Of a stretch of 64,000 nt of DNA, positions 1-64,000 are shown in pieces; the stretch's first letter is position 1; every line of letters begins with the position of its first letter. The translations under genes were made by a program, and so were the position numbers. The notes beneath the pieces were generated by a model that worked only from the letters and a program-made list of their open reading frames with translations, ran no database searches and had not been told where the DNA came from. Location: assembly GCF_029392855.1 (NCBI RefSeq), contig NZ_CP113945.1, forward strand, positions 1 through 64,000. The letters are read 5' to 3'. This DNA comes from Lactobacillus sp. ESL0680 (GTDB lineage: Bacteria; Bacillota; Bacilli; Lactobacillales; Lactobacillaceae).

Positions 1-8
1 CACTAAAA

Positions 9-55
9 GTTTACAAATTGTGGATATTATTACAAGTTGTCCACAATTTGTAAAC
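9..55. repeat. perfect 16-bp inverted repeat with DnaA-box-like sequences
   Basis: The arms at 9-24 (GTTTACAAATTGTGGA) and 40-55 are exact reverse complements with a 15-base spacer. Each arm contains a 9-mer one mismatch from the DnaA box TTATCCACA: TGTGGATAT at 19-27 (reverse orientation) and TTGTCCACA at 37-45. The position just before dnaN and presumably just after dnaA fits part of oriC or a DnaA autoregulatory site. There is no T-run directly after the second arm, so a simple terminator is less likely. The role is inferred. Confidence 0.6.
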
Positions 56-175
56 CGAACTAATTACGTTATTTTAGGCCTGGTTATACTTCTTAACAGA
101 AATCACAGGACCTACTAATACTACTAACTAAATTATATAATTAATTAAATAAACAACCTAACATAGGAGACACTT

Positions 176-1306
176 ATGAAATTTACAATTAACAGAAATC
201 TTTTTGTCGATAATCTAAATAATGTCATGCATGCTATTTCCTCACGAGCAACAATTCCCATCTTAAGTGGTATTAAGCTTAACTTAACGGATGAGGAATT
301 AGTCTTGACGGGAAGCGATACTGATATTTCAATTGAACTAAGAATTCCGGTTAGTGAAGATTTAACTGTAGAATCAACTGGTTCAATTGTTTTACCAGCC
401 CGTTTCTTTAGTGAAATCATCCGTCGTTTACCAGGAAAAGAATTTTCTTTAGAAGTAAAAGAAAGTTTTCAAACACAAATTATCTCAGAAAACAGTGAAT
501 TTACCATTAACGGCTTAGATGCAAATAACTATCCAAGATTACCGGAAATTTCTGACGAGTCCGCTTTTGTTATTTCAGGGAAAACTTTCAGAGAAATTAT
601 TACAGAAACACAATTTGCCGTTGCCACTCAAGAAAGTCGGCTCGTTTTAACTGGGGTACACTTTACCTTTAGTCCTGACCAAATTCATGCCGTTGCCACT
701 GATTCACACCGGTTGTCCAGTCGCGCATTGACCTTAGAAAATGGTCCACAAACTGAAACTGATCTAATTATTCCTGGAAAAAGCTTACTCGAACTTGCGC
801 GCATCATTGGTGAAACCAATCCAAAAGTGCGAGTTTGTCCTGGAGATAGTCAAGTTTTGTTCGAAATTGGTGATATTCTATTTTATTCTCGGCTACTTGA
901 AGGCAGCTATCCCGACACTGAACGCCTGATCCCAACCGAAAATACAACTAGTGTTGAATTCGACCTGACAGAATTGTCCAGTGCGCTTGATCGGGCCAGC
1001 CTTTTGACGCATGCTGGCAGAAATAATGTTGTTGACTTAACACTTGATGTTGAAAATCAGACAGCCAAATTGTCGGGCGAGTCCGCTGAAATTGGTAACG
1101 TTGAAGAAGATGTCAGTTTTAAAAATTTAACTGGCAAGAATTTGAAAATTTCGTTTAATCCTGACTACTTACGCGACGCCTTAAAAGCTTCCGTAACAGA
1201 TTCAGTTGTCATGGAATTTACACAACCGCTGCGGCCATTCACAGTTAATCCCGATCAAACTGACATTGACTTCGTTCAACTAATAACGCCAGTTAGAACT
1301 TTTTAA
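176..1306 (+). CDS. dnaN: DNA polymerase III subunit beta (sliding clamp)
   Basis: This is the ring-shaped processivity clamp that tethers DNA polymerase III and other proteins to DNA. At 376 residues it has the normal family length and three similar clamp domains of about 125 residues each. It ends in the typical conserved tail LITPVRTF. The ATG follows AGGAG (164-168) at good spacing. It sits downstream of the presumed dnaA and upstream of yaaA-recF, the standard Firmicute origin order, and is closed by a hairpin terminator. A TATACT -10 at 85-90 could give it a promoter of its own. No irregularity was seen. Confidence 0.97.
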   Translation: MKFTINRNLFVDNLNNVMHAISSRATIPILSGIKLNLTDEELVLTGSDTDISIELRIPVSEDLTVESTGSIVLPARFFSEIIRRLPGKEFSLEVKESFQTQIISENSEFTINGLDANNYPRLPEISDESAFVISGKTFREIITETQFAVATQESRLVLTGVHFTFSPDQIHAVATDSHRLSSRALTLENGPQTETDLIIPGKSLLELARIIGETNPKVRVCPGDSQVLFEIGDILFYSRLLEGSYPDTERLIPTENTTSVEFDLTELSSALDRASLLTHAGRNNVVDLTLDVENQTAKLSGESAEIGNVEEDVSFKNLTGKNLKISFNPDYLRDALKASVTDSVVMEFTQPLRPFTVNPDQTDIDFVQLITPVRTF

Positions 1307-1326
1307 TGTAAAACAGAATTATGAGT

Positions 1327-1355
1327 TAAAGGTCATCAATCTGATGGCCTTTTTT
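1327..1355 (+). terminator. rho-independent terminator of dnaN
   Basis: GGTCATCA at 1331-1338 pairs with TGATGGCC (one G-T pair), followed by a run of T. It separates dnaN from the yaaA-recF-gyrB-gyrA group. The remaining bases to 1522 hold no gene and presumably contain the next promoter. Confidence 0.8.
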
Positions 1356-1522
1356 GTTTCCGCTTTTTGTTAATGGACAAAATAAGCGCGTTATTTAGTT
1401 TTAAAAGCCATTTACCATAAAATGTTTATTTTGTAAAAGACCGTTTATACGGCGTTATATTAGCTTTTTAAGTTGTCTTTTAGCCTTAAAACGAATATAC
1501 TTAAATATAGGAAACTAGTGCG

Positions 1523-1744
1523 ATGAAGGTGAGTATTATCAAGGAATTTACAGTAAAAGGTGAGTACATTACCTTAAGTCAATTTTTAAAAGAAGAAAGC
1601 ATTATTTCTTCTGGTGGTCAGGCAAAATGGTATTTGCAAGATAATCCAGTTTTGTTAAATGGGGTCAAAGAAGACCGGCGCGGTAAAAAGCTGCGTTCAG
1701 GCGATCGAATTGAAATTGCTCATGAAGTGTATCTTTTTCGGTAA
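1523..1744 (+). CDS. yaaA: S4-domain RNA-binding protein YaaA
   Basis: A 73-residue protein that is essentially one S4 RNA-binding fold, with the typical core GGQAKWYLQDNPVLLNG and the basic EDRRGKKLRSGDRIEI segment. The family is found between dnaN and recF in most Firmicutes and is thought to bind RNA, possibly ribosomal; its exact role is not settled. It ends 6 bases before recF, so it is co-transcribed with recF and the gyrase genes. The start ATG follows AGGAAAC. Length and position are normal for the family. Confidence 0.93.
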   Translation: MKVSIIKEFTVKGEYITLSQFLKEESIISSGGQAKWYLQDNPVLLNGVKEDRRGKKLRSGDRIEIAHEVYLFR

Positions 1745-1750
1745 TCTTCA

Positions 1751-2887
1751 ATGTATTTGAAGCATTTTGTGGCACAAAATTACCGTAATCTGCAGCAATT
1801 AGACGTTGAATTTGATCCTAACGTCAACATTTTTATTGGGCAAAATGCGCAGGGGAAAACCAATCTGCTGGAAGCAATCTATTTTTTGGCTTTAACACGT
1901 TCACATCGAACCAGTAGAGACAAGGAATTGATTGCTTTTAATCAAGAATACGCCAATATATCTGGTCATATTTATAAAAGTCAGCTTGATTTATCTTTGC
2001 GTGTTTTAATCACTAAAAAGGGCAAAAAAGTCTGGGTTAATCGTGTTGAGCAAGCAAAATTGTCGAAATATGTCGGACAATTAAATGCAATTTTGTTTTC
2101 ACCTGAGGATTTGGACTTAATTAAGGGTGCGCCGGCTTTAAGACGGCGGTTTATGGATCAAGAATTTGGTCAAATTAATCCGGAATACTTGTATTTTGCC
2201 AGCAAGTATCGGCAAGTTTTACAGCAGAAGAATAATTACTTGAAACAACTATCTAAGGGCCAAGCCCATGACCAGTTATTTCTTGATGTATTAGCCGATC
2301 AATTGGCTGGAATTGCGGCTGAAGTCATTGTGCGGCGGTTTAAGTTTCTTAATTATTTGCGGACATATGCACGTGATGCATATGCGCACATCAGTACTGG
2401 TGGTGAGGAATTGACACTAATCTATCGGCCGTCAGTTCCAGAAATTACCGCTGATGACAGTACAGAAGTGATTTACCAAAAGTTGCTGGCAAACTTTAAG
2501 AAAAATAAGGCTGCAGAAATGCGCAAAGGGACAACCTTATCTGGTCCGCATCGTGATGATATTGAGTTTGCCTTAGATGGCAAAGATGCTCATCTTTATG
2601 GCTCACAGGGCCAGCAACGCACCATTGCACTGAGTGTTAAGCTGGCAGAAATTCAGTTAGTGCATCAATTGACCGCTGAATATCCCGTGTTACTACTTGA
2701 TGATGTAATGAGTGAACTTGACCATGGCCGCCAGAGTGCACTACTTAATTATATTCATGGCAAAACGCAAACATTTATTACAACAACAGATTTGACAGGT
2801 ATTTCCTGGGAAATAATTAAAAAGCCTCAGGTTTATCGGATTAAATCTGGAAAAATTTATTTGGAAAAAGGAGAATTGAATGGCTGA
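1751..2887 (+). CDS. recF: DNA replication and repair protein RecF
   Basis: An SMC-like ATPase that helps RecOR load RecA at single-strand gaps next to duplex DNA. At 378 residues it shows the Walker A motif GQNAQGKTN (residues 30-38), the ABC-type signature region YGSQGQQRT in the C-terminal third, and the Walker B motif [12 protein letters not shown] near the end. Its 3' end overlaps the gyrB start by 8 bases, which suggests translational coupling. It lies in the yaaA-recF-gyrB-gyrA operon, and nothing in it is unusual. Confidence 0.97.
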
Positions 2888-4844
2888 TCATAATGAAGAA
2901 GAGCTTGATCAAATCAAGCAATATGAAAAAGAAGCTGATAAGTATAATGCCAGTCAAATTCAGGTTTTGGGTGGCCTTGAAGCTGTCCGTAAACGACCGG
3001 GAATGTATATTGGTTCGACTAGCTCTCAAGGTCTGCACCATCTAGTTTGGGAAGTAATTGATAACAGTATCGATGAAAGCTTAGCTGGGTTTGCGACCAA
3101 AATTGAAATTACGGTTAATGCCGATGGCAGTGTAACTATTCAAGATGATGGTCGGGGTATTCCGGTTGATATTCAAAAGAAAACTGGTCGGCCAGCTCTA
3201 GAAACTGTATTTACTGTTTTGCACGCCGGCGGTAAATTCGGCGGTGGCGGCTATAAAGTTTCTGGTGGACTTCATGGTGTTGGTGCATCAGTAGTTAACG
3301 CTTTGTCAACTGAGCTTGATGTTACGACGATGCGTGACGGCAAGAAGTACTACATTGACTTCAATCGTGGTCGAGTTAAGACAGAAATGAAAATGACCGG
3401 TACAGTGCCATTGAATGAACACGGAACGATCGTTCACTTCTACCCAGATCCAGATATTTTTACTGAAACTACTACCTTTGATGATAAAGTTTTGAAAAAC
3501 CGGATTCGAGAATTAGCTTTCTTAAATAAGGGGTTGAAGCTAACCTTTACTGATAAGCGAAAAGAATCAGCTGAGACTGATGTTTATCATTATGAAGGTG
3601 GAATTAAGGAATACGTTGCCTTTTTGAATCACGGTACAGAAGTTTTGTTTGATGAGCCGATTTATGTTGAAGGGGACTACAACGAAATTAATGTTGAAGT
3701 ATCTTTGCAATATACAAATGGCTATAAGACAACCTTAATGACCTTTGCTAATAACATTCACACTTATGAAGGTGGGATGCATGAATCCGGCTTTAAGACT
3801 GCTTTAACACGGGTTGTTAATGACTATGCCCACAAGGCTAAGATCTTGAAGGATAAGGATGATAACCTTTCTGGTGAAGATATTCGTGAAGGAATGACGG
3901 CTGTTGTTTCGGTTAAGCACCCGAATCCGCAATTTGAAGGTCAGACTAAGACCAAGTTGGGCAATTCTGATGCCAGAACAGCAGTAGATAGGGCATTTTC
4001 GGAAACTTTTACCAATTTTTTGATGGAAAATCCGCAAGTTGGACGTAAAATCGTTGAAAAAGCGCAGTTAGCTGAACGGGCTCGGACTGCTGCAAAACGT
4101 GCGCGTGAAGTTACTCGGAAAAAGTCGGGGCTTGAGATTGCTAACTTGCCAGGTAAACTTGCCGACAATACCAGTAATGACCCAAGTATTTCGGAATTAT
4201 TTATCGTTGAAGGTAACTCTGCCGGCGGTTCAGCTAAGCAAGGCCGGTCACGTTTAACGCAGGCAATTTTGCCAATTCGTGGGAAAATTTTGAACGTTGA
4301 AAAAGCTTCGATGGACAGAATTTTGGCTAATCAAGAAATCCGGTCATTGTTCACGGCGTTAGGTACCGGTTTTGGTGCTGATTTCGATGTTTCTAAGGCG
4401 CGTTACCATAAATTAATTATTATGACGGATGCCGATGTCGACGGCGCCCATATTCGGACACTTTTGCTTACGCTCTTTTACAATTACATGCGGCCAATGA
4501 TTGAAAAGGGATATGTGTACATTGCACGTCCGCCTCTATATCAGGTTCGTCAAGGTAAAGTTGTTAAGTACCTTGATACCGATGAGGAATTACATGATTA
4601 TTTGGGTGCTTTGCAGCCTAGCCCTAAACCGCTTGTTCAGCGCTACAAGGGATTAGGTGAAATGGATCCTGAACAATTGTGGGAAACAACAATGAATCCA
4701 GAAAACCGCCGACTTGATCGTGTTAGTCCGGAATATGCCAAGGATGCCGATGAGGTCTTTGAATTATTGATGGGTAATGAAGTTGCGCCGCGGCGGAAAT
4801 TCATTGAAACTAATGCTAAATACGTTGAAAATTTGGATGCTTAG
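2880..4844 (+). CDS. gyrB: DNA gyrase subunit B
   Basis: The ATPase subunit of the type IIA topoisomerase that introduces negative supercoils. At 654 residues it has the GHKL ATPase motifs [18 protein letters not shown] and [14 protein letters not shown] in the N-terminal half. The TOPRIM residues follow in [13 protein letters not shown] and DADVDGAHI, and the tail carries the usual conserved RYKGLGEM. The start overlaps recF and is preceded by AAAGGAGAA. It pairs with gyrA, which starts 10 bases downstream. Length and motifs are normal, and the lack of a ParE partner here favours GyrB. Confidence 0.97.
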
Positions 4845-4854
4845 GAGGTTTTAA

Positions 4855-7341
4855 ATGGATAACGACAATCAAGGTCAAGATCACAGAATTAGAAATGTCG
4901 ATCTAACTAGCGTAATGAATAGTTCATTTTTGGACTATGCGATGTCAGTTATTGTTGCGCGGGCTTTACCTGATGTGCGTGATGGTTTAAAGCCGGTCCA
5001 AAGACGAATTCTTTACGGGATGAGTGAATTAGGGGTTACTCCTGATAAGCCGTATAAAAAGTCTGCCAGAATTGTTGGGGAAGTTATGGGTAAATTCCAC
5101 CCCCACGGTGATTCGTCAATTTATTTGGCAATGGCACACATGGCGCAAGACTTTAGCTATCGCTATATGCTCGTTGACGGCCACGGTAACTTTGGGTCTG
5201 TCGATGGTGATGAGCCAGCCGCAATGCGTTATACCGAGGCGCGGATGAGTAAAATTGCCGTTGAAATGCTGCGGGATATTAATAAAAATACGGTTGACTG
5301 GCAGCGTAACTACGATGATTCTGAAAATGAACCGGTAGTTTTACCAGCACGAATTCCTAACCTGCTCGTTAACGGCACAAGCGGAATTGCTGTCGGGATG
5401 ACAACCAATATTCCGCCGCATAACTTGTCTGAAGTTATCAGTGGTTTGCATATGTTAATGAGCAATCCGGATGTCACAACTAAAGACTTGATGAAGGCAA
5501 TTCCTGGTCCTGATTTTCCAACTGGCGGAATTATTATGGGGCGCGGCGGTATTTATCGGGCATACGAAAGTGGTCGCGGCAATATCGTTGTGCGGGCTAA
5601 GACCAACATTGAGACCGAGAAAAATGGTCGTGAACGCATTGTTGTCACTGAATTACCATATTTGGTTAACAAGGCTGAATTAGTTAAGAAAATCGCTGAT
5701 TTAGCGCGGTCCAAAACGATTGACGGCATTACCGGCGTTCGTGATGAATCTGACCAGACTGGGATGCGGATGACGATTGATATTCGCCGTGATTCAAGTG
5801 CCAGTGTAGTTTTGAATAACTTATTCAAATTGACGCAAATGCAGGCTAATTTTGGGATGAACATGGTTGCCATTGTTGATGGTGCACCACATTTTCTAAG
5901 CATTAAGCAGATGCTGTCGTACTACTTGGAACACCAAGAAGACGTTGTTACACGTAGAACAAAATTTGAGTTAGCCAAGGCTGAAGCAAGGGCCCACATT
6001 CTGGAAGGTTTGAAGATTGCTTTGGATCATATTGACGAAATTGTTAAAATTATTCGTCAAAGTAATTCAAGCGATATTGCTAAGGCTGCTTTAATCAGCC
6101 GCTTTGGGCTGGATGATAAGCAATCACAGGCTATTTTGGATATGCGGCTTGTCCGGTTGACAGGTTTGGAACGTGACAAGGTTGAAGCTGAATATAAGGA
6201 TTTGCAAGAAAAAATTGCCGATTATAAAGATATTTTAGCAAAACCTGAACGGATCAACGAAATTATTTATAACGAGTTGCTCGATATTCAAAAGCGGTTT
6301 GGCGATAAGCGCCGGACTGAGATTGGTGCCAGTGAAGTTGTTTCAATTGAAGATGAAGATTTAATTGAGAAGCAAGATACTTTATTGACCTTAACTCATA
6401 GTGGTTACATCAAACGGATGCTGATTAGCGAATTTAAGACGCAAAACCGTGGTGGTAAAGGCATTAAGGGGATGGGCGTGAAGTCAGGCGATTTCATTGA
6501 GAAGTTGATCTACTCAAGTACGCATGACTTACTATTGTTCTTTACCAATAAGGGCAAAATTTATTCCAAGAAGGCTTATGAAATTCCTGAATTTAGCCGG
6601 ACTGCTCGCGGGTTACCAATTGTTAACCTCTTGCAGCTAGAAAAAGGCGAGAAGATTCAGACAATTATCAATATTCCTGAAAATGCCGATGACCAATACC
6701 TATTCTTTATCACGAAGATGGGAACTGTTAAGAGAACGCTCGTTAGTGAATTTGCCAATATTAGAAACAGCGGCTTAATCGCATTAACTTTGCGCGATGG
6801 CGATGAATTAATCAATGTCTTAACCACTGACGGCAGTAAAGATATTCTGATTGGTACTCATCTGGGCTATGCTGTTCGCTTCAATGAGCAGACTGTTCGG
6901 GCAATGGGTCGAACTGCTGCCGGTGTTCGTGGGATTAACCTGCGCGATGGCGATTATGTCGTTGGTTCAGGCGTGATTGGCAATCGTGATGAAGTTCTAG
7001 TAATTTCTGAAAAAGGTTACGGCAAGCGGACTTCAGCTACTGAATATCCGGTTAAGGGCCGTGGCGGTAAAGGAATTAAAACCGCTAATATTACGGAGAA
7101 GAACGGACCACTATCTGGTGTGACTGTAGTTGATGGTACCCAAGACATTATGGTCATTACCAATGATGGAATCATGATTCGCTTCAAGATTACGGATGTT
7201 TCCCAAACCAGCCGGAGCACGATGGGTGTTCGCTTGATTAAAGTGGGCGAGCACAATAAGGTTGCTAGTTTAACAGTTGTTCCTGCTGAGGAAGATCAAG
7301 AAGTAGCTGTTGAATCTGAGACTGAAGAAGAACAAAACTAA
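4855..7341 (+). CDS. gyrA: DNA gyrase subunit A
   Basis: The DNA-cleaving and rejoining subunit of gyrase, 828 residues. The catalytic tyrosine is Tyr126 in AAMRYTEAR. The C-terminal half holds the beta-pinwheel that wraps DNA, including the GyrA-box-like stretch RGGKGIKG near residue 520 and an acidic tail. The quinolone-binding segment reads [12 protein letters not shown]: Ser87 matches E. coli Ser83, but the acidic residue at E. coli position 87 (Asp, Glu in Bacillus) is Leu91 here. The start has a strong TTAGGAGG site. It is the last gene of the yaaA-recF-gyrB-gyrA operon. Confidence 0.97.
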
Positions 7342-7423
7342 TTTAAGTTAAAAAATTATCAGACTTTTAAGCGTATCTATTAGTTAGAGAAATAAAATTC
7401 TCTTTGGATCACGTGAATATAGT

Positions 7424-7453
7424 TTGGTAATTTTTTTGTTTGTGTGCTAGAAT
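7424..7453 (+). promoter_or_regulatory. promoter of rpsF-ssb-rpsR
   Basis: TTGGTA (7424-7429) and an extended -10, TGC TAGAAT (-10 at 7448-7453), are separated by 18 bases. Transcription should start near 7460. Confidence 0.6.
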
Positions 7454-7459
7454 TAGAGA

Positions 7460-7536
7460 TTGCGAGTAATAAAATTGATTACTCCTTGTTCTTGATTTTA
7501 GCAAGAACCATTTAGACCAAAAGGAGGTGCACTAGA
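7460..7536 (+). promoter_or_regulatory. possible S6:S18 autoregulatory leader
   Basis: The leader ahead of rpsF can form two hairpins: AGTAAT with ATTACT, and GTTCTTG with CAAGAAC. They are followed by ACCATTTAGACC and the AAGGAGGTG ribosome site. A structured leader bound by the S6:S18 complex is known ahead of many rpsF operons. I see the stems but did not verify the consensus. Confidence 0.35.
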
Positions 7537-7833
7537 ATGACAACTACTAAGTACGAAATAACTTACATTATTAAACCTGATATTGATGAAGAATCAAAGA
7601 AGGCGCTCGTTGAAAACTACGATAAGATTATCGCTGACAACGGCGGTACAATGGTTGAATCTAAAGACTGGGAAAAGCGTCATTTTGCATATGAAATCGA
7701 GAAGTATCGTGAAGGTACTTACCACATCATGACTTTCACTGCTGATAACGCAGACGCAGTTAACGAATTTGACCGTTTGTCAAAGATTGACAACGCAGTT
7801 TTACGTTCAATGACTGTTAAGTTAGACAAATAA
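7537..7833 (+). CDS. rpsF: 30S ribosomal protein S6
   Basis: A 98-residue protein of the small ribosomal subunit that forms a heterodimer with S18 on the platform of 16S rRNA. The sequence starts [16 protein letters not shown] and contains the conserved [12 protein letters not shown] strand and the terminal [10 protein letters not shown] strong AAGGAGG site precedes the ATG. It leads the three-gene operon rpsF-ssb-rpsR. The length is typical. Confidence 0.97.
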
Positions 7834-7881
7834 TATTACGTTATCGTTTATCGTGATTTAGGAAAGGAAGGACCTTGGAGT

Positions 7882-8415
7882 ATGATTAATCGAGTTGTAC
7901 TTGTTGGCCGTTTAACACGTGATCCTGAATTACGTACTACTGGGAGTGGAATCTCGGTTGCTACGTTTACTCTTGCTGTTGACCGTCAGTATACTAACGC
8001 TCAAGGCGAGAGAGGTGCGGATTTTATTAGCTGTGTCATTTGGCGCAAATCAGCAGAAAACTTCTGTAATTTTACGTCTAAAGGGTCACTAGTTGGTATT
8101 GACGGCCGGATTCAAACCAGAACTTACGATAATAAAGACGGGCAGAGAGTATATGTAACAGAAGTTGTTGTTGACAACTTTGCATTGCTTGAATCACGCA
8201 AAGACCGTGAATCCCGTAGTCAAAATGGTGGTTATACACCGAATAATAATGGGAATTTCAATGGCAACTTCGGTAATCCGAATGTCAATAATTCTCAAAA
8301 TATGGGACCTTCTAATCAGAATAACCAAAATAATAATCAATCAAGTATGCCAACAGACCCATTTGCTGGATCAGGCGATACTATTGATATTTCTGATGAT
8401 GATCTTCCATTCTAA
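7882..8415 (+). CDS. ssb: single-stranded DNA-binding protein
   Basis: Binds and protects single-stranded DNA during replication and repair. It has 177 residues: an OB-fold over about the first 110 (start MINRVVLVGRLTRDPELR), a Gly/Asn/Gln-rich flexible linker, and the acidic protein-docking tip DISDDDLPF at the C-terminus. The start follows GGAAAGGAAGGACC. It lies between rpsF and rpsR, the usual position for the essential chromosomal SSB of Firmicutes. Confidence 0.97.
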   Translation: MINRVVLVGRLTRDPELRTTGSGISVATFTLAVDRQYTNAQGERGADFISCVIWRKSAENFCNFTSKGSLVGIDGRIQTRTYDNKDGQRVYVTEVVVDNFALLESRKDRESRSQNGGYTPNNNGNFNGNFGNPNVNNSQNMGPSNQNNQNNNQSSMPTDPFAGSGDTIDISDDDLPF

Positions 8416-8437
8416 ACTTATAGAAAGGACCTAGGAT

Positions 8438-8674
8438 ATGGCTCAACAAAGAAGAGGCGGCCATCGTCGTCGTAAGGTTGACTTTATCGCAGCCAACCAT
8501 ATTGATTACGTTGACTACAAGGACGTTGATCTGTTGAAACGTTTTATCTCAGAAAGAGGTAAAATCTTACCACGTCGTGTCACTGGCACCAGCGCTAAGA
8601 ATCAACGTAAGGTAGCTAAGGCAATCGAAAGAGCTCGCATTATGGGCTTGTTGCCATTCGTTACTGAAGACTAA
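8438..8674 (+). CDS. rpsR: 30S ribosomal protein S18
   Basis: A 78-residue basic protein of the small subunit platform and partner of S6. It starts with the basic segment [13 protein letters not shown] and contains the conserved [20 protein letters not shown] and [19 protein letters not shown] stretches. AGAAAGGA precedes the start. It is the last gene of the rpsF operon and is followed by a strong terminator. Confidence 0.97.
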
Positions 8675-8690
8675 TCAGTTGAATAAAAAC

Positions 8691-8721
8691 AAAAATGCGG
8701 AAAGTTATTTCCGCATTTTTT
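8691..8721 (+). terminator. terminator after rpsR
   Basis: AATGCGGAAA pairs perfectly with TTTCCGCATT across a GTTA loop and runs into TTTTTT. Confidence 0.9.
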
Positions 8722-8820
8722 GTACGCTATTTTAAGCTGGATATTAGGGAGTTTCTTATCAGTTGAATCCAAGGTATAATAACAGTAATGTATTTTACAT
8801 TAATTTAGGAAGGATCTTGC

Positions 8821-10839
8821 ATGAAAGATTTTTTGCGTAATGGATTTCCTGCTTTTATTAAGGATTCACGGCTGACAGCTTCGGTAATTATTATTTTGGC
8901 GCTGTCACTTTTGGGCAGTATCGTTGCCATGATTATGAATCCATTATTCGGTTTAGCAATGGTTTTGATTTTTATTTTAACTGTTGCCTTTACCGTTTAT
9001 GGTGTCTACGTGTTAGCTGGTAATGCTAATAGCTTTGTGGTTAGCTTGTCGTATCGCATTAAGCGCAGCGAACAAGAAGCGATGATTAAGATGCCGCTGG
9101 GAATTTTGCTCTATGATGAGGACAGGCAGATTCAGTGGGTTAATCCGTACTTGCAGCTTTATCTAAAAGACGATGACTTAATTGGGCGAACCATTAAGGC
9201 AGTTGACCCAGATTTAAATAAGTTAATTGACGAATCACTGGCAGCTAAAACTGCCGAAAATCAAACGGTAAATTGGGACAATCATCAGTTTGAGATGGTT
9301 GTTCAAGATAATTTGGGCGTAATCTATTTGCTTGATATCACGCGTTATGCCGAGATTGAAGATAAGTACAATAATGAGTTGTTAGCAATTGGGCAGATTT
9401 TTATTGATAATTACGATGAACTCAGCGAAGCAATGCACGATCAAGAATTGACCAGCATGAGTTCGTATGTGCAGAATACTCTGAGTGATTATGCTAAAAA
9501 ATTTAATGCCTATCTTAAGCGAATTGACGAAGACCACTTTTTATTATTGGTGCATATGCAGGATTTAGCCAAAATGGAAGAAGATAAGTTTTCCGTTTTG
9601 GACAAAATCCGCCAGGAGACCAGCCGGAACAATACGCCGTTGACACTGTCAATTGGGATTTCCTTTGGCAGTAGTTCGATTACGGAATTAGCTGACCAAG
9701 CGCAGTCCAATCTTGACTTGGCCTTAGGGCGCGGCGGCGATCAGGTTGTCTTGTGTCAGCCGGGTAAGGATGTTCGCTTCTATGGCGGCAAGTCCAACCC
9801 GATGGAGAAGCGGACGCGAGTTCGAGCACGGATGGTTTCGCAGGCAATTAGTGAATTGTTTAAGGAAGCTGACCGGGTGTTTGTTGTTGGTCATGCTAAT
9901 CCCGATATGGATTCAGTTGGCAGCGGGATTGGTGTTGTTAAGATTGCTCAGCTGCATAACGTCAAGGCTAATTTTGTCCTGGATGTTAACAAGACCAACT
10001 ATGATGTTGGCCGGTTGGTTGTTAAAATGCAGCAGTCAAATGAAGATGCGGACTTGTTTATTGCGCCTAAAGATGCCTTGGAAAAGGTAACGGACAAGTC
10101 AATGCTGGTTATGGTGGATCATTCCAAGTATTCAATCACTTATTCTAAAGAATTGTATGACCGGCTGAAGAACCGCATTATTGTAATTGACCACCACCGG
10201 CGTGGGGAAGAATTCCCTGAAAATCCAATGCTAACGTATGTTGAACCGTATGCTTCATCTGCCTGTGAATTGGTAACGGAAATGATTGAGTACCAACAGC
10301 CAAGTTCTGGTAAGCGGGTTTTGACGGATCTTGAAGCTACAGCGATGCTTGCTGGAATTACTGTTGATTCTAAGGAATTTTCACTGCGAACAGGGACTAG
10401 AACCTTTGATGCGGCCAGTTATTTGCGCTCGATTGGCGCAAGTTCAACTGGAGTCAGTGAACTGCTCAAGGAAGACATCGATAGCTTTTTGGAGCGGACG
10501 AGTCTGGTTGCCAGCTTAAAGATTATCAACTCTAATATGGCTGTCATGTGCGGTCCAGATAAAAAAATTATTGATCCAATCGTGACGGCACAGGCAGCCG
10601 ACACCGCACTTGATCTGGAAAATGTTGAAGCAAGTTTTGCAATTACACGGCGCACTAAGGATATTGTTGGGATTTCCGCACGCTCAATGGGTGGTATTAA
10701 CGTTCAGGTAATTATGGAGAAGCTTGGCGGCGGCGGTCATTTGTCCAATGCGGCAACGCAAATTAAGGGCGTGACTGTCGAAGAAGCTCTTGCAAAATTG
10801 ACGGATGCGGTTGATACTTATGAGAAAGAAAACGAATAA
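8821..10839 (+). CDS. gdpP: cyclic-di-AMP phosphodiesterase GdpP
   Basis: A membrane-anchored enzyme that hydrolyses c-di-AMP, the second messenger that controls potassium and osmolyte uptake. It has 672 residues: two N-terminal membrane segments (about 15-75), a PAS-like domain, a degenerate GGDEF domain (about 175-300), and a DHH/DHHA1 catalytic part. The motifs GHANPDMDSVGSG and VIDHHRRG give the metal ligands and GGGGHLSNAATQ marks DHHA1. A TATAAT at 8775-8780 is the probable -10. It sits just before rplI and dnaB, the conserved Firmicute order. Confidence 0.95.
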   Translation: MKDFLRNGFPAFIKDSRLTASVIIILALSLLGSIVAMIMNPLFGLAMVLIFILTVAFTVYGVYVLAGNANSFVVSLSYRIKRSEQEAMIKMPLGILLYDEDRQIQWVNPYLQLYLKDDDLIGRTIKAVDPDLNKLIDESLAAKTAENQTVNWDNHQFEMVVQDNLGVIYLLDITRYAEIEDKYNNELLAIGQIFIDNYDELSEAMHDQELTSMSSYVQNTLSDYAKKFNAYLKRIDEDHFLLLVHMQDLAKMEEDKFSVLDKIRQETSRNNTPLTLSIGISFGSSSITELADQAQSNLDLALGRGGDQVVLCQPGKDVRFYGGKSNPMEKRTRVRARMVSQAISELFKEADRVFVVGHANPDMDSVGSGIGVVKIAQLHNVKANFVLDVNKTNYDVGRLVVKMQQSNEDADLFIAPKDALEKVTDKSMLVMVDHSKYSITYSKELYDRLKNRIIVIDHHRRGEEFPENPMLTYVEPYASSACELVTEMIEYQQPSSGKRVLTDLEATAMLAGITVDSKEFSLRTGTRTFDAASYLRSIGASSTGVSELLKEDIDSFLERTSLVASLKIINSNMAVMCGPDKKIIDPIVTAQAADTALDLENVEASFAITRRTKDIVGISARSMGGINVQVIMEKLGGGGHLSNAATQIKGVTVEEALAKLTDAVDTYEKENE

Positions 10840-10851
10840 AGGAGATTTAAA

Positions 10852-11307
10852 ATGAAGGTTATTTTTACTCAAGACGTAAGAGGCCGCGGTAAACGTGGCG
10901 AAGTTAAGAATGTTCCTGATGGCTACGCACAAAACTTTTTGATTAAGCGTGGTTTGGCTAAGGCTGCTACTAAGGCTAACATGCACACGTTAGAGCGCGT
11001 TGAAGCTAACGAACAAGCTGCTTATGAAGCTGATAAGGCTGAAGCAGAAAAGGTCAAGGCAGAGCTTGAAAAAGATGAAACAGTTGTTAGCTTTAAGTCA
11101 AAAGCTGGAACTGATGCTCGTTTATTTGGTTCCATTTCTGGTAAGAAAATTGTTGAAGGCTTGGAAAAGCAATTTGGCATTAAAATCGACAAGCGCAAAT
11201 TAAATCTGCCTGAACCGATTAAATCTTTAGGCTACACAAATGTACCTGTTAAGTTGTTTAAGGGCGTAGAAGCTAAAATTCGCGTCCACATCACCGAGCA
11301 AGATTAG
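10852..11307 (+). CDS. rplI: 50S ribosomal protein L9
   Basis: A 151-residue two-domain protein of the large subunit at the base of the L1 stalk. The N-terminal domain carries the signature [19 protein letters not shown] and [12 protein letters not shown] long charged connecting helix rich in Lys, Glu and Ala (about 40-75) follows, then the C-terminal domain ending [17 protein letters not shown] precedes the start, 12 bases after gdpP. It is co-transcribed with gdpP and probably with dnaB. Confidence 0.96.
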
Positions 11308-11346
11308 TGTCAGGGTTAGATTTTAATAAAAAAGTGGTCATAATTA

Positions 11347-12729
11347 ATGGATAATATTGTTTCGCAACAAATACCGCATGATGATGAGGCGGAACAAGCA
11401 GTCTTAGGGGCAATTTTTATTGATCCAGAGGCAATTGCGGATGCAAGTGCCGTATTGCAGCCCGCCGATTTTTATAAGCGGGCCAATCAGCTGGTTTTTC
11501 AGGCAATGCTCGACTTGTCGGATCGCGAGGATGCGATTGATCCGTTAACGCTGCAGGATGAATTAACCAAAAAGCAGCAACTGGACGACATTGGCGGCAT
11601 CGCCTATGTTTCGGAACTGGCTTTGGCAACACCGACAGCAGCCCACGTTACTTATTATGCGAAGATTGTTCACCGTAAGGCGTTATTGCGGCGGCTGATT
11701 TCTGCTAGTCAAAAAATCATCACTAACGCAATCCAAGATTCTGATGATGTGACTGATATTCTGGATAATGCCGAGAGCGAGATTATGAACGTCTCCTCGG
11801 AAAACAGTGTAAGCGGCTTTCGCGGGATTAAAGAGATTGTTAACTCAACAATTGAGGAGATTAACAATATTCCCGAAGACGGTAACATGGTCACGGGGCT
11901 GCCAACTGGATTTGCGGAGCTCGACAAGATGACGACGGGATTTCACGATGACGAATTAATCATTGTCGCAGCTCGTCCCGGTGTCGGGAAAACGTCGTTT
12001 GCCCTAAACGTTGCCCAGCATGTTGGCTTGCATACAGACAAGTCTGTTGCGATGTTCTCTCTAGAAATGAGCGGCGAGCAGCTGGTTCAAAGAATGTTGG
12101 CGTCTGAAGGGTTGATTAATTCCCAGCACTTGCGGACAGGGCAGCTGGACGAAGAAGAGTGGCGCAAATTAATTGTGGCCTCGGGGTCGCTTGCCACCGC
12201 TAATGTCTATATTGATGATACGCCGGGAATTAAGATGAGCGAAATTCGGGCGCAAGCGCGGCGTTTAGCCAAGGAAAAGGGTAATTTAGGGTTAATTGTG
12301 ATTGATTATCTGCAGTTAATTGAAGGCCCCCGCAGTGAATCGCGCCAGCAAGAAGTTTCGGCAATTTCGCGTCAATTGAAGAAGCTGGCTAAGGAACTGC
12401 ATGTGCCCGTAATTGCCTTGTCGCAATTGTCACGGTCGGTTGAACAGCGCCAGGATAAACGGCCAGTGCTTTCTGATATTCGGGAATCTGGGTCAATTGA
12501 GCAGGACGCGGATATTGTTTCGTTCCTGTATCGGGATGATTATTACCGGGATGAACAAGATGACGATGATAATCAAGGTCAAGTTGAGGCCGAAGATGAC
12601 AACGGTGAAGTTGAAGTTATTATTGAAAAGAACCGTTCAGGTAGCCGGGGAACGATTAAGTTAATGTTCTCTAAGCCTTATAACCGATTTTCTAATCTCG
12701 ACTATAGTCACGATCAGCCAAATGAATAA
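11347..12729 (+). CDS. dnaB: replicative DNA helicase DnaB
   Basis: The hexameric helicase that unwinds DNA at the fork (called DnaC in Bacillus subtilis). The 460 residues comprise an N-terminal DnaG-interacting domain (about 10-110), a linker, and a RecA-like ATPase. The ATPase shows Walker A ARPGVGKTSFAL, Walker B LIVIDYLQLI, and the conserved SRSVEQRQDKRPVLSDIRESG. An acidic insert (EQDDDDNQGQVEAEDD) precedes the C-terminal KNRSGSRGT. No intein was seen. A hairpin terminator follows. Confidence 0.97.
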   Translation: MDNIVSQQIPHDDEAEQAVLGAIFIDPEAIADASAVLQPADFYKRANQLVFQAMLDLSDREDAIDPLTLQDELTKKQQLDDIGGIAYVSELALATPTAAHVTYYAKIVHRKALLRRLISASQKIITNAIQDSDDVTDILDNAESEIMNVSSENSVSGFRGIKEIVNSTIEEINNIPEDGNMVTGLPTGFAELDKMTTGFHDDELIIVAARPGVGKTSFALNVAQHVGLHTDKSVAMFSLEMSGEQLVQRMLASEGLINSQHLRTGQLDEEEWRKLIVASGSLATANVYIDDTPGIKMSEIRAQARRLAKEKGNLGLIVIDYLQLIEGPRSESRQQEVSAISRQLKKLAKELHVPVIALSQLSRSVEQRQDKRPVLSDIRESGSIEQDADIVSFLYRDDYYRDEQDDDDNQGQVEAEDDNGEVEVIIEKNRSGSRGTIKLMFSKPYNRFSNLDYSHDQPNE

Positions 12730-12735
12730 AAATAC

Positions 12736-12777
12736 TATAAGTCATGGAATTTAGTATAGCTAATTTCATGACTTTTA
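12736..12777 (+). terminator. terminator after dnaB
   Basis: AAGTCATGGAATT pairs with AATTTCATGACTT (one mismatch) and runs into TTTT. Confidence 0.7.
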
Positions 12778-12893
12778 TTGATTTATTGGCTTTAACTAGA
12801 AAAATAAGACTTTTTAAATGACATTATTTGGTTATCAATGTACCATGAGGATATAAGGATACAAGTTAATGATTTTAGAAAGGACTTCAGATT

Positions 12894-13052
12894 ATGGCTA
12901 AGAAAGATTTTAAAGACAAGATTGTCGGCAAAGCAAAAGAAGTTGAAGGTAAAGCTCAACAAGCAGCTGGTGATGTTAAAGATAAGGCTGCTAAGGTTGC
13001 AGATGATGCCAAAGATAAGTTCGATGACGTCAAGGATAAAATCAAGAAATAA
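12894..13052 (+). CDS. CsbD-like stress peptide
   Basis: A 52-residue, highly charged, Lys/Asp/Ala-rich helical protein starting MAKKDFKDKIVGKAKEVEGK and ending DDVKDKIKK. The KxVGKAKEVEGK pattern and the repeated heptad-like KDKA segments match small CsbD-family proteins, which are induced by general stress in Bacillus; their molecular role is unknown. The ATG follows AGAAAGGACTT. The gene is monocistronic, with a strong terminator 12 bases after the stop. A longer reading frame overlaps it in another frame, but this one has the ribosome site and the family pattern. Confidence 0.85.
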   Translation: MAKKDFKDKIVGKAKEVEGKAQQAAGDVKDKAAKVADDAKDKFDDVKDKIKK

Positions 13053-13063
13053 TAATTACTAGT

Positions 13064-13102
13064 AAAATAGCCCAGGAACGATTAAGTTCCTGGGCTATTT
13101 TT
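13064..13102 (+). terminator. terminator after the CsbD-like gene
   Basis: AATAGCCCAGGAAC pairs with GTTCCTGGGCTATT and is followed by TTTTG. This is one of the strongest hairpins in the window. Confidence 0.9.
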
Positions 13103-13126
13103 GTGTTACACATGAAACAGTGAAAT

Positions 13127-14326
13127 TTACCGTAATTTTTGCGCGACATCCGGCGGTAATTTTAAGTCGGAATGCTTTGAATCATAAAATTCGTAAAAAA
13201 TTGGGCCCTTGTTTGAGTCATTACTTTTTGGGTAAAGCTCATAATTATTGTCCATTAGCGGTAAAGTCATGTTGTTTTTGTAAGAATCCCAAATATTACT
13301 AAAAATCTTGATAATCAGCTTGCGTTCTTCGGGTTCAAGCGACATTAAAATTCGTCCTAAACGGTAGGTTCCCACCAGCTTGTTGTTGGTTAATTGGTGT
13401 AATTCATTAATATCGGCATTTTCAAAAGCTTCAAACAATGCGGAAAACGAATCACCACGCTTGTCTTTAGGGATTGAATGATTAAAGGTGATTAAAGCGT
13501 GGCGGACGACACGGCTGCCGGAAGTCAAACCATCGGCAAGGGTGAAACTGTCGCGGCCAACTGACCAGCGCCTGGGATCATGTTGGTTGCGCATGGCGGC
13601 CTCACTTTTAACAATTAATGTATGCTCGGGATGATCCAGCATGGCACCAAAGATTGAAGTTTGGGGAAGGTAAGTTTTCATCTTGGGCATTGCACGAACA
13701 AAACCGTGACTGGTGTAGACCTTACGGAAAAAGCCCAGTCCGTCGAAACTTACGGCTTTAATAACGCGGTCTTGGATAGCCGGCTCGACAGCACTCAAAG
13801 CGTATTGGGCAAAGTTGCCGCCTTTGGAATGACCAACAAGGTAAATGCGGCGGTCGGGAAACTTCTGCGCAATCTGTTCAAGGTAATCGGCTGCTACGTT
13901 CTGACCATAAATTTCCGGCAGATAATTCATCCGCATGTCTTCGTTCCAGCCAATCATTGACCCATCAGTACCGCGATAGGCAATCACCATTGTCTTAGAA
14001 TCAATGGCAAATGTCGCGGCGGTAAATTGTAAGGGGTGGGGTTCTTTTTCCAAACGATTGGTCCAATCAAGGATTTTCATATTGCTGATGCGTGGACTTT
14101 CCGGCAATAATAGCACTTCGGCACCAGTTTCGGAGTGCATTTGGTGCTGAAAAGATGGTAAATGATGCAGCTTTTCAGCGACTTCTCCCAAGGTATGTCC
14201 CACAGCTGACGCGTCAGCGGGGAGATACACAATTGATGAAAGCAGTGATGCATCGACACTGTTAAATGGTTTGTCGGTGAATAAAAGATCACCACGCCAA
14301 CGTAAATAATCGAGTGATCCAGCCAT
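13127..14326 (-). CDS. DUF2974 (Mbeg1-like) alpha/beta hydrolase
   Basis: A 399-residue cytoplasmic protein with no signal peptide. The lipase-type nucleophile elbow GHSKGGNFAQYAL lies near the middle, preceded by the strand TMVIAYRGTDGSMIGW that in class 3 lipases contributes the oxyanion site. The start MAGSLDYLRWRGDLLFTDKPFNSVD is typical of the DUF2974/Mbeg1-like family, common and uncharacterised in lactobacilli. The ATG has an AGAAAGGAAG site. It is a single gene, convergent with the CsbD-like gene and followed upstream by mgtC on the same strand. The substrate is unknown. Confidence 0.85.
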   Translation of the reverse strand: MAGSLDYLRWRGDLLFTDKPFNSVDASLLSSIVYLPADASAVGHTLGEVAEKLHHLPSFQHQMHSETGAEVLLLPESPRISNMKILDWTNRLEKEPHPLQFTAATFAIDSKTMVIAYRGTDGSMIGWNEDMRMNYLPEIYGQNVAADYLEQIAQKFPDRRIYLVGHSKGGNFAQYALSAVEPAIQDRVIKAVSFDGLGFFRKVYTSHGFVRAMPKMKTYLPQTSIFGAMLDHPEHTLIVKSEAAMRNQHDPRRWSVGRDSFTLADGLTSGSRVVRHALITFNHSIPKDKRGDSFSALFEAFENADINELHQLTNNKLVGTYRLGRILMSLEPEERKLIIKIFSNIWDSYKNNMTLPLMDNNYELYPKSNDSNKGPIFYEFYDSKHSDLKLPPDVAQKLR

Positions 14327-14399
14327 AAAATTCTTCCTTTCTCATAGTAGTAACAACCATTGTAATGAATGTAGACCGTTAATAGCAAAATAACGGCAT

Positions 14400-14428
14400 A
14401 AAAAAGGCAATAGCTTAACTATTGCTTA
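14400..14428 (-). terminator. terminator of the MgtC-like gene
   Basis: On the minus strand AAGCAATAG and CTATTGCCTT form a hairpin followed by TTTTTTA, just after the stop of the gene ending at 14435. Confidence 0.8.
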
Positions 14429-14434
14429 TAACTT

Positions 14435-15139
14435 TTATTTACCCATGCTTGAGTAACTGATCTGTTTGATATCAGGATATTTGCGCAAGGCCATGATGAT
14501 ATCATTCTCATCAATGTTATTATTAATAATGCCGTCGACGAAAAAGATAATTCGCTCATCATTGACAGACAAGATTTTAACAGAAACATTTTCAACGTGG
14601 CTGGCCTTTAATTCGGCTTCGATTGTTTTCAAAATGTTGTGCTTATTGACGGCCTCAATCTGAATGTTGAAGCGAATATGCATGATGATTTTATCAATTA
14701 GACTGTCATCATGGAACAGCATTTGGATGATGAAGAGAAATACTGTCAGGGTGATACCCAGGAAGTATAATCCCGAACCAATTGCCATTCCGATTGCGGC
14801 AGTTGCCCAAATTCCGGCAGCGGTTGTCAGACCAGAGACCTGTTGTTTTTTAATTAAAATTGTTCCGGCACCAATAAAGGAAATCCCAGAAACAATTTGT
14901 GCTGCGACCCGTGATGGGTCAACTGCCACATCATTAAGTCTTAGTAAATCGTAAAATCCATATTTGGAAATAATCATAAATAATGCCGACGAAAAAGCTA
15001 CGACAATGTGGGTTCTGACCCCAGCGCTCTTTCGTTGAATTGCTCGTTCGTAACCGATTAAAGCTCCGCATAATGATGCCACAATGACCCTCATCAGCCA
15101 TGGCAATTGCGAATTAATCGGTGTTAGGTTAGCCATCAT
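14435..15139 (-). CDS. MgtC/SapB family membrane protein
   Basis: A 234-residue protein with about five N-terminal membrane segments in the first 140 residues and a soluble ACT-like C-terminal domain. The conserved core RVIVASLCGALIGYERAIQRKSAGVRTH contains the family Arg/Glu pattern, and GISFIGAGTILIKK is the second family motif. MgtC proteins are linked to magnesium stress and regulation of ATP synthase in pathogens; the role in lactobacilli is unknown. It is transcribed alone and divergently from tRNA-Thr. Family assignment is firm, function is not. Confidence 0.9.
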   Translation of the reverse strand: MMANLTPINSQLPWLMRVIVASLCGALIGYERAIQRKSAGVRTHIVVAFSSALFMIISKYGFYDLLRLNDVAVDPSRVAAQIVSGISFIGAGTILIKKQQVSGLTTAAGIWATAAIGMAIGSGLYFLGITLTVFLFIIQMLFHDDSLIDKIIMHIRFNIQIEAVNKHNILKTIEAELKASHVENVSVKILSVNDERIIFFVDGIINNNIDENDIIMALRKYPDIKQISYSSMGK

Positions 15140-15250
15140 ATCACTCCGTTCGTAAACTATAATGTCTAATTATACTCTTTCCGCTTAATATTGTGAAAAT
15201 ATCGATTAAGGAATAGTTATAATAAAAATCGAAAAAAAGTTAAAAAGCCC

Positions 15251-15279
15251 TTGCGTAATTGCTGTAAATATGGTTTAAT
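15251..15279 (+). promoter_or_regulatory. promoter of tRNA-Thr
   Basis: TTGCGT (15251-15256), a 17-base spacer ending in TGG, and TTTAAT (15274-15279). The predicted start is about 20 bases ahead of the mature tRNA. Confidence 0.6.
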
Positions 15280-15304
15280 TAATATCGTTGTCAAGTAAGA
15301 CAAT

Positions 15305-15377
15305 GCTGACTTAGCTCAGTTGGCAGAGCACGTCATTAGTAATGATGAGGTCGGAGGTTCGAATCCTCTAGTCAGCA
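15305..15377 (+). tRNA. tRNA-Thr (anticodon AGT)
   Basis: A full cloverleaf can be drawn: acceptor GCTGACT with AGTCAGC, D-stem GCTC/GAGC, anticodon stem CGTCA/TGATG, loop TTAGTAA, T-stem GGAGG/CCTCT with TTCGAAT. The anticodon AGT reads Thr ACN codons; A34 would need conversion to inosine to read ACU, ACC and ACA. The CCA end is not encoded. It stands alone with its own promoter and terminator. Confidence 0.93.
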
Positions 15378-15401
15378 TTTTTTAATGCAGTTTTTTAGAA
15401 T

Positions 15402-15451
15402 TAACCTTGATTTATCAACGTTTTACGAAGATAAGTTAAGGTTATTTTTTA
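15402..15451 (+). terminator. terminator of tRNA-Thr
   Basis: TAACCTT (15402-15408) pairs with AAGGTTA (15438-15444), with further partial pairing inside, followed by TTTTTTA. Confidence 0.6.
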
Positions 15452-15456
15452 TTAGT

Positions 15457-15723
15457 AAAAGTTATTTTGGAACCAAAAATGGAACCAAGGGATTAACTTG
15501 GTGCCAAGAATAGTTTTTTGGGTTAGGATATATGTTGATATGGCGGGCTTTATGCCCGCTTTTTTTGGTTCCAATAAAAAAGCGATCCATTAGGATTGAC
15601 ACCGCGCGTTGTAAGTAGTCAACTTACAGGCACGTCTTTTTACACTGAAAACGTGTAAACTCTTCATCCGATATTATGGTTTATGTGAATTAGGCTACCC
15701 AATTGTTCAAAAAAGCATGAATG
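15457..15723. other. gene-free stretch, possible integration scar
   Basis: No supported gene. It holds two GGAACCAA copies (15469-15476, 15481-15488) and an inverted TTGGTTCC (15565-15572), plus a terminator-like hairpin GCGGGC/GCCCGC with a T-run at 15543-15567. Sequence right after a tRNA is a common integration target, so this could be the remnant of a lost element, but no integrase fragment was recognised. AAAAAGCGATCC at about 15578 vaguely resembles the 5' hairpin of the antisense RNAs described at 20.4 and 24.3 kb. Confidence 0.35.
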
Positions 15724-15804
15724 CTATGCTAAAAAATATTTGTGAGTGGTAGTAATAAACATACCAAAAGCTAACATTAAAGTTAGTGCATCGGCAATAC
15801 GCAA
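15724..15804 (-). pseudogene. decayed holin-like type I toxin peptide
   Basis: A 26-codon frame starting at TTG with the core IADALTLMLAFGMF, which matches the holin-like toxin peptides (Pfam Hol_Tox type) and the copy at 20548-20637. After GMFI the C-terminal half diverges to TTTHKYFLA and stops early, so the membrane segment is shortened. Upstream (15805-15905, read on minus) the leader is nearly identical to that of the 20.6-kb copy. No clear convergent antisense promoter remains. It is therefore read as a degenerate locus. Confidence 0.55.
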
Positions 15805-15938
15805 GACTGTTAAACCTTTCTGAAAACTTTACGTGCATAAGCACCGTCTCCTTTCCAAGATAACAGTTACTGCCCTCAAAACTTTGGTTACTGAGAGTTT
15901 TAATATTAAATTTTTAAGGGATCAAGAGATAGAGCATA

Positions 15939-15971
15939 ATAAAACCCCGAATTACTTAATTTCGGGGTTTC
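15939..15971 (-). terminator. terminator of the GNAT gene
   Basis: AAACCCCGAAATTAAGTAATTCGGGGTTT on minus forms a strong hairpin (ACCCCGAA/TTCGGGGT) followed by TATT. It closes the gene ending at 16018. Confidence 0.8.
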
Positions 15972-16017
15972 ATTAGTATTATTTCTAGCACTTTTTTATT
16001 AACTAAAGTATGAACAA

Positions 16018-16548
16018 TTATTTGTTTTTTAATGACTTTTCGTAAACAAAGTAAATATCGTTGTTTGTTTCGTGTGGGCTCGTCATTTCTCCTACTTTCA
16101 CGAATCCTAACTTTTCAAAAACGTGTTGCATTGGTAGATTATTTTCATTAGTGTCTGCGCGAATGCTTTCAAATGGTGGGTGAGCATTACTAAGAAAACC
16201 GATTACTTGTTCTAAGATTTTAGTAGCATATCCTTTACCACTATGATCTGAATGGATAGCTATTCGGTGAATAGAAACGTATTGCTCAGTATCTTGTAGC
16301 CATTTACCAGTAAAAGAATCGTAAGCATGATCGGGTGCAGAAACAATGGAGATCACACCAACGTTTTGATTAGTATCTGATTGTATTAAAAAGGCTGAAC
16401 CTGTAGTAATATCTTTTGTCACATCAATAGCAGATGGGTAGTTGTCCTGCCATTGATTTACGCCAAGTTTAGCTAATTGGCTTTTTCCGTCATTTAAAAA
16501 GTCCATCACTAAATCAAGATCTTGCTGTTTAGCTTGTTGTAGTTTCAT
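16018..16548 (-). CDS. GNAT family N-acetyltransferase
   Basis: A 176-residue acetyl-CoA-dependent acyltransferase of the GNAT fold. The region VSIHRIAIHSDHSGKGYATKILEQVI holds the beta4 strand and a variant of the acetyl-CoA pyrophosphate loop (Q/RxxGxG/A). The later ENNLPMQHVFEKLGFVKVGEM is the typical C-terminal GNAT element. It starts at ATG after AAGGGGACC. It is downstream of the DUF4811-MFS pair on the same strand, so it may be read with them. The substrate cannot be told from sequence. Confidence 0.88.
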   Translation of the reverse strand: MKLQQAKQQDLDLVMDFLNDGKSQLAKLGVNQWQDNYPSAIDVTKDITTGSAFLIQSDTNQNVGVISIVSAPDHAYDSFTGKWLQDTEQYVSIHRIAIHSDHSGKGYATKILEQVIGFLSNAHPPFESIRADTNENNLPMQHVFEKLGFVKVGEMTSPHETNNDIYFVYEKSLKNK

Positions 16549-16560
16549 AAAGGTCCCCTT

Positions 16561-16590
16561 GTTTAATGAACTAATGTTTAATGAACTAAT
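16561..16590. repeat. 15-bp perfect tandem duplication
   Basis: GTTTAATGAACTAAT occurs twice back to back (16561-16575 and 16576-16590). The second copy contains the stop codon of the DUF4811 gene (16578-16580), so the duplication lies exactly at the gene end. Confidence 0.9.
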
Positions 16591-17312
16591 TTTTGAATTA
16601 ATTGACGTTGAAATTCTTGTCCATATTGTTTAGCAAGTCTAGCTTGTTTGGTCTTATTAGTGGCTAAAGAATGATCTGTTTTCATTGCTTGTGCTAATTT
16701 TTGTTGGACAAATTTCTTAGCCTGCTCTTGGGTTTTAGCCTTAGCAGCAGGTGTTTTCATTTTGCTCATTTTTTGTTTCAATTTTTTAACTTGATCAGTA
16801 GACAAGTGCAACCAGCTTTTCGGTAAATAGAAGGTGTTGGTTCGTTTAACGAGCTTACCGTTTAATTCAGACCAGCCAAACCAAAACTTAGTCATTTTTG
16901 AATTGAATTGCCAACGCGTTTCCGTTGTTTTTAAAATGCCATTGTCGCCATCGTGAAATTTAAGCCGATTATTTTTAACCGTATACTCATTAGCTTGGGT
17001 ATGACTAGGCTTTTTTTGATTTAAAGTCTTTTTATACACTTGGACAGTTTCTTTCCCATCAGTCCCAATTTCCTTGTATAACATTAAGTTTAGACCATTT
17101 TTTGAACTGGCTGGGTAAATTTGAGTGACTTTTGTATGTGCTGCTTGATGCATACCAAAATGGCTGTAGCTGTTTAATGTCATAAATATTAGAGATAAGC
17201 CAAACACAATTACAGAAAGGGCAGTTCCAATGTAACGAATAGCTGGCTTATTGGTATAAACAAAGAAAATGAATAATGCTAGTACACTAACAATTAATGT
17301 AACTAAAATCAT
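16578..17312 (-). CDS. DUF4811 domain membrane protein
   Basis: A 244-residue protein with two N-terminal membrane helices (about 1-20 and 28-48), an extracytoplasmic beta-rich region, and a Lys/Gln-rich helical tail. DUF4811 proteins are found in lactobacilli directly after DHA2-type drug exporters. Here the start overlaps the exporter stop by 4 bases, so the two are translationally coupled and probably act together in the membrane. The molecular role is unknown. The stop lies inside a 15-bp tandem repeat. Confidence 0.8.
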   Translation of the reverse strand: MILVTLIVSVLALFIFFVYTNKPAIRYIGTALSVIVFGLSLIFMTLNSYSHFGMHQAAHTKVTQIYPASSKNGLNLMLYKEIGTDGKETVQVYKKTLNQKKPSHTQANEYTVKNNRLKFHDGDNGILKTTETRWQFNSKMTKFWFGWSELNGKLVKRTNTFYLPKSWLHLSTDQVKKLKQKMSKMKTPAAKAKTQEQAKKFVQQKLAQAMKTDHSLATNKTKQARLAKQYGQEFQRQLIQKLVH

Positions 17313-18769
17313 TTGGTAGCACCACCTTTACTTACTTGCGAGTTATCTTTTACCAAAAAGGCTAAAATTAATCCAATTACTGAGAAAACAAGAGAGAATA
17401 AGAACGCTGCTTGATAACCAGATAAAGTTGCATTAATGTATGCGTGCTTATAAGCAAACGGTGCTGCTTTTAATAAACTTTTGGCAGGTGCATGATTATT
17501 TGTAACGTTTGTCAATAAAGTAACCATAATTGCCGAACCAATTGATGAGGCAATCTGACGAACGGTGTTGTTAGAAGCAGTTCCATCAGCAATTAAGGAA
17601 TCTGGTAATGAATTCATTCCTGCAGTTGTGACAGGCATCATTACCATTGCCACACCGAACATTCTAGCTGCTTGTAATAAAATAATATATATAACAGGTG
17701 TATCAGCTGTCAGGAATAAAAATGGAATCGTAGCAAACGTAATAATAGTTAATCCGGTAATTGATAAACGTTTTGCTCCATGAGCATCAAAAGCTTTACC
17801 AGTTATAGGGTTCATAATTGCGTATCCCAATGCTCCAGGCAACAATACTAAACCTGATTGCAGTGGAGTCATACCATGACCAATTTGAAGGTATAGTGGC
17901 AAAACAACAGAGGCACCTAAATTAGCTAGCATTGTAATTGATGCCAGGATTGTTGACAGAGAAAAGGCAGGCGTCTTGAAAACCTTTAATTGTAAAAATG
18001 GCTTAGGAATAACTAGTTGTCGCCAAACAAATAATGCAATAGCTACAAAACCAATAATCAAGGTACTTATGACAACAGTTGAAGTCCAACCCTTATCGCC
18101 AGCTGCAGAAAAACCGTAAAGCAGTGAAGCGAAGCCGATTGTTGATAAGGCAACTGATAACCAATCAAGGGTCTGTTTAGAAGTTTTCATGACAGGTGTC
18201 ATAAACAAAACAGATAATATGATTACTACAATAATGATTGGGATCATTAAACCAAATAAGGCGCGCCAAGACATATTATCAAGAATCCAGCCTGACAATG
18301 TTGGTCCTAGAGCAGGTGCAAGACCAACAACGATTCCAACCATGCCAAGTGCAGAACCACGTTTTTCAGGTGGAAAAATCGATAGCATAATGGTTTGTAA
18401 AAGTGGCATTGTAATCCCGACACCAATAGCTTGGATAATTCTTCCGATAAGAATAACGGCAAAATTGGGTGCATAGTAAGCTAAAACTGTTCCCCCAAGA
18501 AAAATCCCCATTGCTCCTGTATATAACCACTTAGTGTTAATAGTTGTTGCTAAATAAGCTGATAGCGGCATCATAATACCATTAACCACTAAAAAGCTTG
18601 TGGTTAACCACTGAGCAGTAGAAGTTGATATGTTAAAGGTAGACATCAGTTTAGGTAGGGCATTAGATAATAAAGTCTGATTTAATACCGTACAAAATGT
18701 TCCGACAAGTAAAACAATTAACATCATTGTTCTATTGAGTGAACTACCTTTTTTAATATTTGACGACAA
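17309..18769 (-). CDS. DHA2 family MFS drug exporter
   Basis: A 486-residue proton-driven exporter with about 14 hydrophobic segments, as in the EmrB/QacA family. The motif-C-like GIVVGLAPALGPTLSGWILD lies in the fifth segment region, and QWLTTSFLVVNGIMMPLSA matches the family N-terminal motif. The cytoplasmic tail is short and basic. It is the first gene of the pair with DUF4811 and divergent from the MerR regulator at 18982, which may control it. Substrates are probably amphipathic toxic compounds, by family only. Confidence 0.92.
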   Translation of the reverse strand: MSSNIKKGSSLNRTMMLIVLLVGTFCTVLNQTLLSNALPKLMSTFNISTSTAQWLTTSFLVVNGIMMPLSAYLATTINTKWLYTGAMGIFLGGTVLAYYAPNFAVILIGRIIQAIGVGITMPLLQTIMLSIFPPEKRGSALGMVGIVVGLAPALGPTLSGWILDNMSWRALFGLMIPIIIVVIILSVLFMTPVMKTSKQTLDWLSVALSTIGFASLLYGFSAAGDKGWTSTVVISTLIIGFVAIALFVWRQLVIPKPFLQLKVFKTPAFSLSTILASITMLANLGASVVLPLYLQIGHGMTPLQSGLVLLPGALGYAIMNPITGKAFDAHGAKRLSITGLTIITFATIPFLFLTADTPVIYIILLQAARMFGVAMVMMPVTTAGMNSLPDSLIADGTASNNTVRQIASSIGSAIMVTLLTNVTNNHAPAKSLLKAAPFAYKHAYINATLSGYQAAFLFSLVFSVIGLILAFLVKDNSQVSKGGATK

Positions 18770-18850
18770 AGAAAACTCCTTCTTTCAAAATGGAATAATT
18801 ATTTAGTCAATTAAACTGTTGTAAAATTGACAGCATCTAATATAACTTAT

Positions 18851-18900
18851 CTGTCAATTAATGTCAAATATGTGACATATAAAGATGATTATTTGACATT
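18851..18900. promoter_or_regulatory. candidate operator between exporter and MerR gene
   Basis: ATGTCA-N6-TGACAT at 18861-18878 is an imperfect palindrome. Related half sites TGTCAATTA (18852-18860) and ATTTGACAT (18891-18899) flank it. Clustered half sites in a divergent intergenic region suggest binding by the MerR-type regulator encoded to the right. Confidence 0.5.
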
Positions 18901-18981
18901 GAAACCAAATGATTATAGAATTTTTATAAATATGATATTGGAATTTTTAATTATTAATGAAGAATAAAAATAGGTAAGGCT

Positions 18982-19416
18982 ATGGCGCAAAGATTATTTC
19001 TAGGAGATACAATTAAGTCAGATAATGTTTATTTAGGTATTAGTGATGTTGCGCGAGCTTGTAAAGTCAACGCACGTCAAATTCGTTATTGGATTAAGAT
19101 GGGCTATATTGACACAGTTAATGTTGAAAACGGTGCAATAAAATTGCCGTACAGTGAATTGATTCATGCACGGTTAATTAAGCATTTTTTGGATGAAGGA
19201 TATACGTTATCAGCTGCAGCCAAAAAGATGAAAGAGAATATTGGGTTAGCTCGTGCATATCGAAAGATTTTGACTGAAGGAGTTAAAAAAGTTTCTACTG
19301 ATAAAAATAAGACTATTTTTGATTTTGGCTCTTTGAAAGAAAATCCGGATAAACATGTTTATGGTGTTGAGACTGAAAATGGTATTGAATTTACATTAGA
19401 TAAAGAGCTTTTGTAA
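18982..19416 (+). CDS. MerR-like transcriptional regulator
   Basis: A 144-residue protein with a MerR winged helix-turn-helix at about residues 22-85 (GISDVARACKVNARQIRYWIKMGYI, then HARLIKHFLDEGYTLSAAAKKM). A short effector or dimer region follows, with one Cys in the HTH and no Cys pair for metal sensing. It starts at ATG after AGGTAAGG. It is divergent from the DHA2 exporter and 11 bases ahead of the TMEM175-like gene, so it may control both. The ligand is unknown. Confidence 0.82.
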   Translation: MAQRLFLGDTIKSDNVYLGISDVARACKVNARQIRYWIKMGYIDTVNVENGAIKLPYSELIHARLIKHFLDEGYTLSAAAKKMKENIGLARAYRKILTEGVKKVSTDKNKTIFDFGSLKENPDKHVYGVETENGIEFTLDKELL

Positions 19417-19427
19417 AGGAGCATATT

Positions 19428-20234
19428 ATGCTGTCACATAGTATGAAGAAGCGCTTTGATACATTTGTTGATGCTATTTTGGCTATTGTTATTACAATTA
19501 TGGCGCTTGAATTACCACAGATAAATAGTAAGAATTATGCATTAAACAATGTATTGGTTGCTGTTTTAGTTTATTTTGTTAGTTTTTGTTTTGTTGGCAG
19601 TATTTGGTATCAGTTAGCACGTACATCTGATGAAGTTAAGCAAATTAGCAAAAAAATTATGCTGTTAGAGCTGATGATGGTCTTTATCATTTCGTTGATT
19701 CCTAATTTAACGATGGCGATGGTTGCTAATGCAACCAAATATACGGTTATGCTTTACGGAATGACTCTGTTAATTGTAGAAAGTTTAATGCGAATAGTTA
19801 GTTTTTCGACATTAAAAAAATGTTATTCTAATACCGCAGATTTTATTCGCTCATATTTAGATATTCTGGGTTCATTTACACATGGTACTTTTTTATTAAA
19901 TATAGTTTTACTGATTTTAGGCTGGTTTTATCCCAAAATTGCGATGGGATTTTATTTGTTGATCCCAGTACGTTCATTTTTGACAATTGATAATGAACGA
20001 GTAGAGAATCAGTTAATAACACGAATGAGTTATAGTGAGCGCAAAATATTTGATAAATTATCAATAAAGCAGAAGCGTAAATTAGTTAAGTTAATGCGTT
20101 CGTATCGAATTAAACCAGCAGCAATTACTGTTAAGAATCTTAAGACAAAAAAATGGCAGGCTTTTGTTAAGTCTGTCAGTAATGAATTGAATTTAGATTC
20201 TAATGAAATAGAAAATTGGTTTCTACAAAAATAA
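19428..20234 (+). CDS. TMEM175-family (DUF1211) channel-like membrane protein
   Basis: A 268-residue protein that starts with the family signature: KKRFDTFVDAILAIVITIMALELP at residues 6-29 corresponds to the RFxDAxxAIxxTxxxLEl motif of the pore-lining helix. About six membrane helices fill the first 190 residues, followed by a basic cytoplasmic tail. Bacterial TMEM175 proteins are potassium-permeable channels; the tail is longer than in minimal members. It is co-transcribed with the MerR regulator (GGAGCATATT before ATG). Confidence 0.8.
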   Translation: MLSHSMKKRFDTFVDAILAIVITIMALELPQINSKNYALNNVLVAVLVYFVSFCFVGSIWYQLARTSDEVKQISKKIMLLELMMVFIISLIPNLTMAMVANATKYTVMLYGMTLLIVESLMRIVSFSTLKKCYSNTADFIRSYLDILGSFTHGTFLLNIVLLILGWFYPKIAMGFYLLIPVRSFLTIDNERVENQLITRMSYSERKIFDKLSIKQKRKLVKLMRSYRIKPAAITVKNLKTKKWQAFVKSVSNELNLDSNEIENWFLQK

Positions 20235-20392
20235 TATAGCTTAAGTAAAAATTTTAATTGCCACAAAAAATGACACGTGGTTGGTATTGAGATAGCAAAT
20301 ATTATAAGCTTCTGTATTTATAGCCACATAAAATTTGATAGACTTGAACAAATATAAGTTCAAGTGTAGTATCTTAAATTTTATAATTCCTG

Positions 20393-20540
20393 TGCTATAA
20401 TAAAAGTAAAGAAAAAGTCCTACTGTAATAGGACTTCTTTTGAACAAACAGCACCCGCTTCAAAGGCGGTGGCTGAAATTATATTATTGCTTTAAAAAGC
20501 CGTTATATAACTCGCCAAAGTTAAATGGGACGGCTTTTTA
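20393..20540 (+). ncRNA. putative antisense antitoxin RNA
   Basis: An extended -10 (TGC TATAAT, -10 at 20396-20401) predicts a start near 20408. The transcript would fold a 5' hairpin (AAGTCCTA/TAGGACTT), then a CACCCGC/GCGGTG hairpin, and end at the hairpin AAAAGCCGT/ACGGCTTTT (20494-20539). AACAGCACCCGC in it resembles AACAGTCACCGCCC at 20694-20707 on the same strand, so it could pair with the toxin mRNA 5' region. This layout is that of convergent type I antitoxins; expression is inferred. Confidence 0.55.
20494..20539. terminator. shared bidirectional terminator of the toxin-antitoxin locus
   Basis: AAAAAGCCGT (20494-20503) and ACGGCTTTTT (20530-20539) are complementary, giving A- and T-flanked stems that can end both the + antisense RNA and the - toxin mRNA. 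Confidence 0.7.
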
Positions 20541-20547
20541 AGTGCAA

Positions 20548-20637
20548 TTATTTTTTGTGATTGTCGATATAATCGAGCAATGCAATAATAAACATACCAA
20601 AAGCTAGTATTAAAGTTAGCGCATCGGCAACACTCAA
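20548..20637 (-). CDS. holin-like type I toxin peptide
   Basis: A 29-residue hydrophobic peptide. The TTG start follows AGAAAGG with 10 bases spacing; the sequence begins MSVADALTLILAFGMF and ends with the charged tail DYIDNHKK. The SVxDALxLxLAFGxF pattern is that of the small holin-like toxins of Firmicutes, which insert in the membrane when their antisense RNA is absent. The mRNA should start near 20733 (-10 TATAAT as reverse complement of 20740-20745). The long structured leader includes the GGAAAGGAGACGGTGCTTATG segment, common to all three loci in variant form. It overlaps a different reading frame that is not coding. Confidence 0.7.
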   Translation of the reverse strand: MSVADALTLILAFGMFIIALLDYIDNHKK

Positions 20638-20737
20638 GACTGTTAAACCTTTCTGAAAACTTTACGTGCATAAGCACCGTCTCCTTTCCGAGATAACAGT
20701 CACCGCCCTCAAAACTTTGTTTACTGAGAGTTCTAAT
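20583..20737. repeat. repeat shared with 15751-15905
   Basis: The toxin and leader region is nearly identical to 15751-15905; 20635-20689 and 15802-15856 match over about 55 consecutive bases. The differences cluster in the toxin N-terminal codons and at the C-terminal end, showing duplication followed by decay of the 15.7-kb copy. Confidence 0.85.
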
Positions 20738-20896
20738 TAATTATATCAGATAAATTATTAAATAAAATTAACTATTCTAGTATTTAAAATAGTCAGGTAT
20801 TATCAGTGTAAAGCAGCTTAGATTTTCTAAGCTGCTTTTTGGTTAAGAAATATGCTTAAACTAGAATCGGTATGTAATAAAATTGAAAAATAATTA

Positions 20897-21430
20897 TTAG
20901 GTAAATTGATTAATCATTTTTCTAACAATTTTTTCTATATCATCAGGTTTTAACTTTGCTCCGTCTTTGATCCATTTTAAAAGCGAGTTACATAAACCGC
21001 CAATAATAAAATAGTAGGCATAGCTTTCCTCTTCAATGTTCTGATAATTGCCGTGTTCTATCGGTATTTTAGGGAAAAAATTACCAAAGATTAGGTAGAA
21101 TAAATTATTTTTATCTAAAATAAATAAGAAGTCTGTATATTGTTCCCAAAATTCAAAAAATTGAGTAACTATGTTTGGTAAATCAAACTTTTTTTGTTTC
21201 ATTAATTGTTTGATTAATAATTGCAATAAATTTTCAAGATAATAACTTAAAACATCCTCTAATTTTTGAAAATGTCGATAAAAGGTTCTACGAGAAACAC
21301 CGGATTTTTGAGCTAGCTGTGAAATGGTAATCGTATTAAATGGTTGCTCGAACATTAAATCTAGTAGAGCAGTAACTAATAAATCTTTAGATATTTTTAT
21401 TTGTTTAATCCTGATTTTTTTATCTGTCAC
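20897..21430 (-). CDS. TetR family transcriptional regulator
   Basis: A 177-residue repressor-type protein with an N-terminal helix-turn-helix (TITISQLAQKSGVSRRTFYRHFQKL, about residues 35-60) and a helical ligand/dimer domain. The start is the GTG at 21430, which has AAAGGAG 8 bases ahead; a GTG three codons upstream touches that site and is rejected. It is divergent from the MDR oxidoreductase at 21543, with a GTCACA/TGTGAC inverted repeat between them. The inducer is unknown. It resembles the second module at 22613-24231. Confidence 0.88.
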   Translation of the reverse strand: MTDKKIRIKQIKISKDLLVTALLDLMFEQPFNTITISQLAQKSGVSRRTFYRHFQKLEDVLSYYLENLLQLLIKQLMKQKKFDLPNIVTQFFEFWEQYTDFLFILDKNNLFYLIFGNFFPKIPIEHGNYQNIEEESYAYYFIIGGLCNSLLKWIKDGAKLKPDDIEKIVRKMINQFT

Positions 21431-21505
21431 AGAGTACACTCCTTTGTAGCACTTGACGAAATTCTATTGTGTAAATAATAATGCAATATTATTATATCAA
21501 TAATA

Positions 21506-21519
21506 GTCACAAATGTGAC
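21506..21519. promoter_or_regulatory. candidate TetR operator
   Basis: GTCACA-AA-TGTGAC is an inverted repeat with 6-base arms, 15 bases ahead of the oxidoreductase ribosome site. It lies between the divergent promoters, where a TetR dimer would block transcription. Confidence 0.5.
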
Positions 21520-21542
21520 AGTTAAATCTGGAGGTAATTATA

Positions 21543-22514
21543 GTGAAAGCAATTGTTTACACCCAAAATGGTAATCTTGATGCTTTAAAGATTAAAGATA
21601 TACCTAAGCCTGTTCCTAAAAAGAATCAAGTATTGATACATGTAAAAGCTAGTACTTTAAATATTTTGGATTATCAAAGATTTAAAAATAATAAAAAAAT
21701 CCCATTGTCTATTCGTATTATGAATAGAATGCAAGGGAGTATTGGTAGGCCGCTTGGAGCAGACATTTCAGGCATAGTTGTAGGTTGGGGTGAAAATGTA
21801 AGTAAGTTTAAAATTGGTGATGAAGTTTTTGCTAAAACTTTAGGAACTTTTCCAGCAGGTGGTTGGGCCGAATATGCTGTCGTTGACAAAGATCAAGTAG
21901 GTATTAAGCCACAAAAGCTTTCTTTTGAGCAAGCTGCAGCAATACCAACTTCTTTTGAAACAGCTTTAGGTAGTGTCAGAAAAGCAAAGGTCAAGAAAGA
22001 TCAACAGGTAATGATTTATGGTTCCTCTGGTGGAGTGGGGTTATTTGCTGTACAAATTGCTAAAGCAATGGGCGCAATAGTAACAGGTGTCTGTAGTACA
22101 AGAAATGTACAAATTGCTAAAACTTTAGGTTGTGATTCAGTAATTGATTATAAAAAAGAAAACTTTACTCAAAGTAAACAAAAGTTTGATGCAATTATTG
22201 GAGTTAATGGTAGTAATCCAATTAGTTCATATAAAAAATTATTAACAGACAATGGTATTTTTGTTGGAGTGGGCATGCATCAAATTTTTAAGACAATGCT
22301 TAATGCACCGTTTTCTAAGCATGTTGACTTTTTTGCTGACCCAATGTTTCCTCAAAAAGATTATCTAATGGTTGCTCAAAAATTAGCTAATGAGGGAAAG
22401 CTAGATCCATATATTGATGAAATATATCAGGCAAAAGATATTAAACAAGCCATTAACTATGTGATAACCAAGCATCCACATGGTAAGGTGGCTGTTGATA
22501 TGAATTTTGATTGA
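21543..22514 (+). CDS. zinc-independent MDR NAD(P)H oxidoreductase
   Basis: A 323-residue medium-chain reductase of the quinone-oxidoreductase type. It has the GroES-like N-terminal half (GADISGIVVGWGENVSKFKIGDEV) and the Rossmann motif GSSGGVGLFAVQIAKAMG from residue 160. The zinc-binding cysteines of alcohol dehydrogenases are absent. Start GTG after TGGAGGTAATTATA. The divergent TetR gene suggests induction by a reactive or toxic compound. It is a paralogue of 23275-24231, sharing the GVCSTRN motif and the tail HGKVAVDMNFD. The substrate is unknown. Confidence 0.88.
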   Translation: MKAIVYTQNGNLDALKIKDIPKPVPKKNQVLIHVKASTLNILDYQRFKNNKKIPLSIRIMNRMQGSIGRPLGADISGIVVGWGENVSKFKIGDEVFAKTLGTFPAGGWAEYAVVDKDQVGIKPQKLSFEQAAAIPTSFETALGSVRKAKVKKDQQVMIYGSSGGVGLFAVQIAKAMGAIVTGVCSTRNVQIAKTLGCDSVIDYKKENFTQSKQKFDAIIGVNGSNPISSYKKLLTDNGIFVGVGMHQIFKTMLNAPFSKHVDFFADPMFPQKDYLMVAQKLANEGKLDPYIDEIYQAKDIKQAINYVITKHPHGKVAVDMNFD

Positions 22515-22612
22515 TTGTCAATGCAGTAGTAAACATAACTAATAGCGATACTGTTTGCATTTTTATGTAGGTAACTGCTTTTTATTTGGAAAATATGTTT
22601 AAGAGTATAAAA

Positions 22613-23155
22613 TTAAAGATTTATCTGTGAAATACCATGTAAGTATAGATCATTAATCAAAGTGAACAATTGTTTAGCAGAGATGTCCTTGTTTCGTTTC
22701 AGCCAGAATTGAAACAGAGACAGGGATGTATTAATGTGAAATTCGACCAAATAGTCATCTAATTCAGTATTTGTATGATCTTTATTTGGAAATTTAATTT
22801 CACTTTTAAGCCGTTCTAGAAAATCAAAACTACCATATTTACCCAATAAAGCTTTTAGATAAGTTTCTTTTTCTGTGAAAAATTCTAAAAGGTAGTTTTC
22901 AAAATGATGATTGTCTGTTTCTTTTGGTATCAAGATGATTTTTTGTGAGATATATTTAATTACATCATCTTGAATGTATTCAAGTAGCTCATAGATATCT
23001 GAAAAATATTGGTAAAATGTGCTTCGATTATATCCAGCTAAATGGCATATCTCTTTGACTGTAATTTTTTGAAGAGGTTTGCGACTATATAATTCGCAAA
23101 AGACATTAATAATTTTTGCTTTAGTTTGATTAGTTTTTGATAATTTTTGCGTCAT
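22613..23155 (-). CDS. TetR family transcriptional regulator (second module)
   Basis: A 180-residue TetR-type regulator: HTH at about 27-52 (ITVKEICHLAGYNRSTFYQYFSDI), then a helical C-terminal domain. The ATG at 23155 is chosen because AAGGAGTACTTT precedes it; an upstream ATG at 23179 lacks a site. It is divergent from a second MDR oxidoreductase. The intergenic region has 11-base inverted arms (23168-23178 and 23245-23255) near the two gene starts. It is paralogous in arrangement, and weakly in sequence, to the TetR gene at 20897. Confidence 0.87.
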   Translation of the reverse strand: MTQKLSKTNQTKAKIINVFCELYSRKPLQKITVKEICHLAGYNRSTFYQYFSDIYELLEYIQDDVIKYISQKIILIPKETDNHHFENYLLEFFTEKETYLKALLGKYGSFDFLERLKSEIKFPNKDHTNTELDDYLVEFHINTSLSLFQFWLKRNKDISAKQLFTLINDLYLHGISQINL

Positions 23156-23167
23156 AAAGTACTCCTT

Positions 23168-23255
23168 AAAATCCAACATATTTATAAAAATTGTTTGTTG
23201 ATACAGAAAATAGTCTGTGTAATATTAATTATAAAACAACATTGTGTTGGATTTT
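23168..23255. promoter_or_regulatory. divergent regulatory region with 11-base inverted arms
   Basis: AAAATCCAACA (23168-23178) and TGTTGGATTTT (23245-23255) are perfect reverse complements placed symmetrically just ahead of the two divergent genes. They may be paired operators for the TetR protein or simply mirrored leader sequence. Confidence 0.45.
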
Positions 23256-23274
23256 ATTAAGGAGAATATAATTA

Positions 23275-24231
23275 ATGAAAGCTGTAGCTTGTTATAAAAA
23301 TATTTTATCGGTTATTGAAACAGAAAAGCCTGTCCCTAAAGACAATGAGGTGCTTGTCAAAGTAGTAGCAACTACGCTAAATATTTTGGATTATAATCGT
23401 TTTGAAAAAAGTTTACCAATCAAGGCTGCACTGCAAAATAATAAGGGAAAAATCTTGGGCGTTGAGCTGTCAGGAGTAGTTGTTTCTTGTGGCAAAAATA
23501 TGGCTAATTTCAAAATAGGTGATGAAGTTTATGGCAAAACTTCTGGGATAATTCCTACAGGAGCCTGGGCTGAATATGCGATTTTAGATAAAGATAATGT
23601 TTATTTTAAGCCTAAAGAATTAACTTTTGAGCAGGCTGCAGCAATTCCATCGTCGTTTTCAACTGCCCTAGGTGCTATTAGAAGAACAGAAATTTTACCT
23701 GGGCAAAATGTTTTAGTCTATGGTGCATCTGGTGGTGTAGGACAATATATTGTCCAGATAGCTCAAGCTCAAGGCGGCATAGTTACTGGTGTTTGTAGTA
23801 CAAGGAATGTAAAAATGGCACATAAAATTGGTGCTAAATATGTAATAGATTATAAAACTGAGGACTTTACTCAAGTTAAGCGAAAATTTGATGTTGTTTT
23901 TGGAATAAATGGCTGTAATCCTACAAAAAAGTATAAAAAAGTCATGAAATCTAAAAGTACATATGTCGGTGTAGGAAATACGCAGCAAGGAATATTGGCG
24001 ATGATAAGTTCCTTATTTAATGTCTTTACCTCTAAAAAGGTTTCGTTTTATACCGAACCATTAATGCCAGTGAAAGATTATTTACCGTATGCTAATGAGC
24101 TGGTAAAACAAGGAGAATTAACACCGTTTATTGATAAAGTCTATGCGATTGAAAATATCGCCGAGGCAATCAAATATGTTATTACTAGGCATGTTCAGGG
24201 GAAAGTTGTGATAGATGTAGATTTTGATTAG
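23275..24231 (+). CDS. zinc-independent MDR NAD(P)H oxidoreductase (second module)
   Basis: A 318-residue quinone-oxidoreductase-like protein, clearly paralogous to 21543-22514. The GroES-like half has GVELSGVVVSCGKNMANFKIGDEV, and the Rossmann motif GASGGVGQYIVQIAQAQGG is followed by GVCSTRNVKMAHKIGA and the tail VQGKVVIDVDFD. No zinc ligands were seen. AAGGAG lies 11 bases ahead of ATG. It is divergent from its TetR gene. The two modules look like an old tandem duplication. Confidence 0.88.
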   Translation: MKAVACYKNILSVIETEKPVPKDNEVLVKVVATTLNILDYNRFEKSLPIKAALQNNKGKILGVELSGVVVSCGKNMANFKIGDEVYGKTSGIIPTGAWAEYAILDKDNVYFKPKELTFEQAAAIPSSFSTALGAIRRTEILPGQNVLVYGASGGVGQYIVQIAQAQGGIVTGVCSTRNVKMAHKIGAKYVIDYKTEDFTQVKRKFDVVFGINGCNPTKKYKKVMKSKSTYVGVGNTQQGILAMISSLFNVFTSKKVSFYTEPLMPVKDYLPYANELVKQGELTPFIDKVYAIENIAEAIKYVITRHVQGKVVIDVDFD

Positions 24232-24271
24232 GGTTAATTAATGCAATCCATTAACCAAAATTTCAGTAAAA

Positions 24272-24429
24272 TTGAATATCAATTTTAAACATGCTAGAAT
24301 ATGATTATAAATAAAAAGAAGCCCCATTGGTCGTAGGACTTCTTAACATGAGTTTCCGCATTAAGCGGTGACTTAACGATATTTGAACTAATAACCGGTA
24401 GTCTCTCAAACTAGAGCGGTTATTTTTTT
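24272..24429 (+). ncRNA. putative antisense antitoxin RNA (third locus)
   Basis: TTGAAT (24272-24277), 17 bases, and an extended -10 TGC TAGAAT (24295-24300) form a good promoter with a start near 24307. The RNA of about 120 bases contains GTAGGACTTCTT, like the 20.4-kb RNA, and a CCGC/GCGG hairpin. It ends at the hairpin AATAACCG/CGGTTATT with T7 (24390-24429). Its 3' end overlaps the last codons of the toxin-like gene on the other strand. Function is inferred. Confidence 0.55.
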
Positions 24430-24581
24430 GCCTTAAATTTTTTGAAGACAGCCTTCAGTCCAGTACAAGCATTAACTAAGTTGGTAGTTTCAGTAATTAG
24501 CAGACATAACTGCTCAACTACTATTGCCAATACCAAGATAATTACTGCAATGGCTGAACCAAAGGCAATAACAGTATCCAC
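24420..24581 (-). CDS. small membrane peptide, type I toxin-like
   Basis: A 53-residue frame starting at GTG: one membrane helix (about residues 4-27, VIAFGSAIAVIILVLAIVV), then LLITETTNLVNACTGLKA and a basic tail FKKFKAKK. The AFG core and the upstream leader (AGTGGTGCTTATGGTGTA, AGAAAGGA) resemble the loci at 20.6 and 15.8 kb, but the peptide is longer. An in-frame TAG just upstream excludes a longer start, and the AGAAAGGA site is about 16 bases away, which is long. The mRNA probably starts near 24693 (-10 CATAAT, 24700-24705). Diverged toxin or a decaying copy. Confidence 0.5.
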   Translation of the reverse strand: MDTVIAFGSAIAVIILVLAIVVEQLCLLITETTNLVNACTGLKAVFKKFKAKK

Positions 24582-24849
24582 GTGGGTACTTGACTAATCC
24601 TTTCTGCAAAATTCTAGGAGTTACAGTTGTTACACCATAAGCACCACTTCCTCAGTTTAGAAATTAATCACCGCTAGCTAGTCTCTCATGTTCACTAACA
24701 TTATGGCAAACCTAGAATTAAAGAAATAGCTATCAAAGCAGTCAATTATTAATAGTTTGTGACTAATTCACATTCCAAGCCTGATATTTGGGTCATCTGG
24801 CTAGCTATGGTAAACTTTAGCAGCTATGTATTAGGAAAAGGAGAACAAT

Positions 24850-25644
24850 ATGCAGATTGCTAAAAAAGTACGAGGTTTAACTACTTTTGACTTGAAAATA
24901 ATCGGAATTATTTTAATGGTAGTTGATCATTTTCACCAGATGTTTTATCCACTGGGCGCACCGAATTGGCTGGACTGGTTCGGTCGACCAGTCGCCACTA
25001 TTTTCTTTTTTACTAGTGTAGTTGGCTTTAGCCACACGCATGATAAGAAGAAATATATGGAACGGCTGTATATTTCAATGGTGTTGATGGCGCTGTTCAC
25101 AGCAATTTTGGAAAAAACAGTCCACTTTGAGCAAGTAGTGTTAATCAATAACATTTTCCGTGATTTGTTTATTGGAACAATGTTTATGACTGGTATCGAT
25201 CAGTTTGCGGCTGCTAAAAATGGCAACAAGGCAAAACATATTAGTTTAGGAATTTTATGGTTTGCCTTACCGTTTATTTTCTCAGTGATTACAACACTTC
25301 TTGTTGGTGCAGCTGGCCTGCCATTAATAATTAAGCAAATTGCCCTGGGCATTTTTCCAGCAATTCTCTTAGCCGAAAATAATGTTATGGTTTTGTTAAT
25401 TCCGCTGCTATATTTATTCAGAAACAACAAAAAAATTCAATGTCTGCTGATTGCAATAACCGCGCTACTTTATGGTTTAACTGGTTCAACTCAGTGGATG
25501 ATGATTTTTGCAATTATTCCGATCTGGTTTTATAACGGTCAAAAGGGTCCGGGCATGAAGTATTTCTTTTATATTTTCTATCCGGCACATATTGCCTTGC
25601 TGTATTGCTTAGCTGCATTCTTGTACAAGGTAATTATCAAATAA
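24850..25644 (+). CDS. TraX family membrane protein
   Basis: A 264-residue polytopic protein with about eight hydrophobic segments. It begins LTTFDLKIIGIILMVVDHFHQM and has the conserved WLDWFGRPVATIFFF and FYIFYPAHIALLYCL motifs typical of TraX-like proteins. TraX of plasmid F acetylates pilin, and the fold is related to membrane acyltransferases; chromosomal lactobacillar members are uncharacterised. AAAGGAG precedes the start. It is a single gene followed by a terminator. Confidence 0.85.
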   Translation: MQIAKKVRGLTTFDLKIIGIILMVVDHFHQMFYPLGAPNWLDWFGRPVATIFFFTSVVGFSHTHDKKKYMERLYISMVLMALFTAILEKTVHFEQVVLINNIFRDLFIGTMFMTGIDQFAAAKNGNKAKHISLGILWFALPFIFSVITTLLVGAAGLPLIIKQIALGIFPAILLAENNVMVLLIPLLYLFRNNKKIQCLLIAITALLYGLTGSTQWMMIFAIIPIWFYNGQKGPGMKYFFYIFYPAHIALLYCLAAFLYKVIIK

Positions 25645-25649
25645 GATTG

Positions 25650-25682
25650 AGGGGCACTTCTTCAAGGAAGTACCTTTTTTAT
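25650..25682 (+). terminator. terminator after the TraX-like gene
   Basis: GGCACTTC/GAAGTACC hairpin followed by TTTTTTATTT. Confidence 0.75.
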
Positions 25683-25774
25683 TTGTAATTAATTCGGATG
25701 GTTAAAAATTAATTATAAAGTGCTATTATAGAGTGAAACTATTGATTATTTGATGATTTAAGGAAGGAATTATC

Positions 25775-26638
25775 ATGAAAATTGGCTTTATCGGAACAGG
25801 TGTGATGGGCAATGCGATTTGTCTTAATTTGCTAAAAGCGGGTTATAAGTTATGGGTCTATAATCGCACTAAGTCCAAGACAGATAATTTGGTGGCTGAA
25901 GGTGCTACTTGGTGTGCTAATCCTAAGGCGGTTACGGATGCGACCGATGTGATTTTCACGATGGTTGGCTTTCCGCGGGATGTTGAGCAAATTTATTTTG
26001 GCACTGACGGTATTTTAACAACTGATGTTCAGGGCAAGATCATCGTTGACATGACAACTTCTAAGCCTAAGTTAGCGGAGAAGATTTACGCTGCAGGTGA
26101 AGAACAGGGTGCGCAAGTTTTGGATGCACCAGTTTCTGGTGGTGACTTAGGTGCTAAAAATGGCACGTTGACTGTCATGGTTGGCGGCGACAAGGAAGCC
26201 TTTACGACCTTAAAGCCAGTTTTTGAAGCAATCAGCAGTATGGCGCAATATTTTGGTCCAGCAGGTGCTGGTCAAAACACTAAAATGGCCAACCAGATTA
26301 TGATTGCCGGAACAATGACGGGGATGACTGAAATGCTGGTTTACGCGCAAAAGGCGGGGCTAGATTTGCCGGCAGTAGTCAAAACAGTTGGCGGCGGTAG
26401 TGCTGCTAACTGGAGCTTAAGCAACTATGCGCCAAGAGTTTTAAAAGGTGATTATACTCCCGGATTTTTTAGCAAACATTTCTTAAAGGATTTGCGGATT
26501 GCGCTCGACACAGCTCAAGAAATGGATGTTGAGCTGCCGGCAACGGAAAAAGCTAAGGAACTCTATGAAATCTTGGTTGATGAAAAAGACTTGGGTGATT
26601 TAGGCACGCAAGGACTAATTAAACTGTGGTGGGAATAA
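25775..26638 (+). CDS. NAD(P)-dependent beta-hydroxyacid dehydrogenase
   Basis: A 287-residue member of the 3-hydroxyisobutyrate/tartronate-semialdehyde reductase family. Residues 4-14 form the Rossmann motif GFIGTGVMGNA. DAPVSGGDLGAKNGTL is the substrate-binding motif, and AGQNTKMANQIMIAG carries the catalytic Lys. It is read with the aldo-keto reductase that starts 14 bases downstream, suggesting a shared carbonyl/hydroxyacid metabolism. AAGGAAGGAAT precedes the start. The exact substrate cannot be told; glycerate kinase lies 24 kb away. Confidence 0.88.
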   Translation: MKIGFIGTGVMGNAICLNLLKAGYKLWVYNRTKSKTDNLVAEGATWCANPKAVTDATDVIFTMVGFPRDVEQIYFGTDGILTTDVQGKIIVDMTTSKPKLAEKIYAAGEEQGAQVLDAPVSGGDLGAKNGTLTVMVGGDKEAFTTLKPVFEAISSMAQYFGPAGAGQNTKMANQIMIAGTMTGMTEMLVYAQKAGLDLPAVVKTVGGGSAANWSLSNYAPRVLKGDYTPGFFSKHFLKDLRIALDTAQEMDVELPATEKAKELYEILVDEKDLGDLGTQGLIKLWWE

Positions 26639-26652
26639 ACTAGGAGAATTTA

Positions 26653-27504
26653 ATGAAACAAGTAAAAATTAATGGCCGCATGGTACCGGCAATTGGCATT
26701 GGTACTTGGCACATGGGTAGTGATCCGGCTAAGCAGCAAGCAGAAACAGCCGCAATTCAAGCTGGAATTGAAGCAGGTGCTAAGTTAATCGATACCGCGG
26801 AAATTTACGGTAAAGGTGCATCTGAAACCTTAGTGGGTCAAGCAATTAAGCCGTACAAACGTGAGGAATTGTTTGTCGTTTCAAAAGTTTGGCCGGAAAA
26901 TGCGACGAAAAAGGACTTGGAGAAGCACTTAGATGCTAGTTTAGATCGTCTCAATACGGATTATTTGGATATGTACTTACTTCACTGGCGCGATCAGGTG
27001 CCACTAGAGGAATCAATTGCTGAATTGGATCGAATGCGTGAAAAGGGCAAGATTAAGTCTTGGGGTGTTTCTAATTTTGATGTGGCAGATTTAGAAGAAG
27101 TCGAGGCGCTTCCTGCCGGTCATAATTTAGCAGCAAACGAAGACCTCTATAATCTGAATGCTCGTGGGTTAGATTTTGATTTGATTCCGTGGCAAAAAGA
27201 ACGTGACATACCGCTGCTTGCTTATAGTCCAGTTGGCGGCTTAGACAACAACTTGCATACCGATATGCTGACTAATCCAGTAATTAAACAAATTGCTGAT
27301 GAGCATAACGCCTCAGTTTATCAAGTGTTACTTAGCTGGACAATTCGTGACGGAATAACGATTGCGATTCCGCAAACGGCTAATGCAGATCACATGAAGG
27401 ACAATATTGCGGCTGCTGATTTGGAACTAACTGCTGCTGACCTAGCGGCAATTGATGAGCAATATCCTAAGCCAACGCACAAGATACCACTTGATTTGGA
27501 TTAA
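26653..27504 (+). CDS. aldo/keto reductase
   Basis: A 283-residue NADPH-dependent TIM-barrel reductase. The catalytic tetrad residues are visible: Asp and Tyr in LIDTAEIYGKGASE, Lys in VVSKVWPENA, His in YLLHWRDQ. The NADP-binding end reads AIPQTANADHMKDN. It is co-transcribed with the hydroxyacid dehydrogenase (TAGGAG before ATG, 14-base gap). The substrate is unknown. The length is normal. Confidence 0.9.
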   Translation: MKQVKINGRMVPAIGIGTWHMGSDPAKQQAETAAIQAGIEAGAKLIDTAEIYGKGASETLVGQAIKPYKREELFVVSKVWPENATKKDLEKHLDASLDRLNTDYLDMYLLHWRDQVPLEESIAELDRMREKGKIKSWGVSNFDVADLEEVEALPAGHNLAANEDLYNLNARGLDFDLIPWQKERDIPLLAYSPVGGLDNNLHTDMLTNPVIKQIADEHNASVYQVLLSWTIRDGITIAIPQTANADHMKDNIAAADLELTAADLAAIDEQYPKPTHKIPLDLD

Positions 27505-27509
27505 GCACT

Positions 27510-27537
27510 AAAGAACTCAATTTGAGTTCTTTTTTTA
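27510..27537 (+). terminator. terminator after the aldo/keto reductase
   Basis: AAGAACTCAA pairs with TTGAGTTCTT and runs into TTTTTT. Confidence 0.9.
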
Positions 27538-27634
27538 TACAGCTTTTCATAAATGTATACGATTTTTTGCGTTACCTAGTATATATTTTGGTAAAATGAA
27601 TAAGTTGAACAAATTTTATTGGGGGAGTAAATTA

Positions 27635-29494
27635 ATGGATTTATCGCTTGTTATTGTGTCTGTGGCTGCTTTTTTGACACCGACGCTATTAGCGCGGTTT
27701 AAAGTATCACTAATACCAACAACCGTTGCGGAAATTATTGTCGGTGTGATTCTAGGCAAAAGCTGCTTTAACATTATTCATATTAATTCTGTTTTGAATA
27801 CTTTGAGTACACTGGGCACGATTATGCTGCTGTTTTTGAGTGGGATGGAAATCGATTTTTCACTATTTAAAAAGAGTAAGCCGATGACAGAATTAGCTAC
27901 TAAAAAAGCACAAAATAAAACCAAAGAAACACCGCTAAAAATCGCAATTATCGCTTATTCACTGACAATTGTCGTATCAGTTGTTTTAGGAATCTTATTT
28001 AAAGTTTGTGGACTATTTTCAGATGTCTTTTTGTCAGTAATCTTGTTTGCGACCGTTTCGCTCGGCGTTATGATTAGCATTTTGAAAGAAAATAATTTGC
28101 TGGGGCAATCGTATGGGCAAACTTTACTGCTATTTGGGGTGTTAGGTGAAATTATTCCGCTGCTTGGCTTAACTATCTATTCCTCAATTAAAAGTGGTAA
28201 TGGCGGCACATTATGGTTGATTTCGCTTGTCTTTTTGGCTGCGGCTTACTTACTAGCACGGTTTCGTAATTTCTTTAATGTGTTTGGCAAATTAACTAAG
28301 TCGACTACCCAGCTTGATATGCGGTTTGCCTTTTTGGTAATTGTTATCTTGGTTGTTCTGGCGACATCAGTCGGCGCCGAAAACATTTTGGGAGCATTCT
28401 TAGCAGGGATTGTCATTAAATTGCTGGAACCTGAAGAAGCAACTGAAGAAAAGTTAAACGCGATTGGTTATGGCTTCTTAATTCCGTTTTTCTTTATTTT
28501 GACAGGTGTGAAGTTGGACTTGGTTTCGCTACTTAGCTCAAGAGCGACCTTAACCTTAATTCCTTTGCTGTTATTGGCATTCTTGGTAGCTAAAATGCCA
28601 GCTTATTATAGTTTTAAACGGCTATTTTCTAAGCAGAACGCCTTAGCAGGTACCTTTTTGGTTGAAACAACAATGACCTTGGTTATTTCAGGTGTAGCGA
28701 TTGCGCAAAACATTCATGCATTAAATAGCCAGCAAGGTGGTGCCTTAACTTTGGCGGCGGTATTAACGTGCTTAATTGGACCAATGCTCTTTAAAAAGCT
28801 GTACCAGCCTAAAGACGAAAAGCTACCCAAGACAACCGTTCATATTATTGGTACGACAGTTACTTCTGTTGCCACCTGCCACCAATTACCACATGATTGG
28901 TATGACACGAGTTTATATACGCAACATCAAGAAAGCTATGAAACTTATAAAAATTCAGCACCAGTAACGCTGCTTGAGACGATGGAACCAGCTGATTTAA
29001 TTAAACAGGGAATTTTTGATACCGATATTCTGGTAATTACGGATATCCATTCCAAGATTAACTATAATTTGGCGTTGGCCGCGAAAAAGTACGGTGTTGA
29101 ACGTGTTCTCGTAAGAATGGATGATCCCGATCCTGATGAAGCTGATGCGATGGAGAAGGAACTAAGTAATTTGAAGATTGAATACTTTAATACCTTTGAT
29201 ACAGGTGTTGGTGTCTTTCGCACCGCGATTGAATCGCCAGAAGTTTTGCGCTTTATTACTTCATCAACGTCAAGTTTGTTTGAAGTAACAATGACTAATA
29301 CTCGTTTTAACGGCGGTTTGATATCAGATTTGCCTGAAATTAATGAAGTCGTAATTAGTAAGATTGTTCGTCATGGTAAGTTCGTTGATCCGCGTGATGA
29401 TCTGCGATTGCAGCTTGGCGATCATTTGATTATGGCGGGACCACGTGAGGTGGTTTCGCGACTGCGATTGCTACTTGATAATCAGTTAGGATAA
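27635..29494 (+). CDS. CPA2 family cation:proton antiporter with TrkA domain
   Basis: A 619-residue protein: about 12 membrane helices in the first 385 residues (Na+/H+ exchanger fold, TVAEIIVGVILGKSCF early, GAENILGAFLAGIVIKLLEPEE in the middle), then a soluble part ending in a TrkA-C-like domain (LISDLPEINEVVISKIVRHG, LQLGDHLIMAGP). It should move monovalent cations against protons. The ATG at 27635 is chosen because GGGGGAG precedes it by 7 bases; an in-frame ATG at 27596 overlaps the likely -10 TAAAAT (27593-27597 region). Single gene. Confidence 0.88.
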   Translation: MDLSLVIVSVAAFLTPTLLARFKVSLIPTTVAEIIVGVILGKSCFNIIHINSVLNTLSTLGTIMLLFLSGMEIDFSLFKKSKPMTELATKKAQNKTKETPLKIAIIAYSLTIVVSVVLGILFKVCGLFSDVFLSVILFATVSLGVMISILKENNLLGQSYGQTLLLFGVLGEIIPLLGLTIYSSIKSGNGGTLWLISLVFLAAAYLLARFRNFFNVFGKLTKSTTQLDMRFAFLVIVILVVLATSVGAENILGAFLAGIVIKLLEPEEATEEKLNAIGYGFLIPFFFILTGVKLDLVSLLSSRATLTLIPLLLLAFLVAKMPAYYSFKRLFSKQNALAGTFLVETTMTLVISGVAIAQNIHALNSQQGGALTLAAVLTCLIGPMLFKKLYQPKDEKLPKTTVHIIGTTVTSVATCHQLPHDWYDTSLYTQHQESYETYKNSAPVTLLETMEPADLIKQGIFDTDILVITDIHSKINYNLALAAKKYGVERVLVRMDDPDPDEADAMEKELSNLKIEYFNTFDTGVGVFRTAIESPEVLRFITSSTSSLFEVTMTNTRFNGGLISDLPEINEVVISKIVRHGKFVDPRDDLRLQLGDHLIMAGPREVVSRLRLLLDNQLG

Positions 29495-29496
29495 AT

Positions 29497-29530
29497 AAAA
29501 AAGCAGCTCATAATTGAGCTGCTATTTTTA
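29497..29530. terminator. bidirectional terminator between antiporter and small membrane gene
   Basis: AAAAAGCAGCTCA pairs with TGAGCTGCTATTTTT, flanked by A and T runs, so it can serve both convergent genes. Confidence 0.85.
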
Positions 29531-29707
29531 GATGATTGCAAATACAAGACTGATAACTGCCGCTAGAATAACTAGTGGTAGTAACAAATGAATGAAGAAG
29601 ACAAAGATAATGCCGCAGGCTAATAGGAAGAAACAAATTTTAAATACTCCAGCACCCAGCTTTAGTAAAAGCCAAGTTATTAAAAAGATCAGTAAAAGTG
29701 TCAGCAT
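29528..29707 (-). CDS. small two-helix membrane protein
   Basis: A 59-residue, almost wholly hydrophobic protein with two or three membrane segments (MLTLLLIFLITWLLLKLGAG, then FKICFFLLACGIIFVFFIHL and LVILAAVISLVFAII). The ATG at 29707 has GGAGG 8 bases ahead. An upstream in-frame TTG overlaps that ribosome site and is rejected. Similar small proteins are common in lactobacilli with no known role; LiaI/phage-shock-like stress proteins have a related look. Convergent with the antiporter gene. Confidence 0.7.
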   Translation of the reverse strand: MLTLLLIFLITWLLLKLGAGVFKICFFLLACGIIFVFFIHLLLPLVILAAVISLVFAII

Positions 29708-29891
29708 AATTAATTCCTCCAATTAAATTAAGAATTATTATAGCCGGTTTGCATAAAAGAGTGCAGAAAAAGGATTAACTTTAAAAATAGTTAAGCAACT
29801 ACTTTTTGCATTGAAGATTGTTATAATATTCTTTTAGACATTTTGGGTTAATTGTTATTCCCCAGGAAATAATATGAAAGGATAGTGGCAT

Positions 29892-30605
29892 TTGAAATAT
29901 CAACAAATAATTTTTGACGTTGATGATACGTTAATTGATTCAGCTGCTACTGAGAAATTTTCACTGCAGCAACTTTTTGCTGCACATCATTGGCAGCTGA
30001 CACCAGCATTGCAGCAGAATTATCATCGTTATAATCAAGAATTGTGGCGCCAACTTGAATTAGGTGAAATTACTTATGAAGAGTTAAGTGAGACAACTTT
30101 TCGTCATTTTCTCAAGGAAAATCTGGATTTAGAAGTTGATGGCTTAGAAATTATGAGGGAGTATCGGTCATATTTTAGTAAGGCACATCAGCTTTTGCCA
30201 GGAGTTGAAAGTACGCTCAAGCTCGCACGCCAACTAGGTTATCAGTTAACAATTTTGAGTAATGGTGAGCGACTAATTCAGAATCAACGCTTGGAGCTTG
30301 CCGGTATTAAAAAGTATTTTAATTTGATTATTACTTCACAAGAAGCAGGCGTTTCTAAGCCGGATGAACAAATTTTTGATTACTTTTTTGCTCGAACAAA
30401 GATTCCTCCTGAGAAGACAATTTTCTTTGGTGATGGTCTGCAGTCAGACATCTTGGGTGCTGAAAAGTATGGCTTTGACAGTGTTTGGTACAATCATCGT
30501 CATCGGTTAAATACCCTTAATTTACATCCGCTTTTTGAAGTTGATAGTTACCAAAAGTTCGCTGAACTATTGCGAAATAACTTTATTAATTTTGTAACAA
30601 ACTAA
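29892..30605 (+). CDS. HAD-superfamily phosphatase, YjjG/YfnB-like
   Basis: A 237-residue HAD hydrolase. Motif I is FDVDDTLID (residues 9-17, nucleophile and acid Asp), motif II TILSNGE, motif III Lys in the ITSQEAGVSKPDEQIFDYFF region, and motif IV FFGDGLQSDILGA. The insertion of a helical C1 cap after motif I is typical of YjjG-like pyrimidine nucleotidases. The start codon is TTG at 29892, with GAAAGGATA ahead. The substrate is inferred by family only. Confidence 0.87.
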   Translation: MKYQQIIFDVDDTLIDSAATEKFSLQQLFAAHHWQLTPALQQNYHRYNQELWRQLELGEITYEELSETTFRHFLKENLDLEVDGLEIMREYRSYFSKAHQLLPGVESTLKLARQLGYQLTILSNGERLIQNQRLELAGIKKYFNLIITSQEAGVSKPDEQIFDYFFARTKIPPEKTIFFGDGLQSDILGAEKYGFDSVWYNHRHRLNTLNLHPLFEVDSYQKFAELLRNNFINFVTN

Positions 30606-30649
30606 GTGCTGGGGTTTGGTATAATAAAAATGAAAGAGAGGTCAAGCTT

Positions 30650-31510
30650 ATGAATAATATTAATTCGTTAACCGATACTTATGAATTGAATAATGGTGTG
30701 AAGATTCCTGCTGTTGGCTTCGGTACGTGGCAGACTCCTGATGGTGAAGTTGCGCAAAATTCTGTGATGGCCGCAATTAATGCAGGATATCGTTTAATTG
30801 ATACTGCTGCAGCTTATGGCAATGAGGAAAGTGTGGGCAAGGGTATTAGCAAGAGCGGCATTAATCGTTATGATTTGTTTGTTGCGACTAAATTGTGGAA
30901 TACCGATCATGGTTATAAGAAAACTGCAGCCGCAATTGATACCAGCTTAGAAAAATTAGGCCTGGATTATCTTGATTTGTACTTAATTCATTGGCCTAAT
31001 CCAGCTGCCATGCGCGATCACTGGGCTGAATTAAACGCTGAAAGTTGGCGGGCGATGGAAGATGCCTTGAAAGCCGGTAAAATTCGGGCAATAGGGGTTT
31101 CTAATTTTAGAAGACACCATCTTGATGAGTTGTTAAAGACTGCGGGTATTCGACCAGCCGTCAACCAAATTTATTTAAATCCAAGTGATATGCAAAAAGA
31201 CGTAACTGCTTATAATGATGAATTAGGAATTTTGAATGAGGCATACAGTCCTTTAGGAACTGGTGGTTTACTCGCAAATGAGACAGTTACTGAGATTGCT
31301 GGCCATTATGGTAAGAGTCCTGCCCAATTATTGTTGCGCTGGTCAATCCAACATAATTTCTTGCCGCTGCCTAAGTCGGTTCATCCAAAGTATATTGCTG
31401 CTAATGCGCAAATTTTTGACTTTTCAATTAGCGACCAAGATATGTTGGAATTAGATGGACTACATGGTGCTGCACAAGTTGCTAAGGATCCAGATAAGAC
31501 AGATTTTTAA
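30650..31510 (+). CDS. aldo/keto reductase, 2,5-diketogluconate-reductase type
   Basis: A 286-residue NADPH-dependent reductase. Tetrad motifs: LIDTAAAYGNEESVG (Asp, Tyr), VATKLWNTDHG (Lys), LYLIHWPNP (His). The C-terminal LPKSVHPKYIAANAQIFDF binds the cofactor. It closely resembles the AKR5-type enzymes of lactobacilli and is only distantly like the reductase at 26653. AGAGAGG precedes the start. It is followed after 25 bases by proC. Confidence 0.92.
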   Translation: MNNINSLTDTYELNNGVKIPAVGFGTWQTPDGEVAQNSVMAAINAGYRLIDTAAAYGNEESVGKGISKSGINRYDLFVATKLWNTDHGYKKTAAAIDTSLEKLGLDYLDLYLIHWPNPAAMRDHWAELNAESWRAMEDALKAGKIRAIGVSNFRRHHLDELLKTAGIRPAVNQIYLNPSDMQKDVTAYNDELGILNEAYSPLGTGGLLANETVTEIAGHYGKSPAQLLLRWSIQHNFLPLPKSVHPKYIAANAQIFDFSISDQDMLELDGLHGAAQVAKDPDKTDF

Positions 31511-31535
31511 TAATATAAGAAAAGAGTAATAGCAA

Positions 31536-32300
31536 ATGAAGATAGGATTTATTGGGACTGGGAAAATTGGCTCATCAATTATTTTAGGCTTATTACAAGC
31601 GGATATTGCGGGAAAAGATATCTATGTCTTCGATGGGGGACACAAGTCTGCCCAAAAGATTGCTGCTGAAAAGGGTCTACATTTAGTTAATGATTATGCG
31701 GAATTTAATGATTGTACCGCGGTAATTGTTGCAGTTGGCGGGCCAGTGATTAATACAATTTTACAAAAATTGGGTCAAACTTATCACGGTATTATGATGT
31801 CGACGGGTGGCGGTGACTTAGTAAAAGTTAACCAAGAAGCGGCTTCTGATACATCATTTGCGAAAATAGTACCTAATACTCCTGTTCAAATTGGCGAGGG
31901 CATTACGGCTGTCAGCTTCATTCCTGATGAAAAAGAAGGGGTCATTAAGACCACCAAGGAGATTTTGGGCAAGCTTGGTGATGTCTACGTTGTTCCCGAA
32001 AATCTTTTGGGAATATACGGAACGGTTGCTGGCTGTGCACCTGCTTATGTTGACTTAATGATTGAAGCACTGAGTGATGCTGCTGTACAAAATGGTGTTA
32101 AGCGTGCCGAATCTTATCCAATAATTGAAAAGATGATTTTGGGAACGGCTAAGTTAGCATTGACTACTAAGAAGTTACCTGAGGAATTGAAGAATGAGGT
32201 AACTACCCCTGGTGGTACGACCATTAAGGGCGTTGTTAAGTTAGAGGAGACAGGCTTTAGAAATGCCTTAATTCAAGCGATTAACGCATCAGCTAACTAA
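31536..32300 (+). CDS. proC: pyrroline-5-carboxylate reductase
   Basis: A 254-residue enzyme for the last step of proline synthesis, reducing 1-pyrroline-5-carboxylate with NAD(P)H. The Rossmann motif GFIGTGKIGSSIILGLL is at residues 4-20. The C-terminal part has the family signature EVTTPGGTTIKGVVKLEETGFRNALIQA, and GCAPAYVDLMIEALSDAAVQNG lies before it. A strong terminator follows. Length is slightly below the usual 260-275 residues. Confidence 0.93.
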   Translation: MKIGFIGTGKIGSSIILGLLQADIAGKDIYVFDGGHKSAQKIAAEKGLHLVNDYAEFNDCTAVIVAVGGPVINTILQKLGQTYHGIMMSTGGGDLVKVNQEAASDTSFAKIVPNTPVQIGEGITAVSFIPDEKEGVIKTTKEILGKLGDVYVVPENLLGIYGTVAGCAPAYVDLMIEALSDAAVQNGVKRAESYPIIEKMILGTAKLALTTKKLPEELKNEVTTPGGTTIKGVVKLEETGFRNALIQAINASAN

Positions 32301-32302
32301 TT

Positions 32303-32343
32303 AAAAAGGCGAAATGTTTCATATGGAACATTTCGCCTTTTTT
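32303..32343 (+). terminator. terminator of proC
   Basis: AAAAAGGCGAAATGTT pairs with AACATTTCGCCTTTTT in a long perfect stem. Confidence 0.92.
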
Positions 32344-32353
32344 AACGAGACAA

Positions 32354-32395
32354 ACAAAATAGGCATTGGGTGATTTTACCCAATGTCTATTTTTA
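32354..32395 (-). terminator. terminator of ldhD
   Basis: On minus, AAATAGACATTGGGT pairs with ACCCAATGCCTATTT (one G-T or mismatch) and is followed by TGTTTG. It lies 30 bases past the ldhD stop. Confidence 0.75.
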
Positions 32396-32424
32396 GTTAC
32401 ATGTAAGAAAGGAATTACTATTAA

Positions 32425-33492
<1,068 letters not shown>

Positions 33493-33574
33493 TCAGTACA
33501 ATGGAATAATAAACTTGTGAAAAAATTAATTTTATTAATAATCGTTGAATTATCAGCATAATGGAGTAAATAAA

Positions 33575-34417
33575 ATGATTATGACAAAAGAATGGCTCAG
33601 CCAATTACCGGTTAAAAATATCCTAGCTTGTAAAACTATTCACGGAGGTGATACAAATAAAGCTTATCAAATTAAGATACTAACCAGAGCTTATTTTATG
33701 AAGGTTCAGCCAAATAGTTCAGCTGCCTATTTTGACCATGAAGTGTCGGGACTAAAAGAAATCGCAAAAGCTGGAGTTAATACGTTAACGCCGCTTTTTC
33801 AGGGACAAATAAATGGTACGGCCTATCTAATTTTGAATTGGCTTGAGACTGATGTCGGTAGTCAGGCTGATTTAGGCAGGCAAGTTGCTAAGTTGCATCA
33901 CTTTCATAATGACCGGTTCGGCTTTGGCGATCAATCGCAAAATCGCGTGATGATTAAGAATAATCAGTGGAATCAGAGTTGGGTGGATTTTTATATTAGG
34001 CAGCGGCTGGAGCCAGAAGTGGCAAGTGCGCAAAAATTGGGTTACTGGAATGATGAGCGTGAAGAACATTTCCGGCGAATGGTGGTGCAATTTACAGATT
34101 ATTATGATCGCCATGAAGTAACGCCAAGCTTGTGTCATGGCGATTTGTGGTTTGGCAATGTTTTGTTTGCACGCGGCATGCCATACTTAATTGATCCGGA
34201 TGTGATCTATGGCGATCGTGAGTTTGACCTGGCAATGACAACTGTGTTCGGCGGCTTTAGCAATCAGTTTTATCGTGCTTATTATGAAGAATATCCGCTT
34301 GATGAGGAACTTGCACAGCGGCTAAATTGGTATCGTTTCTATTACTTGTGCATGCACCTTTGCCTATTTGGTGAAAGTTATGGCAGTGCAGTTGATGAAA
34401 TATTGAGTCATTTTTAA
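33575..34417 (+). CDS. fructosamine kinase family protein
   Basis: A 280-residue aminoglycoside-phosphotransferase-fold kinase. FMKVQPNSSAAYFDHEVSGLKEI holds the ATP-binding Lys region. CHGDLWFGNVLF is the catalytic HGDLWxxN motif, and LIDPDVIYGDREFDLA is the magnesium-binding Asp motif. Fructosamine-3-kinases repair glycated proteins; bacterial members may act on other sugar amines. The ATG at 33575 has ATGGAG 8 bases ahead, while the in-frame TTG at 33545 lacks a site. It is followed by the exonuclease gene. Confidence 0.87.
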   Translation: MIMTKEWLSQLPVKNILACKTIHGGDTNKAYQIKILTRAYFMKVQPNSSAAYFDHEVSGLKEIAKAGVNTLTPLFQGQINGTAYLILNWLETDVGSQADLGRQVAKLHHFHNDRFGFGDQSQNRVMIKNNQWNQSWVDFYIRQRLEPEVASAQKLGYWNDEREEHFRRMVVQFTDYYDRHEVTPSLCHGDLWFGNVLFARGMPYLIDPDVIYGDREFDLAMTTVFGGFSNQFYRAYYEEYPLDEELAQRLNWYRFYYLCMHLCLFGESYGSAVDEILSHF

Positions 34418-34460
34418 AAAACATTATAATAAGTGGGACAGATAAAATAAGGAGAATAAA

Positions 34461-35288
34461 ATGATCTTAATTTCGTGGAATATTGACTCACTAAATGCAG
34501 CTCTGACAGGAACTTCCGCGCGGGCTGAAGAAACGCGGAAAGTTTTGGCTAAAATTCATGACGAAAATCCAGATGTGATTGCAATTCAGGAAACTAAATT
34601 GCGGGCGACTGGTCCGACCAAGAAGCATCAGGAAGTTTTGGCAGCGCAATTTCCTGAATACGATTATGTGTGGCGCTCATCTGAGGAACCTGCACGTAAG
34701 GGTTATGCCGGCACAATGTACTTGTACAAAAAGGATTTGACGCCTAAGATAACTTATCCAGAAATTGGCGCTCCTGAGCCAATGGATCATGAAGGTCGAA
34801 TTATCACCTTGGAGTTTCCTGAAGTTTTTGTTACGCAGGTGTATACGCCTAATTCCGGTAGTGGTTTGAAGCGCCTAGGGGAGCGACAACTTTGGGATGA
34901 AAAATACGTTGCCTACTTACAGGAGTTAGATAAGAAGAAGCCGGTTTTGGCGAGTGGCGACTATAATGTTGCTCATACAGAAATTGACTTGAAGCATCCC
35001 GATAACAACCATCATTCTGCGGGCTTCACTGATGAAGAGCGGGTAGATTTTACTAAATTACTTGATGCTGGCTTTACCGATACTTTTAGAAAAGTCAATG
35101 GTAATGTTGAAGGCGTATATTCATGGTGGGCTCAACGAGTACGGACAGCTAAGGCCAATAATTCTGGCTGGCGCATCGACTACTGGCTTGCAAGCAACCG
35201 GATTGCTGACAAGGTGCAAAATTCAGAAATGATGGATACAGGTGCACGAGCAGACCATTGTCCAATCATAATAAATATAGACATATAG
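34461..35288 (+). CDS. exodeoxyribonuclease III (AP endonuclease)
   Basis: A 275-residue Mg2+-dependent nuclease of the ExoIII/APE1 family for base-excision repair. Motifs: VIAIQETKLR (metal Glu), the catalytic-Tyr region QVYTPNSGSG, SGDYNVAHTEIDL (Asp, Asn), WWAQRVRTAKANNSGWRIDYWL, and the final DHCPI (Asp, His). AAGGAG precedes the ATG. It follows the kinase gene after 43 bases. Usual names would be exoA or xthA. Confidence 0.93.
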   Translation: MILISWNIDSLNAALTGTSARAEETRKVLAKIHDENPDVIAIQETKLRATGPTKKHQEVLAAQFPEYDYVWRSSEEPARKGYAGTMYLYKKDLTPKITYPEIGAPEPMDHEGRIITLEFPEVFVTQVYTPNSGSGLKRLGERQLWDEKYVAYLQELDKKKPVLASGDYNVAHTEIDLKHPDNNHHSAGFTDEERVDFTKLLDAGFTDTFRKVNGNVEGVYSWWAQRVRTAKANNSGWRIDYWLASNRIADKVQNSEMMDTGARADHCPIIINIDI

Positions 35289-35322
35289 TATATATAACTA
35301 AAATTATATTAGGGTATAATTT

Positions 35323-35351
35323 TTGACTATATTAATATTAAAGAGTACACT
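35323..35351 (+). promoter_or_regulatory. candidate promoter of the 29-residue peptide gene
   Basis: TTGACT (35323-35328), 17 bases, TACACT (35346-35351). A TATAAT at 35315-35320 is an alternative -10. The leader can form an 8-base stem, ACACTTAA (35347-35354) with TTAAGTGT (35382-35389), just ahead of the ribosome site AGGGGGA. Confidence 0.5.
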
Positions 35352-35405
35352 TAACTAGACTTTCTGATGAGGGTCAATTTTTTAAGTGTTAGGGGGAAAT
35401 TTATT

Positions 35406-35495
35406 ATGTCATGGATTAACATCGTACAAAGCGCATTGAGTATGGCAAACGGTATTATTACTAACGTAAGTGACTTTTTTAACATCTTCCGTTAA
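35406..35495 (+). CDS. free-standing 29-residue amphipathic peptide
   Basis: An ATG 8 bases after a strong AGGGGGA site opens a 29-codon frame beginning MSWINIVQSALSMANG and ending VSDFFNIFR. The composition (Trp, Ile, Phe, Val alternating with Ser, Asn, Gln) suggests an amphipathic helix with no net charge, no double-glycine leader and no signal peptide. The gene has its own promoter and a perfect terminator 20 bases after the stop, so it is probably expressed as such. The look recalls leaderless bacteriocins (the MSW N-terminus as in aureocin A53) or delta-lysin-like peptides. I do not recognise a homologue. Confidence 0.65.
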   Translation: MSWINIVQSALSMANGIITNVSDFFNIFR

Positions 35496-35513
35496 TTAGT
35501 ACTAAGCTATATT

Positions 35514-35552
35514 AAAAAAGCAGTCAACTACTTGTAGTTGACTGCTTTTTTG
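35514..35552 (+). terminator. terminator of the 29-residue peptide gene
   Basis: AAAAAAGCAGTCAACTA pairs with TAGTTGACTGCTTTTTT around a short loop. It is a perfect, very stable stem. Confidence 0.95.
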
Positions 35553-35630
35553 TTCTACTATTTTTAATGCCAAATTTAAAAGGTGGGTTTCAACTTTTCT
35601 TTTGTGTAAAATTAACTTGAGGCGATATGA

Positions 35631-38471
35631 ATGAACAAACCACTGCAAGATGCAATTTTGAATGGCTTATATGATGCCGATTATCCGGGGCATGAATTAC
35701 TTAGTCCAAAATTGTTGAGAAATACAAAAACCGATAAAATTTGGCTGACTTTACGCCAAGAGCTATTGACGTGCCGTAATTTTACCTGGGCCGTCGCTTT
35801 TGTCACTCAAGATATGCTGGTGCCCTTTAAGGTAGTGATGGCTGACTTAGCAATTAAAGGTGTCAGCGGGACAATTATTACGGGTGACTATTTGGCATTT
35901 AATAATCCGCAAGTGTTCCGTGAATTAATGAAAATTCCTAATTTAACAGTTAAAATTGCCGCAAACAATGGCTTTCATGCCAAGGGTTACCTGTTTGACC
36001 ATGATGAATGGCAGACATTAGTAATTGGCAGTGCTAACTTCACTAGAGCAGCCTTACTTAGTAATTATGAGTGGGCCTTAAAAGTTAGTTCGCGTGAAAA
36101 TGCGGCCTTAACCAAGCAACTGGCCGCACAAATTCAGCAACTAGAAGAAACAAGTGTGTCGTTAACTGCAGAATGGCTTCAAGAATATGAGGCAAATTGG
36201 GTAAAACCTGTAAGCAGAGTATTGCCTAAGCCCAAAACAGCATCCCCAATTACCCCTAACCAAATGCAGACTGCTGCCTTAAAAGAACTAAAGGCGCTAG
36301 TTGACACTGGGCAAAAGCGCGGGTTAGTTGTTTCGGCAACAGGAACAGGAAAAACGTATCTTGGTGCCTTTGCCGTAAAGGATTTTGCACCACACAAGTT
36401 CTTATACGTTGTGCATCGCGAGCAGATTGCTAAAAAGGCCTTAGAAAGTTTTTACCAAGTAATTGGCGGTGAGCGTAGTAATTATGGCTTGTTAACTGGT
36501 CACAAGCATCAGCTTAACTGCCAGTATGTTTTTGCGACTGTGCAAACCCTGAGTCAGCCGGATATGCTTGCTAGTCTCTCTCAAGATGAATTTGATTATA
36601 TTTTAATTGATGAAGCCCACCGGGCTGCTGCGCCTAGTTATCAGCGCGTGCTTGATTATTTCACGCCGCAATTTTGGCTGGGGATGACAGCAACGCCTGA
36701 GCGAATGGATGACCAGGATGTCTACCAACTGTTTGATTATAATTTGGCCTATGAGATTAGACTGCGGGATGCCTTAGAAGAAAAAATGCTGGCACCATTT
36801 CATTACGTTGGGGTGGAAGATTATGAGGTTGATGGCGAAAGTATCGACGAAACGACTAATTTGCGTAATTTGGTAGCACCTAAACGAGTTGACTATGTGT
36901 TAGAGCAGCTTAATTATTATGGTTATTGCGGGACAAAAGCCCGCGGCTTAGTTTTTTGCAGCCGTCAGGAAGAAGCACGTGAATTAGCCCAATTGTTTAC
37001 TGCACGCGGTCATTCAGCAGTTGCTTTGACTAATGAAGACAGCGAAGTTAGGCGGGCAGAAGTGGTTGCCCAGCTTGAAAGCGGCCAAATCGAATACATT
37101 GTAACTGTTGACTTGTTTAACGAGGGAATTGATATTCCTTCACTTAACCAGATTGTGATGTTGCGTAATACCCAGTCAAGCATTGTCTTTATTCAGCAGT
37201 TAGGACGGGGACTGAGGAAATATCCTGGGAAAGATTACGTTACAGTAATTGATTTTATCGGTAATTATAAAAATAATTATTTGATTCCGATTGCGCTGAA
37301 TCAAGATGCTAGCCGCAGTCAAGATAAGGCACGAGAAGAGAGCACATTGCCGGGACTAATTGATGTGTCAACGATTAACTTTAGCCGGATTGCTTCGGAT
37401 AAAATTTTGGCATCACTTGACCAGATTAAACTTGATAGTCTGAAGGAATTGCGACAGTCCTACAATGATTTGCAAGAAAAAATTGGCCGGCCGCCGCTAT
37501 TGTTTGATTTTTATCAGTATGGTTCAACTTCACCGCTGGTCTTTGCTAACAATCATAGTTTGCAGCACTACGGGCAGTTTTTAAGTAAAATGGGCGAGCC
37601 GGTTGAACTTAATAAGTATGAAAATGCAGTCTTATCATTTATGACCAAGGAGTTATTGAACGGCAAAAGACCACACGAACTCTGTTTGCTACAATTATTG
37701 CTGGCAAAAGGACAAGTCAGTCAAGACGAATATGAGCAGGAATTGCGTCAAAATCATGCTTATGTCGATCGTGCGGTATTAACTTCAGTTGAGGCAATTT
37801 TGTCATTGTCCTTTTTCGATATTAAGCAAGGAAAAACTACCAAAAAGGCGCAGTATGGTGACCAAGCATTAATCATGCACCCGAATTTATTGGATTATCG
37901 CTTGTCACCGCAATTGCAGCAGGCACTAGAAGCAAATGCGGTGTTTAAGAAATTGTTCGTTGATGTGGTTAAGACTGGGCTAGCCCTTAACAAGCAGTAT
38001 GATAACCAACAGCAATTTACGCTTTATCAGCAGTATGACCGTAAGGACGTTTGCCGTCTGCTTAATTGGCCCAAGGACGTGTCGGCGCCAATGTATGGTT
38101 ATCGGGTAGAAGAAAAAGAGACGCCAATTTTTATCACTTACCAAAAGGATTCGGCTGATAAGCGCAACGCAGTTTATGATAATACGCTAGAAGATGGTCG
38201 GAGTTTGCGCTGGTATACTCGTTCGCCGCGCCACCTTGAGTCGGATGAAGTGCAGCGTCTGCTTAATTCACCGCAGATGAAGCTGCACTTGTTTGTGAAG
38301 AAGAGCGATGCAATCGGCAAGCAGTTTTTCTATTTAGGTGAGGCCGATATTCAAAAGGAAACAGTGGAAGAGGAATTGCTGGGGCCGAAAAAGAAGGCAG
38401 CAGTGGGGATGAATCTCTTATTGAAGCACCCACTTGAAGCTAGAATGTATGAATTATTATTTGCGGAATAA
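35631..38471 (+). CDS. PLD-nuclease/DEAD-helicase/DUF3427 fusion protein
   Basis: A 946-residue three-part protein. The N-terminal phospholipase-D-type domain has the HKD motif at His116, Lys118, Asp123 (HAKGYLFD) followed by GSANFTRAAL. A superfamily-2 helicase follows: ATGTGKTYL near 237, DEAH near 327, GMTATPER, and QQLGRGLRK as motif VI. The C-terminal part matches DUF3427. Such proteins are frequent in lactobacilli and resemble the helicase-nuclease parts of restriction or defence systems, but this one stands alone with no methylase or specificity gene. Role inferred. Confidence 0.88.
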   Translation: MNKPLQDAILNGLYDADYPGHELLSPKLLRNTKTDKIWLTLRQELLTCRNFTWAVAFVTQDMLVPFKVVMADLAIKGVSGTIITGDYLAFNNPQVFRELMKIPNLTVKIAANNGFHAKGYLFDHDEWQTLVIGSANFTRAALLSNYEWALKVSSRENAALTKQLAAQIQQLEETSVSLTAEWLQEYEANWVKPVSRVLPKPKTASPITPNQMQTAALKELKALVDTGQKRGLVVSATGTGKTYLGAFAVKDFAPHKFLYVVHREQIAKKALESFYQVIGGERSNYGLLTGHKHQLNCQYVFATVQTLSQPDMLASLSQDEFDYILIDEAHRAAAPSYQRVLDYFTPQFWLGMTATPERMDDQDVYQLFDYNLAYEIRLRDALEEKMLAPFHYVGVEDYEVDGESIDETTNLRNLVAPKRVDYVLEQLNYYGYCGTKARGLVFCSRQEEARELAQLFTARGHSAVALTNEDSEVRRAEVVAQLESGQIEYIVTVDLFNEGIDIPSLNQIVMLRNTQSSIVFIQQLGRGLRKYPGKDYVTVIDFIGNYKNNYLIPIALNQDASRSQDKAREESTLPGLIDVSTINFSRIASDKILASLDQIKLDSLKELRQSYNDLQEKIGRPPLLFDFYQYGSTSPLVFANNHSLQHYGQFLSKMGEPVELNKYENAVLSFMTKELLNGKRPHELCLLQLLLAKGQVSQDEYEQELRQNHAYVDRAVLTSVEAILSLSFFDIKQGKTTKKAQYGDQALIMHPNLLDYRLSPQLQQALEANAVFKKLFVDVVKTGLALNKQYDNQQQFTLYQQYDRKDVCRLLNWPKDVSAPMYGYRVEEKETPIFITYQKDSADKRNAVYDNTLEDGRSLRWYTRSPRHLESDEVQRLLNSPQMKLHLFVKKSDAIGKQFFYLGEADIQKETVEEELLGPKKKAAVGMNLLLKHPLEARMYELLFAE

Positions 38472-38503
38472 AAAAAGCTTCCATGTATATGGAAGCTTTT
38501 TTA
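38471..38503. terminator. bidirectional terminator
   Basis: AAAAAAGCTTCCAT/ATGGAAGCTTTTTT, a perfect stem between the convergent helicase and serine hydrolase genes. Confidence 0.93.
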
Positions 38504-38514
38504 GTTTAGTTAAT

Positions 38515-39642
38515 TTATCTGGAAACAAATGTGTTTGGCTTAAGATGCTGCAGAATGGCATAACCAACATCTTTTTCGTCGTTTTCGTTGTCATCAGTTT
38601 GGTTAAGGAACATGACAATTCCGTTTTGATTATCAGTTGTCAGTTGTACCCAAGTGCCGAAGTGATTACCGCTAAGACTGCCATAGGCCAATTTTAGCGA
38701 ATCATTATTTTTGAGATACATGCCGCCGGAATAATCAGTTATCTTACTATTTAAGTGGGTGAGGTAATTGAAGTCGTCCTTATTGAGGATGGTACCGTCG
38801 GTTAAACCAACCTGAATCTTGTAATATTCTTCTGGCGTTGAGAATAGATTGCCGGCACCAGGAATTTGAGAAGCGAGGGACCGTTTAACATAAGAAGAAT
38901 TTTGGTAATTTTTTCCGCCGTTGGAATAATATGAAATTGGATCGGTCATGCCACTGGGAATGTTTTGGTACAAGTAGGTGCTTTTGAGGCCGAGCTTGTT
39001 AACAATCCGATTCTGGAAGTTTGCTTCATAAGATTGACCGGTTAGTTGCCGGATAATGCCGACCAGCAGGATGTAGTTGGCATTATTGTACTTGTAAGTT
39101 CCAACTGGTGCCGAAGGTGAACTGTTAATCTTGTTAACGATCCAATTAACGGCGTTATTTTCGGAATAATTATAACCGCGGTTAATTTCGGTATTGGTGA
39201 CAGTAATTCCGGAAGTATGAGTTAACAGGTTACCGACGGAAATTTGGTCGGCGTTTTTCAGATTAGGGTACCAGCGAGAAATTTTGGTATATTGCGAAAA
39301 GGCATTGTCGGTATGTAAATTTTCGTTGATTAGCTGGATAATCATTGCGCCAGTGATTACTTTTTGCAGGGATGCAGTTGGATAAACAACGCTGTCGTCG
39401 CCATTGCCAATGCGTTTGCCGTACCAGGCATAACCATAACTAATTGGCTGCACCTGTCCGTTTTTGATGACGGCAACACTACCGCGCATGTGGTGCTGCT
39501 GCAGTGTATTTCTTACAAAAGTGTACATGTCATTTTGACTGCTAGTGCTAGACGCTGCTTCAGTTTGGACAGCGCTGGTAGCTAATAGTGCGGTTAAGCC
39601 CAAGGTTAGAGCTGCCGCTAATGTAATAATTTTATGTTTCAA
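38515..39642 (-). CDS. secreted beta-lactamase-family serine hydrolase
   Basis: A 375-residue penicillin-binding-protein/class C beta-lactamase-fold protein. Residues 1-30 are a signal peptide (LALTLGLTALLATSA-like core, cleavage near EAA). The catalytic SxxK is Ser91-Leu-Gln-Lys94. A Tyr-x-Asn element lies in GTYKYNNANYILL, and the third motif is probably HFGTW. Such proteins in lactobacilli act as D-Ala-D-Ala carboxypeptidase-like or esterase enzymes at the cell surface. It is a single gene; GAGGAGC precedes the ATG. Confidence 0.88.
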   Translation of the reverse strand: MKHKIITLAAALTLGLTALLATSAVQTEAASSTSSQNDMYTFVRNTLQQHHMRGSVAVIKNGQVQPISYGYAWYGKRIGNGDDSVVYPTASLQKVITGAMIIQLINENLHTDNAFSQYTKISRWYPNLKNADQISVGNLLTHTSGITVTNTEINRGYNYSENNAVNWIVNKINSSPSAPVGTYKYNNANYILLVGIIRQLTGQSYEANFQNRIVNKLGLKSTYLYQNIPSGMTDPISYYSNGGKNYQNSSYVKRSLASQIPGAGNLFSTPEEYYKIQVGLTDGTILNKDDFNYLTHLNSKITDYSGGMYLKNNDSLKLAYGSLSGNHFGTWVQLTTDNQNGIVMFLNQTDDNENDEKDVGYAILQHLKPNTFVSR

Positions 39643-39810
39643 AATTCAAATTTGCTCCTCTCGAAGATATAATTGTATTATAGAACGATTGTGTTAATAA
39701 ACGTGTGCAAAACTATTAAAATTGTTTGACAATATTACTTTTAATAGAATTTGACGAGCAATTTGCGTTAGGGAAACTGATTTTAATTATATATATGGAA
39801 GGAAAATGAA

Positions 39811-40224
39811 ATGGCAGCTAAGAAAATCATTCGTGACACCTTATTTTTAAAGCAAAAAGCGGAAGAAGCAACCAAAGAAGATTACCAAACTGCAATTGAT
39901 TTGCGCGATACATTAATTGCTGAGCGTGAGTCGGCTGCCGGACTTGCAGCTAATATGATTGGCGTCAATAAAAAGATTATTGCCTTCTATATGGGAGATT
40001 TGCCGATTGTGATGATTAATCCGCAGATAATTGCTAAAAGCGGGCGGTATTTGACAGAAGAAGGCTGTCTTTCCTTATTTGGTTTGCGGAAGACGGAACG
40101 TTATCAGTCAATAACGGTTGAATATCAGAATTTAAATTTCCAGATGCAGAAGCAAACTTTTACTGGTTTTGTTGCAGAAACTATCCAACATGAAGTGGAT
40201 CATTGTGCAGGAATCCTGATTTAA
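39811..40224 (+). CDS. peptide deformylase-like protein
   Basis: A 137-residue protein of the deformylase fold, which removes the formyl group from nascent proteins. Motif 2 EEGCLS (Cys86) and motif 3 QHEVDH (His127, Glu128, His131) supply the metal ligands and catalytic Glu. Motif 1 reads GLAANM, with Met49 where classical enzymes have the Gln of GxGLAAxQ. The protein is also shorter than the main Def (about 184 residues in Firmicutes). It may be an accessory or altered deformylase. GGAAGGAAAATGAA precedes the start. Confidence 0.8.
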   Translation: MAAKKIIRDTLFLKQKAEEATKEDYQTAIDLRDTLIAERESAAGLAANMIGVNKKIIAFYMGDLPIVMINPQIIAKSGRYLTEEGCLSLFGLRKTERYQSITVEYQNLNFQMQKQTFTGFVAETIQHEVDHCAGILI

Positions 40225-40692
40225 CTAAAAGTTTTTTGGACAATAAACGCTGATATATCAAGGATTAGTATTATTTTTGAAAAAAGTAGCAAAAAAAGCT
40301 TGCAAAAGGGGAGACAAGTTGGTAATATTAATAACTGTCGTCGGGCAAGAGAGCGAAAGGCTTGAGAGCAAGGCGGCGAAATAAAAACTAAGCAAGAGGG
40401 CTTGACAAGAGCTCAAAGGTTTAGTAAGATAATAAACGCTGCTGAGGGAGTTGAAAACTTCTTCAACAGGGGGCAGAAAAAACTTCTTGACAAAAGAAAA
40501 TACTTCTGTTAAAATAAAGAAGCACTGATGTAAGTTATTTACGTCAGTGGGTAGTACCTTGAAAACTGAACAATGTTTTCGCAAAGTGTGCGGGTGTAAG
40601 AACCCAAAACAAAAAAGCGAAGTCAATTTCGCAAGCAAATAAATCCGAGATGCAAATCTTGGAACGAATGAGCAAACATTCAAACAAACATT
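40225..40692 (+). promoter_or_regulatory. rRNA operon promoters and leader
   Basis: There is no gene here. Two promoters are clear: TTGACA (40402-40407) with TAAGAT (40425-40430), and TTGACA (40487-40492) with TAAAAT (40510-40515), both with 17-base spacers. The stretch TGAAAACTGAACAATG before 16S recurs in similar form in the spacer before 23S (42380-42400), as expected for processing and antitermination sequences. Confidence 0.85.
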
Positions 40693-45380
<4,688 letters not shown>

Positions 45381-45462
45381 GAGCTTGAGCAATCTGGAGA
45401 GTGTAAGAAAGTTTTTTCAAGAGATTATATTTAGTTTTGAGTGTAAGAACTCAAACAAAAAA

Positions 45463-45580
45463 GTACGGTGGCAATAGCAAGAAGGAAACACCTGTAACCA
45501 TGTCGAACACAGTAGTTAAGCTTCTTCACGCCGAGAGTAGTTGGTGGGAGACTGCCTGCGAGGGTAGGACGCTGCCGTGC
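45463..45580 (+). rRNA. 5S ribosomal RNA
   Basis: About 118 bases, with terminal stem GTACGGTGGC/GCTGCCGTGC and the conserved CATGTCGAACACAG and AAGCTTCTTCACGCC segments. It follows 23S by about 80 bases. Confidence 0.95.
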
Positions 45581-45591
45581 TTTTTTAATAT

Positions 45592-45664
45592 TCCGGCTTA
45601 GCTCAGTTGGTAGAGCGCTTGACTGTTAATCAAGATGTCGTCAGTTCGAGTCTGACAGCCGGAG
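45592..45664 (+). tRNA. tRNA-Asn (anticodon GTT)
   Basis: Cloverleaf: acceptor TCCGGCT/AGCCGGA, anticodon stem CTTGA/TCAAG with loop CTGTTAA, T-arm GTCAG TTCGAGT CTGAC. The CCA is not encoded. It is the last gene of the rRNA operon. Confidence 0.97.
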
Positions 45665-45677
45665 CAAGGTAAAAGAA

Positions 45678-45702
45678 AGAGGACCTCGGGTCCTCTTTTT
45701 TA
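45678..45702 (+). terminator. rRNA operon terminator
   Basis: AGAGGACC-TCG-GGTCCTCT followed by TTTTTTA, 14 bases after tRNA-Asn. Confidence 0.95.
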
Positions 45703-45713
45703 TGTATTCTGTT

Positions 45714-46640
45714 TTATCTAATAATTGGTTGAATTTGTAATTCCTGAAACTTAGTAATTAAGTTACTTAAGCTGGGACTTAGTTTTTTTCCATGTTTGAC
45801 TGCGATGAAATATTTTATTTCAATCAATTGTGGATCTAACGGTAAAAGGTTGATAGGTGTCTGTGCCATTCTTTTAATGATGCTGGCAGCAGAAATTGTT
45901 AGACCTAGTCCTTTGATAGCTAAATTAGTAGCCGTAATGATACTGTTACTCTCTAAAATAATGTTGGGCTTAATATGGAACTTTTGGAAAGCACCGTCTA
46001 CTTGGTGTCTGATTGCTGAATTAGCAGAGCTGACGACAAAGGGTTCTTTCAATAGCTCTTTAATGTCATATTCTTCTGGGTCCAAAATGAATTTGCCCTT
46101 TTTAAAGTAAGGTGAAGCAGGGGGAATAATCACAAAGTATTTTTCACTGCCGTTAACATAGAAATCTAGCCCATGATTAAGTGATTCAGGTGTTTGACCG
46201 ATGTAGCAGTCAATCTGTTCGTGTAATAATTGAGCCTCATTTTTTCGCGGAAATGATTCAAACAATTGAACCTTAATATTAGTATTATCGGTTAAAAAAT
46301 TGGGCAACAACTCTGGCAGTAAAAAGGTTCCGAGACTTTCTAAGATACCAATTCGAATAATTTCTTTATCTGGGTGGACATAGGGCGTTAACTTTTGAGT
46401 TAAGTTTTGCTTGTTACTGATGGCTGTTTCTAAGTATTTGTAATAAATTAGGCCAGCTTCAGTTAAGGTAAAGGGAAGATTATTGCGATTGATGATTGTG
46501 GCTCCCAGTTGTTTCTCTATTCGCTTAATTAGTTGGGTTAAATAGGGCTGGGAAATATACAGTTCATGTGCAGCCCGGGTAAAATTACTTTCCTTGAGCA
46601 AAGCATCAAGATAGTGTAATAAAATTTCTGGATTCTTCAT
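45714..46640 (-). CDS. LysR family transcriptional regulator
   Basis: A 308-residue LysR-type regulator. The winged HTH is at about residues 10-65 (NFTRAAHELYISQPYLTQLIKRIEKQLG), followed by a periplasmic-binding-protein-like effector domain (EIIRIGILESLGTFLLPELLP, IDCYIGQTPE). It is divergent from the flavoprotein gene at 46756, so it probably controls that gene in response to a small acid or amine. The intergenic region has two adjacent palindromes. ATG after GGAGAAAGTTA. Confidence 0.92.
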   Translation of the reverse strand: MKNPEILLHYLDALLKESNFTRAAHELYISQPYLTQLIKRIEKQLGATIINRNNLPFTLTEAGLIYYKYLETAISNKQNLTQKLTPYVHPDKEIIRIGILESLGTFLLPELLPNFLTDNTNIKVQLFESFPRKNEAQLLHEQIDCYIGQTPESLNHGLDFYVNGSEKYFVIIPPASPYFKKGKFILDPEEYDIKELLKEPFVVSSANSAIRHQVDGAFQKFHIKPNIILESNSIITATNLAIKGLGLTISAASIIKRMAQTPINLLPLDPQLIEIKYFIAVKHGKKLSPSLSNLITKFQELQIQPIIR

Positions 46641-46652
46641 TAACTTTCTCCA

Positions 46653-46682
46653 ATAACAAAATTGTTATGACTTACTTGTCAT
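46653..46682. promoter_or_regulatory. candidate LysR binding sites
   Basis: ATAACAA-AA-TTGTTAT (46653-46668) and ATGAC-N6-GTCAT (46667-46682) overlap by two bases in the divergent intergenic region. Dyads of the T-N11-A kind are usual LysR recognition sites. Confidence 0.55.
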
Positions 46683-46755
46683 AAAAGTATTTTACGATTT
46701 AACTGAAGATTAGTAAACTTTAGTTATTGAATGTTGCAGAAAGGAAGCACAAATA

Positions 46756-48636
46756 ATGAAACCAGGTACATATAATGTAAAAGCAAAGGGTCATGGCGCT
46801 AGCTTTATGCCAATGAAGGTGACACTTTCTGAAGATAAAATAACTGATATTACAATTGATTCCAGTGGTGAAACTAAGGGAGTTGCCGACAAAGTTTTTG
46901 AGCGGCTACCAAAGCAAATCATTGCCAACCAAACTTTAAATGTTGATGCTGTGAGTGGTGCAACGATCTCAAGTAATGGTGTGGTTACGGGAGTTGCTGA
47001 AGCGATAACTCAAGCCGGCGGCGATGCTCAAGAATGGGAGAACCGTGCTAAACCAAGCGTTAATGATGGTGAAGACAAAGAATTCACAACTGATGTTGTC
47101 GTAATTGGTGCTGGTGGTGCCGGCCTTGCTGCAGCTGCAAGAACAATTCAAAATGGCAAAAAAGTTATCGTTTTGGAAAAATATCCGCAAATCGGCGGTA
47201 ACACAACTCGTGCTGGTGGTCCATTAAACGCGGCAGAACCTGACTGGCAAAAGCAATTTAAGGCACTTCCAGGTGAAAAAGAAAGCTTGATTAAGCTAGC
47301 AGAAATGCCAATTGATGAGATTGATCCCGAATATCAAGAAGACTTTAAGAAATTACAAAAGCAGATTAATGCTTATGTTGAATCTGATGGCGATTACTTG
47401 TTTGATTCAGTGTTATTACACGAAATTCAAACTTACTTAGGTGGTAAGCGGAAAGATTTAAATGGTAATGAAATCCACGGTAACTATGCCTTAGTAACTG
47501 AATTAGTTAACAATGTTTTGGATTCCGTTAAGTGGCTGACAGATTTAGGGGTTAAATTTGATCGCAGCGACGTTACTATGCCAGTTGGTGCTTTATGGCG
47601 CAGAGGTCATAAGCCAGTTGAGCCAATGGGCTATGCCTTTATCCACGTTTTAGGTGATTGGGCTAAAGAACACGGAGCAACGATTTTAACTGAGACTAGA
47701 GCCAAGCATTTAATTATTAATGATGGTCAAATTACGGGTGTAGTTGCGGAAGCTGGCAATGGCAGTAAAGTAACCATTCACGCGCAAAAAGTAATTTTAA
47801 CTTCCGGTGGTTTTGGTGCGAATACGCCAATGGTTCAAAAGTACAACACTTATTGGAAGCATATTGATGACGATATTGCCACAACTAATTCACCAGCAAT
47901 TACTGGTGACGGGATTGCACTTGGTCAAGAAGCCGGTGCCAAGTTGGTCGGCATGGGCTTTATCCAATTAATGCCTGTTTCTGATCCAAAAACTGGTGAA
48001 TTGTTTACTGGTTTGCAGACACCGCCAGAGAACTTTATTATGGTTAATCAAAAGGGTGAACGTTTTGTTAACGAATTCGCTGAACGTGACACCTTGGCTC
48101 AAGCAGCCATTGCCAATGGCGGTCTGTTCTACCTGATTGCTGATGACAAGATTAAGTCTACAGCCTATAACACAACGCAAGAATCAATTGATGCACAGGT
48201 TGAAGCTGGCACTTTGCTCAAGGCCGATACACTTGAAGAATTAGCCGAAAAGGCCGGAATGGATCCAGATGTTTTAGTTGCAACAATTAAGAAATACAAT
48301 TCTTACGTTGATGCAGGTAAAGATCCTGAATTTGGCAAGAGTGCATTCCACTTGAAATGTGAAGTTGCACCATTTTATGCAACACCACGTAAACCAGCCA
48401 TTCACCATACAATGGGTGGCGTTAAGATTAATCCTAAGGCTCAAGTGCTTAATGAACAAGATCAAGTAATTGATGGCTTGTACGCTGCTGGTGAAGTAGC
48501 TGGCGGCTTGCATGCTGGTAACCGTTTAGGTGGTAACTCTTTGGCTGATATCTTTACATTCGGTCGAATTGCTGCCGATACTGCTTGCAGTGAATTAAAA
48601 GACACTGATACTGCAACTGGTGCATCTGCACATTAA
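46756..48636 (+). CDS. flavocytochrome-c-type fumarate/urocanate reductase
   Basis: A 626-residue flavoprotein reducing a C=C bond such as that of fumarate or urocanate. Residues 1-85 form an FMN-binding domain with the flavinylation motif SGAT (Thr70), normally modified by ApbE. The FAD domain starts [22 protein letters not shown] near 113, and [17 protein letters not shown] lies at the end. There is no signal peptide and no heme motif, so a cytosolic enzyme is expected. AGAAAGGAAG precedes the start. It is divergent from LysR. The substrate cannot be decided by eye. Confidence 0.88.
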
Positions 48637-48649
48637 TTAATAAATAAAA

Positions 48650-48687
48650 AATAATAGCTAACCTTGATGGTTGGCTATTATTTTTTT
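48650..48687. terminator. bidirectional terminator
   Basis: AATAATAGCTAACC pairs with GGTTGGCTATTATT between the convergent reductase and citG genes, with an A run before and a T run after. Confidence 0.9.
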
Positions 48688-48689
48688 GC

Positions 48690-49511
48690 TTATAAATAGT
48701 TGCGTTCTAACCCAACAAAAATAGTAACAATTAGTAAATCCGCACAACCGCCTAAGCTGTAGTTATGTTCTAGACAGTCTTGTGCTAGCTCAGTTAACTT
48801 TTGCTGGCCAGCTGGTGTAGCGTAGCCGCCCAAGTTTAAATACTCAGCAGCTTCTTGGTGCAGCCAATCAATTACCTGGGCATTGCCAGCGCGTTTAATT
48901 AGGTTGCTGTCGACAGTGACAGTTGCAATTTTCATTAACGTATCTAATAAGCGAGTTTGGACGGTTCCTGTACTATTTTTTAGAAAAGGAAGTGCAATCT
49001 TTTCGACAATTGGATAACCCTGTTCGGCTTCGGCGCGAGCGCCGCCGTAGCCGTATTTGGCGTACTCTTTTTCGCCGGCAGTTTGCGGCAGAGAATTACG
49101 TCCTAAATCATGTTTGACTAAGCCGCGACACATTTTTTGAATAGTTAAAAACAGTTCTGTCTGTCTAGTTTGGCAGTAACTTTCGGCACAAGTAAAAATA
49201 CCTAAGGCAAAGATTGCCCCCTTATGAGTGTTAACACTTTGAGTTGCCGTAAACATTACTTTCTCAGCGGCCAGTCCCTTTTGCCGAAGCGTGTAAAACA
49301 TTTGTCTTAAGTCTGTTTCCTTAAAATTTTGACCAAGTTCGACCGCGTCAGTTAAGTATTGTGTCAGGCTGAGACTGCTGTCAATGAAAGTATAGATGTT
49401 CATATCAGGGTGGGGGCCGGAACTAGCGGGATCAACTAATCCGGGTTTAGGTTCTGTAGTAACTTCATATAAAAGCGCGCGCAGTGCGTTTTGCGTAATT
49501 GAATTTATCAT
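48690..49511 (-). CDS. citG: triphosphoribosyl-dephospho-CoA synthase
   Basis: A 273-residue enzyme joining dephospho-CoA and ATP to form the precursor of the prosthetic group of citrate lyase or malonate decarboxylase. Family motifs: LLYEVTTEPKPGLVDPASSGPHPDM near the N-terminus, THKGAIFALGIF in the middle, and SLGGCADLLIVTIF at the end. No citrate lyase genes (citC-F) are in the window, so its client enzyme must be elsewhere or absent. Single gene on minus. Confidence 0.9.
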   Translation of the reverse strand: MINSITQNALRALLYEVTTEPKPGLVDPASSGPHPDMNIYTFIDSSLSLTQYLTDAVELGQNFKETDLRQMFYTLRQKGLAAEKVMFTATQSVNTHKGAIFALGIFTCAESYCQTRQTELFLTIQKMCRGLVKHDLGRNSLPQTAGEKEYAKYGYGGARAEAEQGYPIVEKIALPFLKNSTGTVQTRLLDTLMKIATVTVDSNLIKRAGNAQVIDWLHQEAAEYLNLGGYATPAGQQKLTELAQDCLEHNYSLGGCADLLIVTIFVGLERNYL

Positions 49512-49732
49512 AGATTAATATCTTGCTTATTAAATTGTGTTCTAAAATTCGTACATCTGTAGTAACATAGGCTGTTACGGTAATTATAATTTTTTATCAA
49601 TTATCAGGTAATTTGAGAATAACATAATTTAAAAGGTGGCTCAAGTTGCCAAAAATTATTAAAAACATCAAAAACTTAGCAAAATAAAGTTATTTGTTAA
49701 GAAATATTCGTGTCGTTTTAAAGGAGAAAGAA
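49512..49732 (+). other. intergenic region ahead of gntP
   Basis: Divergent region between citG and the permease. No gene. A possible -10 TATAAT lies near 49583 (GTAATTATAATTT). No riboswitch was recognised. Confidence 0.4.
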
Positions 49733-51031
49733 ATGGTTTTAACATGGTGGTCGGCGCTGCTGGGATTGATCTTAGCAATTATTTTAATACTAAAAAAATT
49801 AAATCCCGTTTATTCGCTGATTTTGGGAGCAATCTTTGCTTGTCTGATAGGCGGGGCTAATTTAACACAAACGATTAATATTCTAGTTGCCGGCGGTCAA
49901 AGTGTGATCGGAACAATTCTGCGGGTTTTGGCTGCAGGGATGTTAGCTGGTGTAATGATGGAATCTGGTGCAGCCAATATAATTGCTAAGACAATTGTGA
50001 ATAAGCTTGGCGATAAGTTGGCGATTTTTGCGCTAGCACTTGCAACAATGGTTATTACGGCTGTCGGGGTTTTTATTCCGGTGGCTGTTTTAATAGTTGC
50101 GCCAATTGCTTTGGAAGTAGGCAAGAGGATGCATATCTCTAAATTGGCGCTGTTAGTTGCATTATCTGGCGGTGGTAAGGCCGGAAACATTATTTCGCCC
50201 AATCCTAATACGATTGCGGCCGCAAAGGGCTTTAAAGTTGAATTAAGTCAATTAATGATTGCTGACTTTATTCCGGCAGTTGTTGCCCTCTTAGTTACGG
50301 TAATTGTTGCTAGTTTAATTAAAGGCAAGGGTGAATCCGTTAGTGATAAAGATTTAGAAGGTTTGGCTGCTGATAGTAATGATACAGCGTTGCCTTCTTT
50401 AGCTTCAGCGTTAGTCACCCCAATCTTGGCTATTTTGTTATTATTAATTAACCCAATAGGTTCAATCTGTAAGTTAACCTTTTTGACTAAAATAAACTTG
50501 GATGCAATGTATGTGCTGCCAATAGCCAGTATTATCGGTGCGCTTGCCATGAAGAAGGGCAAGAAGTTACGTGCCTATGCCCAAGCCGGAATTGGCCGAA
50601 TGACCGATGTTGTGTTAATTTTAATTGGCGCAGGGGCAATTGGGGCTACGATAACTAATTCAACCTTACCGCAATTAATTATTACGTTAATTAAGTCTTC
50701 AGGTATTTCAGGCGTCTTTTTGGCACCAATTTCGGGTATCTTAATGGCAGCTGCGTCTGCATCGACGTCTACTGGAGTTATTTTGGCAACCGGATCATTT
50801 ACGAAGGCGATTTTGGGCTTTGGGATTTCACCATTAGCTGGTGCCGCAATGGTTCATACAGGTGCAATTGTGATCGATCACTTGCCACAGGGTAATTATT
50901 TCCACGTCACTGCTAATGCAATGAACATGAATATTAAGGAACGTTCTAAGGCAATTGGTTATGAAACAATTGTTGGATTAAGTGCGACAATTGTTGCGAC
51001 GATGATGTATGGTTTTATGCATTTAATGTAG
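49733..51031 (+). CDS. GntP family gluconate/glycerate permease
   Basis: A 432-residue permease with about 12 membrane helices. Family motifs are SGGGKAGNIISPNPNTIAAAKGF in the first half and AAASASTSTGVILATGSF with IDHLPQGNYFHVTA in the second. The ATG at 49733 has AAAGGAG 6 bases ahead; an in-frame TTG at 49694 has none. It is followed after 21 bases by glycerate kinase, so glycerate is the likely substrate rather than gluconate. Confidence 0.9.
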   Translation: MVLTWWSALLGLILAIILILKKLNPVYSLILGAIFACLIGGANLTQTINILVAGGQSVIGTILRVLAAGMLAGVMMESGAANIIAKTIVNKLGDKLAIFALALATMVITAVGVFIPVAVLIVAPIALEVGKRMHISKLALLVALSGGGKAGNIISPNPNTIAAAKGFKVELSQLMIADFIPAVVALLVTVIVASLIKGKGESVSDKDLEGLAADSNDTALPSLASALVTPILAILLLLINPIGSICKLTFLTKINLDAMYVLPIASIIGALAMKKGKKLRAYAQAGIGRMTDVVLILIGAGAIGATITNSTLPQLIITLIKSSGISGVFLAPISGILMAAASASTSTGVILATGSFTKAILGFGISPLAGAAMVHTGAIVIDHLPQGNYFHVTANAMNMNIKERSKAIGYETIVGLSATIVATMMYGFMHLM

Positions 51032-51052
51032 TATTCAGAAAGGAATCTGATT

Positions 51053-52198
51053 GTGAAAATTGTAATTGCACCAGACTCATTTAAAGGGAGCTTAACGGCT
51101 AAGGAAGCTGCTCATGCAATTAAGCAGGGGATGCAGCCGATCTTGCCGGAAGCTGAATATACACTAGTACCGATGGCTGACGGCGGCGAGGGGACAGTAA
51201 GTGCCCTGACAGCGGCAACTGACGGCAAATTCATTCAAGAGCAAGTAACGGGGCCACTAGGACAAGAAGTCACGGCGACTTACGGCATTTTAGGAACTTC
51301 CAATACTGCTGTAATTGAAATGGCAGCTGCCAGTGGACTGCAATATGTGACAGAAGAGACGCATAATCCTCTGATTGCCACGACTTTTGGTACGGGACAG
51401 TTGATTATTAGTGCTCTTAATCAAGGCGCCAACCAAATTATTTTAGGCATTGGCGGTTCGGCAACTAATGATGGCGGTGCCGGAATGGCTCAAGCCCTCG
51501 GTTACCAACTGCTTGATAGTCAAGATTGTGAGCTTAGTTTTGGCGGCGGTCAGCTTGATAAGCTGGTTAAAATTGATACCAGTAAGGTTGATCCCAGACT
51601 CAAACAGGTAAAAATTCTAATTGCTTCAGATGTGACTAACCCGTTGGTGGGTCCAGATGGTGCCAGCCATATTTTTGGCCCGCAAAAAGGAGCGACTCCA
51701 GAGATGGTAGCTCAGTTGGACCGTAACCTTGACCACTATGCAGACGTAATTCAGCAAGACCTAGGCGTAGCAGTTAAGGATCTAGCCGGTGCTGGTGCTG
51801 CGGGCGGCTTAGGTGCCGGGCTAATTGCCTTTACCAATTCGACAATGGCTAAGGGGAGTGACATTGTCATTCAGTTTAGTGGCTTGAAAGAAAAGCTCCA
51901 GCAAGCCGATATCGTAATTACCGGTGAAGGTGGGATTGACTATCAGACACAGTTTGGTAAAACACCTTATGGTGTTGCCCTTGCTGCTAAAGAAGTTGCA
52001 CCTACTGCCTTGGTCTTGGCACTTGCCGGTAATATTGGTGAGGATGTGAGTGCCTTGTACAAAAATGGCATAATTGACGCGATTTTCGCAACACCGATTG
52101 GGGCTGAGGCACTGCCAGAGGCAATTGCCAATGCCGAGCATGATGTGGCGATTACCGCTGAAAACGTTGCACGTTTAATTAAGGTCTTGCGTAAATAA
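51053..52198 (+). CDS. glycerate kinase
   Basis: A 381-residue kinase of the GlxK/GarK family that phosphorylates D-glycerate to 2-phosphoglycerate or 3-phosphoglycerate, feeding glycolysis. Motifs: KIVIAPDSFKGSLTAKEAA at the start, MADGGEGTVSALTAAT, GIGGSATNDGGAGMAQALG (nucleotide-binding) and the C-terminal VITGEGGIDYQTQFGKTPYG. GTG start after AGAAAGGAATCTGATT. It forms a two-gene uptake-and-activation operon with the GntP permease, closed by a terminator. Confidence 0.94.
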   Translation: MKIVIAPDSFKGSLTAKEAAHAIKQGMQPILPEAEYTLVPMADGGEGTVSALTAATDGKFIQEQVTGPLGQEVTATYGILGTSNTAVIEMAAASGLQYVTEETHNPLIATTFGTGQLIISALNQGANQIILGIGGSATNDGGAGMAQALGYQLLDSQDCELSFGGGQLDKLVKIDTSKVDPRLKQVKILIASDVTNPLVGPDGASHIFGPQKGATPEMVAQLDRNLDHYADVIQQDLGVAVKDLAGAGAAGGLGAGLIAFTNSTMAKGSDIVIQFSGLKEKLQQADIVITGEGGIDYQTQFGKTPYGVALAAKEVAPTALVLALAGNIGEDVSALYKNGIIDAIFATPIGAEALPEAIANAEHDVAITAENVARLIKVLRK

Positions 52199-52208
52199 AA
52201 GAATAAAC

Positions 52209-52247
52209 AAAAAAAGCAGGTGTCTTTTAAGGACATCTGCTTTTTTA
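52209..52247. terminator. bidirectional terminator after glycerate kinase
   Basis: AAAAAAGCAGGTGTC/GGACATCTGCTTTTTT forms a strong stem between convergent genes. Confidence 0.9.
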
Positions 52248-52263
52248 TTGGGGTGGTAATTGA

Positions 52264-52494
52264 TTAGTCTTCGTATGTACCAACTTGGTTCAACTTAGCC
52301 AAAACGCTCTTACCGTGAGGTGATTGTGCAATCCCTTCGTCTAAAGCTTGACCAGCTGAAAAGCCGTGGTGTTCGCCGTTAGTCCAGTGTGAATTACCGG
52401 TTACATCGTAAACCTTACCGTCAATAGCAACGTAAGCTGGGTTGCCGTTTTTACCATCGTATTTTGCTAAAGTATCTTTTGTGAACTTCTCCAT
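52264..52494 (-). CDS. cytochrome-b5-like heme/steroid-binding domain protein
   Basis: A 76-residue single-domain protein: TLAKYDGKNGNPAYVAIDGKVYDVTGNSHW, then EHHGFSAGQALDEGIAQSPHG. This is the pattern of the short cytochrome-b5-like (MAPR-related) proteins of lactobacilli. No signal peptide. Several His residues could be heme or ligand contacts, but the classical HPGG motif is absent. ATG at 52494 with GGAAGGAG ahead; an upstream in-frame start at 52518 lacks a site. The physiological ligand is unknown. Confidence 0.82.
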   Translation of the reverse strand: MEKFTKDTLAKYDGKNGNPAYVAIDGKVYDVTGNSHWTNGEHHGFSAGQALDEGIAQSPHGKSVLAKLNQVGTYED

Positions 52495-52599
52495 TGAAGA
52501 ACACTCCTTCCATATCAATAATTATACCTTACTTTTAGTAACTACTATTATAATAATCCACCAAAATAAATAAGTCTATTTATATGCTTGCATATTCTT

Positions 52600-53463
52600 T
52601 TACTTGTTGCGCCAGCCGGCAATATCCCATGGGGTAAAAGTGTAATCCAACTTACGCTGATAAGCGTTTTCGTAGGCGGCAATTTTTTGTTGATAATCCT
52701 GTTTTAGCATGCGTTTGGAGTCAATGTTGGCACTAACGCTGGTATCAGGATAAATTGGGGGCAGCACGTGGACAATGTACTTAGTTTGCTCAAAATGAGG
52801 GTGGTCTTTTTCCAACTTTGGGAGAGTTTGAATCTCAATAAAGGTTGAAATAATCGGCACATTTTGCTTGGCAGCGAAGTAGTAGGCACCACGCTGCAAA
52901 GTCCGCGGTTTGCGGTAATTCCACCACATTTCCTGTTCAGGATAAATTAACACCCAATCATCTTGTGCTAGTGCATGATGTAAATGCTTGGGGAAGTCAT
53001 CGCTGATGTAGCTGGTACTTTGAACCAGCGGAATAGTCCCGACGTAGTTCATCAAGTAGCTTAGAATGCCGGGTAACTTTAAGTTGGTATCCTCAATTGC
53101 AATCGTTAAGTGGTGGTGGGTTTTATTCGCCAGGCGCTTAATTGGCAGTGAGTCAATTTGGTTGAAGTGGTTGGTTGTAATAATCGCTCCGCCGCGTGGC
53201 AAGTCACTTAAGTTATCAAGCCCCGTAAATGTGGTCGAAGCTGTTAAAACGCGTGCCAAGGTATTGAAAAAGGTGTGACCAACCTTATTATTCAGTTTGC
53301 CCTTTAAACTTTGTTGTTCCTGCCAAAATGCATTAACCAAATCTTTTCGTTCTTGCAATGACAGAACGGGGTCGCCAACCTCAACTTTAGCGTTCAAATC
53401 ACCAGTTTCAGTTGCCCGCTTGATATTTGCAATTACACGTTCGCGATCGTCTCCGATAATCAT
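52600..53463 (-). CDS. 1-acyl-glycerol-3-phosphate acyltransferase-like protein
   Basis: A 287-residue PlsC-fold acyltransferase. The catalytic HX4D motif is seen in TTNHFNQIDSLPI. IYPEQEMWWNYRKPRTLQRGAYYFA replaces the EGTR block, as in the lactobacillar subgroup. It is the last gene of a four-gene minus operon (acyltransferase, GT8, GT8, acyltransferase) and overlaps the preceding GT8 gene by 4 bases. Surface glycolipid synthesis is a reasonable inference from the company it keeps; the true acceptor is unknown. Confidence 0.85.
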   Translation of the reverse strand: MIIGDDRERVIANIKRATETGDLNAKVEVGDPVLSLQERKDLVNAFWQEQQSLKGKLNNKVGHTFFNTLARVLTASTTFTGLDNLSDLPRGGAIITTNHFNQIDSLPIKRLANKTHHHLTIAIEDTNLKLPGILSYLMNYVGTIPLVQSTSYISDDFPKHLHHALAQDDWVLIYPEQEMWWNYRKPRTLQRGAYYFAAKQNVPIISTFIEIQTLPKLEKDHPHFEQTKYIVHVLPPIYPDTSVSANIDSKRMLKQDYQQKIAAYENAYQRKLDYTFTPWDIAGWRNK

Positions 53464-54407
53464 AAAGTAACCGGTCCTTGTTTCTTAATTTGGGCCCAGT
53501 TTTGTGGGTCCTTAATGGTTTTATCTTCCTTAGAGAGCATAAAGTTCAGTTTATTGCGGTCTTGTTCACGCTCTTGATCGGTGTAATTATCAAGGCCCGC
53601 TTTAAGTTCATCATAAAACTTAGTCTCTTTGGCATTATCCCAGAAATATTGCGCATATTGAACATCAGCGAAATGCCACGGCTTAAAGAATAAGTTATAG
53701 TGAATGATCCCTGGTTGCGCGATTGCTTCTGTGTTCTCATTAGGCATTGCGTCCCATTTAGGATCAAGGTAAAATATCCGGCCGTCGCAAATTTCATTAA
53801 GATAATCCTGATCGGTAGCAATACAGTCAAAATGATATTTGGTTAACAGGTCAGTAAAGTGCGCCACAAAGTGTTCGTCGCGAAATGCTTGGCAGTTAAG
53901 AACCAAGACGCCCGAATTGATGTACTTCTTCGGGTCAAGTGCCAAGACTTCCTTAATGTAGGTAATCATCTTAGGAACATATTGGATTGATGAATCCATG
54001 CAGGCGCCGAATAAGTTATTACCCAGCTCAGTTGCGTATAAGTTGGCAATATCTTCGTTGATGATGGTATCTGCATCAATATAGATTGCTTTGTCATATT
54101 GCGGGAAGAGGTCCGGGATGTACAAGCGATAAAAGATTGACATGGTGAAGAAGTCGGCCTTGAGGTAATTTTCAGGGCGATTTTCAATTGCTTCAACAAC
54201 TTGTTCATCAATTGTATAAAACTTGATGTGAACGTTGTCGCTGCCAAAGGCTGCTAGGTTCTTTTTGTGTTCCTCAGTTAAATCTTGATTTAAAAAATAA
54301 ACGGTGTAATCATTAGCTGGATTAGCATGTTTAACTAAAGAGTTAAGCGACACCGCCACGTATTTTGTATAGTCATCGCTGATTGAATAAAAAACTGGAA
54401 TTGTCAT
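53460..54407 (-). CDS. glycosyltransferase family 8 protein
   Basis: A 315-residue retaining glycosyltransferase with the GT-A fold. The metal-binding DxD motif is in KAIYIDADTIINEDIANLY. YINSGVLVLNCQAFRD and IATDQDYLNEI are further GT8 motifs, and GIIHYNLFFKPW carries the C-terminal metal His. It uses a UDP-sugar donor. ATG after GGAGAGAAATTT. It overlaps the downstream acyltransferase by 4 bases and follows another GT8 after 20 bases. Confidence 0.92.
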   Translation of the reverse strand: MTIPVFYSISDDYTKYVAVSLNSLVKHANPANDYTVYFLNQDLTEEHKKNLAAFGSDNVHIKFYTIDEQVVEAIENRPENYLKADFFTMSIFYRLYIPDLFPQYDKAIYIDADTIINEDIANLYATELGNNLFGACMDSSIQYVPKMITYIKEVLALDPKKYINSGVLVLNCQAFRDEHFVAHFTDLLTKYHFDCIATDQDYLNEICDGRIFYLDPKWDAMPNENTEAIAQPGIIHYNLFFKPWHFADVQYAQYFWDNAKETKFYDELKAGLDNYTDQEREQDRNKLNFMLSKEDKTIKDPQNWAQIKKQGPVTL

Positions 54408-54427
54408 AAATTTCTCTCCAATAAAAA

Positions 54428-55267
54428 TTAATTTTGATCTAGATTACCCTTTAATTCTAGGTAACGGTTCAAAATGTCATCGTATTCATGCAGTTTCAGG
54501 ACCTGATGGACCCGCTCAACTTCCCAAGGCTTAACTGTTTGCGTATGAAACAGTGGGAAAAAGCGGAAACTGGTAGTGAAATGCTGGATGACTGTGTCAG
54601 ATTTTAATTTGTACTGCTCATTATAACGCCGCGGCGCAATTTTTTTGTGTTGGGCGAAATGATTAAGGGCAGATTGGTCAGGCATAAAAACATTTTTCGT
54701 TTGTAATAAGTGACGTACACGGGCAAAGAGCCGGGTTTGCTTAATTTTGGTCATATTTAGCAGTAAGACACCGGAATTAACATAGTCAAACACGGTATGT
54801 TCGTGCAGATTATGGAAGAAAAACCGCCCCCAATAATCTAACACCCCAATAAATTCAGTATCGGTCAGGTCTTGGTCATAAAAGTGCTCTAAACTGCGTC
54901 GCACAATGACGTCAGCGTCGAGGTATAAAATCTTATCCGGCAATTGCGGAATTTCATCGGCAAATAGCCGCAGCATTGCGTAGGGCGTAAAGTGCGTCCC
55001 CATATTAGCCAGCGGCGGTTCTTTAGCGAATAATCCCGTACAGTCAATTAATTTTAGGGTGTTCTGGGGATTTTGCTGAAGCAAGAGCGAGCTGAGATAA
55101 TCTGCGGCATGCTTGGAAAAGGGCTGAAACTTCTTTTTATAATTTTGCGTGTACATAGTTAAAATATAAATATGTAACTCTTTAGCGCCAGCATTTTTTA
55201 ATAATGATAATGTGGCAATTAAAATTCCATCTTCGGCATGATGGTCACCGCAAAAAAGTATATTCAT
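54428..55267 (-). CDS. glycosyltransferase family 8 protein
   Basis: A 279-residue GT8 enzyme: NILFCGDHHAEDGILIATLSLL at the start, KILYLDADVIVRRSLEHFYD with DxD, DYVNSGVLLLNMTKIKQ and DQSALNHFAQHKK. The C-terminal VIQHFTTSFRFFPLFHTQTVKPW has the metal-binding His. It is second in the four-gene minus operon and only distantly like the neighbouring GT8, so the two probably add different sugars. AGGAGTTGCCTC precedes the ATG. Confidence 0.9.
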   Translation of the reverse strand: MNILFCGDHHAEDGILIATLSLLKNAGAKELHIYILTMYTQNYKKKFQPFSKHAADYLSSLLLQQNPQNTLKLIDCTGLFAKEPPLANMGTHFTPYAMLRLFADEIPQLPDKILYLDADVIVRRSLEHFYDQDLTDTEFIGVLDYWGRFFFHNLHEHTVFDYVNSGVLLLNMTKIKQTRLFARVRHLLQTKNVFMPDQSALNHFAQHKKIAPRRYNEQYKLKSDTVIQHFTTSFRFFPLFHTQTVKPWEVERVHQVLKLHEYDDILNRYLELKGNLDQN

Positions 55268-55279
55268 TGAGGCAACTCC

Positions 55280-55912
55280 TTAATTTGTTTTTTGATAGGT
55301 ACAATAGTCATAATTACTCAATTTTGCCCGCTCTTGCATTGCCGCCACAATTTGGTCGTGCAATTTTTGCTGGGCGTGCTTGTTATCTAGATTGGGGTCT
55401 GGATAAAAGGGTCCGTCAAGATAAACGATAATTTGCGGGTGCTTGCCTTGTTTGCCTGATTTTGGCTGCTGGTAAGTCGTCGTCATCGCGTAGCTGGGCG
55501 TATTGAGCTTGATAGGAAAATGCATGCTGGTCGCTGAAAAGGGCCGAATTTGTGTGTAGTAGGGCCAAACATGCGCTTCCGGATAAATAACGATTGTTTT
55601 TTGTTTAGCAATTAGTGTAGTAATTGCACTAATTAATTTACTTGCCTCTTTGAGGTTATGCCCAACAGGCAAGCCGAAATAGGGCAAGACAAGTTTACCC
55701 AAGATGGGGATGCCCCAGTTGGCTTGAGAAGCAATTGCATAGTAGTCACTTGCTGGGATAACTGCTAACGGCATAACGACATCGCCGAAAGCTTGGGTAT
55801 GATTAGCGTAAATAAATTGTCCCTGATTTTGGCTGGCAGTCAGTTTTTCTTTGCCAACTAGCTGAACCTTAAGTATTAATTTTAAATAAATAAAACTAAC
55901 AAGATTTGCCAA
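55280..55912 (-). CDS. lysophospholipid acyltransferase-like protein, start codon unclear
   Basis: PlsC-fold acyltransferase with FIYANHTQAFGDVVMPLA (catalytic His) and IYPEAHVWPYYTQIRPF. The first standard start is TTG at 55912, giving 210 residues. However, the frame stays open to 56065 and encodes a plausible extension, KRKYYYHNLTDDV and YDILPTTTSDKLWSRAIRPL. With it the protein would reach about 256 residues, near the usual length. A ribosome site AAGAAGG precedes codon GTT at 56050-56048, suggesting a mutated ATG or GTG start. First gene of the GT8/acyltransferase operon. Confidence 0.75.
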   Translation of the reverse strand: MANLVSFIYLKLILKVQLVGKEKLTASQNQGQFIYANHTQAFGDVVMPLAVIPASDYYAIASQANWGIPILGKLVLPYFGLPVGHNLKEASKLISAITTLIAKQKTIVIYPEAHVWPYYTQIRPFSATSMHFPIKLNTPSYAMTTTYQQPKSGKQGKHPQIIVYLDGPFYPDPNLDNKHAQQKLHDQIVAAMQERAKLSNYDYCTYQKTN

Positions 55913-56159
55913 GGGGCGGATGGCTCGTGACCATAATTTGTCGCTGGTTGTTGTTGGTAAGATGTCATAGTCATCAGGCAGCTGATAATCTTGCTCGCTG
56001 CTAGCAACAACGTCATCGGTTAAATTATGATAATAATATTTGCGTTTAACAGTAAAACCCTTCTTTCAAGAATGTTATTATGTAATTTTATCATGAATTT
56101 TATAATATGAAAAAGATTGTAAGGAAGTTTGCATCGGGTTATTAATTATTTTAAGCAAA

Positions 56160-56197
56160 CAAAAGACAGTATCTGCACTAGGTACTGTCTTTTGTTT
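56160..56197. terminator. bidirectional terminator
   Basis: AAAAGACAGTA-TCTGCACTAGG-TACTGTCTTTT with T run on + and A run ahead. It ends the DUF4097 gene on minus. Confidence 0.85.
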
Positions 56198-57277
56198 TTA
56201 GTAAATAATAATATCTCCGTCGGTTGATGCCATTCGTAAAGTATCATTTGAGCCAATCGTATTTGACAGCTTGTTGCCGACGCTGGATTTATGGTACATA
56301 ATCGTGCCATGTTTTGACGATAGATGATAATTCATGTCGTGTGCCAATTGCTTTAAGAACAGGTCGCCAGCAGTTGAACTAACGATATTGTTGTTCGTTA
56401 ATTGACTGCGTTCAATTTTAACGTCGCCATTTTTGGAATTAAGCTTTAACGTTAAGTTGCACTGGGTAAAATTGGCATTGCCGTTTAAGGTTTGCATGAT
56501 AAATTGCTTGCAGGCACTACGCTTGCAGGTAATATCGCCGTTACATGATCGCAATGATGTGGCCGCGATGTTAACCTGGATCATTTGGACGTTACCGTTT
56601 TGGGAATTGAGGGTTAAATCCTGAGTAAGGATGACATCATTGAATAAAGTATTGCCGTTGTCCTGCTGCAGGGTGATTGACTGCAGCTTGATATTTTGCA
56701 AGATAATGTTGCCGTTGGTGCTATGACCGCTAATTGTCGTAAGCGGGCAGTTACTTGGGACAATAATTTCAATGTGACTAGTTGCTGTTCGCCAATTAAT
56801 CACAATTAAGCTTTTGCCTTTTTGCGGAGGCTGCTCACTGATGAGTAGCGTTTGCTCGTCATTTTTAACTTTAATCGGTCTGCTGGTATAATCTGTGATT
56901 AAAACTTTAAATTCCTTACCGGAATGAATATACACATCTGCATTGCGCAAGGTGAGCTTAATCTTGGTGAATTTATCAGGAATAATTGTTCGTTTACGTG
57001 AAGGATTTTTTTCCACATGAAATCCGCGCACGTAATTGTCACTAGCAGATTTTGAGATTGTCGAATGAGCAACTGTGATTTTTTGGTAGTCAGTGCAGAC
57101 GTCGCGGGCTAATTCTGCGGGGGTACCAAGCTCTTTTTCGATTTCTTCTTTTGCTTGAAAATCGCCGCTGATTAAAAAGTCACGGTAAAACGCCAGGGTA
57201 GCTTGTTGCTGCTCGGGGGATAAATCTGTTAATTCACGTGTTAAATTTTTAATATAATCATCAATTATTTGCGTCAT
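56198..57277 (-). CDS. DUF4097 beta-strand repeat protein with HAAS-like N-terminus
   Basis: A 359-residue protein. Residues 1-75 are helical (IDDYIKNLTRELTDLSPEQQQATLAFYRDF, KEEIEKELGTPAELARDV), matching the HAAS/DUF1700 signalling segment. The rest is a right-handed beta-solenoid of DUF4097 type, with repeated GNxxxxxVxLxxxxLxxxNG units (for example SNGNIILQNIKLQSITLQQDNG). No membrane segment. ATG at 57277 with GGAAGA ahead. Such proteins are thought to work with PspC/PadR envelope-stress systems; no partner is nearby. Confidence 0.82.
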   Translation of the reverse strand: MTQIIDDYIKNLTRELTDLSPEQQQATLAFYRDFLISGDFQAKEEIEKELGTPAELARDVCTDYQKITVAHSTISKSASDNYVRGFHVEKNPSRKRTIIPDKFTKIKLTLRNADVYIHSGKEFKVLITDYTSRPIKVKNDEQTLLISEQPPQKGKSLIVINWRTATSHIEIIVPSNCPLTTISGHSTNGNIILQNIKLQSITLQQDNGNTLFNDVILTQDLTLNSQNGNVQMIQVNIAATSLRSCNGDITCKRSACKQFIMQTLNGNANFTQCNLTLKLNSKNGDVKIERSQLTNNNIVSSTAGDLFLKQLAHDMNYHLSSKHGTIMYHKSSVGNKLSNTIGSNDTLRMASTDGDIIIY

Positions 57278-57468
57278 GACTATTCTTCCACATATCAAAT
57301 CAATATTAAATTAAAATTATTTCTGCATCTATTATAGCCTTTTAGTTTATTAAATGATGATTTAAACAGCTATAAATTTTATGATATTTTTATTTAAATA
57401 TTGTGATGTTGGTGCTTTTTAAGCTTATAATTAAATTCATCAGGTTAAATAACATTGAGGTACGAAAA

Positions 57469-58131
57469 ATGAAAGTAACAACTTTTAAGAAAAATAGGTT
57501 AATCTTACTAATTACGGCAATAACCTTGTTGGGCTTTGGCAGTATGGCGGTAAATACTACCAGTGTTAATGCTGACAGTGCGAATTCTAATACCACTGAC
57601 TTTTCTGGCTTGTGGAGCGGACAAGATGGGCAATGTGATTGGTCTTACGATATTGTAACTAGGACTTTAACAATTAGTTCAAGCAGTCGCGGGTCACAGT
57701 TAAGTACTAAAGTTTTGAGTGGGCAGATAAGTGGTCTTATTCCTTGGAGTGGTTGGATTGAACACATAAATTTTGCTACACCAGTTAGCTTGGCAATTAA
57801 TTCTGGGGGTAAATTTAGTTATCTGTATAATTTAAAAACGATTGATAATTTTAACCTTGTTGATACTAGTAGAGTTGTCAATATGGCCGAATTGTTTAGT
57901 GATGATGAAAACCTGTATAAGTTGGATTTAAGTAACCTTAATACCAGCAAGGCAGCCAACATGACTAATATGTTTAATAGTGATAAAAAGCTAACGCAAG
58001 TTGATCTGAGTAAGCTTGATACTAGTCACGTGCCATCTGCTAAGAAAAAAGGAATGTTTGATAATTCGGGCTTAGTTCCGAATACAGATAGTGTCCAGCA
58101 CAGTAAAAGTGCTCATGCCGGTAAAAAATAA
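57469..58131 (+). CDS. secreted BspA-like leucine-rich-repeat protein
   Basis: A 220-residue exported protein: signal peptide 1-36 (LILLITAITLLGFGSMAV, cleavage near VNADS), then a BspA/DUF285 region FSGLWSGQDGQCDWSYDI and LRR units NMAELFSDDENLYKLDLSNLNTS and NMTNMFNSDKKLTQVDLSKLDTS. It ends soon after the second repeat with no SLAP, LPxTG or mucin-binding domain, so it is short for the family, which usually has several hundred more residues. ATG at 57469 with GAGG ahead. Confidence 0.82.
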   Translation: MKVTTFKKNRLILLITAITLLGFGSMAVNTTSVNADSANSNTTDFSGLWSGQDGQCDWSYDIVTRTLTISSSSRGSQLSTKVLSGQISGLIPWSGWIEHINFATPVSLAINSGGKFSYLYNLKTIDNFNLVDTSRVVNMAELFSDDENLYKLDLSNLNTSKAANMTNMFNSDKKLTQVDLSKLDTSHVPSAKKKGMFDNSGLVPNTDSVQHSKSAHAGKK

Positions 58132-58141
58132 AAAGGAAAAT

Positions 58142-58177
58142 AATAAGCTGCCCCTCATACTGGGACAGCTTATTAAA
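58142..58177 (+). terminator. terminator after the BspA-like gene
   Basis: AATAAGCTGCCCC/GGGACAGCTTATT, a hairpin with one bulge, 10 bases after the stop. Confidence 0.75.
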
Positions 58178-58186
58178 TTTCAACTT

Positions 58187-58230
58187 AGGACTAGCTTTTG
58201 ATATTTTGTCGGGAGACTAGTCTTTTTTAT
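58187..58230. terminator. second hairpin, related to 61426-61463
   Basis: GGACTAG pairs with CTAGTCT, followed by TTTTTAT. The loop TTTTGATATTTTGTCGGGAGA resembles the loop at 61436-61450 (TCTGATATTTTATCAGGG), so this may be a repeated terminator cassette of the accessory region. Confidence 0.5.
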
Positions 58231-58251
58231 TTTGCTTATTTCGTAATTGTT

Positions 58252-59394
58252 TTAACTGATACTTTGATATTTATTGCCAACATCTAATTTTGGTAGTTTT
58301 ATCATTTTACTGGTTTTTTTACCACGTTCGTGTTGAGTTAATCTCAAATCGTCATAATTATTGTTTTCATTAGTATCTAAAGTGATATTGTCTTCAGGAA
58401 TATCACTTATTGTTGAAAATATGGGTTTATTGTGTTCCCAAATTTTAATGATATTTCCAGGTTTAGTTAGAATATTTAATTCAATAGAATTTTTATTTCT
58501 TTTAGCATTAAGTATAGTTGGTTTATCGGTAGCATATTTTGATGCTGAGATTGTTTTAATTAAATGCTTACCACTATAAATTGTAAAGTCTTTATATCCT
58601 TTGAATGGTAAAACTATTTTGAATTTAGCGCCGTTTTTCTTCACTTTATAATTTTTAACAGTCTGCTTATTGTATTTGATATTTAAATTAGAAATATCAT
58701 AAGTATTCCCACTAATAGCTAATTTATGAGTTTTTCCAGAATAATTCATATGAAAATGAGTGATTCTTGGATTTAATTTAATAGGTAAATCAATAGATAC
58801 AATATTATTATTACTAATTGAATCTCCTAGATTTGCTATAGATTTAGAATATGCTTTTTTCATTCCTCGGATATCAGGCTTTTCAATAGAATAAATCCTA
58901 TTAGCTGGATTCATTACAGATTTACTATTTTTTAAATTATGTTTTAAACCTAATGCATGACCTAATTCATGTTCGGCCACATTAATTTTTTGTTGAGTTG
59001 TGTAGTTATATTTTTTTAGTGAAGTTTTGTTGAGTTCGACTTTGTTGCTGACAATTAAGTGATTACTTGTATTATATTGCATATGGTCTACACCAGCCAG
59101 ACCTATTAAGGTTTTATCTTGTTTTTGAGTGAGTGCCAATAAGTGTGTTTTTGATGAGCTAGCTTTTGTCCATTTAAAACCAGCTTTTGTCCAAGCGTTT
59201 GTTGCTTTTTTCCATATAGACTTGTAGTACTTAGATTGCTTGTTTATTACATAGGTTGAATGTTGTTCGGGAAATCTCCAACCATAAGGTGTTATTGCTT
59301 TCGTTTTAGCTGATACATTACTTGGGACAGCGCCTAAAAATACAAGTAAAGTTAATGATAAAATAGTGTAAAATTTCATTCTTTTGTTTTTCAT
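58252..59394 (-). CDS. secreted matrixin-like zinc metalloprotease
   Basis: A 380-residue exported protein. Signal peptide 1-29 (cleavage at VSA/KT). The zinc motif is HELGHALGLKH, with His142, Glu143, His146 and His152, and Met161 in SVMNP forms the Met-turn of metzincins. The catalytic domain is short (about 35-180). The rest is beta-rich with KxYxxKKNGAKFKIVLP-like segments suggesting one or two Ig/S-layer-type domains. ATG follows TTAGGAGG. Substrate unknown; no wall anchor seen. Confidence 0.87.
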   Translation of the reverse strand: MKNKRMKFYTILSLTLLVFLGAVPSNVSAKTKAITPYGWRFPEQHSTYVINKQSKYYKSIWKKATNAWTKAGFKWTKASSSKTHLLALTQKQDKTLIGLAGVDHMQYNTSNHLIVSNKVELNKTSLKKYNYTTQQKINVAEHELGHALGLKHNLKNSKSVMNPANRIYSIEKPDIRGMKKAYSKSIANLGDSISNNNIVSIDLPIKLNPRITHFHMNYSGKTHKLAISGNTYDISNLNIKYNKQTVKNYKVKKNGAKFKIVLPFKGYKDFTIYSGKHLIKTISASKYATDKPTILNAKRNKNSIELNILTKPGNIIKIWEHNKPIFSTISDIPEDNITLDTNENNNYDDLRLTQHERGKKTSKMIKLPKLDVGNKYQSIS

Positions 59395-59535
59395 GTTAAC
59401 CTCCTAATATAAAACAATATATTATTATACGTTTATTTAAATATATTGCAAATTAATTATTTTATTTTTGATAAAAAATATGTATTATGTTAATGACTTA
59501 ATAAAAGAGTTTAGATTATTCAGTAATAAGAACAA

Positions 59536-59566
59536 AGAAAAAAGTCCACTAATGTAGGACTTTAAA
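59536..59566 (-). terminator. terminator of the 143-residue membrane gene
   Basis: On minus AAAGTCCTAC/GTGGACTTTTTT (partly paired, ACATTAGT loop) ends the gene at 59609. It resembles the 5' hairpin of the antisense RNA at 20.4 kb, but its position suits a terminator. Confidence 0.6.
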
Positions 59567-59608
59567 ATTATTATTCATATACAAATAAATATTATAAGGA
59601 AATATTTA

Positions 59609-60040
59609 TTATTTTTTTGCATAATGTATTAGTAACAAAATAACTGGTAGAATTTGGCAGATAGACCAATATGCTAAATTGACATAAGCAATAATTATAA
59701 TTGTAGGATACTTTAATACTGTATAGTACAAAATTACCAGACCTATACCAACTACAAGAGATAATATTTCTATAAATTTTAAAGTCTTTTGTTTTGCTAT
59801 GGCTATGCTTTCATTGCCTTCAATATCTTCGTTAGTTTCTTTTTTTACCTGTCTTGTAGACGGTGCATGATTATGAGTATTGTTTAAAGATGATGCCATA
59901 AAAAAGAAAATAATTGCTATAATTATATCTACTATTGAACTAAAAGTATTTGTTTTCCATTGATATATAGCAAGAAATAATAAAGCAATAGTTATTATTA
60001 AATCTAATAAGTTTATGGCATGTTTTCTTGTTTTTTTCAT
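59609..60040 (-). CDS. four-helix membrane protein, unknown
   Basis: A 143-residue protein not recognised by family. It has a basic N-terminus KKTRKHAIN, two membrane helices (about 10-50), a polar acidic loop (NNTHNHAPSTRQVKKETNEDIEGNES), two more helices (about 88-138) and a short HYAKK tail. The ATG follows AGAGGAG. The topology mirrors the 135-residue protein encoded divergently at 60439, though sequence identity is slight. AT-rich like its surroundings. It might be an immunity or accessory protein, by context only. Confidence 0.65.
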   Translation of the reverse strand: MKKTRKHAINLLDLIITIALLFLAIYQWKTNTFSSIVDIIIAIIFFFMASSLNNTHNHAPSTRQVKKETNEDIEGNESIAIAKQKTLKFIEILSLVVGIGLVILYYTVLKYPTIIIIAYVNLAYWSICQILPVILLLIHYAKK

Positions 60041-60370
60041 AGATTCTCCTCTTTATGAAATATAATTTTACATCAAGGTTGAAAAATAGGAAATCTATTC
60101 CACAGATTTAGTGTTTAATGTAGTGATAAGCGCTTCTAGCAAGGGACTAAAAATTAATGTTTATATTTACCTAACTGTGTCTCTAGGGATATGCTTTTTT
60201 ATTAAAAAATAAAAAAGCAATTAGTTGAGTAGACCCAATCAGTTTATATAGTGTACTTTAAGATTGTAGTTTTATCTCTTATTTATAGAACGATAATTTG
60301 TTCTATTATTATATTTATAATATTACATAATATCAGTGTTTGTATAGTTTAATTTATAATAATAAAAGCC
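60041..60370. other. AT-rich gene-free divergent region
   Basis: About 330 bases between divergent membrane-protein genes. No gene was found. It contains A/T runs and one weak hairpin (TTAGTTGAGTAGACCCAATCAG). The composition is clearly more AT-rich than the housekeeping part of the window, which suggests acquired DNA. Confidence 0.5.
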
Positions 60371-60399
60371 TTGCATATATAACATATGTTATATATAAT
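60371..60399 (+). promoter_or_regulatory. promoter with palindromic operator in the spacer
   Basis: TTGCAT (60371-60376), exactly 17 bases, TATAAT (60394-60399). The spacer is filled by the perfect palindrome ATATAACATATGTTATAT (60377-60394), extending to 22 bases at 60375-60396. A dimeric repressor sitting there would block RNA polymerase. The gene starts at 60439 with AAAAGGAA ahead. Confidence 0.7.
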
Positions 60400-60438
60400 A
60401 TTATTAGTGTTATATATTTATATAAAAAGGAATAGTAA

Positions 60439-60846
60439 ATGAAAAAGAAAAGTAAGTATAGATTAAAAATGTTTTGTCTTTTATTTATCGCAATAGCATT
60501 AGTTGTTGCAATACTATTAGTGGAAAGACACGATATCTGGGCAATGATTAGAGATTTAGTATCTCTTGCTGTAGTATTATTTATTTTTTATATCTCATTT
60601 TCAGTAGAAAAAGATTCTAAAGATTCAGATGATAGTGTAAAAAATAAGCATAATTATAGTGCTGTTATATTTATAGTGCTATTTGCTGTAGCGTTAATTT
60701 CTATAGCGTTATATTCGTTTTATAAAAAGTCAATTATATTTCTGGGTATATTTACAATATCAGGTATTCTTATTGGTTTGTCAGTTTTTGTGGATTTTGT
60801 GGATATTCTAGTTAGTTTGTTTAATTTTTTTAAAAATAAAAAATAA
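60439..60846 (+). CDS. four-helix membrane protein, unknown
   Basis: A 135-residue protein of no recognised family. N-terminus KKKSKYRLK, membrane helices at about 10-28 and 35-55, a polar loop EKDSKDSDDSVKNKHN, helices at about 72-95 and 98-128, and the tail FFKNKK. It is first in a two-gene unit with the secreted cationic protein 38 bases downstream, under a promoter with a palindromic operator. A membrane immunity role for that partner is possible, but only from context. Confidence 0.65.
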   Translation: MKKKSKYRLKMFCLLFIAIALVVAILLVERHDIWAMIRDLVSLAVVLFIFYISFSVEKDSKDSDDSVKNKHNYSAVIFIVLFAVALISIALYSFYKKSIIFLGIFTISGILIGLSVFVDFVDILVSLFNFFKNKK

Positions 60847-60884
60847 ACTTTTTAAATATACTTACAGAGTAAGGGTAGAGATAC

Positions 60885-61364
60885 ATGAAAAGTAAATTAC
60901 AACGTTTGTTAATTGTGTTATGCAGTATAGTAATGCTTATTCAACCAATAACGTATATTACTAGTAACACAGTAATTGCTACTACAACGCAAAAGGAAAA
61001 AATAAGTACTGCAAAGAAAGATTTAAAATTACAGGTTAAACTTAGCGATAAAGATTTAAAGCTAATTTCTAATAAGAATATTTTAGCTTTAGATAAACAA
61101 ATTAATGAAGTTAGACCACGTGGTTTTGTTAGTGATGTAAAATTATGCGTAAAAGCGGTTAGAGTTGCATATAAGTTATTACCTAAAAAAGTACAAAAGA
61201 AGATTTTGAAATATGGCATTACGAAGACTGCAAAACTTATAGTTAAAGTAGTTGATAAGTATAGTGGGTATTCAAGTAAACTTGTACATACAATTTGCAA
61301 AAAAATACATATACCAAGAAAATATGCAAATATATTAGCGAAAGTAGTTAATTTTTTTCTTTAA
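60885..61364 (+). CDS. secreted cationic protein, bacteriocin-like, unknown
   Basis: A 159-residue exported protein with signal peptide 1-32 (LLIVLCSIVMLIQPITYI, cleavage near VIA/TT). The mature part starts polar and Lys-rich (STAKKDLKLQVKLSDKDLK). The C-terminal half from about 85 is strongly cationic and amphipathic: VAYKLLPKKVQKKILKYG, TKTAKLIVKVVDKYSG, HIPRKYANILAKVV. Two cysteines remain after cleavage, Cys88 and Cys138, able to form one disulfide. No family recognised. Composition resembles pore-forming or membrane-active bacteriocins. It follows the 4-TM gene. Confidence 0.65.
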   Translation: MKSKLQRLLIVLCSIVMLIQPITYITSNTVIATTTQKEKISTAKKDLKLQVKLSDKDLKLISNKNILALDKQINEVRPRGFVSDVKLCVKAVRVAYKLLPKKVQKKILKYGITKTAKLIVKVVDKYSGYSSKLVHTICKKIHIPRKYANILAKVVNFFL

Positions 61365-61425
61365 CTGAATAACAAATTTGAGTTAAAAATTTCCGAGTTA
61401 AGAAATGTCATGAATCCAAAAAATA

Positions 61426-61463
61426 GAACTAATTTCTGATATTTTATCAGGGCTAGTCTTTTA
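61426..61463 (+). terminator. possible terminator after the cationic protein gene
   Basis: GAACTA/GGCTAGTC with TCTGATATTTTATCAG inside can fold (CTGATA/TATCAG is a perfect inner stem), followed by TTTT. Similar in sequence to 58187-58230. Confidence 0.5.
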
Positions 61464-61501
61464 GAATTTCAGATTCCTTGAAGATATTTATTAAGAGAAG
61501 T

Positions 61502-61534
61502 AAAAAAAGCGATCCCATAGGAATCGCTTTTTTC
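61502..61534. terminator. bidirectional terminator
   Basis: AAAAAAAGCGATCC/GGAATCGCTTTTTT around CATA, serving the minus gene that ends at 61548. Confidence 0.85.
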
Positions 61535-61547
61535 TTTTGACGTATTT

Positions 61548-62120
61548 TTATTTTTGCTTTAAATATTGTTCATACAAAAAGTTTTCTTTGTTTAAAATGT
61601 CTAATGTTAAAATATCATCTATTAATATGGGTGATTTGTCTAGCTCATCGGTTATGCCAAAATCTTCATAATATTCTTGCTCAGCTAATAGTAATTCTTT
61701 TTTGTTGATATTGATAAGCTTCCCAGTATGAACATAATCGTCAGTAGTAGTGGTAAGTGTAATAATCGATTTTTGTTCACAACAATAATTTAATATGCTG
61801 TTTATATTACTTTTAGGAATATTTTTATAAATCCTTTCAAGGTGTAAGCGATCAAAATTATTCTGACTATTCTGATAGTTAATAAAAAAATCAAAAGTTG
61901 ACGTATAGTTATTATCCTGTATGATTTTTGCAATATTATCTTTTTTGTATAAAACATAGCTATCTAAACAGCCATATTCATCGATTGATTTGAAAATATA
62001 GTATTGGTTTAAATCATCAATTAAATATCCTAATAAAAAGTCGTTGTCTTCTATATTTTGGTAGACACTTACTAAATTATTTTTATTAAGATATTTATTA
62101 CAAATTTCATTATCATTCAT
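61548..62120 (-). CDS. hypothetical soluble acidic protein
   Basis: A 190-residue protein without membrane segments or signal peptide, rich in Asp, Asn, Ile and Tyr. Two halves look separately folded: an N-terminal NDFLLGYLIDDLNQYYIFKSID segment and a C-terminal LININKKELLLAEQEYYEDFG segment, each like a small beta-barrel or Sm-like strand set, which is speculative. It is downstream of the SLAP genes on the same strand (gap 57 bases) and might be read with them. No family recognised. AAGGAATTTTT before the ATG. Confidence 0.6.
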   Translation of the reverse strand: MNDNEICNKYLNKNNLVSVYQNIEDNDFLLGYLIDDLNQYYIFKSIDEYGCLDSYVLYKKDNIAKIIQDNNYTSTFDFFINYQNSQNNFDRLHLERIYKNIPKSNINSILNYCCEQKSIITLTTTTDDYVHTGKLININKKELLLAEQEYYEDFGITDELDKSPILIDDILTLDILNKENFLYEQYLKQK

Positions 62121-62177
62121 AGTTTATAAAAATTCCTTGTTATTTACGGTGTTCTTACCATATTTACTTAGTAATCC

Positions 62178-63617
62178 TTAACTCCAATCTTCGAAGTAAA
62201 GTGAATTAAGTTGTTCTTTTGTTGTTTTAACAAGCCAAGTAACCTCTTTAACTTCACCGCGGCTAACAGAAGATGATCTTAGAGTAACTGCGGCAATTGC
62301 TAAAGCATTTTCGTAATTATTTTTAAGTCCTGCATCAATTGCTATGGCGCTCAAAGTATTTTGACCATCCATAAATACCTGCTCTAATTCCTTTTTGTCG
62401 CTGGAACTTGCTTCTACTTGATCGGATTTGGCACTTTCCGGCGTGTTTAACGGCTGAAGAGTAATGTAGTTGTTATCAAATTTGATTGCGTCGGCTTTAA
62501 CAAAACTGTTGTTAAAAGTTAGACGGTCAGGATCAGACGCGGAAATTATGTCATGATTTTTTCGGAATAAGTGATAGTACAACTCAGCTTTTTGGGTTTT
62601 ATTATCCCAAATATAGAATAAGCCATCAGCACTGATTGTTTCATCTTTTAGCGGGGTTAATGTAGATAATTCCTTACCCATAGATGAATAAAGCTGGATT
62701 GGCTTATCAGAAATAGAGGTAAAAGTGCGATAGGCCATGTCGTCATAATCAGCAATTGGCAAATCATTCCTAATCTTGAGCAAGCTTTCATCAAGATATT
62801 CATTAGGACAATCATGTAAATGGTAGATGTAACCGTCAAAGTCTTCTGCCCAAGGGCTAACGCACCGATCGATTGTTACTTTTTGACCCTTTTTAAGCTT
62901 ACGACTAGTGTTGCGATTAGAGATGTATTGCGTATGGGTATTCTTAGTAACTATTGCGGTTGTAATGCCGTTATAACGAGCAATTTGGCCATTGATTTTA
63001 CCAACATTCTTAGCATTTAGATAGCGGTTGTTTCCCAGCGCATAATAATCTTGGCCCTTAATTTTATGAGTTGGCAGGTAACTTTGTTTTTTAGAATTTT
63101 GATAGTAAAAGTACTTGGGAATTGTAGTAGTGGTTTTTATTTTACCAGCATACTTAACCAAAGTATTTTTGGCTAAAGTTTTTCCTACCTTTTTTCCGTT
63201 TTTGTTGTAAATATTAGACGCGTGGTTGAGCAGCAACTTGCCTTTTTGCAGCTGCTTACCATTAACTGCCATAACATACTTTGCCTTAATGTAAGCATTG
63301 TGGGCAATTTGGTAGTATTTTGTTCCGTGAATAAAAGCGGTTCGTCCCGTGTATGCAATATCAGTAGTGTCATAGTCACAATCTAGGTAAGCGTAGCCTT
63401 GATTGTCGGTATTAATAATACGTATTCCTGGTATGTTGTTATAGTAGCGATAACGCTTGCCGTTGGCCTTGTAGATAAACGGATCATCGATAACTGTGAT
63501 GGTATTTTTCTTGGTTTTACTAATAGCTTGGACATTCTGTGGCTCAAGCATTGATAAGATAGGACTGCTGAGTAGTACAGCAGCTAGAATAATAGTTATT
63601 TTTTTACTTAGTTTCAT
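62178..63617 (-). CDS. SLAP-domain secreted cell-surface protein
   Basis: A 479-residue exported protein. Signal peptide 1-31 (ITIILAAVLLSSPILSM, cleavage near VQA). Residues 35-260 contain SLAP (Lactobacillus S-layer) type units such as NHASNIYNKNGKKVGKTLAKNTLVKYAG and YYALGNNRYLNAKNVGKINGQ, which bind wall polysaccharide. The C-terminal part (about 270-479) is a distinct region ending KTTKEQLNSLYFEDWS, with no recognised fold. The start lies 3 bases after the stop of the upstream SLAP gene, so the two are coupled. Confidence 0.85.
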   Translation of the reverse strand: MKLSKKITIILAAVLLSSPILSMLEPQNVQAISKTKKNTITVIDDPFIYKANGKRYRYYNNIPGIRIINTDNQGYAYLDCDYDTTDIAYTGRTAFIHGTKYYQIAHNAYIKAKYVMAVNGKQLQKGKLLLNHASNIYNKNGKKVGKTLAKNTLVKYAGKIKTTTTIPKYFYYQNSKKQSYLPTHKIKGQDYYALGNNRYLNAKNVGKINGQIARYNGITTAIVTKNTHTQYISNRNTSRKLKKGQKVTIDRCVSPWAEDFDGYIYHLHDCPNEYLDESLLKIRNDLPIADYDDMAYRTFTSISDKPIQLYSSMGKELSTLTPLKDETISADGLFYIWDNKTQKAELYYHLFRKNHDIISASDPDRLTFNNSFVKADAIKFDNNYITLQPLNTPESAKSDQVEASSSDKKELEQVFMDGQNTLSAIAIDAGLKNNYENALAIAAVTLRSSSVSRGEVKEVTWLVKTTKEQLNSLYFEDWS

Positions 63618-63620
63618 TTT

Positions 63621-64000
63621 TTACCACTTTACTTTAATTAATTTGCCCTTACCAACAATGTAGTAAGATGTGTTCTTGACTTTAATTGGATCGCCATAGA
63701 TATTGTATGGTGTATGTGCTGGAATTTTGCCGCGTGGGTTACCCTTAGTGTCATAAAGAGTTATTGCTTTATCATTCCAAGTAATTCCGCGGCCGCTAAC
63801 ATTACTTGCTGGTATATAGAAGTCGTTATCAATTAAGTAAAAGGACCGTCCACTAGCGTAATGTGCGTTTTTATTTTCGATAGTATCTTCGTTAATTTTA
63901 TGAACTTTAACTCGTGAACCAGCCTTTAAAATTATCGCGTTTGCGCGGTGACCTTTGTTGTTATATAAGTAAGTACTGTGCATGACACGCTTAGTGTTCT
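63621..64000 (-). CDS. SLAP-domain protein, C-terminal part (cut by window edge)
   Basis: The frame stays open to the right edge, adding NTKRV before the first Met at 63983, so this is the 3' end of a larger gene. At least two SLAP-type units are visible: RVMHSTYLYNNKGHRAN with LKAGSRVKVHKI, and ITLYDTKGNPRGKIPAHTPYNIYG, ending YIVGKGKLIKVKW. This C-terminal arrangement anchors lactobacillar surface proteins to the wall. The N-terminal domain lies beyond 64000. Coupled to the SLAP gene at 62178-63617. Confidence 0.85.
   Translation of the reverse strand, partial: NTKRVMHSTYLYNNKGHRANAIILKAGSRVKVHKINEDTIENKNAHYASGRSFYLIDNDFYIPASNVSGRGITWNDKAITLYDTKGNPRGKIPAHTPYNIYGDPIKVKNTSYYIVGKGKLIKVKW

Follow-up and report, generated by a model that had tools for sequence, protein, structure and literature searches.

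Within the window, by which we mean the whole stretch of 64,000 nucleotides that was analysed, a short plus-strand unit lies between two minus-strand genes. It consists of a promoter-like element, two genes which we call A and B, and a terminator-like hairpin, and the preliminary description of this DNA had placed it correctly at 60371..61364. Judged by eye, the ATG of each gene is preceded by a plausible ribosome-binding site. The features are collected in Table 1, where L003 is the locus of two related genomes (G039 and G067) that carries homologues of both genes, and L017 is a contig described below.

Table 1. Features of the A-B unit and of the adjacent genes, with window positions
Feature	Position	Strand	Basis
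Promoter-like element, TTGCAT-17 bp-TATAAT	60371-60399	+	Sequence; 25 of 29 bases also present in front of the homologous L003 operon
Perfect 22-bp AT-rich palindrome, ATATATAACATATGTTATATAT, overlapping the promoter spacer	60375-60396	no strand	Sequence scan
Gene A, coding for a 135-aa protein with 4 TM segments, the proposed immunity partner of B	60439-60846	+	39% identical to its L003 homologue (G039/G067)
Gene B, coding for a basic, secreted protein of 159 aa, proposed to be a pre-pro-bacteriocin	60885-61364	+	Sequence, family profiles, alignment
B, predicted signal peptide, about aa 1-32	60885-60980	+	Hydrophobic N-terminus; end set by eye; model helix 2-18, with 18-32 at low confidence
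B, pro-part, aa 33-79, three predicted helices, conserved Arg at its end	60981-61121	+	Model and alignment
B, putative mature domain, aa 80-159, cationic, with five helices in the model	61122-61361	+	Model and alignment
B, codons of Cys88 and Cys138	61146-61148; 61296-61298	+	Sequence of B
Terminator-like hairpin closing the unit, T runs on both strands	61502-61534	no strand	Scan (minus strand); plus-strand T run by eye
Immunity-like gene without a toxin, divergent from A-B, coding for a 143-aa multi-TM protein	59609-60040	-	64% identical to the toxin-adjacent gene of L017
Secreted matrixin-like metalloprotease (HELGHALGLKH), candidate maturation protease	58252-59394	-	Pfam M10/M12 models above cut-off

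The promoter had been described as consensus-spaced, and this is right for the 17-bp spacing and for the -10, which is perfect, but the -35 agrees with TTGACA at just 3 of 6 positions and therefore the element is missed by a consensus scan. The palindrome reported to fill the spacer is indeed perfect over 22 bp; the window has just one other palindrome of at least 16 bp, and that one is shorter. Palindromes of at least 22 bp had a mean of 0.017 per simulated 64 kb in 60 first-order Markov simulations, and 0.7% of 3000 simulated 388-bp stretches of the local composition (20% GC) contained one of at least 20 bp. The promoter stretch is also one of five DNA matches between the A-B locus and L003 (31 nt, 87%). 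Nevertheless, the proposed control by a palindrome-binding regulator is not supported. The 1.71-Mb single-contig genome has no further copy with up to one mismatch and a single site with two mismatches, and we therefore rejected a regulon; in the closest relative's promoter, that of L003, the palindrome is imperfect (9 of 11 pairs, which 5.7% of composition shuffles match). No LytTR, histidine kinase or Rgg regulator was seen among the ORFs listed around A-B; three LytTR genes lie elsewhere in the genome.

As previously noted for this locus, the sequence encodes a protein with four hydrophobic segments (A) and an exported basic protein with two cysteines past its predicted signal (B). The further remark that neither protein matches a familiar family was borne out in Pfam and NCBIfam, where A and B have no family match above cut-off. 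Below threshold, Pfam relates A to AgrB (16.7 bits, cut-off 23) and to SdpI/YfhL (PF13630; 12.7 bits, E 0.15). The SdpC/SdpI system of Bacillus subtilis pairs an exported pro-toxin with a small multi-TM immunity protein, but A scores too low against PF13630 (cut-off 28.2) to be placed in the SdpI family. B gave two partial PADLOC matches to the BREX protein PglZ, the better of which aligns residues 16-87 with an 855-position model (26.6 bits, E 4.6e-7). These matches cover the signal and the pro-part, and we took them as chance; no match to the whole PglZ phosphatase was obtained, and the NCBIfam match of B to PglZ reaches 13.9 bits against a cut-off of 270.35.

The N-terminus of B is hydrophobic and signal-like and contains Cys13, so that Cys88 and Cys138 are the cysteines past the signal region. 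Residues 80-159 hold 19 K+R and 2 D+E (net +17), and the pro-part is basic as well (+6), opposite to most members of the family described below. A structure model of moderate confidence (pLDDT 73, pTM 0.41) predicts a signal helix, three helices at 33-76, a low-confidence linker at 78-82 and five helices from there to the end. Four of these five helices (101-109, 112-125, 131-140 and 145-158) are more amphipathic than shuffles (p 0.005-0.047, uncorrected). For helix 83-98 the difference is not clear (p 0.066), and the helices of the pro-part do not exceed shuffles. The model of a relative, P0010 (pLDDT 77, pTM 0.65), also has five C-terminal helices (104-172), predicted with high confidence; its pro-part is unlike that of B and has short strands. 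Fold searches matched no toxin fold.

A single-sequence search with B returned B as its sole match. We then searched 150 related genomes with B and 29 matched at E <=1. Matches at E <1e-3 were found in six of them, namely its own genome, G039, G067, G047, G025 and G066, and later profiles confirmed two weaker ones, in G069 (E 0.003) and G117 (E 0.011). The homologue in G039 and G067 is 51% identical to B, and both cysteine positions have counterparts in it, downstream of an internal stop. A profile of six proteins retrieved 38 proteins and a second profile of 19 retrieved 39, the two sets overlapping, and the family amounts to 64 protein ids with B included. The named hosts include Lactobacillus, Weissella, Listeria, Bacillus cereus, Staphylococcus, Streptococcus and Lactococcus, with Enterococcus added by plasmid records. 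The member names shown are 'hypothetical', 'uncharacterised' or 'secreted' protein, and none states a function. Our literature searches by the motif DHFTG, by accessions and by plasmid and EntV-like names found nothing on the family, in a coverage which mostly excludes subscription papers.

One member, P0011, matches 17 plasmid records (Staphylococcus 12, Enterococcus 3, Latilactobacillus 1, Lactococcus 1). At four loci (L049, L050, L051 and L052) the members sit on staphylococcal or enterococcal plasmids of 4.3-147 kb, some of them mobilizable, and a 2-3 TM ORF adjoins; that of L050 is absent from the PLSDB gene table, which is itself known to be incomplete. Regarding regulators, we observed above Pfam cut-offs a LytTR regulator with a histidine kinase at L020, a LytTR regulator at L029 and an Rgg C-terminal domain at L019. 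The closest NCBIfam names at L020 and L029 are AgrC/AgrA, below cut-off; Fsr, considered below, is an Agr-type system. Rgg-like regulators, whose likeness was judged by eye and for which no domain match was obtained, also lie near immunity-like genes at L106 and L103.

The layout of the family was read from alignment A10, which has 59 rows (55 proteins and 4 locus translations) and omits 9 of the 64 ids (P0036, P0038, P0051, P0052, P0059 and P0061-P0064). Members consist of a signal peptide, a variable pro-part, an Arg-Gly site and a C-terminal domain. The column before the C-terminal part holds Arg in 48 of the 59 rows; the C-terminal part itself is net positive in 57 of 59 and measures 74-75 aa in 53 of 59, against 80 aa in B. 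Upstream of the junction, from residue 31 onward, the net charge is zero or negative in 50 of 59. Regarding the cysteines of the C-terminal part, 16 members have none, 39 have one and 4 have two or more. The two-Cys pattern is thus a trait of a subgroup and not of the whole family.

The small membrane protein beside the secreted one recurs in the family. In G039 and G067 the homologue of A lies directly upstream of that of B; a search with A reached no other genome below E 8e-4. The B homologues of G047, G025, G066 and G117 also adjoin a small multi-TM gene. We counted small ORFs with at least two hydrophobic segments within 100 nt, taking family ORFs of at least 130 aa, counting identical C-termini once and skipping controls close to family genes or to locus ends. 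Of 42 distinct family ORFs, 34 have such a partner. In the same loci 12 of 107 control ORFs do, as hydrophobic ORFs also appear by chance in AT-rich DNA; among strong members (E <1e-20) the count is 26 of 30. The 42 ORFs are not independent, because several are near relatives (for instance L060/L061 and L064/L065/L067), and one of the 34, the weak member L080 with an opposite-strand ORF 98 nt away, may be chance. The preliminary description had named B-like genes without a partner as the case that would speak against its reading. They do occur, in 8 of the 42 ORFs (strong L048, L067, L029 and L031; weak L040, L077, L078 and L079); two of the four strong ones, L029 and L031, have a 2-TM ORF 193 nt away. 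For B, L017, G047 and Weissella the partner precedes the family gene on the same strand, and in most of the other cases it follows it.

Several of these partners are homologous to each other. In leave-one-out profiles, eight immunity-like proteins of Lactobacillaceae reach 34-43 bits, which no more than 1 of 5500 shuffles equals. These are the products of the window's 59609-60040 gene (43.0 bits, 0 of 5500 shuffles as good), of L017, L019, L023, L027, L029 and L033, and A's homologue at L003. A itself scores 18.5 bits against the other immunity-like proteins, a value equalled by 1 of 500 shuffles of A and by 271 of the full 5500, and its link to this family therefore runs through the L003 homologue. 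The neighbours at L020 and L047 fail the test and stand outside that immunity family. Among 75 Lactobacillus genomes the immunity-like profile matches 17 (8 at E <1e-20) and the toxin profile 10.

The most probable reading, which we hold with considerable confidence, is that A-B encodes a bacteriocin together with its immunity protein and belongs to a family that has no curated name. The likeness to bacteriocin-immunity units had been guessed from the sequence of this locus; at the level of the family the guess is well supported, as far as sequence comparison goes, by the partner counts, the homologous immunity-like proteins, the plasmid carriage and the LytTR and Rgg regulators at some loci. 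The conserved junction and C-terminal part, the immunity-like genes with no detected toxin or just a toxin fragment nearby and the loss of both A and B in G055 (see below) also favour it. Points against it are the low score of A itself, the neighbours at L020 and L047, the family ORFs that have no membrane partner and their partial dependence on each other, the basic pro-part of B, the moderate confidence of its model and the lack of a toxin-fold match. A different explanation, which we think unlikely, is that B is a secreted surface or signalling protein and not a toxin, with the adjacent membrane proteins as its anchors, chaperones or sensors. The sub-threshold AgrB and SdpI matches of A would suit it, as would the surface-protein genes nearby: the plus-strand gene at 57403-58131 encodes a DUF285/PARCEL-repeat secreted protein, and the minus-strand gene at 62178-63617 a surface protein that has an SlpA domain and, terminally, a FIVAR match below threshold. 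However, the partners are membrane proteins of more than one type, on either side and either strand of the family gene, immunity-like genes exist without a toxin, and relatives are plasmid-borne in other genera, all of which speaks against it.

Regarding the genes on the other side of the promoter, the same set is found on L017, a 6.4-kb plasmid-like contig with a Mob_Pre relaxase (positions 781-6249 noted). Its gene order is immunity, open toxin gene, protease, and the two flanking genes are 64% and 84% identical to their homologues in the window. This order suggests that the window holds a complete A-B pair and, reversed, a second cassette that apparently lacks its toxin. A search for a toxin relic between the 59609-60040 gene and the protease gave, among the five best protein matches, a lowest E of 0.055 for the upstream piece and of 0.12 for the gap piece; at the DNA level the strongest match was an AT-rich stretch of 31 nt (E 0.002). 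As none of these is a clear relic, we infer the toxin loss from L017. We propose that the 59609-60040 gene confers immunity to a second toxin of the L017 type, or is what remains of such a function.

The metzincin at 58252-59394 might, by analogy with GelE and EntV (see below), be the maturation enzyme for B. We consider this role possible but rate it low, because protease homologues are common (81 of the 150 genomes at E <=1e-10, many of them partial) and because, of 15 toxin-bearing loci checked (3.8-16 kb), the protease is present in L017 and L018 only. A 178-bp stretch of the protease gene is 71-72% identical to hypothetical genes of 13 Apilactobacillus kunkeei plasmids.

Related loci contain several cases of loss. 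G055, the closest relative examined, is 89-92% identical on both sides and lacks 59799-61531, and so lacks A and B; of the 59609-60040 gene just the 3' part is left, and it contains stops. A single deletion that removed A, B and part of that gene fits best. The G055 region also has nothing that matches 57360-58242. In G069 the toxin copy (L023, 7471-7962) has several stops and stands beside an open immunity-like gene, and in G071 a 25-residue toxin-like fragment (L106, 2093-2167; 60%, E 1.3e-5) is found in the same situation. G068 and G029, the latter an 87% complete genome, have a strong immunity-like gene and no toxin match below E 0.04 in 3.4-kb stretches. One could suppose from the broken copies in G039/G067, G069, G071 and G055, and from the toxin-less immunity-like gene next door, that the unit itself is a decaying remnant, with real genes and a real promoter whose active product is no longer made. 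This appears improbable to us, given that the frames of A and B are both open, their start signals plausible and the promoter conserved, and that a terminator-like hairpin follows.

Among known systems, the size and the two-part helical plan of B are most like those of EntV (enterocin O16, enterococcin V583; EF1097 of Enterococcus faecalis). EntV is described as a 170-aa pre-pro-protein with a signal peptide, a three-helix first half, a flexible linker with the GelE site and a helical, active C-terminal half (PMC9562342). GelE cuts it to the 68-aa active half, which needs the disulfide C106-C167, and its expression is Fsr-regulated (PMC9562342 and PMC6606811 for cleavage and disulfide, PMC6606811 for Fsr). 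Dysgalacticin and streptococcin A-M57, class III bacteriocins of streptococci, are plasmid-encoded and alike in secondary structure, and dysgalacticin has a Sec-type leader and a membrane-associated immunity factor, DysI, encoded next door (PMC8308785); we liken them to B by description only, and dysgalacticin is longer, at 220 aa. The layout of the EntV/SA-M57 type, that is, signal, helical pro-part and helical C-terminal part, is found in the model of B at 33-76, 78-82 and 83-158.

One may ask whether the B family consists of distant, unrecognised members of the EntV, streptococcin A-M57, corynicin JK and dysgalacticin group that have diverged past sequence recognition. Besides the shared plan, the LytTR regulators at L020 and L029, whose best match is AgrA below cut-off, would recall the Fsr regulation of EntV, and the immunity factor next to the dysgalacticin gene would recall A. 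On the other hand, the cysteine plans differ: C106 and C167 of the 170 residues of EntV join the ends of the mature domain, whereas C88 and C138 of B are not so placed, the second being 21 residues from the end, and 55 of the 59 members have one Cys or none. Furthermore, the EntV structure 7ROA was not among the matches of the family profiles to PDB sequences (at E 1 and E 10) nor among those of the fold searches, although the copies searched possibly lack 7ROA. We regard such a common descent as a tentative alternative of rather low probability; the plan of B resembles that of EntV, and the likeness observed here is one of layout.

Under the bacteriocin-immunity reading, B would be synthesised as a pre-pro-protein, and the Sec pathway would cleave its signal peptide near residue 32. 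A secreted protease would then cut at the conserved Arg-Gly (R79/G80) and free the 80-residue, +17, five-helix domain, which would harm the envelope of related bacteria. Within the subgroup of B, Cys88 and Cys138 may pair as a disulfide. A, translated first from the same unit, would remain in the membrane of the producer and block the toxin, as adjacency and homology suggest.

At the level of the family, we find it about evenly balanced whether the following broader proposal is right: that this is a new family of Sec-exported two-part bacteriocins of Bacilli, not related in sequence to EntV and with an immunity family of its own in Lactobacillaceae, that some Lactobacillus loci carry an immunity-toxin-metzincin cassette, and that toxin turnover leaves toxin-less immunity genes behind. 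Bacteriocin research has mostly dealt with small peptides that have dedicated exporters, and Sec-exported pro-proteins freed by an outside protease are easily overlooked, given that the single-sequence search with B returned B alone. If B kills as we propose, dozens of proteins whose names give no function, from Lactobacillus, Listeria, Staphylococcus, Enterococcus, Streptococcus, Lactococcus and Bacillus, would become testable bacteriocins, most of them with an adjoining immunity candidate. Thus, A-B may open an overlooked group of bacteriocins.
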